From NCBI GenBank assembly GCA_934501475.1, contig CAKSUL010000018.1:1-34980 (forward strand): a stretch of DNA of 34,980 nt. Direction: 5' to 3'. Every line of letters starts with the position of its first letter. The stretch's first letter is position 1. The stretch is from an uncultured Roseovarius sp. (lineage in GTDB: Bacteria; Pseudomonadota; Alphaproteobacteria; Rhodobacterales; Rhodobacteraceae). The notes below the pieces were generated by a model that was not told the origin of the DNA, did no database searches, and saw nothing but the letters and a program-made list of their open reading frames with translations. Position numbers and translations under genes: made by a program. Of the stretch, positions 1 through 34,980 are shown piece after piece.

Positions 1-39
1 CCGCCCGCATCATCCAACCCGTATCAACCGAAACAAAAC

Positions 40-69
40 CCGCCGCGCCATGATCGCATCGCGCGGCGG
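40..69. terminator. GC-rich inverted repeat upstream of dps
   Basis: Perfect 9-bp inverted repeat: CCGCCGCGC at 40-48 and GCGCGGCGG at 61-69, with a 12-nt loop. It may end a gene to the left of the window or be a regulatory hairpin in the dps leader. No clear T-run follows on either strand, so the terminator call is weak. No EcfG-type GGAAC promoter is visible in the 93 bp before dps. Confidence 0.35.
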
Positions 70-93
70 TTCATTCCCTGAAAGGAGGGCCAC

Positions 94-591
94 ATGGCCG
101 ACGCATTGAAAGTCGTCCCCGAAACCGACAAGGTCAAGACCGGAGTCCGTGACATAGACAGCATCGCCAAGGCGCTGGAGGGTGTTCTGTCAGACACTTA
201 CAAGATGGTATTCAAGACCCACGCCTATCACTGGAACGTCGAAGGGCCGATGTTCTTTGGCGTGCACAAGCTGACCGAAGAGCAATACGAGGAAATGTTC
301 GCCGCCGCCGACGCCCTGGCCGAGCGCATCCGCGCCCTGGGCCGCATGGCACCGATCGGATTGCAGTCGATGGTGGACGGGTCCGCCATCAAGGATGCCA
401 CGAAACTGCCCTCGGCCGGTGAGATGTGCGCGGATCTGGCACAGGATCATGAGCGCCTGTCGCAGCGCCTGCACGCGCTGATCCAAACCGCCGAAAAGGG
501 CAATGATCCGGTCACGGCCGATCTGGCGACCGCGCGGTCGGCGTTTCACGAACAGGCGGCATGGATGCTGCGCGCACTGAGCAAATCGTGA
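94..591 (+). CDS. dps: Dps-family ferritin-like DNA-protection protein
   Basis: 165-aa cytoplasmic mini-ferritin that oxidises and stores iron using peroxide and protects DNA in stress. The Dps signature is visible: HAYHWNVEG at residues 43-51, then H58, D73 and E77 in DALAER. These match the inter-subunit ferroxidase ligands of the family (H46, H58, D73, E77 here). Length is typical. The start is set by a strong AAGGAGG Shine-Dalgarno 5-6 nt before the ATG. It stands alone, closed by a strong bidirectional terminator, and lies beside the general stress regulators, a common arrangement for genes of that regulon. I see no EcfG promoter directly upstream. The stop codon lies inside a 14-bp tandem duplication (581-608). 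Confidence 0.93.
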   Translation: MADALKVVPETDKVKTGVRDIDSIAKALEGVLSDTYKMVFKTHAYHWNVEGPMFFGVHKLTEEQYEEMFAAADALAERIRALGRMAPIGLQSMVDGSAIKDATKLPSAGEMCADLAQDHERLSQRLHALIQTAEKGNDPVTADLATARSAFHEQAAWMLRALSKS

Positions 592-608
592 TGTGCAAAT
601 CGTGATGT
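581..608. repeat. 14-bp tandem duplication across the dps stop codon
   Basis: GCAAATCGTGATGT occurs twice head to tail (581-594 and 595-608). The first copy contains the last sense codons and the TGA of dps; the second lies in the 3' UTR just before the terminator. It looks like a recent slippage duplication and leaves the reading frame unchanged. Confidence 0.85.
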
Positions 609-642
609 GCTAAAGCGTGATCCCGCCATCGGTGATCACTGA

Positions 643-672
643 AAAAGCCCCGCAGTTTCCTGCGGGGCTTTT
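643..672. terminator. Bidirectional intrinsic terminator between dps and phyR
   Basis: Perfect 13-bp stem: AAAAGCCCCGCAG at 643-655, loop TTTC, CTGCGGGGCTTTT at 660-672. The T-run on both strands makes it a textbook rho-independent terminator for the convergent dps (+) and phyR (-) transcripts. Confidence 0.92.
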
Positions 673-693
673 GCGTTTGATCTGCCGCGGATC

Positions 694-1515
694 TCAGGCC
701 TTGAGCGTCTGCGTCGAGGAAAAGAACATCGCCTGGCTGACAGCCGAGCGGACCTGTTCCTCAGTATAGGGTTTCGAGATCAGGAAGGCCGGTTCGGGCT
801 TGTTCCCGGTCAGCAGGCGCTCGGGGAAGGCGGTGATGAAAATCACCGGCACATGGCCCAGGATGCCCAGCAGATCGTTGACCGCATCGATCCCGGATGA
901 ATTGTCGGCCAGTTGGATATCCGCCAGGATCAGGTCCGGGCGGTCCGTCTTGCCCAGTGCCACGGCCTCGCTTCGGGTGCGCGCCACGCAGGTGACGCGG
1001 TGGCCCATATCGGCGACATTGCTTTGCAGATCCATGGCGATGATCGCCTCATCCTCGATGATCAGGATCGCGCCTGCCATCGCGTCCTCCATTTCACGGC
1101 GCGCCAGCATGATCAGTTCTTCGGCCTCGGATTGCTCGACGCCGATGATATGGGCGATGTCGCCAAAGCTGAATTCCTCGACCGTATAAAGCAACAGCGC
1201 CTCGCGGGAATTGGGCGTCAGGCGTGCCAGATGCTTTTGCGCGGAGGCGGCCAAACCGGCCTCATCGCTATCCACCGGCGCACCGCTGGAGGCCCAGATC
1301 GTGTGGAACGCCCTGAACAGCCCCGGCCGCACGCCGGCACCGTCCAGAATGCTGCGGTCCTGCAGGATCGCCTCAAGGGCCGCTGCGGCATATCGGTCAC
1401 CGCTGGTCTGATTTCCGGTCAGCGCCCGCGCATAGCGGCGCAGAAACGGCAGGCTGGCGCCGATCTGCGTGGTGACGTCCGCGCTGTCTTGGGTGTGGGA
1501 ATCGGGGTTGGCCAT
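694..1515 (-). CDS. phyR: PhyR, anti-anti-sigma response regulator of the general stress response
   Basis: 273 aa. The N-terminal half (about 17-145) is an ECF sigma-like domain that mimics EcfG; the C-terminal half (about 148-265) is a receiver with acidic pocket E154/D155, phospho-acceptor D199 in LILADIQL and the conserved lysine in ISKPY. When phosphorylated, PhyR binds NepR and frees EcfG. The reading frame is open up to an ATG at 1584, but I place the start at 1515: AGAGAGGG lies just upstream, and an EcfG promoter reading leftwards (-35 at 1579-1575, -10 at 1557-1554) lies between the two candidate starts, so the longer form could not come from that promoter. It is divergent from nepR-ecfG, the classic alphaproteobacterial layout. 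Confidence 0.95.
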   Translation of the reverse strand: MANPDSHTQDSADVTTQIGASLPFLRRYARALTGNQTSGDRYAAAALEAILQDRSILDGAGVRPGLFRAFHTIWASSGAPVDSDEAGLAASAQKHLARLTPNSREALLLYTVEEFSFGDIAHIIGVEQSEAEELIMLARREMEDAMAGAILIIEDEAIIAMDLQSNVADMGHRVTCVARTRSEAVALGKTDRPDLILADIQLADNSSGIDAVNDLLGILGHVPVIFITAFPERLLTGNKPEPAFLISKPYTEEQVRSAVSQAMFFSSTQTLKA

Positions 1516-1546
1516 GTTGCCCTCTCTGTTTTTTCTCAGAAACTTG

Positions 1547-1572
1547 GGAACCAAACGCCACGAATCTGCGTT
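1547..1572 (+). promoter_or_regulatory. EcfG-dependent promoter for nepR-ecfG
   Basis: GGAAC at 1547-1551, 17-nt spacer, CGTT at 1569-1572. This is an exact match to the general stress sigma factor consensus of alphaproteobacteria (GGAAC N16-17 CGTT). It points toward nepR, implying EcfG autoregulation. Confidence 0.85.
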
Positions 1573-1579
1573 AGGTTCC
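1554..1579 (-). promoter_or_regulatory. EcfG-dependent promoter for phyR, overlapping the opposite one
   Basis: On the minus strand GGAAC occupies 1579-1575, followed by a 17-nt spacer and CGTT at 1557-1554, about 40 nt before the phyR ATG. It overlaps the plus-strand EcfG promoter almost completely, so the two form a 33-bp imperfect palindrome. Confidence 0.85.
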
Positions 1580-1626
1580 GTCACACGAGCAAATAAATAC
1601 GTCGAGCCGTCAACCCGAGGATGAAC

Positions 1627-1830
1627 ATGCCCCGAAACAAGCCCAGATCGTCACTGGAAACGACCATTGATGACAATCTCAAGCGCGTCTACCAGGCAAC
1701 GCTGGAAGAGGAAGTCCCCGAACGGTTTCGCGACCTGCTGGCGCAATTGCGTGAACAGGACAATGCGGGCGCCGCAAAGACAGAAAATTCGGAGGACTCG
1801 GGCACCGGCCCCGAGCGCGGCCGATCATGA
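1627..1830 (+). CDS. nepR: NepR, anti-sigma factor for EcfG
   Basis: 67-aa soluble anti-sigma factor. It carries the NepR-type helix region with IDDNLKRVYQ followed by EVPERFRDLL, which in the family wraps EcfG or the sigma-like domain of PhyR. Two ATGs are available. GAGG at 1617-1620 touches the first (1621) but is 6 nt from the second (1627), so I use 1627; the longer version would add two residues. The stop overlaps the ecfG start (ATGA), indicating translational coupling of anti-sigma and sigma factor. Driven by the EcfG promoter at 1547-1572. Confidence 0.9.
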   Translation: MPRNKPRSSLETTIDDNLKRVYQATLEEEVPERFRDLLAQLREQDNAGAAKTENSEDSGTGPERGRS

Positions 1831-2390
1831 CCACGCCGCAAGCGCATGGCGACCCGCGCGATGAATTGGTCGACCACCTGCCGGCGATGCGCGCCTTCGC
1901 CATCAGCCTGACGCGCAACAGCGCCACCGCCGATGACATGGTGCAGGACACGCTGGTCAAGGCCTGGACCAACATCGACAAATTCCAGCCCGGCACCAAT
2001 CTGCGGGCGTGGCTGTTCACCATCCTGCGCAACACCTATTATTCCAGCCACCGCAAGATGCGCCGCGAAGTGGCGGATGTGGACGGTATCATGGCCGGCA
2101 AGCTGTCGGTCAAGCCGGACCATGACGGGCATCTGAACATGCGCGATTTCTCGGTCGCGTTTGCCCAGCTTCCCGATGAGCAACGCGAGGCGCTGATCCT
2201 GGTCGGGGCATCCGGGTTTTCCTACGAAGAGGCCGCCGAAACCTGTGGCGTGGCCATCGGCACGATCAAGAGCCGGATCAACCGCGCCCGCAAGCGCCTG
2301 GTCGAACTGATGGAGTTGCGCGACGATGAATCCCTCGAACTGACCGACGATGCCACGATGGCCGTCGTCACCAACGGTGCGGCGGGCTGA
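1827..2390 (+). CDS. ecfG: EcfG, general stress ECF sigma factor
   Basis: 187-aa sigma-70 family ECF factor. The sigma2 region (about 20-85) includes the DDMVQDTLVKAW core-binding motif and LRAWLFTILRN; the sigma4 region (about 115-165) has LPDEQREALILV and a helix-turn-helix ending in GTIKSRINRARKRL. It directs RNA polymerase to GGAAC/CGTT promoters, is held by NepR and released by phosphorylated PhyR. Overlaps nepR by 4 nt and is followed after 3 nt by a sensor kinase gene, so sigma factor, anti-sigma factor and probable input kinase form one transcript. Confidence 0.93.
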   Translation: MTTPQAHGDPRDELVDHLPAMRAFAISLTRNSATADDMVQDTLVKAWTNIDKFQPGTNLRAWLFTILRNTYYSSHRKMRREVADVDGIMAGKLSVKPDHDGHLNMRDFSVAFAQLPDEQREALILVGASGFSYEEAAETCGVAIGTIKSRINRARKRLVELMELRDDESLELTDDATMAVVTNGAAG

Positions 2391-2393
2391 TCC

Positions 2394-4136
2394 TTGGGCG
2401 CTAGTGTGGCAACGCTTGAGCGGTGGCGCAGGCGGCTGCCCTTTCGGGGGCTAACATTCCGCGTGCTGGCATTCTTGTCGCTGGCGTTGCTGCCGATCGG
2501 GGTGATCGCGGTCTATCAGACCGATGCGCTGACCCAGCAGATCAACACCAGCACGCGCCTGTCCCTGCTGGCGCTGACCGAACAGGCCGCCTCGAACGAG
2601 GGGCAGGTGATCCTGCGCGCCTTCGGGGCGGCGGACGCCATTGCGCATACCGCATCCTCGCTGCTGGAGGACCGGGACCGCTGTCATGCCTATATCGCCG
2701 GCTATCAGGCGCGCCATGCCTATTATTCGCTGATCGGGCTGTTGCGCGCCGATGGCATCATGGAATGTTCCTCAAGGGATGATGTGTTCGATTTCACCGG
2801 CATCCCCGGCATGAAGGAGTTGCTCATCGAAGGGGGGCCGCGCGTCGAGGTGGACCGCGCCGCGCCGATCAGCGGCGAGTCGGTGATCATCGTTCAGCAA
2901 CCCTATTACCAGGATGAGGAATTCGCCGGGTATGTGTCGATCTCGATCCCGCAGCGGCGCGTGCGCACCCAGGCCGAGCCGGCGCCCTCGGTCGCGCCTC
3001 TCGGGCTGATCACCTTCAACAGCAAAGGCAAGATCCTGACCGCAGAACGCGGCTTTGACACCGCGCGCGAATCGATCCCAAGGAACCGCACGCTGGAGAG
3101 TTTCGTCAACACCCGCCGCGGTGTTTTCGTCGGCGAGAACCAGCGCGGTGAGGCGCGCATCTTTGCCGTCGTGCCGATCGTGCACGGCGTCGTCTATGCA
3201 ATGAGCACCTGGAGCCCGGATCAGCCCCTCGGCCAGATCGACCGCCCCGGCCTTGCCACGATCATTTTCCCGTTGCTGATGTGGCTGGTGTCGCTGGTGG
3301 TGGCCTATCTGGCGCTGAACCGGCTGGTGATTGTCCCGGTTCGCGCGTTGGGGCGGCAGATGCGCAGCTTTGCCCGCAACCGCGCCTTTCCCGAAACCAA
3401 CGTCTCTTATCGCATGTCCGAGGAACTCCTTGAGATGGAGGACGATTTCCGCGAAATGGCCACTGCGATCCTTCAGGATGAGGCGCGGATGGAAAATGCC
3501 ATGCGCGAAAAGAACATCCTGCTGAAGGAGGTGCATCACCGGGTCAAGAACAACCTGCAACTGATCCTGTCGATCATGAACATGCAGATCCGCAAATCGC
3601 CGGACCCGACCACGCGCTCGATTCTCAAGCGGCTTCAGGACCGGATCATGGGCCTCGCCGCGGTGCATCAGGCCCTCTACAAGACCGAGAACATGACCCA
3701 GATCAACGCCGGTGCGCTGATCGAGGACATTGTCGGCAAGACCCTCAAGGCCGGGATCGCCCCCGGCGCGGGGATCAAGGTGCAAACCCGGTTCGATCCT
3801 GTGATCCTGTTCCCGGATCAGGCAGTGCCGCTGACCATGCTGACCTCGGAGGCGGTGATCAACGCACTGAAATATATCGGCCATCGCGACGGCCAACAGC
3901 CCGTGCTGGACATCCGCCTGACCCAGACCGGCCCGGATGAGGCCACGCTGGAGGTGAACAATTCAATCGGCGAGGTGGTCAATGACGACAACGGCACCGG
4001 GCTTGGTCAGGGGCTGGTGCGGGCCTTTGCGACGCAACTTGGCGGTGAGATCACCGTTGACGAGGACGAAAATAGCTATAATTTTCGGCTTCTGTTCAAG
4101 ATCGCGGATTTCCAGCCTGATACGCAGGATTACTAG
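2394..4136 (+). CDS. HisKA_2-type membrane sensor histidine kinase, probable PhyR kinase
   Basis: 580 aa. TM1 is at about 21-41; an extracytoplasmic sensor of roughly 235 residues follows; TM2 is at about 282-305, then a HAMP-like linker and the catalytic core. The H-box EVHHRVKNNLQL (phospho-acceptor H382) is characteristic of the HisKA_2/HWE class that typically feeds PhyR. A HATPase region follows, with EAVINALKY as N-box and GTGLGQGLV as G-box. The start is TTG at 2394, 3 nt after ecfG; a GTG at 2406 is the alternative, and neither has a strong Shine-Dalgarno. Cotranscription with nepR-ecfG makes it a candidate PhyK-like kinase, but the signal sensed is unknown. Confidence 0.85.
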   Translation: MGASVATLERWRRRLPFRGLTFRVLAFLSLALLPIGVIAVYQTDALTQQINTSTRLSLLALTEQAASNEGQVILRAFGAADAIAHTASSLLEDRDRCHAYIAGYQARHAYYSLIGLLRADGIMECSSRDDVFDFTGIPGMKELLIEGGPRVEVDRAAPISGESVIIVQQPYYQDEEFAGYVSISIPQRRVRTQAEPAPSVAPLGLITFNSKGKILTAERGFDTARESIPRNRTLESFVNTRRGVFVGENQRGEARIFAVVPIVHGVVYAMSTWSPDQPLGQIDRPGLATIIFPLLMWLVSLVVAYLALNRLVIVPVRALGRQMRSFARNRAFPETNVSYRMSEELLEMEDDFREMATAILQDEARMENAMREKNILLKEVHHRVKNNLQLILSIMNMQIRKSPDPTTRSILKRLQDRIMGLAAVHQALYKTENMTQINAGALIEDIVGKTLKAGIAPGAGIKVQTRFDPVILFPDQAVPLTMLTSEAVINALKYIGHRDGQQPVLDIRLTQTGPDEATLEVNNSIGEVVNDDNGTGLGQGLVRAFATQLGGEITVDEDENSYNFRLLFKIADFQPDTQDY

Positions 4137-4191
4137 CGCCACATATCGCGCAGATGCCCAGACCCGCTTCAATCCCAGCTGACGACACAAG

Positions 4192-5772
4192 GTGCCCCCA
4201 TTGAGCAAATCACAGGACCAGACCCGAACGGACGGCCCTGAGAATGGCGGCGCAGACGGTGCCTCGTTCCGGTTCCTGCTGACCGCGCAAGAGGCCTATG
4301 TCGCCTTTGAAGAGGCCGTGCTGGACAGCACCGAAGACATCCGCGCCGGCTTTCGCGTGTTCGATTTCTCGACACGGCTGCACTCCGAGCGCGCGCGAGA
4401 GATCGGGCAGGACTGGTTCGATCTGATCGAACACGCGCTCAGGCGCGGTGTGCGCCTTGATCTGACCATCACCGATTTTGACCCGGTCGCGCGCCCCGAA
4501 CTGCACCGCATGACATGGCGCACGGTCAAGATGGCCCATGCCGTCGCCGATATGGCCGACGCCCATGACCGCCTGCATGTGCGCGCCGCGATGCACCCGG
4601 CGCAGGTTGGCGCGCTGCCGCGCCTTGCCTTCTGGCCAAAGACGTACAAGCGGCTGAGATCACACGCGAATGACCTGAACGCGCTGGATGCGGCGGTGCG
4701 GGCGACCTGCATGATACTGGAGCCGGGTCTGGCCCGCCATATCCGGATGCACGACAACAGGGCGCAGGCACGCATCTGGCCGATGCCGCATCTGCATCCC
4801 GCGACGCATCATCAGAAAGTGGCGGTGTTTGATCGGGAACTTCTCTATATCGGCGGGCTCGACCTGGACGATCGCCGCTTTGACACGCCCGAGCACGACG
4901 GCCCGTCACAGGAAACATGGCATGACACGCAGGTCATGATGCGCGGTCCCGTAGCGGCGCAGGCCCATGCGCATCTGGGCCGTTTTCTTGATGAGACGGC
5001 CGGGCGCATTGCCCCGGCCCCGGCGCCGGGCCTGCTGCGCACCCTGTCGACGCGCCGCCCCTTTGCCATGCCGTTCATCGCTCCGCGCACGCTGGTGTCG
5101 GAGCTGTCACAGGCGCATCTGGATGCGGTCGCATCGGCGCGCCGCCTGATCTATCTGGAAACCCAGTTCTTTCGCGACCGCGCCCTTGCGCGTGCCCTTG
5201 CCCGCGCCGCCGAGGCGCATCCGCGCCTGGAACTGGTGCTGATCGTGCCCGGCGCCCCCGAGGATGTCGCCTTTGACGGGGCAACGGGGGATGACGCGCG
5301 CTATGGAGAATATCTTCAGGCGAAATGCGTGAAACGGCTGCGCAAGGCGTTCGGGCCGCGCATCTTTGTCGGATCCCCGGCCCAGCCCCGGCGCGGCGGC
5401 ACCGGGCGCGGCGCATTATATGGCGCGCCGCTGATCTATCTTCATGCCAAGGTTTCGGTGTTCGATGATGACCTTGCGATCATCTCATCGGCCAATCTGA
5501 ACGGGCGCAGCTTTCGCTGGGATACGGAACTGGGCGTCGACATCAGGACGCCGGCGCATGTGCGCGAGATCCGCGAGACCTGTTTCGCCCATTGGCTGCC
5601 CGATGCGGCCGCCCCCCTGCCCGACGCACCGGTGCGCGCCCTTAGCGACCTGGCGCGCGCCAATTCCGAACGCCTGCCCGAAACGCGGCGCGGTTTTCTG
5701 CTGCCCTATGCCTCAAGACCCGCGCGCAGGTTCGGCCGCAATCTGCCCGGTATCCCCGAGGACATCGTTTGA
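4192..5772 (+). CDS. Phospholipase D superfamily protein (two HKD motifs)
   Basis: 526 aa. Two catalytic HxKxxxxD motifs are intact: H207-K209-D214 (HHQKVAVFD) followed by IGGLDL, and H418-K420-D425 (LHAKVSVFD) followed by SSANLNGRSF. The enzyme is therefore probably an active phosphodiesterase or transphosphatidylase acting on phospholipids, such as a phospholipase D or cardiolipin synthase-like enzyme. No signal peptide or membrane anchor is obvious. Start: GTG at 4192, or TTG at 4201 (three residues shorter). It follows the stress kinase by 55 bp and its 3' end overlaps the convergent AI-2E gene by 60 bp. Substrate cannot be told from sequence. Confidence 0.85.
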   Translation: MPPLSKSQDQTRTDGPENGGADGASFRFLLTAQEAYVAFEEAVLDSTEDIRAGFRVFDFSTRLHSERAREIGQDWFDLIEHALRRGVRLDLTITDFDPVARPELHRMTWRTVKMAHAVADMADAHDRLHVRAAMHPAQVGALPRLAFWPKTYKRLRSHANDLNALDAAVRATCMILEPGLARHIRMHDNRAQARIWPMPHLHPATHHQKVAVFDRELLYIGGLDLDDRRFDTPEHDGPSQETWHDTQVMMRGPVAAQAHAHLGRFLDETAGRIAPAPAPGLLRTLSTRRPFAMPFIAPRTLVSELSQAHLDAVASARRLIYLETQFFRDRALARALARAAEAHPRLELVLIVPGAPEDVAFDGATGDDARYGEYLQAKCVKRLRKAFGPRIFVGSPAQPRRGGTGRGALYGAPLIYLHAKVSVFDDDLAIISSANLNGRSFRWDTELGVDIRTPAHVREIRETCFAHWLPDAAAPLPDAPVRALSDLARANSERLPETRRGFLLPYASRPARRFGRNLPGIPEDIV

Positions 5773-6777
5773 CGCGCAGGCCGTGCGCGCACTGTCGATC
5801 TTGAGCACCCAGACCAGGATGGGGATGGCGATGACACCGCCCACCGGCCCCCACAGCCACAGCCAGAACACCAGCGAACTGAACACCAGCAGCGGGTTGA
5901 TCGACATCCGCTGCCCGATCAGCGCAGGCGTCACGAACTGCCCTTCGGTCATGTTCATGGCGATATAGGCCGCCGCTGGAACAAAGCTCATCGCGCCGTC
6001 GAATGCGATCAGCCCCGCCACCAGCAAGGACGCCGCCAGAACCGCAGGCCCCAGATAGAGCACGAAATTCAGCAGGAACGCCAGAATGCCCCAGATATGC
6101 GGGCTGGGCATCCCCATGAAATAGAGCGCAACCGTCACCAGCACCGCAAAGCTGGCATTGATCGCCGTAATGGTCAGGAAATAACGCGATACCTGCGCCT
6201 CGGCCTGCAACAGGCAATCGCGCGTCACCCGCACCGATGAGCGCCCCACCCAGTCATAGATTTCGCGCCGCGACAGCACGAAGAAATAGAACGTGCCGAT
6301 AAACACCATCAACTGACCAGCCAGCGCGGGCGTATAGCTGAGCGCCTCGGCGACCGAGGGGATGGAAATGTCGCTGCCCTCAGCGCCCGTGCCCCCCGTG
6401 CCCGCGGCATCCAGCGCGATCTTCACGTCTTCGGTCATTTCATTCATGCCGCGCACGAACGCCATGATCCCGCGCAGGGTCTGTTGCAACTCGCTCCAGA
6501 GATAGGGGGCGCGCCCCACCGCCTCGGCGATGATCGGGCCAAAGGACAGGATCAGCGCAACCACCGCGAACAGCGCCAGGAACAGCGTCAGGAACGCCGC
6601 CCCGGCATGGGGCACGCCACGGCGCGTGATCCAGTCGGTCAGCGGGGCCATCACCACCCCCAGCACCAGCGCGAAAACCGTCGGCGCGGTGATCTGCTGG
6701 GCCAGTTTCAGCACGGCAAACAGCATGAATGCCAGGATCAGCGTCAGCAGCACGCGCATGTATTGTGCGTTTGTCAT
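5713..6777 (-). CDS. AI-2E family (PerM/YdiK-like) membrane transporter
   Basis: 354-aa polytopic inner-membrane protein. Hydrophobic segments are grouped as in the AI-2E exporter family (PF01594): two or three near the N terminus (about 8-90), a soluble insert (about 100-145), then a C-terminal block of about five (about 150-335) with the family-typical GPVGGVIAIPILVWVLK near the end. AAGGA sits about 10 nt before the ATG. Family members have been linked to autoinducer-2 or ion/proton transport; nothing here shows the substrate. The last 20 codons overlap the 3' end of the phospholipase D gene on the other strand. Confidence 0.85.
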   Translation of the reverse strand: MTNAQYMRVLLTLILAFMLFAVLKLAQQITAPTVFALVLGVVMAPLTDWITRRGVPHAGAAFLTLFLALFAVVALILSFGPIIAEAVGRAPYLWSELQQTLRGIMAFVRGMNEMTEDVKIALDAAGTGGTGAEGSDISIPSVAEALSYTPALAGQLMVFIGTFYFFVLSRREIYDWVGRSSVRVTRDCLLQAEAQVSRYFLTITAINASFAVLVTVALYFMGMPSPHIWGILAFLLNFVLYLGPAVLAASLLVAGLIAFDGAMSFVPAAAYIAMNMTEGQFVTPALIGQRMSINPLLVFSSLVFWLWLWGPVGGVIAIPILVWVLKIDSARTACASNDVLGDTGQIAAEPARGS

Positions 6778-6798
6778 ACGGTCAGAGTCCTTTCAGGG

Positions 6799-6889
6799 GG
6801 GCGGGCATCCGCCGCAGCATCCCGAGATAACGCGCAGGGCACCGCTTTGGTTCCCCCGGCCAAGCCAGGCGTCAGGACAATGCCCGCCC
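6799..6889. repeat. Widely spaced 10-bp inverted repeat
   Basis: GGGCGGGCAT at 6799-6808 is the exact inverse of ATGCCCGCCC at 6880-6889. The pair fills the 116-bp gap between the AI-2E gene start and the TetR gene stop. It could form a long-loop hairpin, but there is no T-run, so a terminator role is unproven. Confidence 0.5.
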
Positions 6890-6893
6890 GCGC

Positions 6894-7526
6894 TCAGGGC
6901 GTCAGCAACTTGGTAAACAGCGTCGTGAGATAGGTCTTGGCGCCGTCATGGGCATCGCGCCCTTCCAACAGCACCGTGATCTGGGCCTCGAAATCCGCGT
7001 AATGCTGCGTGGTTGCCCAGATCGAGAACAACAGGTGGCGCGGGTCCACCTGCGCCAGACGTCCCTGCTTGACCCATCGCTCGATCGTCACCGCGGTGGC
7101 ATCCACCAGGGGGCGCAAACCGGCCTCGAGATGCGGGCCGATCCGGGGCGCGCCCTGCAATATCTCATTGGCGAACAGGCGGCTTTCACGGGGAAAGCGG
7201 CGGCTCATCTCAAGTTTGCGATGCACATAGCGAAGGATCTCATCCAGCGGCACGCCTTCGGGATCGACCGCGCGCAGCGGGTCCAGCCAGATATCCATCA
7301 ACTGATTGAGCAGGGTGACGTGGATGTCTTCCTTGCCGTTGAAATAATAGAGGATGTTCGGCTTGCTCAGCCCGGCCTGCGCCGCGATCTGGTCCAGCGT
7401 CGCGCCGCGATAGCCATGCGCCGAGAACACATCCAGCGCCGCCTCAAGGATCAGGCCCCGGTTGCGCATCTGGATGCGGCTGCGCTTGGGTGCGGGGGTT
7501 GCGCGCTGCGCGGTGCGCCCGCTCAT
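6894..7526 (-). CDS. TetR/AcrR family regulator, RutR-like
   Basis: 210 aa. The N-terminal helix-turn-helix (about 20-65) reads ILEAALDVFSAHGYRGATLD, then IAAQAGLSKPNILYYF, the form seen in RutR-type pyrimidine regulators; the C-terminal helical ligand domain follows. The frame is open up to 7646, but the extension is low-complexity Gln/Asp-rich, so I start at ATG 7526 (MSGRTAQ). Divergent from the pyrimidine degradation operon, it probably represses it and itself through the palindrome at 7766-7781, with a pyrimidine or ring-opening product as inducer (inference from RutR). Confidence 0.85.
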   Translation of the reverse strand: MSGRTAQRATPAPKRSRIQMRNRGLILEAALDVFSAHGYRGATLDQIAAQAGLSKPNILYYFNGKEDIHVTLLNQLMDIWLDPLRAVDPEGVPLDEILRYVHRKLEMSRRFPRESRLFANEILQGAPRIGPHLEAGLRPLVDATAVTIERWVKQGRLAQVDPRHLLFSIWATTQHYADFEAQITVLLEGRDAHDGAKTYLTTLFTKLLTP

Positions 7527-7653
7527 CCAAGGTCTTTCAGCGGTATTCTCGGCGTCACGGCGTGGGTCTTCCTGTTGCTGCTTATCTTCCTGTTGCGGCT
7601 TACCTGTGCCGGGCCCTCTGCCCGGCCCCGCGCAGTTTAGACACATTCCACCA

Positions 7654-7687
7654 CATCCCCAAGGTCAAAGCATCCCCAAGGTCAAAG
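7654..7687. repeat. Two perfect tandem 17-bp repeats in the divergent promoter region
   Basis: CATCCCCAAGGTCAAAG occurs at 7654-7670 and again at 7671-7687 with no gap. A partial inverted copy (CGCTTTGATC, 9 of 10 to GGTCAAAGCG) lies at about 7724-7733, just before the TTGACA at 7734. The repeats could be activator sites or a slippage duplication. Confidence 0.7.
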
Positions 7688-7733
7688 CGCCCGCCACTGC
7701 GGGACGCATGGCAAGATCCGCCCCGCTTTGATC

Positions 7734-7781
7734 TTGACAGGTGACATCGCGCGCGCAATCGTAACTTTACCAATTGGTAAA
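7734..7781 (+). promoter_or_regulatory. Pyrimidine operon promoter and palindromic RutR-type operator
   Basis: TTGACA at 7734-7739 is a consensus -35 box; the -10 region around 7757-7762 is weak. Directly downstream, TTTACCAATTGGTAAA at 7766-7781 is a perfect 16-bp palindrome. It matches the RutR box layout TTGACCAnnTGGTCAA at all but one position per half-site, and lies where a repressor would block initiation. The remaining 7527-7881 intergenic region holds the tandem repeats and the leader of the next gene; I see no other gene in it. Confidence 0.75.
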
Positions 7782-7881
7782 AATCCGCAAATCAATGCGA
7801 CGGCTGGATTTTCTTTCGTGCCCGTCGCATTCTTGCAGGTATAAGAGAATTGCAGACGCGCAACGAAAAGAGGTCATCACC

Positions 7882-9132
7882 ATGTCAGCGCCCGGCCAGA
7901 ATCTTAAAATCAACGGTGATCGGCTGTGGGACAGCCTGATGGAGATGGCAAAGATCGGGCCCGGCGTGGCCGGCGGCAACAACCGCCAGACCCTGACCGA
8001 CGAAGACGGCGAAGGCCGCGCGCTGTTCCAGTCATGGTGCGAGGATGCGGGCTGCACGATGGGCGTGGACACGATGGGCAACATGTTCGCGCGCCGCGAG
8101 GGCACCGACCCCGACGCGCTGCCGGTTTATGTGGGCAGCCATCTCGACACGCAGCCGACCGGGGGCAAATATGACGGCGTTCTGGGCGTGCTGGCGGGGC
8201 TGGAACTGGTGCGCACGCTGAACGATCTGGACATCAAGACGCGGCACCCGATCGTCGTCACCAACTGGACCAACGAAGAGGGCACGCGCTTTGCCCCGGC
8301 GATGCTGGCCTCGGGGGTGTTTGCCGGTGTTCACGAACAGGACTGGGCCTATGCGCGCACCGATAGCGAGGGCAAGAGCTTTGGGGATGAACTGACCCGA
8401 ATCGGCTGGCGCGGCGATGAACCCGTGGGCGCGCGCAAGATGCACGCGTTCTTTGAGTTGCATATCGAACAGGGCCCGATCCTCGAGGCCGAGGGCAAGG
8501 ACATCGGCGTCGTCACCCACGGGCAGGGCCTGGAATGGACGCAGGTCACCATCACCGGCAGGGATTCCCATACTGGCTCGACCCCGATGCCGCTGCGCAA
8601 GAACGCGGGGCTGGGCATGGCGCGCGTGCTGGAAAAGGTCGAGGAAATCGCGCTGTCCCACGCGCCCGACGCCGTTGGTGCGGCCGGGCATATCGATATC
8701 TATCCCAATTCGCGCAACGTGATCCCCGGCAAGGCGGTCTTCACCGTCGATTTCCGCTCACCCGATATCGACGTGATCGCCGATATGGTCGCGCGCCTGA
8801 AAACCGAGACGCGCAAGATATGTGACGACATGGGGCTGGAGGTGGAGTTCGAAAAGGTCGGCGGGTTCGATCCGGTCACCTTTGATGAAGGCTGCGTCAC
8901 CGCCATCCGCAACGCCGCCGAGCGGCTGGGATATTCGCACCGCAACCTGATTTCCGGCGCAGGGCATGACGCCTGCTGGATCAGCCGCGTCACGCCCACG
9001 GCCATGGTGATGTGCCCCTGTGTCGACGGGCTGAGCCATAACGAAGCCGAGGAGATATCAAAGGAATGGGCCGTGGCGGGGGCGGATGTGCTGATGCATG
9101 CGGTGGTGGAGACGGCGGGGATTGAGGGGTAA
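7882..9132 (+). CDS. hyuC: Zn-dependent N-carbamoyl amino acid amidohydrolase (beta-ureidopropionase type)
   Basis: 416-aa M20-family amidohydrolase. It hydrolyses N-carbamoyl-beta-alanine or a related carbamoyl amino acid to the amino acid, CO2 and ammonia, the last step of reductive pyrimidine degradation. Metal-site motifs are visible: GSHLDTQPTGGKYDG, NEEGTRFAP and ELHIEQGPILE; a substrate-side TPMPLRKNAG and a C-terminal GAGHDA also match. The frame is open from 7774, but the ATG at 7882 has AGAGG about 8 nt upstream and gives the family length. The stop TAA overlaps the next ATG by one base (TAATG). Pairing with a dihydropyrimidinase supports the pyrimidine role; hydantoin substrates remain possible. 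Confidence 0.9.
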   Translation: MSAPGQNLKINGDRLWDSLMEMAKIGPGVAGGNNRQTLTDEDGEGRALFQSWCEDAGCTMGVDTMGNMFARREGTDPDALPVYVGSHLDTQPTGGKYDGVLGVLAGLELVRTLNDLDIKTRHPIVVTNWTNEEGTRFAPAMLASGVFAGVHEQDWAYARTDSEGKSFGDELTRIGWRGDEPVGARKMHAFFELHIEQGPILEAEGKDIGVVTHGQGLEWTQVTITGRDSHTGSTPMPLRKNAGLGMARVLEKVEEIALSHAPDAVGAAGHIDIYPNSRNVIPGKAVFTVDFRSPDIDVIADMVARLKTETRKICDDMGLEVEFEKVGGFDPVTFDEGCVTAIRNAAERLGYSHRNLISGAGHDACWISRVTPTAMVMCPCVDGLSHNEAEEISKEWAVAGADVLMHAVVETAGIEG

Positions 9133-9641
9133 TGTCAGTTGATTTATATCAAATCCCTACGGCCGCATTCTTGGAGCATTTTGTAATCGAGACCGCCTTG
9201 GAGCAACAGTGTTCACTCCAAGAGGCGTCCGAGCGTGTCTGCAATGACTATGGAGTAAAAGAAACTCTGGTATTTCCCTTGAATGAAACCAGAATTCTTG
9301 GCTTGTTATATTGCCTGTTGGTTTTTCCATCAGAGATCTGGAAACGCGATGAACTATTAGATGTAGTGCTAGAGGGAATGCGCGAAGATGCTGAGCTTTT
9401 AGCGTCCAATGTAGAAAACGCCGATCCAAACGTTATCCGAGGAATAAGAAATGCAGCCGCTCATGCTCGAATTTCCTTTGGTAGCCGTTCTATTACCTTC
9501 GAAGATAGACGAGGCAATGCCACCCCTCATTTCAAACTTAGACTGAGCTATCACGAGGCTGCGAATTTATTGCTCGTTTTAGGACGTTCGTTCCATAATA
9601 GCGCACAAATTAAAGCGTTTGTGGAAGAGACAGGGAGATGA
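9132..9641 (+). CDS. HEPN-like small protein inserted in the pyrimidine operon
   Basis: 169 aa, soluble, mostly helical, no signal peptide. Residues 100-111 read NVIRGIRNAAAH, giving R106-N107-x3-H111, the Rx4H signature (polar residue after Arg) of HEPN-domain ribonucleases; layout and length recall the pEK499_p136-type HEPN family. That assignment is by eye and tentative. The gene is much AT-richer than its neighbours and uses codons they avoid (TTA, AGA, ATA). Yet it is fused seamlessly: its ATG overlaps the hyuC stop, and its last codons supply GGGAG as ribosome site for the next gene, 3 nt away. No adjacent nucleotidyltransferase (MNT) or other antitoxin partner is seen. Function here is unknown. 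Confidence 0.75.
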   Translation: MSVDLYQIPTAAFLEHFVIETALEQQCSLQEASERVCNDYGVKETLVFPLNETRILGLLYCLLVFPSEIWKRDELLDVVLEGMREDAELLASNVENADPNVIRGIRNAAAHARISFGSRSITFEDRRGNATPHFKLRLSYHEAANLLLVLGRSFHNSAQIKAFVEETGR

Positions 9642-9644
9642 AAA

Positions 9645-11105
9645 ATGACCAAAGTCATCAAGAACGGCACCGTCTGCACGGCGGATCGCACATGGAAAGC
9701 GGACGTTCTGATCGAGGGCGAGACGATCAAGCAGATCGGCGAGGACCTGAAAGGCGATGAATATATCGACGCGGAAGGCGCCTATGTGATCCCCGGCGGG
9801 ATCGATCCGCATACGCATCTGGAAATGCCCTTCATGGGCACCACGGCGGCCGAGACCTTCGAGACGGGCACATGGGCCGCGGCCTGCGGCGGCACGACGA
9901 TGCTGGTCGATTTCTGCCTGCCGGGTGCGGATGGCTCGATCAAGAACGCCATCAATGAATGGCACCGCAAATCCGCGCCGCAGATTTGCAGCGATATCGG
10001 CTATCACATGGCGATCACCGGCTGGAACGAGAATGTCTTCGACGAAATGAAGGACGCCGTGGACATGGGCGTCAATTCCTTCAAGCATTTCATGGCCTAC
10101 AAGGGCGCGCTGATGATCGAGGACGATGAGATGTTCGCCTCGTTCAAGCGCTGCGCGGAACTGGGCGCGTTGCCGATGGTCCATGCCGAAAACGGTGATC
10201 TGGTCGCCGAGATGCAGCAGAAATATTTCGATCAGGGCATCACCGGCCCCGAGGGCCATGCCTATTCCCGCCCCCCCGAATTCGAGGGCGAAGCGGCGAA
10301 CCGCGCGATCTGTATCGCCGATGCCGCCGGCGTGCCGCTTTATATCGTGCATGTCAGTTGCGAGCAGTCGCATGAGGCGATCCGGCGCGCGCGCCAGAAA
10401 GGGATGCGGGTTTATGGCGAGCCGCTGGTGCAATTCCTGACGCTGGACGAAAGCGTCTATTTCAACACCGATTGGGACTATGCCGCGCGCCGCGTCATGT
10501 CGCCGCCCTTCCGCTCGAAGGATCATCAGGACTCACTTTGGGCCGGGTTGCAGGCCGGCTCACTCCAGGTGGTTGCCACGGACCACGCGGCGTTCTCGAC
10601 CGCGCAAAAACGCGCCGGGCGCGACGATTTCCGTATCATTCCCAACGGCTCGAACGGGCTGGAAGAGCGGTTGCCGGTGCTTTGGACGACAGGTGTGGAA
10701 ACCGGGCGTCTGACGCCCAATGAGTTTGTTGCCGCCACCTCGACCAATGTCGCCAAGATCCTGAATATCTATCCGAAAAAGGGCGCCATCGTCGAAGGGG
10801 CGGATGCCGATATCGTGGTGTGGGACCCCAAGATCAGCAAGACGATCAGCCCGACCAACCACCATTCGATCCTGGATTACAACGTGTTCGAGGGGTTCGA
10901 GGTCAGCGCCAACAGCCGCTTTACCCTGTCGCGCGGCGAAGTCATCTGGGCGTGGGGCCAAAACTCGCAACCCCAGCCGGGACGTGGCCGGTTCGTGCCC
11001 CGCCCCGCGTTCCCGTCCGCGCATCAGGCGCTCAGCAAGTGGAAGGCGTTGACCGCACCCAAGATGATCAAACGCGACCCGCTGAACATTCCGGCGGGAA
11101 TTTGA
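9645..11105 (+). CDS. hydA: Dihydropyrimidinase (D-hydantoinase)
   Basis: 486-aa amidohydrolase-fold enzyme that opens dihydrouracil or dihydrothymine (or 5-substituted hydantoins) to N-carbamoyl-beta-amino acids, the substrate of the HyuC-like enzyme upstream. Visible are the metal-binding GGIDPHTHLEMPFMG near residues 52-66, the region of the carbamylated bridging lysine (SFKHFMAYKGALM, about 146-158), a VHAENGD metal histidine (about 180), YIVHVSCE (about 235) and ATDHAAF (about 310). Length is normal for the family. Translation appears to start from a Shine-Dalgarno inside the preceding HEPN-like gene. Confidence 0.93.
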   Translation: MTKVIKNGTVCTADRTWKADVLIEGETIKQIGEDLKGDEYIDAEGAYVIPGGIDPHTHLEMPFMGTTAAETFETGTWAAACGGTTMLVDFCLPGADGSIKNAINEWHRKSAPQICSDIGYHMAITGWNENVFDEMKDAVDMGVNSFKHFMAYKGALMIEDDEMFASFKRCAELGALPMVHAENGDLVAEMQQKYFDQGITGPEGHAYSRPPEFEGEAANRAICIADAAGVPLYIVHVSCEQSHEAIRRARQKGMRVYGEPLVQFLTLDESVYFNTDWDYAARRVMSPPFRSKDHQDSLWAGLQAGSLQVVATDHAAFSTAQKRAGRDDFRIIPNGSNGLEERLPVLWTTGVETGRLTPNEFVAATSTNVAKILNIYPKKGAIVEGADADIVVWDPKISKTISPTNHHSILDYNVFEGFEVSANSRFTLSRGEVIWAWGQNSQPQPGRGRFVPRPAFPSAHQALSKWKALTAPKMIKRDPLNIPAGI

Positions 11106-11162
11106 GCCAGCCCCACCAAGCAACAGGTTCCGGGTCACGCCCGGACCGCGGAGAGCCAGGAT

Positions 11163-11945
11163 TTGACCAATGACACCGTGATCAGCGCGCATGACCTGTC
11201 GCTGACCTTCCAGACGAACGACGGCCCGATCCACGCCCTGCGGGATGTGAACCTGGACGTCAACAAAGGCGATTTCGTCAGTTTCATCGGCCCCTCGGGA
11301 TGTGGCAAGACCACGCTCCTGCGGGTCATGGCCGATCTTGAACGCCAGACGGCCGGCACCATTACCGTCAACGGCGTCAGCCCCGCCGAGGCCCGGCGCG
11401 CGCGCGCCTATGGCTATGTGTTTCAGGCGGCCGGCCTTTACCCCTGGCGCACCATCGGCGGCAATATCCGCCTGCCGCTGGAGATCATGGGCTATGACAA
11501 GGCCGATCAGGCGCGGCGCGTGAAAAACGTGCTCGAGCTAGTGGACCTTGCCGGGTTTGAGAACAAATTCCCCTGGCAGTTGAGCGGCGGCATGCAGCAA
11601 CGCGCCAGCATCGCGCGCGCACTGGCCTTCGATGCGGACATCCTGCTGATGGATGAACCCTTCGGCGCGCTGGACGAAATCGTGCGCGACCACCTGAATG
11701 AACAGCTGTTGCACCTCTGGGCCAGCACCCGGAAAACGATCTGTTTTGTCACCCATTCGATCCCCGAGGCGGTCTATCTTTCGACCCGGATCGTCGTCAT
11801 GTCCCCGCGCCCGGGCCGTATCACCGACGTGATCGACAGCCCCCTGCCGCGCGAGCGACCGCTCGAGATCAGGGACACGCCCGAATTCATCGAAATCGCA
11901 CAGCGGGTGCGCGATGGCTTGCGTGCGGGGCACGGCGATGACTGA
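11163..11945 (+). CDS. ABC transporter ATP-binding protein (nitrate/sulfonate/taurine type)
   Basis: 260-aa cytoplasmic ATPase: Walker A GPSGCGKTTLLR (about 40-51), Q-loop at VFQAAGLYPW, signature LSGGMQQR, Walker B ILLMDEPFGALDE and the switch histidine in CFVTHS. It belongs to the SsuB/TauB-like class that works with NMT1/THI5-type binding proteins. The start is TTG at 11163, preceded by GGAG and CAGG; the nearby ATG at 11170 is out of frame. With the two permeases and binding protein downstream it forms one importer, probably for a pyrimidine-type compound broken down by the enzymes upstream (inference from context). Confidence 0.88.
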   Translation: MTNDTVISAHDLSLTFQTNDGPIHALRDVNLDVNKGDFVSFIGPSGCGKTTLLRVMADLERQTAGTITVNGVSPAEARRARAYGYVFQAAGLYPWRTIGGNIRLPLEIMGYDKADQARRVKNVLELVDLAGFENKFPWQLSGGMQQRASIARALAFDADILLMDEPFGALDEIVRDHLNEQLLHLWASTRKTICFVTHSIPEAVYLSTRIVVMSPRPGRITDVIDSPLPRERPLEIRDTPEFIEIAQRVRDGLRAGHGDD

Positions 11946-12065
11946 CCATGGCCGCCCCCCGCACGCCGGCCTCGCCCCTTTTCAAGGTGGAGATCCCTTC
12001 ACTTTTCACGGTCATCGGCGCTCCCGCCTGTACCGTGAGGTCAGTAAACCACCAAATCCTTTCGC

Positions 12066-12129
12066 TTTTCTTAAAATACTCAAATCCTCCGCCTGCATCT
12101 GGCACAGTTTTATGAGTATTTTTGGAAAA
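12066..12129. repeat. AT-rich inverted repeat inside the ABC operon
   Basis: The 203-bp gap between ATPase and first permease is unusual in this tight operon. It holds arms at 12066-12084 and 12111-12129 (16 of 19 pairs, core AAAATACTCA / TGAGTATTTT) around a 26-nt loop. The right arm continues into AATGAAGAAGGGGG, which provides the purine-rich ribosome site of the permease at 12149. The region resembles the segment at 14981-15011 (GATATTTTCGGCCAGAAGAAG), suggesting a small intergenic repeat family. The ATG at 11948 opens only a 55-codon frame without recognisable features. Confidence 0.6.
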
Positions 12130-12148
12130 ATGAAGAAGGGGGCGCCTG

Positions 12149-13021
12149 ATGCGTAATCTCGTTCCCATTCTGACCGTCGTGGCGGCGATTTTCATGCTCT
12201 GGTATGCGGGGGCCGTCGCGTTGAACGCACCCTGGGCCAGGGATCAGGCGGCGCGGGCCGGTGTGACGCTGAGCTTTTCCGAACTGGTCGCCGATACCTG
12301 GAGCCAGAAAAAGCCCAAGCTGCCCGCGCCTCATCAGGTCGGGGCGGAAATTTGGGATACCACCGGAAAGATGGTGCTGAGCGGGCGCGGATTTTCCAAG
12401 CGGTCGCTGCTCTATCACAGTTGGGTCACCTTCAGCGCCACATTTCTGGGATTCGTGATGGGCACGGCCCTCGGGATCGCGCTGGCGGTCGGGATCGTCT
12501 ACAACCGCACCATGGACATGAGCGTGATGCCCTGGGTCATCGCCAGCCAGACAATCCCGATCATCGCCCTTGCCCCGATGATCATCGTGGTGCTGAACGC
12601 GGTCGGGATCTCGGGGCTGCTGCCCAAGGCGATGATCTCGATGTATCTGTCGTTTTTTCCGGTGGTCGTGGGCATGGTGTCCGGGTTGCGCAGCCCCGGG
12701 GGCATGCAACTGGATCAGATGCGCACATGGAATGCCAGCCCGGCGCAGACCTTCTGGCGGCTGCGGTTGCCGTCCTCGATGCCCTATCTGTTCACATCGC
12801 TCAAGGTGGCGATGGCGGCCAGCCTGGTGGGGGCGATCATCGGAGAATTGCCGACCGGAGCCGTGGCGGGCCTTGGCGCGCGCCTGTTGGCCGGGAGTTA
12901 TTATGGCCAGACCATCCAGATCTGGAGCGCGTTGATCATGGCGGCGGTGCTGGCGGCCGTGCTGGTCGGGTTGATCGGTCTGATGCAGCGGATCACGCTG
13001 AAACGGATGGGGATGGCATGA
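12149..13021 (+). CDS. ABC transporter permease 1
   Basis: 290-aa inner-membrane permease of the SsuC/TauC class. The first TM helix is at about 5-25, then an extended periplasmic loop with EIWDTTGKMV (about 70-80), then five core helices with the cytoplasmic coupling motif near RTWNASPAQTFWRLRLPSSMPYL (given here only as a position, about 192-214). It forms a heterodimer with the next gene, whose start overlaps its stop (ATGA). Its ribosome site comes from the purine-rich end of the intergenic repeat. Confidence 0.87.
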   Translation: MRNLVPILTVVAAIFMLWYAGAVALNAPWARDQAARAGVTLSFSELVADTWSQKKPKLPAPHQVGAEIWDTTGKMVLSGRGFSKRSLLYHSWVTFSATFLGFVMGTALGIALAVGIVYNRTMDMSVMPWVIASQTIPIIALAPMIIVVLNAVGISGLLPKAMISMYLSFFPVVVGMVSGLRSPGGMQLDQMRTWNASPAQTFWRLRLPSSMPYLFTSLKVAMAASLVGAIIGELPTGAVAGLGARLLAGSYYGQTIQIWSALIMAAVLAAVLVGLIGLMQRITLKRMGMA

Positions 13022-13866
13022 TGGGCTGGCTGGCATTCGGATTCGTGGCCTGGCTGGTCGGGTGGCGGGTGAACACCCGGCTTGCGCGCCGCCCCCGCAC
13101 GCGGTTTACCCGCCTGGCGGTGCCGGTGATTTTCGGGCTGAGCGTCATCCTGATCTGGGAAAGCGTGGTGCGTGGGCTCGGGGTGTCCAAGGTCCTGCTG
13201 CCTGCGCCATCGCTGATTGCCACCACTTTTGTCGCCTCGCCGCATATCCTGTGGATCGATTTCGTCCAGACGGTGATCAAGGGCGCGCTGAGCGGCTATG
13301 TCATCGGCTGCGGGGCGGCGTTTCTGATCGCGATTGCCGTTGACCGGTTTCCGTTTCTGCAACGCGGCTTGCTGCCGGTGGGCAATTTCGTGGCCGCATT
13401 GCCGATCATCGGCATGGCGCCGATTCTGGTCATGTGGTTCGGGTTCGACTGGCAATCCAAGGCGGCGGTTGTCGTCGTCATGGTGTTCTTTCCGATGCTG
13501 GTCAACACCGTCCAGGGCCTTCAGGCCAGCGACGCGATGCAGCGCGACCTGATGCGCACCTATGCCGCCGGATACTGGACCACCCTGCTCAAGCTGCGCC
13601 TGCCGACGGCGATGCCGTTCATCTTCAACGGGCTGAAGATCGCCTCGACGCTGGCGCTGATCGGCGCGATCGTCGCCGAGTTCTTCGGCTCGCCGGTCAA
13701 GGGCATGGGCTTTCGCATTTCGACCTCGGTCGGGCAGCTGGCGCTGGATCTGGTCTGGGCCGAGATCGTCGTCGCCGCCATTGTCGGCACGTCGTTTTAC
13801 GGTGCTATTGCCTTGATCGAGAAAGCCGTGACATTCTGGCACCCATCACAACGACGCCGGACCTAA
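13018..13866 (+). CDS. ABC transporter permease 2
   Basis: 282-aa inner-membrane permease paralogous to the preceding one, with about six hydrophobic helices and a cytoplasmic coupling loop around AAGYWTTLLKLRLPTAMPF (about 181-199). The reading frame is open far upstream inside permease 1, but the real start is ATG at 13018 (ATGA overlap with the upstream stop) or the next codon, ATG 13021. Together with permease 1 it makes the membrane channel of the importer. Confidence 0.87.
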   Translation: MMGWLAFGFVAWLVGWRVNTRLARRPRTRFTRLAVPVIFGLSVILIWESVVRGLGVSKVLLPAPSLIATTFVASPHILWIDFVQTVIKGALSGYVIGCGAAFLIAIAVDRFPFLQRGLLPVGNFVAALPIIGMAPILVMWFGFDWQSKAAVVVVMVFFPMLVNTVQGLQASDAMQRDLMRTYAAGYWTTLLKLRLPTAMPFIFNGLKIASTLALIGAIVAEFFGSPVKGMGFRISTSVGQLALDLVWAEIVVAAIVGTSFYGAIALIEKAVTFWHPSQRRRT

Positions 13867-13896
13867 CCGGCACCATCACCCAAAGGGAGACTGACC

Positions 13897-14889
13897 ATGA
13901 CCAAGATCACGACCACACTGAGCCTCGCGGCGCTGACCGCCTGGGGCGCGACGGCGCAGGCCGCCGACGACATGACATTGCAGCTGAAATGGGTCACGCA
14001 GGCGCAGTTTGCCGGCTATTACGTGGCCCTGGACAAGGGGTTTTACGACGAGGAAGACCTGAACGTCACGATCAAGCCGGGTGGCCCCGACATCGCCCCG
14101 ACACAGGTGATCGCCGGGGGCGGCGCCGATGTGATGGTGGACTGGATGCCTCCTGCCCTTGCCGCGCGCGAAAAGGGTCTGCCGCTGGTCAACATCGCGC
14201 AGCCGTTCAAATCATCGGGGATGATGCTGACCTGCCTCAAGGAAAGCGGCGTGCAGAGCCCCGAGGATTTCCCCGGTCGCACGCTGGGTGTCTGGTTCTT
14301 TGGCAATGAGTTCCCGTTCCTGAGCTGGATGAGCCAGCTTGGCATTCCCACCACGGGCGGCGACGATGGGGTGACCGTGCTCAAGCAGGGGTTCAATGTC
14401 GATCCGTTGCTGCAAAAGCAGGCCGATTGCATTTCGACCATGACCTATAATGAATACTGGCAGATCATCGATGCCGGCCTGACGCCCGAGGATCTGGTGA
14501 CCTTCAAATATGAGGATCAGGGCGTCGCCACACTGGAGGATGGTCTATATGTGCTTGAGGAAAAGCTGAACGATCCGGCCGAAGTGGACAAGCTGACACG
14601 GTTCGTGCGCGCGTCGATGAAGGGCTGGAAATGGGCCGAGGAGAACCCCGAAGAGGCGGCAATGATCGTTCTGGACAATGACGCATCCGGCGCGCAGACC
14701 GAAGAGCATCAGGTGCGCATGACCCGCGAAGTCGCCAAGCTGACCGCGGGCAGCAACGGCGCGCTGGACCCTGCGGATTTCGAGCGCACGGTGCAGTCGC
14801 TGCTGTCGGGTGGCTCGGACCCGGTGATCACGACCCATCCCGGTGACGCGGCCTGGACCCATGTCGTGACCGATGCGGCCCTGAACTAA
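13897..14889 (+). CDS. NMT1/THI5-like periplasmic binding protein
   Basis: 330 aa. A Sec signal peptide (about 1-22, ending AQAA) precedes the NMT1 domain, recognised by LQLKWVTQAQFAGYYVALDKGFY (residues about 28-50, shown as a landmark in shortened form: KWVTQAQFAGYY) and GPDIAPTQVIAGGGADV. Relatives bind pyrimidine-like thiamin precursors, riboflavin or other heterocycles. Located at the end of a hydantoinase/ureidopropionase operon, it probably captures a pyrimidine or hydantoin. Preceded by AAAGGGAGA about 8 nt before the ATG and followed by a strong terminator. Confidence 0.88.
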   Translation: MTKITTTLSLAALTAWGATAQAADDMTLQLKWVTQAQFAGYYVALDKGFYDEEDLNVTIKPGGPDIAPTQVIAGGGADVMVDWMPPALAAREKGLPLVNIAQPFKSSGMMLTCLKESGVQSPEDFPGRTLGVWFFGNEFPFLSWMSQLGIPTTGGDDGVTVLKQGFNVDPLLQKQADCISTMTYNEYWQIIDAGLTPEDLVTFKYEDQGVATLEDGLYVLEEKLNDPAEVDKLTRFVRASMKGWKWAEENPEEAAMIVLDNDASGAQTEEHQVRMTREVAKLTAGSNGALDPADFERTVQSLLSGGSDPVITTHPGDAAWTHVVTDAALN

Positions 14890-14918
14890 CGCCTCGGGGG
14901 CACAAAGAGGACAACGGC

Positions 14919-14952
14919 GGGGCGCCGGGGGACATCCTGGCGCCCCATTTTC
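14919..14952 (+). terminator. Intrinsic terminator of the pyrimidine operon
   Basis: GGGGCGCC at 14919-14926 pairs perfectly with GGCGCCCC at 14939-14946, followed by ATTTTC. It lies 30 nt after the binding-protein stop codon and ends the operon. Confidence 0.8.
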
Positions 14953-14980
14953 ATGGGCGTGCCATCTGGCAGATGTCGCA

Positions 14981-15011
14981 GCCTCCGGCGGGGATATTTT
15001 CGGCCAGAAGA
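14981..15011. repeat. Rhodobacteraceae-type intergenic repeat motif
   Basis: CCTCCGGCGGGGATATTTTC followed by GGCCAGAAGAAG. It shares the GA(G)TATTTT...GAAGAAG layout with the sequence at 12113-12138 in this window. I recall very similar intergenic motifs in other roseobacter genomes, but did not check; function unknown. Confidence 0.45.
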
Positions 15012-15036
15012 AGCGCCAGAAGACGCAATGGGAATG

Positions 15037-15063
15037 AAAAAGGGCGCGCCGCATGGCACGCCC
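15037..15063 (-). terminator. Intrinsic terminator of pckA
   Basis: Read on the minus strand: a 9-bp stem with one mismatch (15063-15055 with 15050-15042, loop of 4) followed by TTTTT at 15041-15037. It lies 26 nt beyond the pckA stop codon. Confidence 0.85.
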
Positions 15064-15088
15064 TGTGGGTCTGTCTTGGTCGCGAGGC

Positions 15089-16687
<1,599 letters not shown>

Positions 16688-16787
16688 CTGATGGTTCTCC
16701 GTTCTGTAACGCGGCCTGCGGGCGGCGGAAGGGCCGGGTGCGGGTCGGTGAGACATCGAGATCATCCGGCCAGTGCCCGTTAAGGGG

Positions 16788-16802
16788 CGTCATAGCATGA
16801 CG
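16788..16802. promoter_or_regulatory. Palindrome upstream of pckA
   Basis: CGTCATAGCATGACG: perfect 6-bp half sites with 3-bp spacer, about 100 bp upstream of the pckA start. Candidate operator; no regulator can be named from sequence. Confidence 0.4.
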
Positions 16803-16833
16803 TTTCCGCCAATGAACAGAAGGCTTTGATGTC

Positions 16834-16866
16834 GTTAGCGCAACCAATTTCAAGTTAGCGCAACCA
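16834..16866. promoter_or_regulatory. Two 13-bp direct repeats 20 bp apart (pckA-chvI intergenic region)
   Basis: GTTAGCGCAACCA at 16834-16846 and 16854-16866. The 20-bp period puts both on the same face of the helix, as expected for cooperative binding of a regulator. They resemble degenerate LacI-family operators (GTTAGCGCTAAC type). Distance is about 150 bp to pckA and 240 bp to chvI. Apart from these sites I see no gene in the 415-bp gap 16688-17102. Confidence 0.55.
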
Positions 16867-17102
16867 GCCGTCAAAGCGGGCAGAATGCCGCCTGAGACGG
16901 GGGGCCAACGCCGATGATCCTGCCCGGGAAGGTTAAAATGCAAGGAAATGAAAGTGGGGCAATTTAGCCATTCCTAACACAATTCTGACCAGATCAGAGT
17001 GGAATAGCCCCCTGATTCGCAGTTTGGGATTGCCTGCAAAGAGAGAAAAGGCGCATAGTGGTGAAAAAAATAGGCAACCCGAGCAGTACAAGGACAGCAC
17101 CC

Positions 17103-17807
17103 ATGTCGAAAATCGCCCTTGTGGACGATGACAGGAATATCCTGACATCGGTTTCCATGACCCTTGAGGCCGAAGGCTTTGAGGTCGAAACCTATAATGA
17201 CGGACAGCAGGCGTTTGACGCCTTCAGCAAGAAACTGCCGGACATGGCAGTGCTGGACATCAAGATGCCCCGTATGGACGGCATGGACCTGCTGCAGCGG
17301 CTGAGACAGAAATCCTCGATGCCGGTGATTTTCCTGACCTCCAAGGATGATGAGATTGATGAGGTCCTGGGCCTGCGCATGGGCGCGGATGACTATGTAA
17401 AGAAACCGTTTTCCCAGCGGTTGCTGGTCGAGCGGATTCGCGCGCTGCTGCGCCGTCAGGACGCGCTTGAGGGCAATGTCAGCCCCGCCGACGCCGAAGA
17501 GGGCAAGGTGATCGAGCGCGGTGAGCTGCGTATGGACCCGCTGCGCCATTCAGTGTCCTGGAAAGGGCGCGACGTGTCGCTGACCGTGACCGAATTCCTG
17601 CTGTTGCAGGCGCTGGCCCAACGCCCCGGTTTCGTGAAGTCGCGCGATCAGCTGATGGATGTGGCCTATGATGATCAGGTCTATGTCGACGATCGCACGA
17701 TCGACAGCCATATCAAGCGCCTGCGCAAGAAGCTGCGCCAGGCCGATCCCGAGTTCTCGGCGATTGAGACGCTCTACGGGATCGGATACAGATATAACGA
17801 AGATTGA
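17103..17807 (+). CDS. chvI: ChvI, OmpR-family response regulator
   Basis: 234 aa. Receiver domain 1-120 with acidic D8/D9/D10, phospho-acceptor D52 in [11 protein letters not shown] and lysine in YVKKPF; C-terminal winged helix (about 135-232) with [16 protein letters not shown] as recognition helix. It works with ChvG in the membrane/acid-stress and host-interaction system of alphaproteobacteria, which also influences central carbon metabolism. Start at ATG 17103 ([10 protein letters not shown]), AAGGA upstream; an in-frame earlier start at 17058 is unlikely. The stop overlaps the chvG start (TTGA). Confidence 0.94.
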
Positions 17808-19525
17808 TCGTGGCACTGGCCGAGGGGATCTCTGTGCGTGATGCAACCCCACCCAGGAACGGCGATGTCGTTCTGGGGGATGATTTCGTAACGCCCGACA
17901 CAACGGTCGAGGACGAAGTGCGGGCGCGCCGGGCGCGGCGCGGCTTTTTCTCGCTGCGCGGATCGCCTTTGACCCGCAAGATCATCACCTTCAACCTGAT
18001 CGCGCTGAATATCCTGGTGGCGGGGATTCTCTATCTGAATTCCTCGCGCGATGGGCTGGCATTTCAACGCGCCAACGGCCTGGTCGGTGAGGCCGAGCTG
18101 GTCGCCAACGTCTTCGAGGCGCAGTTGCCCGCAGGCGCGCCGGTCAACCTGGTGACGGGCGATGGCATAGATGTTGCCGCCACATTGGACCGGCTGACCA
18201 TCCGCAAGGGGGCCGAGGTTTTCGTTTTCGACACGGACGCCACATTGGTCGGGCAGGTCGTAGGGCGCCGCGACGGCCCCGATACCGGCCACACCCGTCA
18301 GCCCACGATCATCACGGATGCGCTGAATGCCTTCTGGGGCTGGATTTCGCGGCCTTTCCTGTCGGCAAGTGACGCCGCCAACGGCGTCAGCGTCGAGGAT
18401 GCGGCGCGCGCGCTGGTCGCGCCGGCCCTGCGCGACGGCACCCAACTCAGCAGTGAAGAGGTCAACGCCGGCACGGTGTTTTCGGTCGCGACGCCGATCC
18501 TGCAGGATGGGCAGGCGGTGGGCGTCGTGGCGATGGCCAGTGCGTCGGGTGAGATCAACAATCTGGTCCATTCCGAGCGTGAGCGCGTGTTGCAGATGTT
18601 CATCATCGCCACGCTGGTTTCGATCGGGCTCAGCCTGATCCTGGCCTCGACCATCGCGCATCCGCTGGCCGACCTGGCCGCCGCCGCCGAAATCGGCGGG
18701 GCGCGCAACCGCGGATCCCAAGGCACCGGCGGGCGCATCCGCATCCCCGATCTCAGCGCGCGCCCCGATGAGATCGGCCGCCTCAGCAAGGCGCTGCGCG
18801 GCATGGTGTCGGCGCTGTATAACCGCATCGACAGCAACGAACAGTTCGCCGCCGACGTCGCCCATGAGATCAAGAACCCGCTGGCCAGCCTGCGCAGTGC
18901 CGTGGGCACCATGCGCGTCGCCAAACGCGAGGATCAGCGCGAGAAACTGCTGGCGATCATCGAACATGACGTGCGCCGTCTGGATCGTCTGGTCAGCGAT
19001 ATTTCCAATGCCTCAAGGCTGGACAGCGAATTGGTCAAGGAAGAACAAGAGCCGTTCGACCTGCTGACGATGCTGCGCAATCTGGGTCAGTATCTGGGCG
19101 AAGAGGCCAAGGGGCGCGGCATTGATTTCATTACCGACTTCCCGGACAAGCCGATCGTGATCAACGGGCTTGAGGCGCGGCTGGCGCAGGTCTTTGTCAA
19201 CCTGATCTCGAACGCGTCCAGTTTCTGCGAAGAGGGCGACGCGATCCGGATCTGGGCGCGCCGGCGCGAAAACCGCGTTCTCGTCGTGGTCGAGGACACC
19301 GGCCCCGGCATTCCCGATCAGGCGCTCAGCAAGATATTCCAGCGGTTCTATTCACAGCGCGATGCGTCGGACTTCGGCAACAATTCGGGCCTTGGCCTGG
19401 CCATCTCCAAACAGATCGTCGAGGCGCATAACGGTGTGATCTGGGCCGAGAACATCCGCCCGACCGATGCCGACATCACCTCTGATCCACTGGGCGCGCG
19501 CTTTGTCGTGGGCCTGCCGGTCTAG
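17804..19525 (+). CDS. chvG: ChvG, membrane sensor histidine kinase
   Basis: 573 aa. A cytoplasmic N-terminal tail of about 60 residues is followed by TM1 (about 64-82), a periplasmic domain to about 260, TM2 (about 265-285), HAMP, then HisKA with [20 protein letters not shown] (H354), HATPase N-box [10 protein letters not shown]1 DTGPGIP and G2 NSGLGLAI. Start TTG at 17804 overlaps the chvI stop; GTG at 17810 is the alternative (two residues shorter). Cotranscribed with chvI and, by spacing, with the phosphotransfer genes downstream, as in many relatives. Confidence 0.93.
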
Positions 19526-19534
19526 ACGCGCGCC

Positions 19535-19972
19535 ATGGCCGGACCGGGCGACGCGCCTACCGTGACCCTGCATGCAACCACCATCGCGCTGGACGGGCGC
19601 GCGGCGCTGATCCGGGGGGCATCGGGGCGGGGCAAATCCGCGCTGGCGCTTCAGTTGATCGCGCTCGGCGCGGTGCTGGTGGCGGATGACCGCACCCTGG
19701 TCACGCGCGAGGGCACGCGCCTGATCGCCCGCGCGCCAAACGCCATCGCCGGCCGGATCGAGGCGCGCGGCGTCGGCATTCTGGCGGCCCCCACCGTGCC
19801 CGAGGCCGATATCGAGCTGTTGATCGACCTGGACCGGGATGAACCGGCACGCCTGCCCGATACGAAAACAGGCAAAATCCTTGGCCTTTCACGCCCCGAA
19901 CTGGGTAATATCGGCGCAGGCCATTTCCCCGCCGCCATCTTGCTATATCTCAGACATGGGCGCATCGCGTGA
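19535..19972 (+). CDS. hprK: HPr kinase/phosphorylase, short alphaproteobacterial form
   Basis: 145 aa, only the catalytic domain; the N-terminal domain of Firmicutes HprK is absent, as usual in alphaproteobacteria. Walker A GASGRGKSAL is at about 28-37; the region ADDRTLV matches the catalytic aspartates, and EARGVGIL matches the HprK signature. It should phosphorylate and dephosphorylate a serine of the HPr encoded four genes on. Start ATG 19535 lies 9 nt after chvG; GTG at 19562 (VTLHATTIAL) is a shorter option since no ribosome site stands out at either. Confidence 0.9.
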   Translation: MAGPGDAPTVTLHATTIALDGRAALIRGASGRGKSALALQLIALGAVLVADDRTLVTREGTRLIARAPNAIAGRIEARGVGILAAPTVPEADIELLIDLDRDEPARLPDTKTGKILGLSRPELGNIGAGHFPAAILLYLRHGRIA

Positions 19973-20041
19973 TGTGCGCGGGGCGTCGCCTGAAACACTG
20001 GGCGCGGGCACATGGCCCGGTCCCAACCAAGGAGTGACCCG

Positions 20042-20956
20042 ATGTCTGATGCGCCTGTTGCGCCGCCTCTCGTTCTGGTTACCGGGCCGTCAGGTGCCGG
20101 GCGCACCACGGCCATCCACGCGCTGGAGGATATGGGCTATGAGGCGATCGACAACCTGCCCCTGTCGCTGATGCCGCGCCTGTTGAGCGGGCCGGCACCG
20201 GCGCGGCCGATGGCGTTGGGGGTGGACACGCGCAACCGCGATTTTTCGACCAACGCCCTGATCGAGGCGATCGATCACGCAAGCGCCCAAATCGACATGC
20301 CCATGCAGGTGCTCTATCTGGATTGCGACGCCGACGTGTTGTTGCGCCGCTTTTCGGAAACGCGCCGCCGCCACCCGATGGCCCCGGCCGAGGGGCCGCG
20401 CGTCGGGATCGCGCGCGAATTGGATCTGCTGGGACCGGTGCGCGCACGCGCCGACATCCTGATCGACACATCCGAGATGAGCCCGCATGACCTGCGCGCC
20501 GAACTGGCGCACTGGTTCGCGCCGCAATCGGGGCGCGATCTGGCGGTCACCGTGCATTCCTTTTCCTACAAACGCGGCCTGCCGCGCGGCGTGGACATGG
20601 TGCTGGATTGCCGGTTCCTGCGAAACCCCTATTGGGAGCCCGCGCTGCGGATGCGGGACGGGCGCGACCCCGAGGTGGCCGCCTATATCGCCGACGATCC
20701 CCACGCCGCCCCGTTCCAGCAAAAGTTGCGCGATCTGGTGGCGTTGCTGTTGCCGGCCTATGTCGCCGAGGGCAAGGCCTATCTGTCCATCGCCATGGGA
20801 TGCACCGGCGGGCAGCACCGGTCTGTCGCAATGGCAGAATCTTTGGCTGCGGCCCTTGCGGAGGGAGGCTGGCAGGTGTCAATTAGGCACCGGGAACTTG
20901 AGCGGCGGACAACCGGGGCACCCGCCGCCCCCACAGCGACTGACGCGCATGAGTGA
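20042..20956 (+). CDS. rapZ: RapZ-type RNase adapter / nucleotide-binding protein
   Basis: 304 aa. P-loop GPSGAGRTT near residues 12-20 has Arg where the usual Walker lysine sits, then [18 protein letters not shown], the RapZ/YvcJ signature; the C-terminal domain contains [20 protein letters not shown] and the conserved [15 protein letters not shown] [10 protein letters not shown]. In E. coli RapZ senses glucosamine-6-phosphate and steers RNase E to the GlmZ RNA; in alphaproteobacteria its role is less clear. Start ATG 20042 has AAGGAG 8 nt upstream; the frame is open 30 nt further. Between hprK and EIIA(Man), the conserved order. Confidence 0.92.
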
Positions 20957-20990
20957 ACCGGCGCGCAGCGTGAATGAGAGGATTGACGCC

Positions 20991-21395
20991 TTGATCGGTA
21001 TTGTCATCGTTGCGCATGGCGGTTTGGCCCATGAATATCTGGCGGCTGTGACCCATGTGGTCGGTCAGCAATCGGGCATCCGCGCCATCACCATCGAGGG
21101 CGACCATGACCGCGCCGCCAAGGAGGCCGAGATCTGCGCCGCCGCCGATGCCGTGGACATGGGCGATGGGGTGGTGATCGTGACCGACATGTTCGGCGGC
21201 TCTCCGTCCAACCTGTCGCTCAAGGCGTGTCGCCCTGAAAACCGCCGGATGATTTATGGGGCCAACCTGCCGCTGCTGATCAAACTGGCCAAATCCCGCC
21301 ACAAACCCGTGTCCGAGGCAGTCCGGCGTGCGCTGGACACCGGGCGTAAATATATCGACAGCCAGAACCTTTCCATGGACAAGCACCCGCAATGA
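20991..21395 (+). CDS. PTS EIIA component, mannose family (regulatory)
   Basis: 134 aa. It starts directly with the first beta strand: IGIVIVAHGGLAHEYL, with active His9, and continues with DMFGGSPSNLSLK, both typical of EIIA(Man). It accepts phosphate from HPr. Two starts compete: ATG 20949, overlapping rapZ by 8 bp, and TTG 20991. GAGAGGA at 20976-20982 lies 8 nt before the TTG, and homologues begin at this point, so I use TTG; the ATG form would add 14 residues. No EIIB or EIIC follows, so it is a regulatory rather than a transport EIIA. The stop overlaps ptsH by 4 nt. Confidence 0.88.
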   Translation: MIGIVIVAHGGLAHEYLAAVTHVVGQQSGIRAITIEGDHDRAAKEAEICAAADAVDMGDGVVIVTDMFGGSPSNLSLKACRPENRRMIYGANLPLLIKLAKSRHKPVSEAVRRALDTGRKYIDSQNLSMDKHPQ

Positions 21396-21670
21396 CCAAC
21401 AAAGCAACGCGCAGACTGAAGATCGTCAACGAAAAGGGGCTGCATGCCCGCGCCTCGGCCAAGCTGGTCGAAGTTGTCGAGGGTTTTGACGCCACGGCAG
21501 AGGTCTCACTCGGCGGGCAATCGGCTTCGGGCGACAGTATCATGGGGCTTTTGATGTTGGCAGCGTCGAAAGGAACCACTATTGACGTTCAAACCCGCGG
21601 CCCCGACGCCGAGGCACTGGCCGCGGCGGTGGAAATGCTGGTTGCGGACCGGTTTGGCGAAGATATGTAA
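21392..21670 (+). CDS. ptsH: HPr phosphocarrier protein
   Basis: 92 aa. KGLHARASAKLVE carries the enzyme I-dependent phosphorylation site H18; GDSIMGLLMLAASKG carries the HprK target S49. This is a complete HPr with both sites. Together with HprK, EIIA(Man) and the ChvG/I system it forms the alphaproteobacterial regulatory phosphotransfer set; enzyme I must be encoded elsewhere. ATGA overlap with the EIIA gene shows translational coupling. Confidence 0.94.
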   Translation: MTNKATRRLKIVNEKGLHARASAKLVEVVEGFDATAEVSLGGQSASGDSIMGLLMLAASKGTTIDVQTRGPDAEALAAAVEMLVADRFGEDM

Positions 21671-21697
21671 GCGCAGGCCGCGACGCGTGGCGGTGGA

Positions 21698-22630
21698 ATG
21701 GGATCAATCCAGTTGGCGGACGAAGACGAGGACAACAGCGCAAAAACCTCTGACGCCGCACCGGGCGCCACCGATGGTGGAGAGACGGTAAATTTCACCA
21801 AATACGACCGGCGCAGCCTGACCTATGCCAACTCATTCGACAAACCGCTGGTGGCCTTCATCATCCGCGCCATCGAGATGTTCACCGGCAAGCTGACGAT
21901 CCTGCGCATGATCCGCGCCTTCGAGAAACGCGGCGCGCCGACCGGGCAGGCCTTCTGGCGCGCGTCTCTGGACACGATGGGCATCGACCTGCTGACCCCG
22001 CCCGAAGAGTTGGACAATATCCCGCTTGAGGGGCCGGTCGTGGCGGTGGCCAATCATCCGCACGGGCTGGTTGACGGGATGATCCTGGCCGATCTGATCG
22101 GGCAGCGCCGCAGCGATTACAAGATCCTGACCCGCGCCCTGCTGACCGGAATTGATGAGGTGGCGGCGTCCTACATGATCTCGGTGCCGTTTCCCCATGA
22201 ACCCGACGCACAGCGCAAATCGGTCGAAATGCGCGCGCAGGCGATGTCACATCTCAAAAGCGGCGGCCTGATCAGCGTCTTTCCATCCGGTGTGGTGGCC
22301 TCCAGCGACACGTTGTTCGGCCCCCCCGTCGAGCGGGAATGGAACGTCTTTACCGCGCAGATGATCCGCCGTTCGGGTGCCAAGGTGGTGCCGATCTATT
22401 TCCCCGGCGGCAATTCGCGCTGGTATCAGATCGCCAACCGGATCTCGGCAACGCTGCGACAGGGGTTGTTGCTGCATGAGGTCGTGCACAGTTGCAACCG
22501 CCCGCAAAAACCCGTTGTTGGCAAACCCATCAGCGAAGAGCGGATGCAGATGCTGGAAAAGGACCCGCGCGGCTTCATGACCTGGCTTCGCGAACACACC
22601 CTGTCACTGGGCAATGGCGATACAGAGTAG
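21698..22630 (+). CDS. PlsC-like lysophospholipid acyltransferase family protein
   Basis: 310 aa. The acyltransferase block I motif appears as VANHPHGLVDGM (about 110-121), the NHPxGxxDG form used by hemolysin-like/OlsA-like acyltransferases; block III follows as SVFPSGVVASS (about 189-199) and block IV as VVPIYFPGGNS (about 229-239). It probably acylates a lysolipid at the membrane. The first 35 residues are acidic and look disordered. It starts 27 bp after ptsH, so it may belong to the same transcript. Substrate unknown. Confidence 0.82.
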   Translation: MGSIQLADEDEDNSAKTSDAAPGATDGGETVNFTKYDRRSLTYANSFDKPLVAFIIRAIEMFTGKLTILRMIRAFEKRGAPTGQAFWRASLDTMGIDLLTPPEELDNIPLEGPVVAVANHPHGLVDGMILADLIGQRRSDYKILTRALLTGIDEVAASYMISVPFPHEPDAQRKSVEMRAQAMSHLKSGGLISVFPSGVVASSDTLFGPPVEREWNVFTAQMIRRSGAKVVPIYFPGGNSRWYQIANRISATLRQGLLLHEVVHSCNRPQKPVVGKPISEERMQMLEKDPRGFMTWLREHTLSLGNGDTE

Positions 22631-22649
22631 CCACGCCGCGGCGGATGCA

Positions 22650-22666
22650 GCCGGTGATTGACCGGC
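22650..22666. terminator. Short hairpin after the acyltransferase gene
   Basis: GCCGGT at 22650-22655, loop GATTG, ACCGGC at 22661-22666, 20 nt after the stop codon. No T-run follows, so termination is uncertain. Confidence 0.35.
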
Positions 22667-22733
22667 GCGCCCTGCCCGTCTATCCACGACACGACCCGTT
22701 GAAACGCAATTCCCCAAACCAAAAGGTGCGCTT

Positions 22734-24080
22734 ATGTCTGGCCATGGCTCTCCCATTCCGATGACCTCTGCCAAATGCGGCCCGCTGCGCGGGCAGGCGC
22801 AGATCCCCGGCGACAAGTCGATTTCGCACCGCGCGCTGATCCTGGGCGCGATGGCGGTCGGCGAGACGCGCATCACCGGCCTGCTCGAGGGCGAGGACGT
22901 GCTGGACACGGCGCGCGCGATGCGGGCCTTCGGTGCCGAGGTGATCCAGCATGGCGAGGGCGCGTGGTCGGTGCATGGCGTCGGTGTCGGCGGCTTCGCC
23001 GAGCCGGGTCATGTGATCGACTGCGGCAATTCCGGCACCGGGGTGCGCCTGTTGATGGGGGCGATGGCCACCACGCCGATCAGCGTGACCTTTACCGGCG
23101 ATGCATCGCTGAACGGGCGACCGATGGCGCGGATCACCGATCCGATCGCCTTGTTTGGTGCGCGCGCCTTCGGGCGCAGCGGCGGGCGCCTGCCGATGAC
23201 CATCGTTGGCGCGCCCGATCCGGTGCCGGTGCGCTACACGGTGCCGATGCCGTCTGCGCAGGTCAAATCGGCGGTGCTGCTGGCGGGGCTGAACGCGCCG
23301 GGCCAGACCGTCGTGACCGAGGCCGAGCCGACCCGCGACCATACCGAGCGGATGCTGGAGGGGTTCGGCGCCGAGATTTCCGTTGAAGATACGGATGCGG
23401 GCCGCGTGATCACCCTGACCGGCCAGCCCGAGTTGCGCCCCCAGGTGATCGCGGTGCCGCGCGATCCCTCCAGCGCCGCCTTTCCGGTCTGCGCCGCGCT
23501 GATCACCGAAGGGTCGGATGTGCTGGTGCCGGGCATCGGTCTGAACCCGACGCGCGCCGGCCTTTTCACCACGCTGCGCGAGATGGGCGCGGATCTCACC
23601 TATGAGAATGAGCGCATCGAAGGCGGAGAGCCGGTGGCCGATCTGCGCGCGCGCTTTTCGCCCGATCTGCGCGGCATCGAGGTCGACCCCGCCCGCGCCG
23701 CCAGCATGATCGACGAATATCCGGTCCTGTCGGTGGTCGCGGCCTTCGCGCAGGGCGACACGGTGATGCGCGGCGTCAAGGAATTGCGCGTCAAGGAATC
23801 CGATCGCATCGACGCCATGGCGACCGGCCTGCGCGCCAACGGGGTCGCCGTCGATGAGGGCGAGGACTGGTGGATCGTCACCGGGCGCGGCCATGGCAAT
23901 GTGCCCGGCGGCGCCACCTGCGCCAGCCACCTGGATCACCGGATCGCGATGTCCTTCCTTATCCTCGGCATGGGCACGAACGCGCCCGTTTCGGTCGATG
24001 ACGGCGGCCCCATCGCCACGTCCTTTCCGATATTCGAGCCGCTGATGGCCCGGCTGGGCGCCAACATAACCCGCGCCTGA
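22734..24080 (+). CDS. aroA: 3-phosphoshikimate 1-carboxyvinyltransferase (EPSP synthase)
   Basis: 448-aa shikimate-pathway enzyme joining shikimate-3-phosphate and [17 protein letters not shown] (about 23-36) and [17 protein letters not shown] are the N-terminal PEP/S3P motifs; [18 protein letters not shown] and [10 protein letters not shown] follow in the right order. Overall it resembles the alphaproteobacterial type represented by Agrobacterium CP4, but the motif CGNSGTG has Gly101 where CP4 has Ala100. ATG 22734 has AAAGG 8 nt upstream. The usual alphaproteobacterial neighbours cmk and rpsA are not next to it. Its stop codon lies in an inverted repeat shared with the convergent transporter operon. 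Confidence 0.96.
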
Positions 24081-24108
24081 CCCGGCCCGGCGCGGCCTGT
24101 CAGGCGCG
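24072..24108. terminator. Inverted repeat containing both convergent stop codons
   Basis: CGCGCCTGA (24072-24080) is the exact inverse of TCAGGCGCG (24100-24108). Each arm holds the TGA of one of the two converging genes, aroA and the permease. Likely a bidirectional hairpin; no T-run. Confidence 0.5.
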
Positions 24109-24981
24109 GCGTTCCAGCCGCCGGAAGATCATCGACAGCCCGAAACACAACAGGAAATAGAGCGCCGCGGTCGTGATCCATGCCTCGAATATCAGCCGGG
24201 TCGAGGCGACCAGTTCAACCGTCTTGTAAGTCAGGTCCTGCACCGAGATCAGCGAGATGATCGAGCTGTCCTTGATCAGGCTGATGAACTGGTTGGCCAT
24301 CGGCGGCGTCACCTTGCGCATCGCCTGCGGCAGGATGATATAGCGCATTTCCTGCGTTGGCCCCATGCCGATGGCGCGCGCCGCCTCGCTCTGACCCTGC
24401 GGCACCGACTGGATGCCGGCGCGCACGATCTCACCGACAAAGGCGCTCTCGAACAGGGCCAGGACGATCACGCCCGAGATCAGCGAAGGAAACCGGCGCA
24501 TGTCGCCAAAGAAGAATTCCCACGTGGCGGCAGTATCACCGCGTGCGATGCCGCGCGCCCAGGCGTTCAGATCAAGCGCGTCGATCAATTGCTGGGACAG
24601 GAAAAAGAAGAAGATGAAAATGATGACGACGGGCGGGATATTGCGCAAAAGTTCCATATAGGTGCGCGCCAGCAGGCGCACCGTCAGGTTCTGCGCGCAG
24701 CGCGCGATGCCCAGCAACACCCCCAGCACCAGCGCCAGCACGCTGGCATAGATGCTGATGCGAATGGTGGTGAACAACCCCTGAAGCAGCAGATTGGCAA
24801 ACCATTCGCCCCGGTCCTCGCGCCAGCGCAGGATATAGTCGGGGATCAGGTGCCAGCGCCATTCATAGCTGAGCGTGCCCTCGATCGTCAGCGCGACATA
24901 GCCGATCCCGGCCGCCAGAACGGCGAGGATCATCAGGTCGGGCCAGCGCAGCTTGCGCAGGATCGCGGGCACGCGGATCAT
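24100..24981 (-). CDS. Polar amino acid ABC transporter permease (HisM/GlnP class)
   Basis: 293-aa inner-membrane protein. TM1 is at about 14-33; a periplasmic loop with TLSYEWRWHLIPDYI follows; then the BPD_transp_1 core from about 65 with LLQGLFTTIRIS, the family-typical YMELLRNIPPVVIIF and the coupling region EAARAIGMGPTQEMRYIILP. Last gene of the four-gene operon read right to left; starts 2 nt after the binding-protein stop codon. It pairs with the permease at 25850-26641. Confidence 0.9.
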   Translation of the reverse strand: MIRVPAILRKLRWPDLMILAVLAAGIGYVALTIEGTLSYEWRWHLIPDYILRWREDRGEWFANLLLQGLFTTIRISIYASVLALVLGVLLGIARCAQNLTVRLLARTYMELLRNIPPVVIIFIFFFFLSQQLIDALDLNAWARGIARGDTAATWEFFFGDMRRFPSLISGVIVLALFESAFVGEIVRAGIQSVPQGQSEAARAIGMGPTQEMRYIILPQAMRKVTPPMANQFISLIKDSSIISLISVQDLTYKTVELVASTRLIFEAWITTAALYFLLCFGLSMIFRRLERRA

Positions 24982-24983
24982 GT

Positions 24984-25826
24984 CTATTCAGCGACCAGCG
25001 ATTGCCAGTCATCGCCCTTGAACCAATAGTCGTTGCGCTCTTTCAGCCAACCCGAGGCCATGCGCCCGGCGATCCAGTTGTTGAAGAAATTGAGCGCATC
25101 CACATCGCCCTTGCGCAGCGCAAAGCCTTCGCCGGTGGCCAGGAAGGTCTGATCGAAAGGCACATGCAGCTTGTCAGGATAGCGGCGCGCCTCGATCGAG
25201 GGCGCGGGTTCGGCGAACATGGTGGCGTGGGCGTTGCCGTTCAGCACCTCCTGCACGGCGGCGGCCTCTTCGTCAAACAGCAGCAACTCGGCCTCGGGGA
25301 ACAGCGTTGCGATCACGGTGGCGGGGGTGGCGCCGCGGCGCGCCGAGAAGGTCACATCGGGGCTGTTGTAATCCTCCAGCGTGAAACCGTCGGTCATCGC
25401 CTTGTTCGCCAGAATGGTCTGGCCGGAAAATGCGTAGGGGTCGCTGAAATTGACGGTCAGGTTGCGCTCGGGGGTGATCGACATGCCGGAAATGATGACG
25501 TCGAAATTACCCGATACCAGTTGCGGGATGATGCCATCCCAGGCGGTGGGGATGAATTCCACGTCAACGCCCATATCCTCGGCCAGGGCGCGGCCCACAT
25601 CCAGCTCAAAGCCGATCAGCTCGCCATTCTTGTCGCGCATGGACCACGGGGTAAAGACCGACAGGCCGATGCGGATGACCCCGTCCTGCTTGATCGTCTC
25701 GATCACGGATTCCTGCGACAGGGATTGCGTTGCCGATTGCGCCAATGCGGGCTGCGCGGCGATGGTGCTGGTGGTCGCGGCAAAGGCAAGGCTCAGCAAC
25801 ATGGCCTTTCTACGGGTGGTCGACAT
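24984..25826 (-). CDS. Periplasmic amino acid-binding protein (SBP family 3)
   Basis: 280 aa with a Sec signal peptide (about 1-29, cleavage after ALAQ). Mature part: IKQDGVIRIGLSVFTPWSMR, GELIGFELDVGRALAEDMGV and FIPTAWDGIIPQLVSGNFDV are the classical family-3 motifs; MSITPERNLTVNFSDPY follows. It delivers a polar amino acid or a similar compound to the flanking permeases. AGGAGA lies about 7 nt before the ATG. The exact ligand is not readable. Confidence 0.9.
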   Translation of the reverse strand: MSTTRRKAMLLSLAFAATTSTIAAQPALAQSATQSLSQESVIETIKQDGVIRIGLSVFTPWSMRDKNGELIGFELDVGRALAEDMGVDVEFIPTAWDGIIPQLVSGNFDVIISGMSITPERNLTVNFSDPYAFSGQTILANKAMTDGFTLEDYNSPDVTFSARRGATPATVIATLFPEAELLLFDEEAAAVQEVLNGNAHATMFAEPAPSIEARRYPDKLHVPFDQTFLATGEGFALRKGDVDALNFFNNWIAGRMASGWLKERNDYWFKGDDWQSLVAE

Positions 25827-25849
25827 GGGGAAATCTCCTGAGGTTCGTG

Positions 25850-26641
25850 TCAGTTGGGGTTAAACCGCCGCTCCAGCGTTGAGACGCCGAAGGACAGGAC
25901 GAGGGTCAGTGCCAGGTATACGGCCGCCACCGTAAACCAGATCTCAAAGCTCATATAGCTGTCCGAAATGATGTTGCGCCCCATCGTGGTCAGTTCCGCC
26001 ACCGCGATGACGCTGACAATGGCCGAGGATTTGATCAGATGCACCGCCTCGCCGGTCAGCGGCGGCAGCATGAAACGCACCGATTGCGGAAGGATGATAT
26101 AGCGCAGCGCCTGCGCGCGCGTCATGCCGATGGCATCCGCCGCCTCCCACTGGCCGCGCGCGACCGAGTTGATGCCGGCGCGGAATATCTCGGAGATCAG
26201 CGCCGAGTGAAACACCGCCAGCGTCAGGATGGCCGCGCTCCAGCGGGTCAGCCCGAAGATCGGTCCAAGGACGTAGTAAAAGAGATAGAGCAGCACCAGC
26301 AGCGGGATGTTGCGGATCAGTTCCAGGTAGATGATGGCGACACCGCGCCCCACGATCAGCCCGGACAGGCGCAGCGCGGCAACAAGGCCCCCCAACAAAG
26401 TGGCCAGCCCGAAGGCCGCCGCCGACAGTTTGACCGTCACCCATAGCCCGATCAGGATCTCGCCGGGCTGAAACCCGTCCTCGGTCAGGGTATAGATGTA
26501 TTTCGGCACGCGATACCACTGCCAGTTATAGCCCATCCGCTGCGCGCCCGCATAGGAGGCAAAGACGATCCCGGCCATGATCGCGCCATACAGCGCGACG
26601 GCCACAACGGGCGCGTTCAATGTCCGGCGCAGGCGTCTCAA
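25850..26641 (-). CDS. Polar amino acid ABC transporter permease
   Basis: 263-aa inner-membrane permease. TM1 at about 10-30, a periplasmic stretch with [13 protein letters not shown], then the core starting with [40 protein letters not shown] and coupling region [20 protein letters not shown]. The same architecture as the permease at 24100-24981, with which it should form a heterodimer. Its start overlaps the ATPase stop by 4 nt. Confidence 0.9.
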
Positions 26642-27381
26642 TGTCCGAGGATCTGGTTGAGAAACAGTTTCGCGCGGTCTGTTTGCGGGTTGCTGAAAAA
26701 CGTGTCGGGCGGGGATATCTCGACGATTCGCCCCGCCTCCATGAACACCAAGCGATCCGCCACCTTGCGCGCGAAACCCATCTCATGCGTGACGACGACC
26801 ATTGTCATGCCGCTGTCTGCCAGATCGACCATGACATCCAGCACCTCACCGATCATTTCCGGGTCCAGCGCCGATGTCGGCTCGTCAAACAGCATCACGC
26901 GCGGTTCCATGCACAGCGCGCGGGCGATGGCGACGCGCTGTTGCTGCCCCCCTGACAACTGGTCGGGGCGTTTGTCTGCCTGTTCGGGAATGCGCACGCG
27001 TTCCAGATATTTGCGCGCCAGCGTCTCGGCCTTGTCGCGAGGCATCCCGCGCACCTTGCGCGGGCCGATGGTCAGATTCTCCAGCACGCTCAGATGCGGA
27101 AACAGGTTGAACTGCTGAAACACCATGCCGACATCCTGACGTAGCGCGCGGATATCGGGCGCATCCGCGCGCATCTCGCGCCCGTCAACTGTCAGGCTGC
27201 CGCTGTCATGCGTCTCAAGCCCGTTGAAACACCGGATCAGCGTCGATTTGCCCGATCCCGAGGGGCCGCACACGACGACACGTTCGCCCAGATGGACGGT
27301 CAGACTGACATCGCTGAGCGCCTGAAAGCCATTGAAATGCTTGTCGATATGTTGCGCCACAATGACCGGCTGCTGCATCAT
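26638..27381 (-). CDS. Polar amino acid ABC transporter ATP-binding protein (GlnQ/HisP class)
   Basis: 247 aa: Walker [14 protein letters not shown] (about 38-50), [18 protein letters not shown]-loop (typical of amino acid importers), signature [15 protein letters not shown], Walker [15 protein letters not shown], switch [10 protein letters not shown]. The frame is open to 27444; I use the first of two adjacent ATGs at 27381, with AGGGAC about 10 nt upstream. First gene of the operon (ATPase, permease, binding protein, permease), an order less usual than binding protein first. Confidence 0.91.
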
Positions 27382-27487
27382 CAAAATCACGTCCCTGTCT
27401 CGGTCTGACACAGATAGGGTATTCTGGCTCAAGGCAACCGCCAAGGCGCAAATATATCTCCCATAGCATTAGAGATTTCGCGCGCAT

Positions 27488-27518
27488 CGGGCTCAGGACA
27501 TGTCTTGACCCGAGCCCG
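27488..27518. terminator. Inverted repeat after the response regulator
   Basis: CGGGCTC at 27488-27494 and GAGCCCG at 27512-27518 form a 7-bp stem beyond the stop of the minus-strand response regulator. No T-run; possible but weak terminator. Confidence 0.4.
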
Positions 27519-27525
27519 GAGCGTC

Positions 27526-27921
27526 TCAGGCGCGCCCGGCCTCGGCGTTGACGGCCGACAGGATCAGATCGCCGAGTGTCAGCGGATCAAAGGGCTTCAC
27601 GATCACGGCGATGCCACCTGCGTCCTTCAACGCGGCGATCTCACCGTCATGCGCCCGCGCCGTCATGAAGATCGCCGGGGTGCTGGCATATTCGGGCAAC
27701 TCGCGCAGTTTGACCAACAGGGTATCCCCGGTCATTTCGGGCATCATCACATCCAGCAACAGGATATCGGCGTGATAGTCTGCGGCCACGTCCAGCGCTT
27801 CGGTCGGGCTGAGGCATTGCAGCAACTCGAAGCGGTCTGACAGCTGCAATGCAATTCTGGCTATTTCCTGAACGTCCCGATCGTCCTCGACGTGAAGTAT
27901 CTTCAATTTTTCCTGCAACAC
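27526..27921 (-). CDS. Single-domain response regulator
   Basis: 131 aa, a receiver and nothing more: ILHVEDDRDV acidic pocket (E12, D13, D14), phospho-acceptor D57 in LLLDVMMPEMTGD, threonine region IFMTARA and lysine in VIVKPFDP. It lacks an output domain, so it must act through protein contacts or as a phosphate shuttle. The frame is open to 27990 inside the kinase gene; GTG 27921 has AAGG 8 nt upstream and lies 20 nt after the kinase stop. Other candidate starts are GTG 27930 and TTG 27906. It is most likely the partner of the large kinase just upstream. Confidence 0.88.
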   Translation of the reverse strand: MLQEKLKILHVEDDRDVQEIARIALQLSDRFELLQCLSPTEALDVAADYHADILLLDVMMPEMTGDTLLVKLRELPEYASTPAIFMTARAHDGEIAALKDAGGIAVIVKPFDPLTLGDLILSAVNAEAGRA

Positions 27922-27941
27922 ATTGATCACCTTATGGTCGT

Positions 27942-30900
27942 CTACACAAAAGCGGGCGCGCGGGTATCGCTGCGCAAGGCCCACAAACATTTCTTCGCTA
28001 TCTTATCCATGCGCAGGTCTCCTTGAGCAAGGTCAAGGTCGGCAAGATCAGCGGATGAAAGCGATACTTCCCGCGAAAGGGCGATAATACGGATATCGGG
28101 GTTGCGCTGCTTGAACTTCTGCAAGGCCGCCTCGTCTTCGGGGGTAACGGTGGCCCAGTTGACGATGATCGCCTCGAAACCGCCCTGCCCGACCCGCGAA
28201 AGACCCTCGGAAACCGTGGCCACATTCTCGAGCGTGCAGGCGCGGCCAAGGGATTTGCCCAACAGGTCCGAGAATGCGGTATCAGGCTCGACATGGATGA
28301 ACCCGGCCTGCGTGATCACATCGGATGGCATCACAACCGCGCCATTTGGCAAACGCACCCGAAACACCGTGCCCGTGCCTTCGGCGCTGTCAAAGTCGAT
28401 CATGCCGCCCATGTTCTCGACCAGCGACTTGGCGATGCTCAGCCCAAGGCCGGTCCCGCCGTTCTTGCGGGTTGCAGAACTGTCCGCCTGCGAGAAGGGC
28501 TGAAAAACCTTGTCGTGATAGCTGTCGGGAATGCCTGACCCGTGATCCCTGACCTCGATCACGATGTTGTCCTTGCTCTCGGACAATGACACTTCCACCG
28601 TCTGCCCGCGGTCCGAGTATTTGACCGCATTGGACAGAAGATTGAGCAGGACCTGTTCCAGCCGTGCGGCGTCGGTCCAGTATCTGACACGGCCCTGCGG
28701 CAATGTGGTTTCAAAGCCGACACCGCCGGTGTCCGCGATCGGCGTGGCGGCGACGACGGCCTCGTTGATCACGTCGTTGATGTCGTGAAGCGCGTAGTGA
28801 AAGCGCATCTTGCGGGTCGAGACCTTTTCCAGATCCAGAAGATCGTTCAGCAGTCTTGCCAGCCGGTCAGAATTGCCCTGTGCGATGGACAAGAGGCTGC
28901 GCACATCATCCGGCAACCTGTCACTGGCGGTTCCGATGACCAGATCAACCGCGCCCTTGATCGATGTCAGCGGCGTGCGCAATTCATGGCTCATGTTGGC
29001 AAAGAATTCGCGGTTGTTCTTTTCGATCGCCTTGCGCTGGCTGATATCGACGAATTGCGCGATGAAGAAATCATTGTCCACGCCACTGCTGCGGGCGCGC
29101 GACACGCTGAGCAGCATCCACATTTCCTGACCCGATTTGTGAAAACAGCGGCCCTCGACCTTGCATATGCTGACATTTCCGTTGCGCAGATGTTCGATCG
29201 CGCGGAGCATGTCCTTCAGGTCTGCGGGGTGGATCAGGGTCTGGAAGTTGCGGCTCAAAAGTTCATCCGGCGAATAGCCGGTCAGCCGCCCCAATGCCTG
29301 ATTGACGCGGGTGAACAGGCCCGCCGCATCCAGAAGCGCAAGAGGCACGGGCGCGCTGTCCACGATATCGGCGAACTGGCTGCGGCTTTCGCGCAGTTTT
29401 TCGTTGGCGTCGTGCAATTCGGTGAAATCGGTCTGCGAACCGATCAGGCGGATCGGCTTGCCGTCGTCGTCGGTGCCTGCGACGCTGGTGTTGGATTTCA
29501 TCCAGCGCCAAATGCCCGGTGCGACCTCGATCCGGTATTCGCACTGCGAGCGGGCGGCAGTGCCGTCGATACATTCCTGATTGGACGCCAGCACAATCCC
29601 GAGATCGTCGGGGTGAATACGTTTCAGGAACTCATCCTGCGGGTTGTCGGCCATCGTCTTGCGGTCCAGCCGCAACAGGCTGACCCACGAATCCGAAACG
29701 ACCGACCTGCCGGTTGTCAGATCAATGTCATAAACGCCGATCTCGGCCGCATTCAGGGCAAGGTTCATCCGGTGTTCGGCCTCGCGCAGATGGTCGGTAA
29801 CGGCCTGTTCTTGCGTGATATCTTCAAACAGCACGATATAGCGCAGTTCGCCCAGCTTGTTGCGCCATTCATTCACCTGCGCCTTGAGACACAGGGATTT
29901 TCCCGATCTGGTCCGGCTCTTGAGGTGAATCGTGCCATTCCACGGCTCTGTCGGTATCTCCGGAATGAAATTGCACAGCACGGCACCGACAAGATCGGAT
30001 TCCTCGAATTCGAACATGTTCAGAAAGGCCGGGTTGACCGACAGGATCCGACCCGTGGAATCATGTAGTGAAATGCCGATCATCGCATTGTCGACAATCG
30101 CCCGTGTCTGATCCGCATTGGCCTTGAGTTCGCGGGTCTGGTCCTCGACTTCGCGCTCGATCTCGCGGGTGCGGCGCGCGTGGGTAAAGGTGCTGAGGCC
30201 GATCAGCACCGTAAAGGTCAGGCCAAACAACCCCAGGAAAAGCGGCAGAAGCGTGGCCTGCGATGCCGCAAAAAGCGGGGTGGCATGCCAGACAAGGGTG
30301 AAATCCTGCCCATAGAGGCGAACGATCCTGGTTTCCTGGAATCCGGGGGGCGCATCGAATGCGAGATTGCTGGAAAAGACCTGCTCTGCGGTTTCCATAT
30401 CGGTGCCGAAATAGACGGTCAGGCCAAAATCGCGCTCTTGTGCCGGGGAAAGCTCGGAAAACAGATCGGCGCTGCGAAAGGGCGCATAGGACAGCCCGGT
30501 CATGACGGCGTTCGGGTCCGCCCCCCGCCCGCTGGGCGCGCCCTCAAAGAAGGGGCGGAACATGATGAAACATGGTTCGTCGGTGTTGTATTGAACCAGG
30601 CGCGTCGGGTCCGACAGGACCGCTTCACCGCTGTCCCTCGCCTGCTCCATCGCCTTGCGCGAGCTTTCGCGAAATGACACGTCCAGCCCGATTGCCGCCT
30701 GATTCTGATCCTCGGGCGACACGTATTGGACGACAAGCGCCGCATCGCCCTCAACCGGGGGATGGATGGCAAAGCCGCGCGTCTGCAGGCTGCGCGCAAG
30801 TTGCGCATAGGTTCCGTCGCTCTTGCTGACGCTTGCGATCCAGCCAAGGCCGCCGATCTTTGGCAGTTTTCGCTCGATCTGGATCGCGGCCACATAATCG

Positions 30901-31148
30901 GCCCATTCGCGCGCCGAAATGTTCTTTGACGTATGAAAAAGGCCCGCCGCCCCGTCCAGCGCGGCCTCGATATCGTGAAGCCGCAATTTCAGCGCATCCA
31001 GGTTTTCCCCGGCGAGCGACGCAAACATCTCGCTGCTGTGGCGGGTTTGAAACCGGGTGACGGCCAGGACTGAAACCACGGTCAGGATCAAACAGGCGAA
31101 CATCATGGCAAAACGGATCGCCAGGAATGGTCTGTTCTTCGATGCCAC
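27942..31148 (-). CDS. CHASE-PAS-PAS-PAS histidine kinase with degenerate receiver
   Basis: About 1068 aa. TM1 is close to the N terminus (about 7-30), followed by an extracytoplasmic CHASE-type sensor (about 40-295), TM2 (about 310-330), a short coiled coil ([20 protein letters not shown]), three PAS domains (about 350-465, 475-600, 605-725), HisKA with [18 protein letters not shown] (H721), HATPase with [17 protein letters not shown] and [13 protein letters not shown], and a C-terminal receiver-like fold (about 950-1068). In the latter the phospho-acceptor aspartate is replaced by N997 (AIIVNWATV). The frame is open to 31406, but GTG 31148 has AGAGGG about 9-10 nt upstream and immediately precedes TM1. 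A perfect hairpin lies 23 bp upstream of the GTG. Signal unknown. Confidence 0.87.
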
Positions 31149-31170
31149 GCGTCTTACCCTCTTTAAGCGA

Positions 31171-31205
31171 TTCAGGTTCAAGCCGGGATATGGCTTGAAC
31201 CTGAA
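31171..31205. promoter_or_regulatory. Perfect 14-bp-stem hairpin upstream of the sensor kinase
   Basis: TTCAGGTTCAAGCC at 31171-31184 and GGCTTGAACCTGAA at 31192-31205, loop of 7 nt, no mismatch. It lies 23-57 bp upstream of the GTG start of the kinase. Too long and perfect for chance; it may be a repressor operator or a leader RNA hairpin close to the ribosome site. No T-run on either strand, so not a terminator. From 31206 to 31313 I see no further feature. Confidence 0.75.
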
Positions 31206-31313
31206 ATGCACAACACCCATCCGGTTTGCGGGTTTTTCAAGACGCCCTGGTGATAGGGGCCTGTCCTGACGCACCGCAAATCTCACATGCGCCGAAGACC
31301 CCCGCGGCGGCGC

Positions 31314-31338
31314 TGACGCATTCCTCACGGTGGGACAC
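31314..31338 (+). repeat. Left terminal inverted repeat
   Basis: Begins TGACGCATTCC, then TCAC, then GGTGGGACAC. The first 11 and last 10 bases are identical to the inverse of 34954-34978; only the four middle bases differ. Confidence 0.88.
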
Positions 31339-31453
31339 AGATATTTGATAATTGTGGATCTGTGTGAAACTGGAATATGGCCGCTATCCAGAAGGGTGGC
31401 GGCCATATTTTGTATGACGGTTTATTTCAGGCGCTACATCTGGCTTTATGTAG
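31335..31453. repeat. Left subterminal hairpin cluster
   Basis: Three inverted repeats in a row: ACACAGAT (31335-31342) with ATCTGTGT (31358-31365); AATATGGCCGC (31374-31384) with GCGGCCATATT (31399-31409), perfect 11 bp; CTACAT (31434-31439) with ATGTAG (31448-31453). From here to 31650 I see no gene. Candidate transposase-binding sites or protection against read-through from outside. Confidence 0.65.
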
Positions 31454-31650
31454 GGCGTCTCAACTGCTTTCGCGCTTTAATGCCTTCTCGAAATCAGAAT
31501 CACAAGTCCGACGGAAGCGGCTTCTTGTGCAAATTTCGAACTACTTACACGGCCTTACTTGATTATCGCCGTTAATAACCCTCTTGATTTTGAGAGCTGA
31601 CCAAGTGGCACCATTTCCTTCTTATACTTCATCGAAACAGGTGCTCAAAA

Positions 31651-32145
31651 ATGAAATTTGTCAAAAACCTCTTTATTGCTATCGGCGTCATTCTGTCAGT
31701 TCTATTGGTTATCGGAATTATGGTCCCGGACCCTCAGTCTCAAAGAGGACAGATTACCTCTTCTGGTTCAACGAGTAACAACCAGGACTCTTCTTGTCAG
31801 CATCCAGCGACACCCCCGCCTGGCTCATTCGGAAAATCAGATATCGCTGCCATTGCAGAGGCTTCCAGAGGAAATGAGGCGCGCTTCGACCGCGACTACA
31901 AGTCTCGCACCTTCTATGATTGCATGCATTTCGACGGACTTGAGCGGGAAATTATCGGAGCTGGGTGGCGCCTTCGACTGAAGGCTTCATCGCGATCCTG
32001 GATGGCCGACGCTGTCTGCTTAATCGAAGATAGCACAGCACGGACTCTCGTGGATTTGAATGAGGGAGAGATGATCCATATTCAAGGAACTATCCAAACG
32101 ACATCAATTGGGACCTTGCAGCTCAAGAGCTGCCGCATCAACTAA
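31651..32145 (+). CDS. Membrane-anchored hypothetical protein, possible OB fold (element cargo)
   Basis: 164 aa, not recognised with certainty. Residues 5-25 form one hydrophobic helix (signal anchor; no lipobox cysteine). A Ser/Asn/Gln-rich linker follows (about 28-55). The C-terminal part (about 60-164) has the pattern of short beta strands seen in tRNA_anti-like/OB-fold secreted proteins: GAGWRLRLKA, ADAVCLIED, EGEMIHIQGTIQ, GTLQLKSCRI; cysteines 50, 90, 122 and 161 could pair in the periplasm. AT-richer than the host. It is the only other gene in the element, so either cargo or a mobility helper. Confidence 0.6.
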   Translation: MKFVKNLFIAIGVILSVLLVIGIMVPDPQSQRGQITSSGSTSNNQDSSCQHPATPPPGSFGKSDIAAIAEASRGNEARFDRDYKSRTFYDCMHFDGLEREIIGAGWRLRLKASSRSWMADAVCLIEDSTARTLVDLNEGEMIHIQGTIQTTSIGTLQLKSCRIN

Positions 32146-32171
32146 TTGATATCGATCGGGCATCAGTTCAT

Positions 32172-32202
32172 GGCTACGCCTGTGAGGGCGTAGCCGATTT
32201 TT
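32172..32202. terminator. Bidirectional terminator between the two element genes
   Basis: GGCTACGCC at 32172-32180 and GGCGTAGCC at 32187-32195 form a perfect 9-bp stem, followed on the plus strand by GATTTTTC. The stop codon of the minus-strand 815-aa gene (32174-32176) lies inside the stem. Confidence 0.82.
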
Positions 32203-34621
32203 CTTGCGGCTCTAAGTCAGGCAATTTGGGCGCATGATCTGGCCCCGTGTTTTTCCGCGATCTTTCAAACCGGGCACCGAACTTCGTGCCCATGTAAAGC
32301 CACGGTCGATACAGAACACGGTAGATGTCGGGTGGATCTCGTGATCCGTCTTTTCTCTTGGTGTAGGCGTCCATACCGTGACGCATCGCGGGGGTCAGTT
32401 TCGCGGGCACCCGTCGGGCCCTGGGAGGTAGTTCCACCACCTCGTCCGTGCCGGGGATCCGCAGGGATCGCGACATCAGCTTCGGTGGGTCGATCAGGTC
32501 GTCTATTTCCTCGTAAGGGCAAGTATATCGCCGAGCTTCGAAGAAGTTGTAATGAACCCGGTAGATATTCAGGAGTGAGACCAGTGTCTTGGGGTTGAAG
32601 ATTGCTCCCTGAATGTAAGATCCGCCGATCCGCGCCCCGCCGCTGCCAGCCCTATCCGCCACGCTGATGCGCTCACGAAGCGAGTTCATGAAGGTGCTGA
32701 CGGGTTGTAGCGTAGCTTTGTAGATCCAAGGCGCAATTTCTTGGCGCAGATCTGGCGAGAGGGTCGCTTGATTGAACGACAAGCGTTTCAAGGTTTGCCG
32801 CAAGGGGCTTGGAACAATCGGGAATCCGACGACTTTGCCGATCTCGCCACTCGCCTCGGTTGGCGACCTTACCCACAAGGAGGGAAAGGTGCCGGACTGA
32901 TAATTTGATATCTGGAAGTGCGACGCCGTTCCACGCACGGCAGCCTTTAAGCCGTCGGCAATGAAAGCTTCGGTGATTGTTTGCGGATCGGTCTCATAAT
33001 CGAAGCGCCCAGAGAACATGCCATCATTGTAGAATTGCTTGCGGTCTTGGCGGTAGCTATTCATCTTTCGCAGCTTTTCCGGTTTTGTCGCCTTTTTATT
33101 GAACGATATCGCCAGCCAGGCGAAGCGGTTCTCGCGGATTTCCTTGCCGAAGATGTGCGGCAATAGCGGCGGCAGGGTTGCCTCCTGCTCCGTTGTAAGA
33201 ACAATCGACCCTTCGGGCAGCATTTCTTTCAAAAGGATAAAATGAGCGCCTTTCGTGTAAGTATCCCGGGTGGTCATTCCCTTGAATGATCCCCGATCGT
33301 CGGTATCGTCGATTGTAAAACCGAACCAGCCCTCGGAAATCTCCCTGATTCTGGTGATCATATCGTTCGTGCGATTTATGATGTCGGTGCGCGCGTCCTG
33401 CTGATCCTTGTTTTTCTTTGGCATCCGTCGCTTTGCGCGCGCCTGAAAGGCACGGATTTCATTGACGCAAGCCGCGAAGAAATGGCGTTCGTGGAATCGG
33501 CCGGTTGGCCGCTGCCAAGAGAACTTCGGAGCAGAGCCAACATTGCTTCCGGGGTAATGCTGGGCGAGGTTCTGTGGTTGCCCCTGATCGTCGAGATAGG
33601 TGGTGTTGAACAGATCGAGCGGCGTTGCCCGTGGATCGAAATCGACATCCATCCGATACACATAGCCACTGTGCGCATCTGCAGTGACGGCGCAGTTCAA
33701 TTGGGTGTTGCGCCGGTCGGTTGCCGTCTCCCAATTCACCGTTAGGACCATATCGTCATGGCTCAGGTGATGTTCGACCGCCTTGCCGCTTTTCTCGACC
33801 TTCTCTTTCCAGCGACGCAGCATTTCCCTCTCATAGGCGAGATAGACCTCTTCCAGCCAGGCGATCCGGTCGTAGATCCTCGACATGCCGATGGTCTTGC
33901 CGTTGGCGGCAATTCTGACCGACCTCTGAATATCGGCAATGCCTTCGCTGTTCAGCAGCGCTCCAAGAATGCGGAGATTGTCTGATGTGTTCTTTTGACC
34001 AGCGTGTGGCAGAGAAATCGCAAACCGAGCACCCTTCTTGCCCTTGCAAGGCTTGTGGAGCACCCTGATCGACTTCGGCGCAGCATTTCTCTTCGTAGGT
34101 TTGCCGGTGCGATCCTTGGTGCGCTCATGGATGCCATTCAGGACGAACTGGTCGGTATCGGCCAGAAGATGTGTGCCACACGCGCCGCATGCCGGTCCGT
34201 CTAACACGCCGTTGTAGTTCCGAAGTCGCGCCACCTCTTCTTCGAGATGATCCGGAGAGAGGATCGAAAACCCTGACTTGCAGAAAGAGCCATCCCTCGT
34301 CTGTCCGAGACATCGGACGGTCCGCTGGTCCGACCATTCATGTGGATTGCCGCTGTATGCGAATGCCGTCGATACACGGCGGTGCTTCTTCTTTGTGCCG
34401 GACAGCTTGTAGGCACCGGGGCCATTCATCTCGAACAGCTTGAGCTGTTCAGCAATGAGCTCTGGACGCTCTTTTCCCCATTTCTCTCGCCGAAAAGCAC
34501 GATCGGTCATTGGCTGCCCGAAGTTCGAACAGTCCGGATTACCGCAAGTGTTGAGATGATGTTCCCCCGTGCCCGGATAGAGCTGCGAGAGTTTGAAGTT
34601 GAATGTTGCCAAGCCTGCCAT
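32174..34621 (-). CDS. Large cysteine-pair protein, candidate transposase of the element
   Basis: 815 aa, cytoplasmic, not matched with certainty to a family. N-terminal part: LNTCGNPDCSNFG (C26, C31), VRCLGQTRDGSFC (C104, C114) and PACGACG (C145, C148) look like zinc-ribbon knuckles; CxNPxCxNFG recalls the start of IS1-type and related transposases. A coiled, basic helix (about 255-285) follows. The middle (about 290-330) has LTVNWETATDRRNTQLNCAV and TADAHSGYVYRMDVDFDP, a beta-rich run with acidic residues as in RNase H-fold transposases; a second acidic segment is near LTTEQEATLPPLLPHIFG, and a C-terminal SLLNIYRVHYNFFEARRY recalls the end of DDE cores. Start ATG 34621 has GAGG 6-7 nt upstream. 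The catalytic triad is not proven. Confidence 0.65.
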   Translation of the reverse strand: MAGLATFNFKLSQLYPGTGEHHLNTCGNPDCSNFGQPMTDRAFRREKWGKERPELIAEQLKLFEMNGPGAYKLSGTKKKHRRVSTAFAYSGNPHEWSDQRTVRCLGQTRDGSFCKSGFSILSPDHLEEEVARLRNYNGVLDGPACGACGTHLLADTDQFVLNGIHERTKDRTGKPTKRNAAPKSIRVLHKPCKGKKGARFAISLPHAGQKNTSDNLRILGALLNSEGIADIQRSVRIAANGKTIGMSRIYDRIAWLEEVYLAYEREMLRRWKEKVEKSGKAVEHHLSHDDMVLTVNWETATDRRNTQLNCAVTADAHSGYVYRMDVDFDPRATPLDLFNTTYLDDQGQPQNLAQHYPGSNVGSAPKFSWQRPTGRFHERHFFAACVNEIRAFQARAKRRMPKKNKDQQDARTDIINRTNDMITRIREISEGWFGFTIDDTDDRGSFKGMTTRDTYTKGAHFILLKEMLPEGSIVLTTEQEATLPPLLPHIFGKEIRENRFAWLAISFNKKATKPEKLRKMNSYRQDRKQFYNDGMFSGRFDYETDPQTITEAFIADGLKAAVRGTASHFQISNYQSGTFPSLWVRSPTEASGEIGKVVGFPIVPSPLRQTLKRLSFNQATLSPDLRQEIAPWIYKATLQPVSTFMNSLRERISVADRAGSGGARIGGSYIQGAIFNPKTLVSLLNIYRVHYNFFEARRYTCPYEEIDDLIDPPKLMSRSLRIPGTDEVVELPPRARRVPAKLTPAMRHGMDAYTKRKDGSRDPPDIYRVLYRPWLYMGTKFGARFERSRKNTGPDHAPKLPDLEPQEKSATPSQA

Positions 34622-34827
34622 CGGAACCTCGGATCATTGCGGTTCCGCCTAAAGTCGTTTTCACGAACAGTAAGCAGAAAACCCGCACGGAGTGGAGTCG
34701 AAACGGAAGAAATTTCCGCAACTTCCGCTTTCGTGCGAAGGTCAGGCTTGTGGTAGAAGAGTATTGGCTGTATCTTCAAAAACAGAAGGAAAATGCTACG
34801 AAATGCAAACTTTCTTTCTGACCCCGA

Positions 34828-34941
34828 GGACGCAAATTGCCTCCGAGAAAATTTTCTCGGGCAAGGCGTCCCTTTAGCGCCTTACGGCGCGCTGAATTCA
34901 CCTATAAATAACAATAACCTGCCGCGCATCGCGCGACAGGT
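34828..34941. repeat. Right subterminal hairpin cluster
   Basis: An 18-bp perfect palindrome, CCGAGAAAATTTTCTCGG (34843-34860), is extended outwards by TTGC/GCAA and GGACGC/GCGTCC to span 34828-34871. Then GCGCC-TTAC-GGCGC (about 34877-34890), and ACCTGCCGCGC (34917-34927) with GCGCGACAGGT (34931-34941), one mismatch. Between the 815-aa gene start (34621) and 34828 I see no gene; the promoter of that gene probably lies there. Confidence 0.7.
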
Positions 34942-34953
34942 CTTGAGCTTGTC

Positions 34954-34978
34954 GTGTCCCACCACACGGAATGCGTCA
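34954..34978 (-). repeat. Right terminal inverted repeat
   Basis: Read inward on the minus strand it begins TGACGCATTCC, then GTGT, then GGTGGGACAC, matching the left end at 21 of 25 positions. Only two bases (CG) follow before the window ends. Confidence 0.88.
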
Positions 34979-34980
34979 CG

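Follow-up and report, generated by a model that had tools for sequence, protein, structure and literature searches.

Hairpins, several of them confirmed terminators, are the insertion targets of IS1272 and TnSha1 (IS1182 family), which show no primary sequence preference according to the accessible text of two reports (PMC4923244, PMC5678879). The transposon family described here resembles these elements in inserting into hairpins; however, in that same text they insert into the stem and delete or replace the hairpin without a duplication, whereas the present family appears to insert into the loop and duplicates 9 bp. Its 9-bp duplications, together with the intact hairpins at empty sites, set it apart from the hairpin-replacing IS1272/IS1182 group. 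The other described system of importance is Tn7491, a 3.3-kb dfrG transposon of Listeria and Staphylococcus reported as ISSsu9-like, whose published inverted repeat is the same as that located in our analysis; terminators are not mentioned in the accessible text on it (PMC10763498). ISSsu9 is itself given as IS1595 in a table within the accessible part of another paper (PMC11366657).

The stretch of DNA that we analysed (hereafter the window) comprises 34,980 nucleotides of an uncultured Roseovarius sp., and its positions 31314–34978 form a complete 3,665-bp transposon, oriented on the minus strand, with 25-bp terminal inverted repeats, an uninterrupted 815-aa transposase ORF (32174–34621, minus strand) and one passenger gene. 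The left terminal inverted repeat, on the transposase side (34954–34978, minus strand), reads TGACGCATTCCGTGTGGTGGGACAC inward and is identical at 25/25 positions at the related locus L002. Its right counterpart on the cargo side (31314–31338, plus strand), located by inverted-repeat search and by comparison with related loci, reads TGACGCATTCCTCACGGTGGGACAC. An earlier note on this DNA had described 25-bp repeats agreeing at 21 of 25 positions and differing in a 4-bp core; the repeat search returned exactly this, with all mismatches within that core, and the pair was the longest of seven inverted pairs detected in 30800–34980. The AT-richer composition claimed for the block is equally evident (53.2% GC, as against 62.2% in the window DNA to its left), and the small gene seen inside it is a 164-aa ORF (31651–32145, plus strand) whose product has a hydrophobic N-terminus and gave no family match at E≤0.001 in profile searches. 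The subterminal regions, which the note had called hairpin-rich, hold strong hairpins at 31374–31409 (plus strand) and 34916–34942 (minus strand). Given these ends, the uninterrupted transposase ORF and the same anatomy in related loci, the suggestion of an intact transposable element proved sound. The contig stops 2 bp beyond the element, where CG (34979–34980) fits the start of a 9-bp duplication CGGCGGCGC, two of whose nine bases are present. Judging from the duplications at related loci, the left copy probably occupies 31305–31313 (plus strand), and, from the pattern at those loci, CCCCCG at 31299–31304 (plus strand) is presumably one arm of a split host terminator. When window DNA from 27000 to 34980 was compared with plasmids by megablast, the best 20 of 37 records each covered about 1% of the query, all in ABC-transporter DNA and none in the element.

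An RNase H-like fold was recognised in the 815-aa protein (P0001), and we infer catalysis by a DDE-type (RNase H-fold) transposase, since a fold match does not amount to proof of function. Its N-terminal part carries conserved, presumably zinc-binding cysteines and, by eye, an HTH-like region. Six cysteines are invariant across 82 aligned transposases (the window's included), as are D289, E378, E478, E480 and E593, while S642 aligns with the apparent third catalytic acid of a sister group, a position occupied by Ser, Ala or Gly throughout the 82. The protein had been noted as large and cysteine-rich, of which the size stands but the composition does not (10 Cys in 815). No significant family match emerged from the profile libraries searched, a Foldseek search gave no hit at E≤0.001, and the IS1, IS1595 and IS256 models in Pfam and NCBIfam yielded nothing at E≤1. 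The note's suggestion that the element might be undescribed holds in so far as no library model claims the protein, but kin do exist, namely the sister group and, distantly, Tn7491. IS1 elements duplicate 8–9 bp, a range that includes the 9 bp of the present family, and three sister proteins resemble the IS1 model in their zinc-ribbon/HTH region, at scores under its cut-off (best 1.2e-10 and 41.7 bits, where 100 is required), whereas the 815-aa transposase itself matches no IS1 model even at the permissive threshold above. The IS1595 family, likewise unmatched, duplicates 8 bp and not 9 bp, and the transposase of ISCth4 (IS256 family, again unmatched) is only 8% identical. ISPa14, considered as a possibly large IS1 relative, was discarded at 788 bp (accessible text of PMC8552602). 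Among the literature matches listed, judged by title or abstract opening and with ISfinder and most subscription papers outside their scope, none describes the present family. The accessible main text on the Paracoccus mobilome (PMC3281130) contains no ISNCY, '9-bp', 'new family', 'IS1 family' or 'unclassified', and a term search of the accessible text of a 2026 study of mobile elements in Sulfitobacter (PMC13386836) found no 'terminator', 'inverted repeat' or 'target site'.

Relatives of the 815-aa transposase are encoded at 60 genomic loci, at 32 of which both element ends were located; at the remaining 28, no right end reached a score of 16 of 20, owing to contig ends, to fragments, or to an end that is lost or has diverged. 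Exact 9-bp target duplications occur at 24 of the 32 loci, compared with 0 of 992 cross-pairings, so that the family has the terminal inverted repeats and the fixed-length target duplication of DNA transposons. An exact 9-bp duplication is absent at eight loci, and L003 and L008, which have no duplication, were left out of the 30 target sites analysed. Three insertion sites are uninterrupted in related genomes. The comparisons with other genomes that the earlier note had proposed gave positive answers: elsewhere, genes homologous to that for the 815-aa protein lie between related ends, target-site duplications are present, and there are related genomes that lack the insert. The doubling of the left end at L018, which includes an N, resembles a scaffold join, and no relatives were found among viral contigs, where 78 pattern matches were examined. 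Cargo in the family ranges from none up to CBASS and other defence genes.

The most unusual trait of the element, absent from the earlier note, is its insertion into terminators: on comparative evidence, the family's target is most plausibly the loop of an intrinsic transcription terminator. In the mechanism that we favour, to which we give a probability of roughly 0.9, the element is a DNA transposon; its 815-aa transposase, of the DDE type, would act on the 25-bp ends and join these to DNA at the terminator loop with a stagger of 9 bp. Insertion would divide the host terminator, and an inward-reading terminator inside each end would halt transcription coming from either side, so that the neighbouring gene would still terminate and the transposase would be insulated from read-through. 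The ends, the 9-bp duplications, the terminator-like nature of the targets, the hairpins inside the ends and the three empty sites all come from sequence comparison and support this account. The terminator might be recognised through the transcription complex, through an extruded hairpin or cruciform, or through a dyad that A- and T-tracts form.

The terminator test was passed at 29 of the 30 rebuilt target sites (L042 failed) and at 6.6% of random positions. As the test admits only hairpins with an apex at most 4 nt from the duplication centre, the closeness of apex and centre (offset -0.1 +/- 1.0) follows in part from the rule itself; a sliding test, which checks the centring independently, found the dyad maximal at the duplication centre and gone at +/-2 bp. 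Terminators sit between genes, where insertions are known to be cheap, and one could imagine near-random insertion followed by selection sparing only these gene-free, harmless places; however, only 8.2% (100/1219) of the positions that lie outside long ORFs pass the test, and selection for harmless sites would leave no reason for the cut to be centred on the loop, which makes this reading very improbable. That the arms belong to the element, which would then be longer than its 25-bp ends suggest and carry outward hairpin halves, might be supposed from the half hairpin flanking each side of nearly every copy, but arm sequences vary by site and element-free relatives show the hairpin in the corresponding position, so that the idea is refuted at the three empty sites and its overall probability is close to negligible. 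A more serious contender, possible although we would not bet on it, is that the target is sequence and not structure, with a transposase dimer recognising an A-tract and a T-tract some 7–10 bp outside the 9-bp cut and the hairpins being a by-product of this spacing. The first TTT indeed lies at a median of 8 nt past the duplication (26/30 sites, sd 1.7), and at the same median on the opposite strand (24/30, sd 2.8), but the spacing spans 7–14 and 5–18 nt and one tract is missing at some sites. Moreover, arm sequences differ between sites with their complementarity kept, which is the basis of the pairing evidence; a lax version of the test was passed by 701 of 870 mispaired flank combinations, because target sites have A/T tracts and GC-rich arms in common. 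Since natural terminators combine all these features, genomes cannot separate the reading of sequence from that of structure.

Just inside the element ends are terminator-like hairpins that read inward, at the left end in 31 of 33 elements and at the right end in 25 of 33, against 12% in the control; they often read outward as well (21/33 and 12/33), the inward direction not being exclusive. The left hairpin shows compensatory changes (alignment of 29/33 elements; L017, L019, L033 and L044 omitted). In the window, the left one (34916–34942, minus strand) has a T-rich tail; the right one (31374–31409, plus strand), with a weaker T tail, passes the inward-terminator test and not the stricter T-tail rule applied in a scan of the window, whose seven terminator-like sites (4.3 +/- 2.5 in shuffles) do not include it. 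The surrounding region (31330–31425) has a dG of -40.3 and a z of -6.6. These hairpins could instead be transposase-binding or regulatory sites, as might be expected from a left hairpin whose start, wherever the hairpin occurs (31 elements), falls 31–36 nt from the tip and that conserves sequence as well as pairing. We nevertheless regard this as unlikely, given that T-rich TTTGATTTT follows the left hairpin in the consensus and that the right hairpins vary in sequence and position, and both functions may coexist. Acting as terminators, the end hairpins would presumably offset the damage of insertion and may let the element land without wrecking host gene control.

The sister group, of about 600 aa, surfaced via one weak partial plasmid match to P0001. 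Its members, such as P0136, align with the 815-aa family (A2) by hhalign with probability 100 and E 3.2e-40, and part of the group targets terminators; they differ in being shorter, in an Asp residue at the third catalytic position of the alignment and in ends that mostly begin CAAG. One source labels P0136 an 'IS1 family transposase'. For the sister group and Tn7491 together, 8 of 11 scored sites are terminator-like, L117, L118 and L124 being sister sites that are not terminators. Ends with a duplication appeared only in longer flanks (L187–L190) at L120–L122 and L148, and not at all at L125–L132, L134 and L149; longer stretches of L115 and L116 (L191, L192), outside the 11 scored sites, show ends and split terminators with no exact duplication. 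The transposase of Tn7491 is homologous to the present family nearly throughout (hhalign against A2: probability 98.3, E 1.4e-14, 528 columns), and Tn7491 shares a 9–10-bp duplication, the combination of transposase and cargo and, in the copy at L186, a position within a terminator. By eye, a short core of its ends (TTTTGGAGTACA) resembles TTTTGGGACAC in part of the present family. It differs in its Bacillota hosts and in a transposase of 650 aa, rather than 815 aa, whose identity reaches only some 25% even with the sister group.

Overall, the family has a predictable and usually harmless kind of landing site, apparently recognised without a fixed sequence, and makes normal 9-bp duplications, so that structure-guided targeting becomes directly testable. 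Among Rhodobacterales it provides a means of carrying CBASS and other cargo, and for Tn7491, a relative of clinical relevance, it points to a target rule where the accessible literature text states none. More tentatively, and at somewhat less than even odds, a transposase superfamily reaching from Rhodobacterales to Bacillota may recognise the folded DNA (or transcribing) hairpin of terminators, with at least the present family bringing its own terminators to both ends; such 'terminator-exchange' transposons would bring genes for anti-phage defence and for resistance to near-silent sites.

The element at 31314-34978 is bounded by two 25-bp inverted repeats, the right end on the cargo side (31314-31338) and the left end on the transposase side (34954-34978), which are identical at 21 of 25 positions and differ only in a single 4-bp core. 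They enclose an uninterrupted 815-aa ORF (32174-34621, minus strand) and a 164-aa passenger (31651-32145, plus strand), and two strong hairpins sit near the ends, inside the repeats. The block has 53.2% GC vs 62.2% in the window DNA to its left; the earlier note's picture of such repeats around an AT-richer block holds. Only 2 bp of contig remain beyond 34978, a stop that would fit the frequent breaking of assemblies at repeats. On the other side, if the gene of a CHASE/PAS histidine kinase is called as the longest ORF (27942-31406, minus strand), its start codon falls within the transposon; the original, pre-insertion start is presumed to have been left of 31314.

Pfam, NCBIfam, PHROGs and PDB sequences contain nothing that matches the 815-aa protein significantly (best E 0.03), while 128 proteins, the query itself counted, match it at E<=0.001. 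One scan of species genomes yielded 60 loci with relatives of the gene (L-numbers denote these and the other loci compared), labelled as 55 Rhodobacterales, 3 unplaced Alphaproteobacteria and 2 Salinarimonas. The search for other copies with related ends, proposed in the earlier note, was rewarded: a window-like left end lies upstream of the transposase gene in 58 of the 60 (score >=15/20 against five patterns themselves derived from these loci), and both ends were accepted in 32, with a right-end score >=16 required. Elements range from 1.4 kb (the decayed L061) to 8.5 kb (L035), with three insertions in Leisingera aquimarina (L033, L051, L061) and two in Aliiroseovarius lamellibrachiae (L041, L048), all of them at different sites. 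At L018:5454-5777 the left end is present twice with an N between the copies, likely a scaffolding artefact. A family profile matched 21/345 genomes in the family of G001 (a Leisingera aquimarina genome) and, at class level, 4/385, namely G001 itself and three short weak matches; these counts are possibly too low because only the top two candidates were scored per genome.

Target-site duplications and related genomes without the insert, both put forward as checks, were found. An exact 9-bp duplication flanks 24 of the 32 loci with both ends, vs 0/992 matches when flanks were swapped among loci. The duplication is 10 bp at L022 and 8 bp as scored at L019 (9 bp if the left end is one base shorter), the flank copies agree at 7-8 of 9 positions at L027, L033, L044 and L052, and L003 and L008 have none. 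For three loci the flanks were joined without the element and queried against same-genus genomes. For L010, 6 of the 19 other genomes gave a single alignment spanning the point of insertion (the best 93% over all 199 bases), the whole L005 query matched in 6 of 19 (a seventh, G1138, reaching base 121), and L021 gave empty sites in 3 of 40; the other genomes matched one side or separate pieces, or, for two in the L021 search, nothing. In the carriers the queries split into 1-141/133-199 (L010), 1-107/99-251 (L005) and 1-99/91-249 (L021), each overlapping by exactly 9 bases. The printed alignments keep the hairpin and T-tract in five relatives at the L010 site and the hairpin in the one relative at L021; at L005, TTT or longer follows the GC-rich arm in 5 of 6 relatives, L176 being without it.

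What nearly all of these sites have in common is the loop of a hairpin that looks like an intrinsic terminator. Most of the 30 uninterrupted targets that we rebuilt (L003 and L008 dropped) read as A-tract, GC arm, 9-bp duplication, complementary GC arm and T-tract, for example AAAAAAGGGCAG[GCCGCGAGG]GCTGCCCTTTTTT, with the duplication in the inner brackets. Mean folding energy is -20.9 kcal/mol vs -10.3 in 900 windows drawn at random from the same DNA; 26 of 30 sites reach -15 vs 13% of those windows, and 28 have a T-run >=4 on either strand vs 6.2%. Mirrored Watson-Crick pairs centred on the duplication average 5.67 of 10, falling to 4.5 and 4.9 at offsets of -1 and +1 and to 2.8 and 2.6 at -2 and +2, vs 4.47 for mispaired flanks and 2.66 at random positions. 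A uniform terminator test is passed by all rebuilt sites except L042 (29/30), vs 396/6000 random positions and 100/1219 positions outside long ORFs, and the hairpin apex lies -0.1 +/- 1.0 bp from the duplication centre, in a test that itself admits only offsets <=4. Mispaired flanks pass the same lax test in 701/870 cases because the sites share tracts and GC-rich arms, and it therefore had to be demonstrated separately that the two arms belong together. Folding with a site's own right flank gives -20.9 vs -12.8 mispaired; of the 30 right flanks, the own one was the best for 16 sites and among the best three for 25. No pair of left flanks has more than 10 16-mers in common.

Terminator-like targets recur in part of the more distant relatives. 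Among 11 sister-group or Gram-positive sites with exact duplications, eight pass the test (L001, L119, L123, L186, L187, L188, L189, L190, of which L190 lacks a clear T-run) and L117, L118 and L124 fail, vs 122/2200 and 46/660 controls; by eye, L191 and L192 are split terminators without exact duplications. The dfrG transposon Tn7491 is represented by L186:2332-5607, from a plasmid of Listeria innocua; this copy, recognised by its published end (PMC10763498), interrupts a terminator and is flanked by a 10-bp duplication. A further copy lies, according to that source, between the convergent genes csbB and saeS (PMC10763498), where a terminator would be expected. A sister profile matched 28/398 genomes of the phylum, many weakly or partially (top three scored). 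L001:5465-7474, a sister-group element of ~2 kb, occupies a terminator on a conjugative plasmid of Pseudomonas aeruginosa; GES-1 and aac(6') genes lie some kilobases away. Sister-group relatives in the form of chromosomal ~500-aa frames (L126-L132), with no ends detected in the flanks searched, are possibly domesticated, and two Salinivibrio relatives are annotated as 'lactate dehydrogenase'.

The family represented by the window element combines the ordinary ends and target duplication of a DDE-type transposon with a transposase that no family model matches and with an unusual organisation of target and ends. Hairpins, in many cases terminators, are likewise sought by IS1272 and TnSha1, which in contrast to the present family delete the target hairpin and leave no duplication (PMC4923244, PMC5678879). 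Among the matches listed in a search of open-access titles and abstract openings, with ISfinder and subscription papers outside its scope, neither this family nor terminator-loop insertion with duplication was described.

Cargo is variable, with no space for it in 12 of 29 elements examined. Pfam was run on 20 cargo ORFs from the remainder, and PADLOC on eight of these, on the ORF of L013 and on the passenger of the window; the passenger matched neither. Scanning identified a CBASS anti-phage operon (patatin effector, oligonucleotide cyclase, E2-like protein) at L022:8530-11473; the same three genes at L037:8637-11481 were recognised by eye from similar proteins. Other elements carry a PD-Lambda-1 defence protein (L041:8384-9841), an NsnA-like/GmrSD_N protein paired with a HEPN protein (L019:8511-10122), an AlbA-domain protein (L005), a MerR regulator with a pyridine-nucleotide disulphide oxidoreductase (L020), or transport or metabolic genes (L035, L053). 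ORFs of L013, L021 and L027 have no Pfam match. Some apparent cargo ORFs in L033 and L035 are, judged by eye, fragments of those elements' own broken transposases.

Finally, the elements carry terminator-like hairpins of their own. Across 33 elements (the 32 loci and the window), the terminal 180 bp contain an inward-reading one at the left end of 31, where it begins 31-36 nt in from the tip, and at the right end of 25; 24 elements have one at both ends. The rate in 660 random windows is 12.3%. Many are readable outward too (left 21/33, right 12/33). A stricter scan of the window lists the left-end hairpin and not the right-end one; with 7 sites in all, it gives no clear excess over the 4.3 +/- 2.5 of shuffles. 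Aligned across 29 of the 33 elements, the left hairpin keeps 98.3% of its pairs, with two-sided changes in 8 of 10 pairs (40 such cells vs 8.2 in shuffles), a signal lost in slid versions; this retention and covariation argue that its pairing is probably under selection. A role of the end hairpins in end binding is less likely, though it may exist alongside another. The more natural reading is transcriptional: each insertion would split a host terminator and the element would supply replacement terminators at its own ends, which would stop the incoming transcript and shield the transposase.
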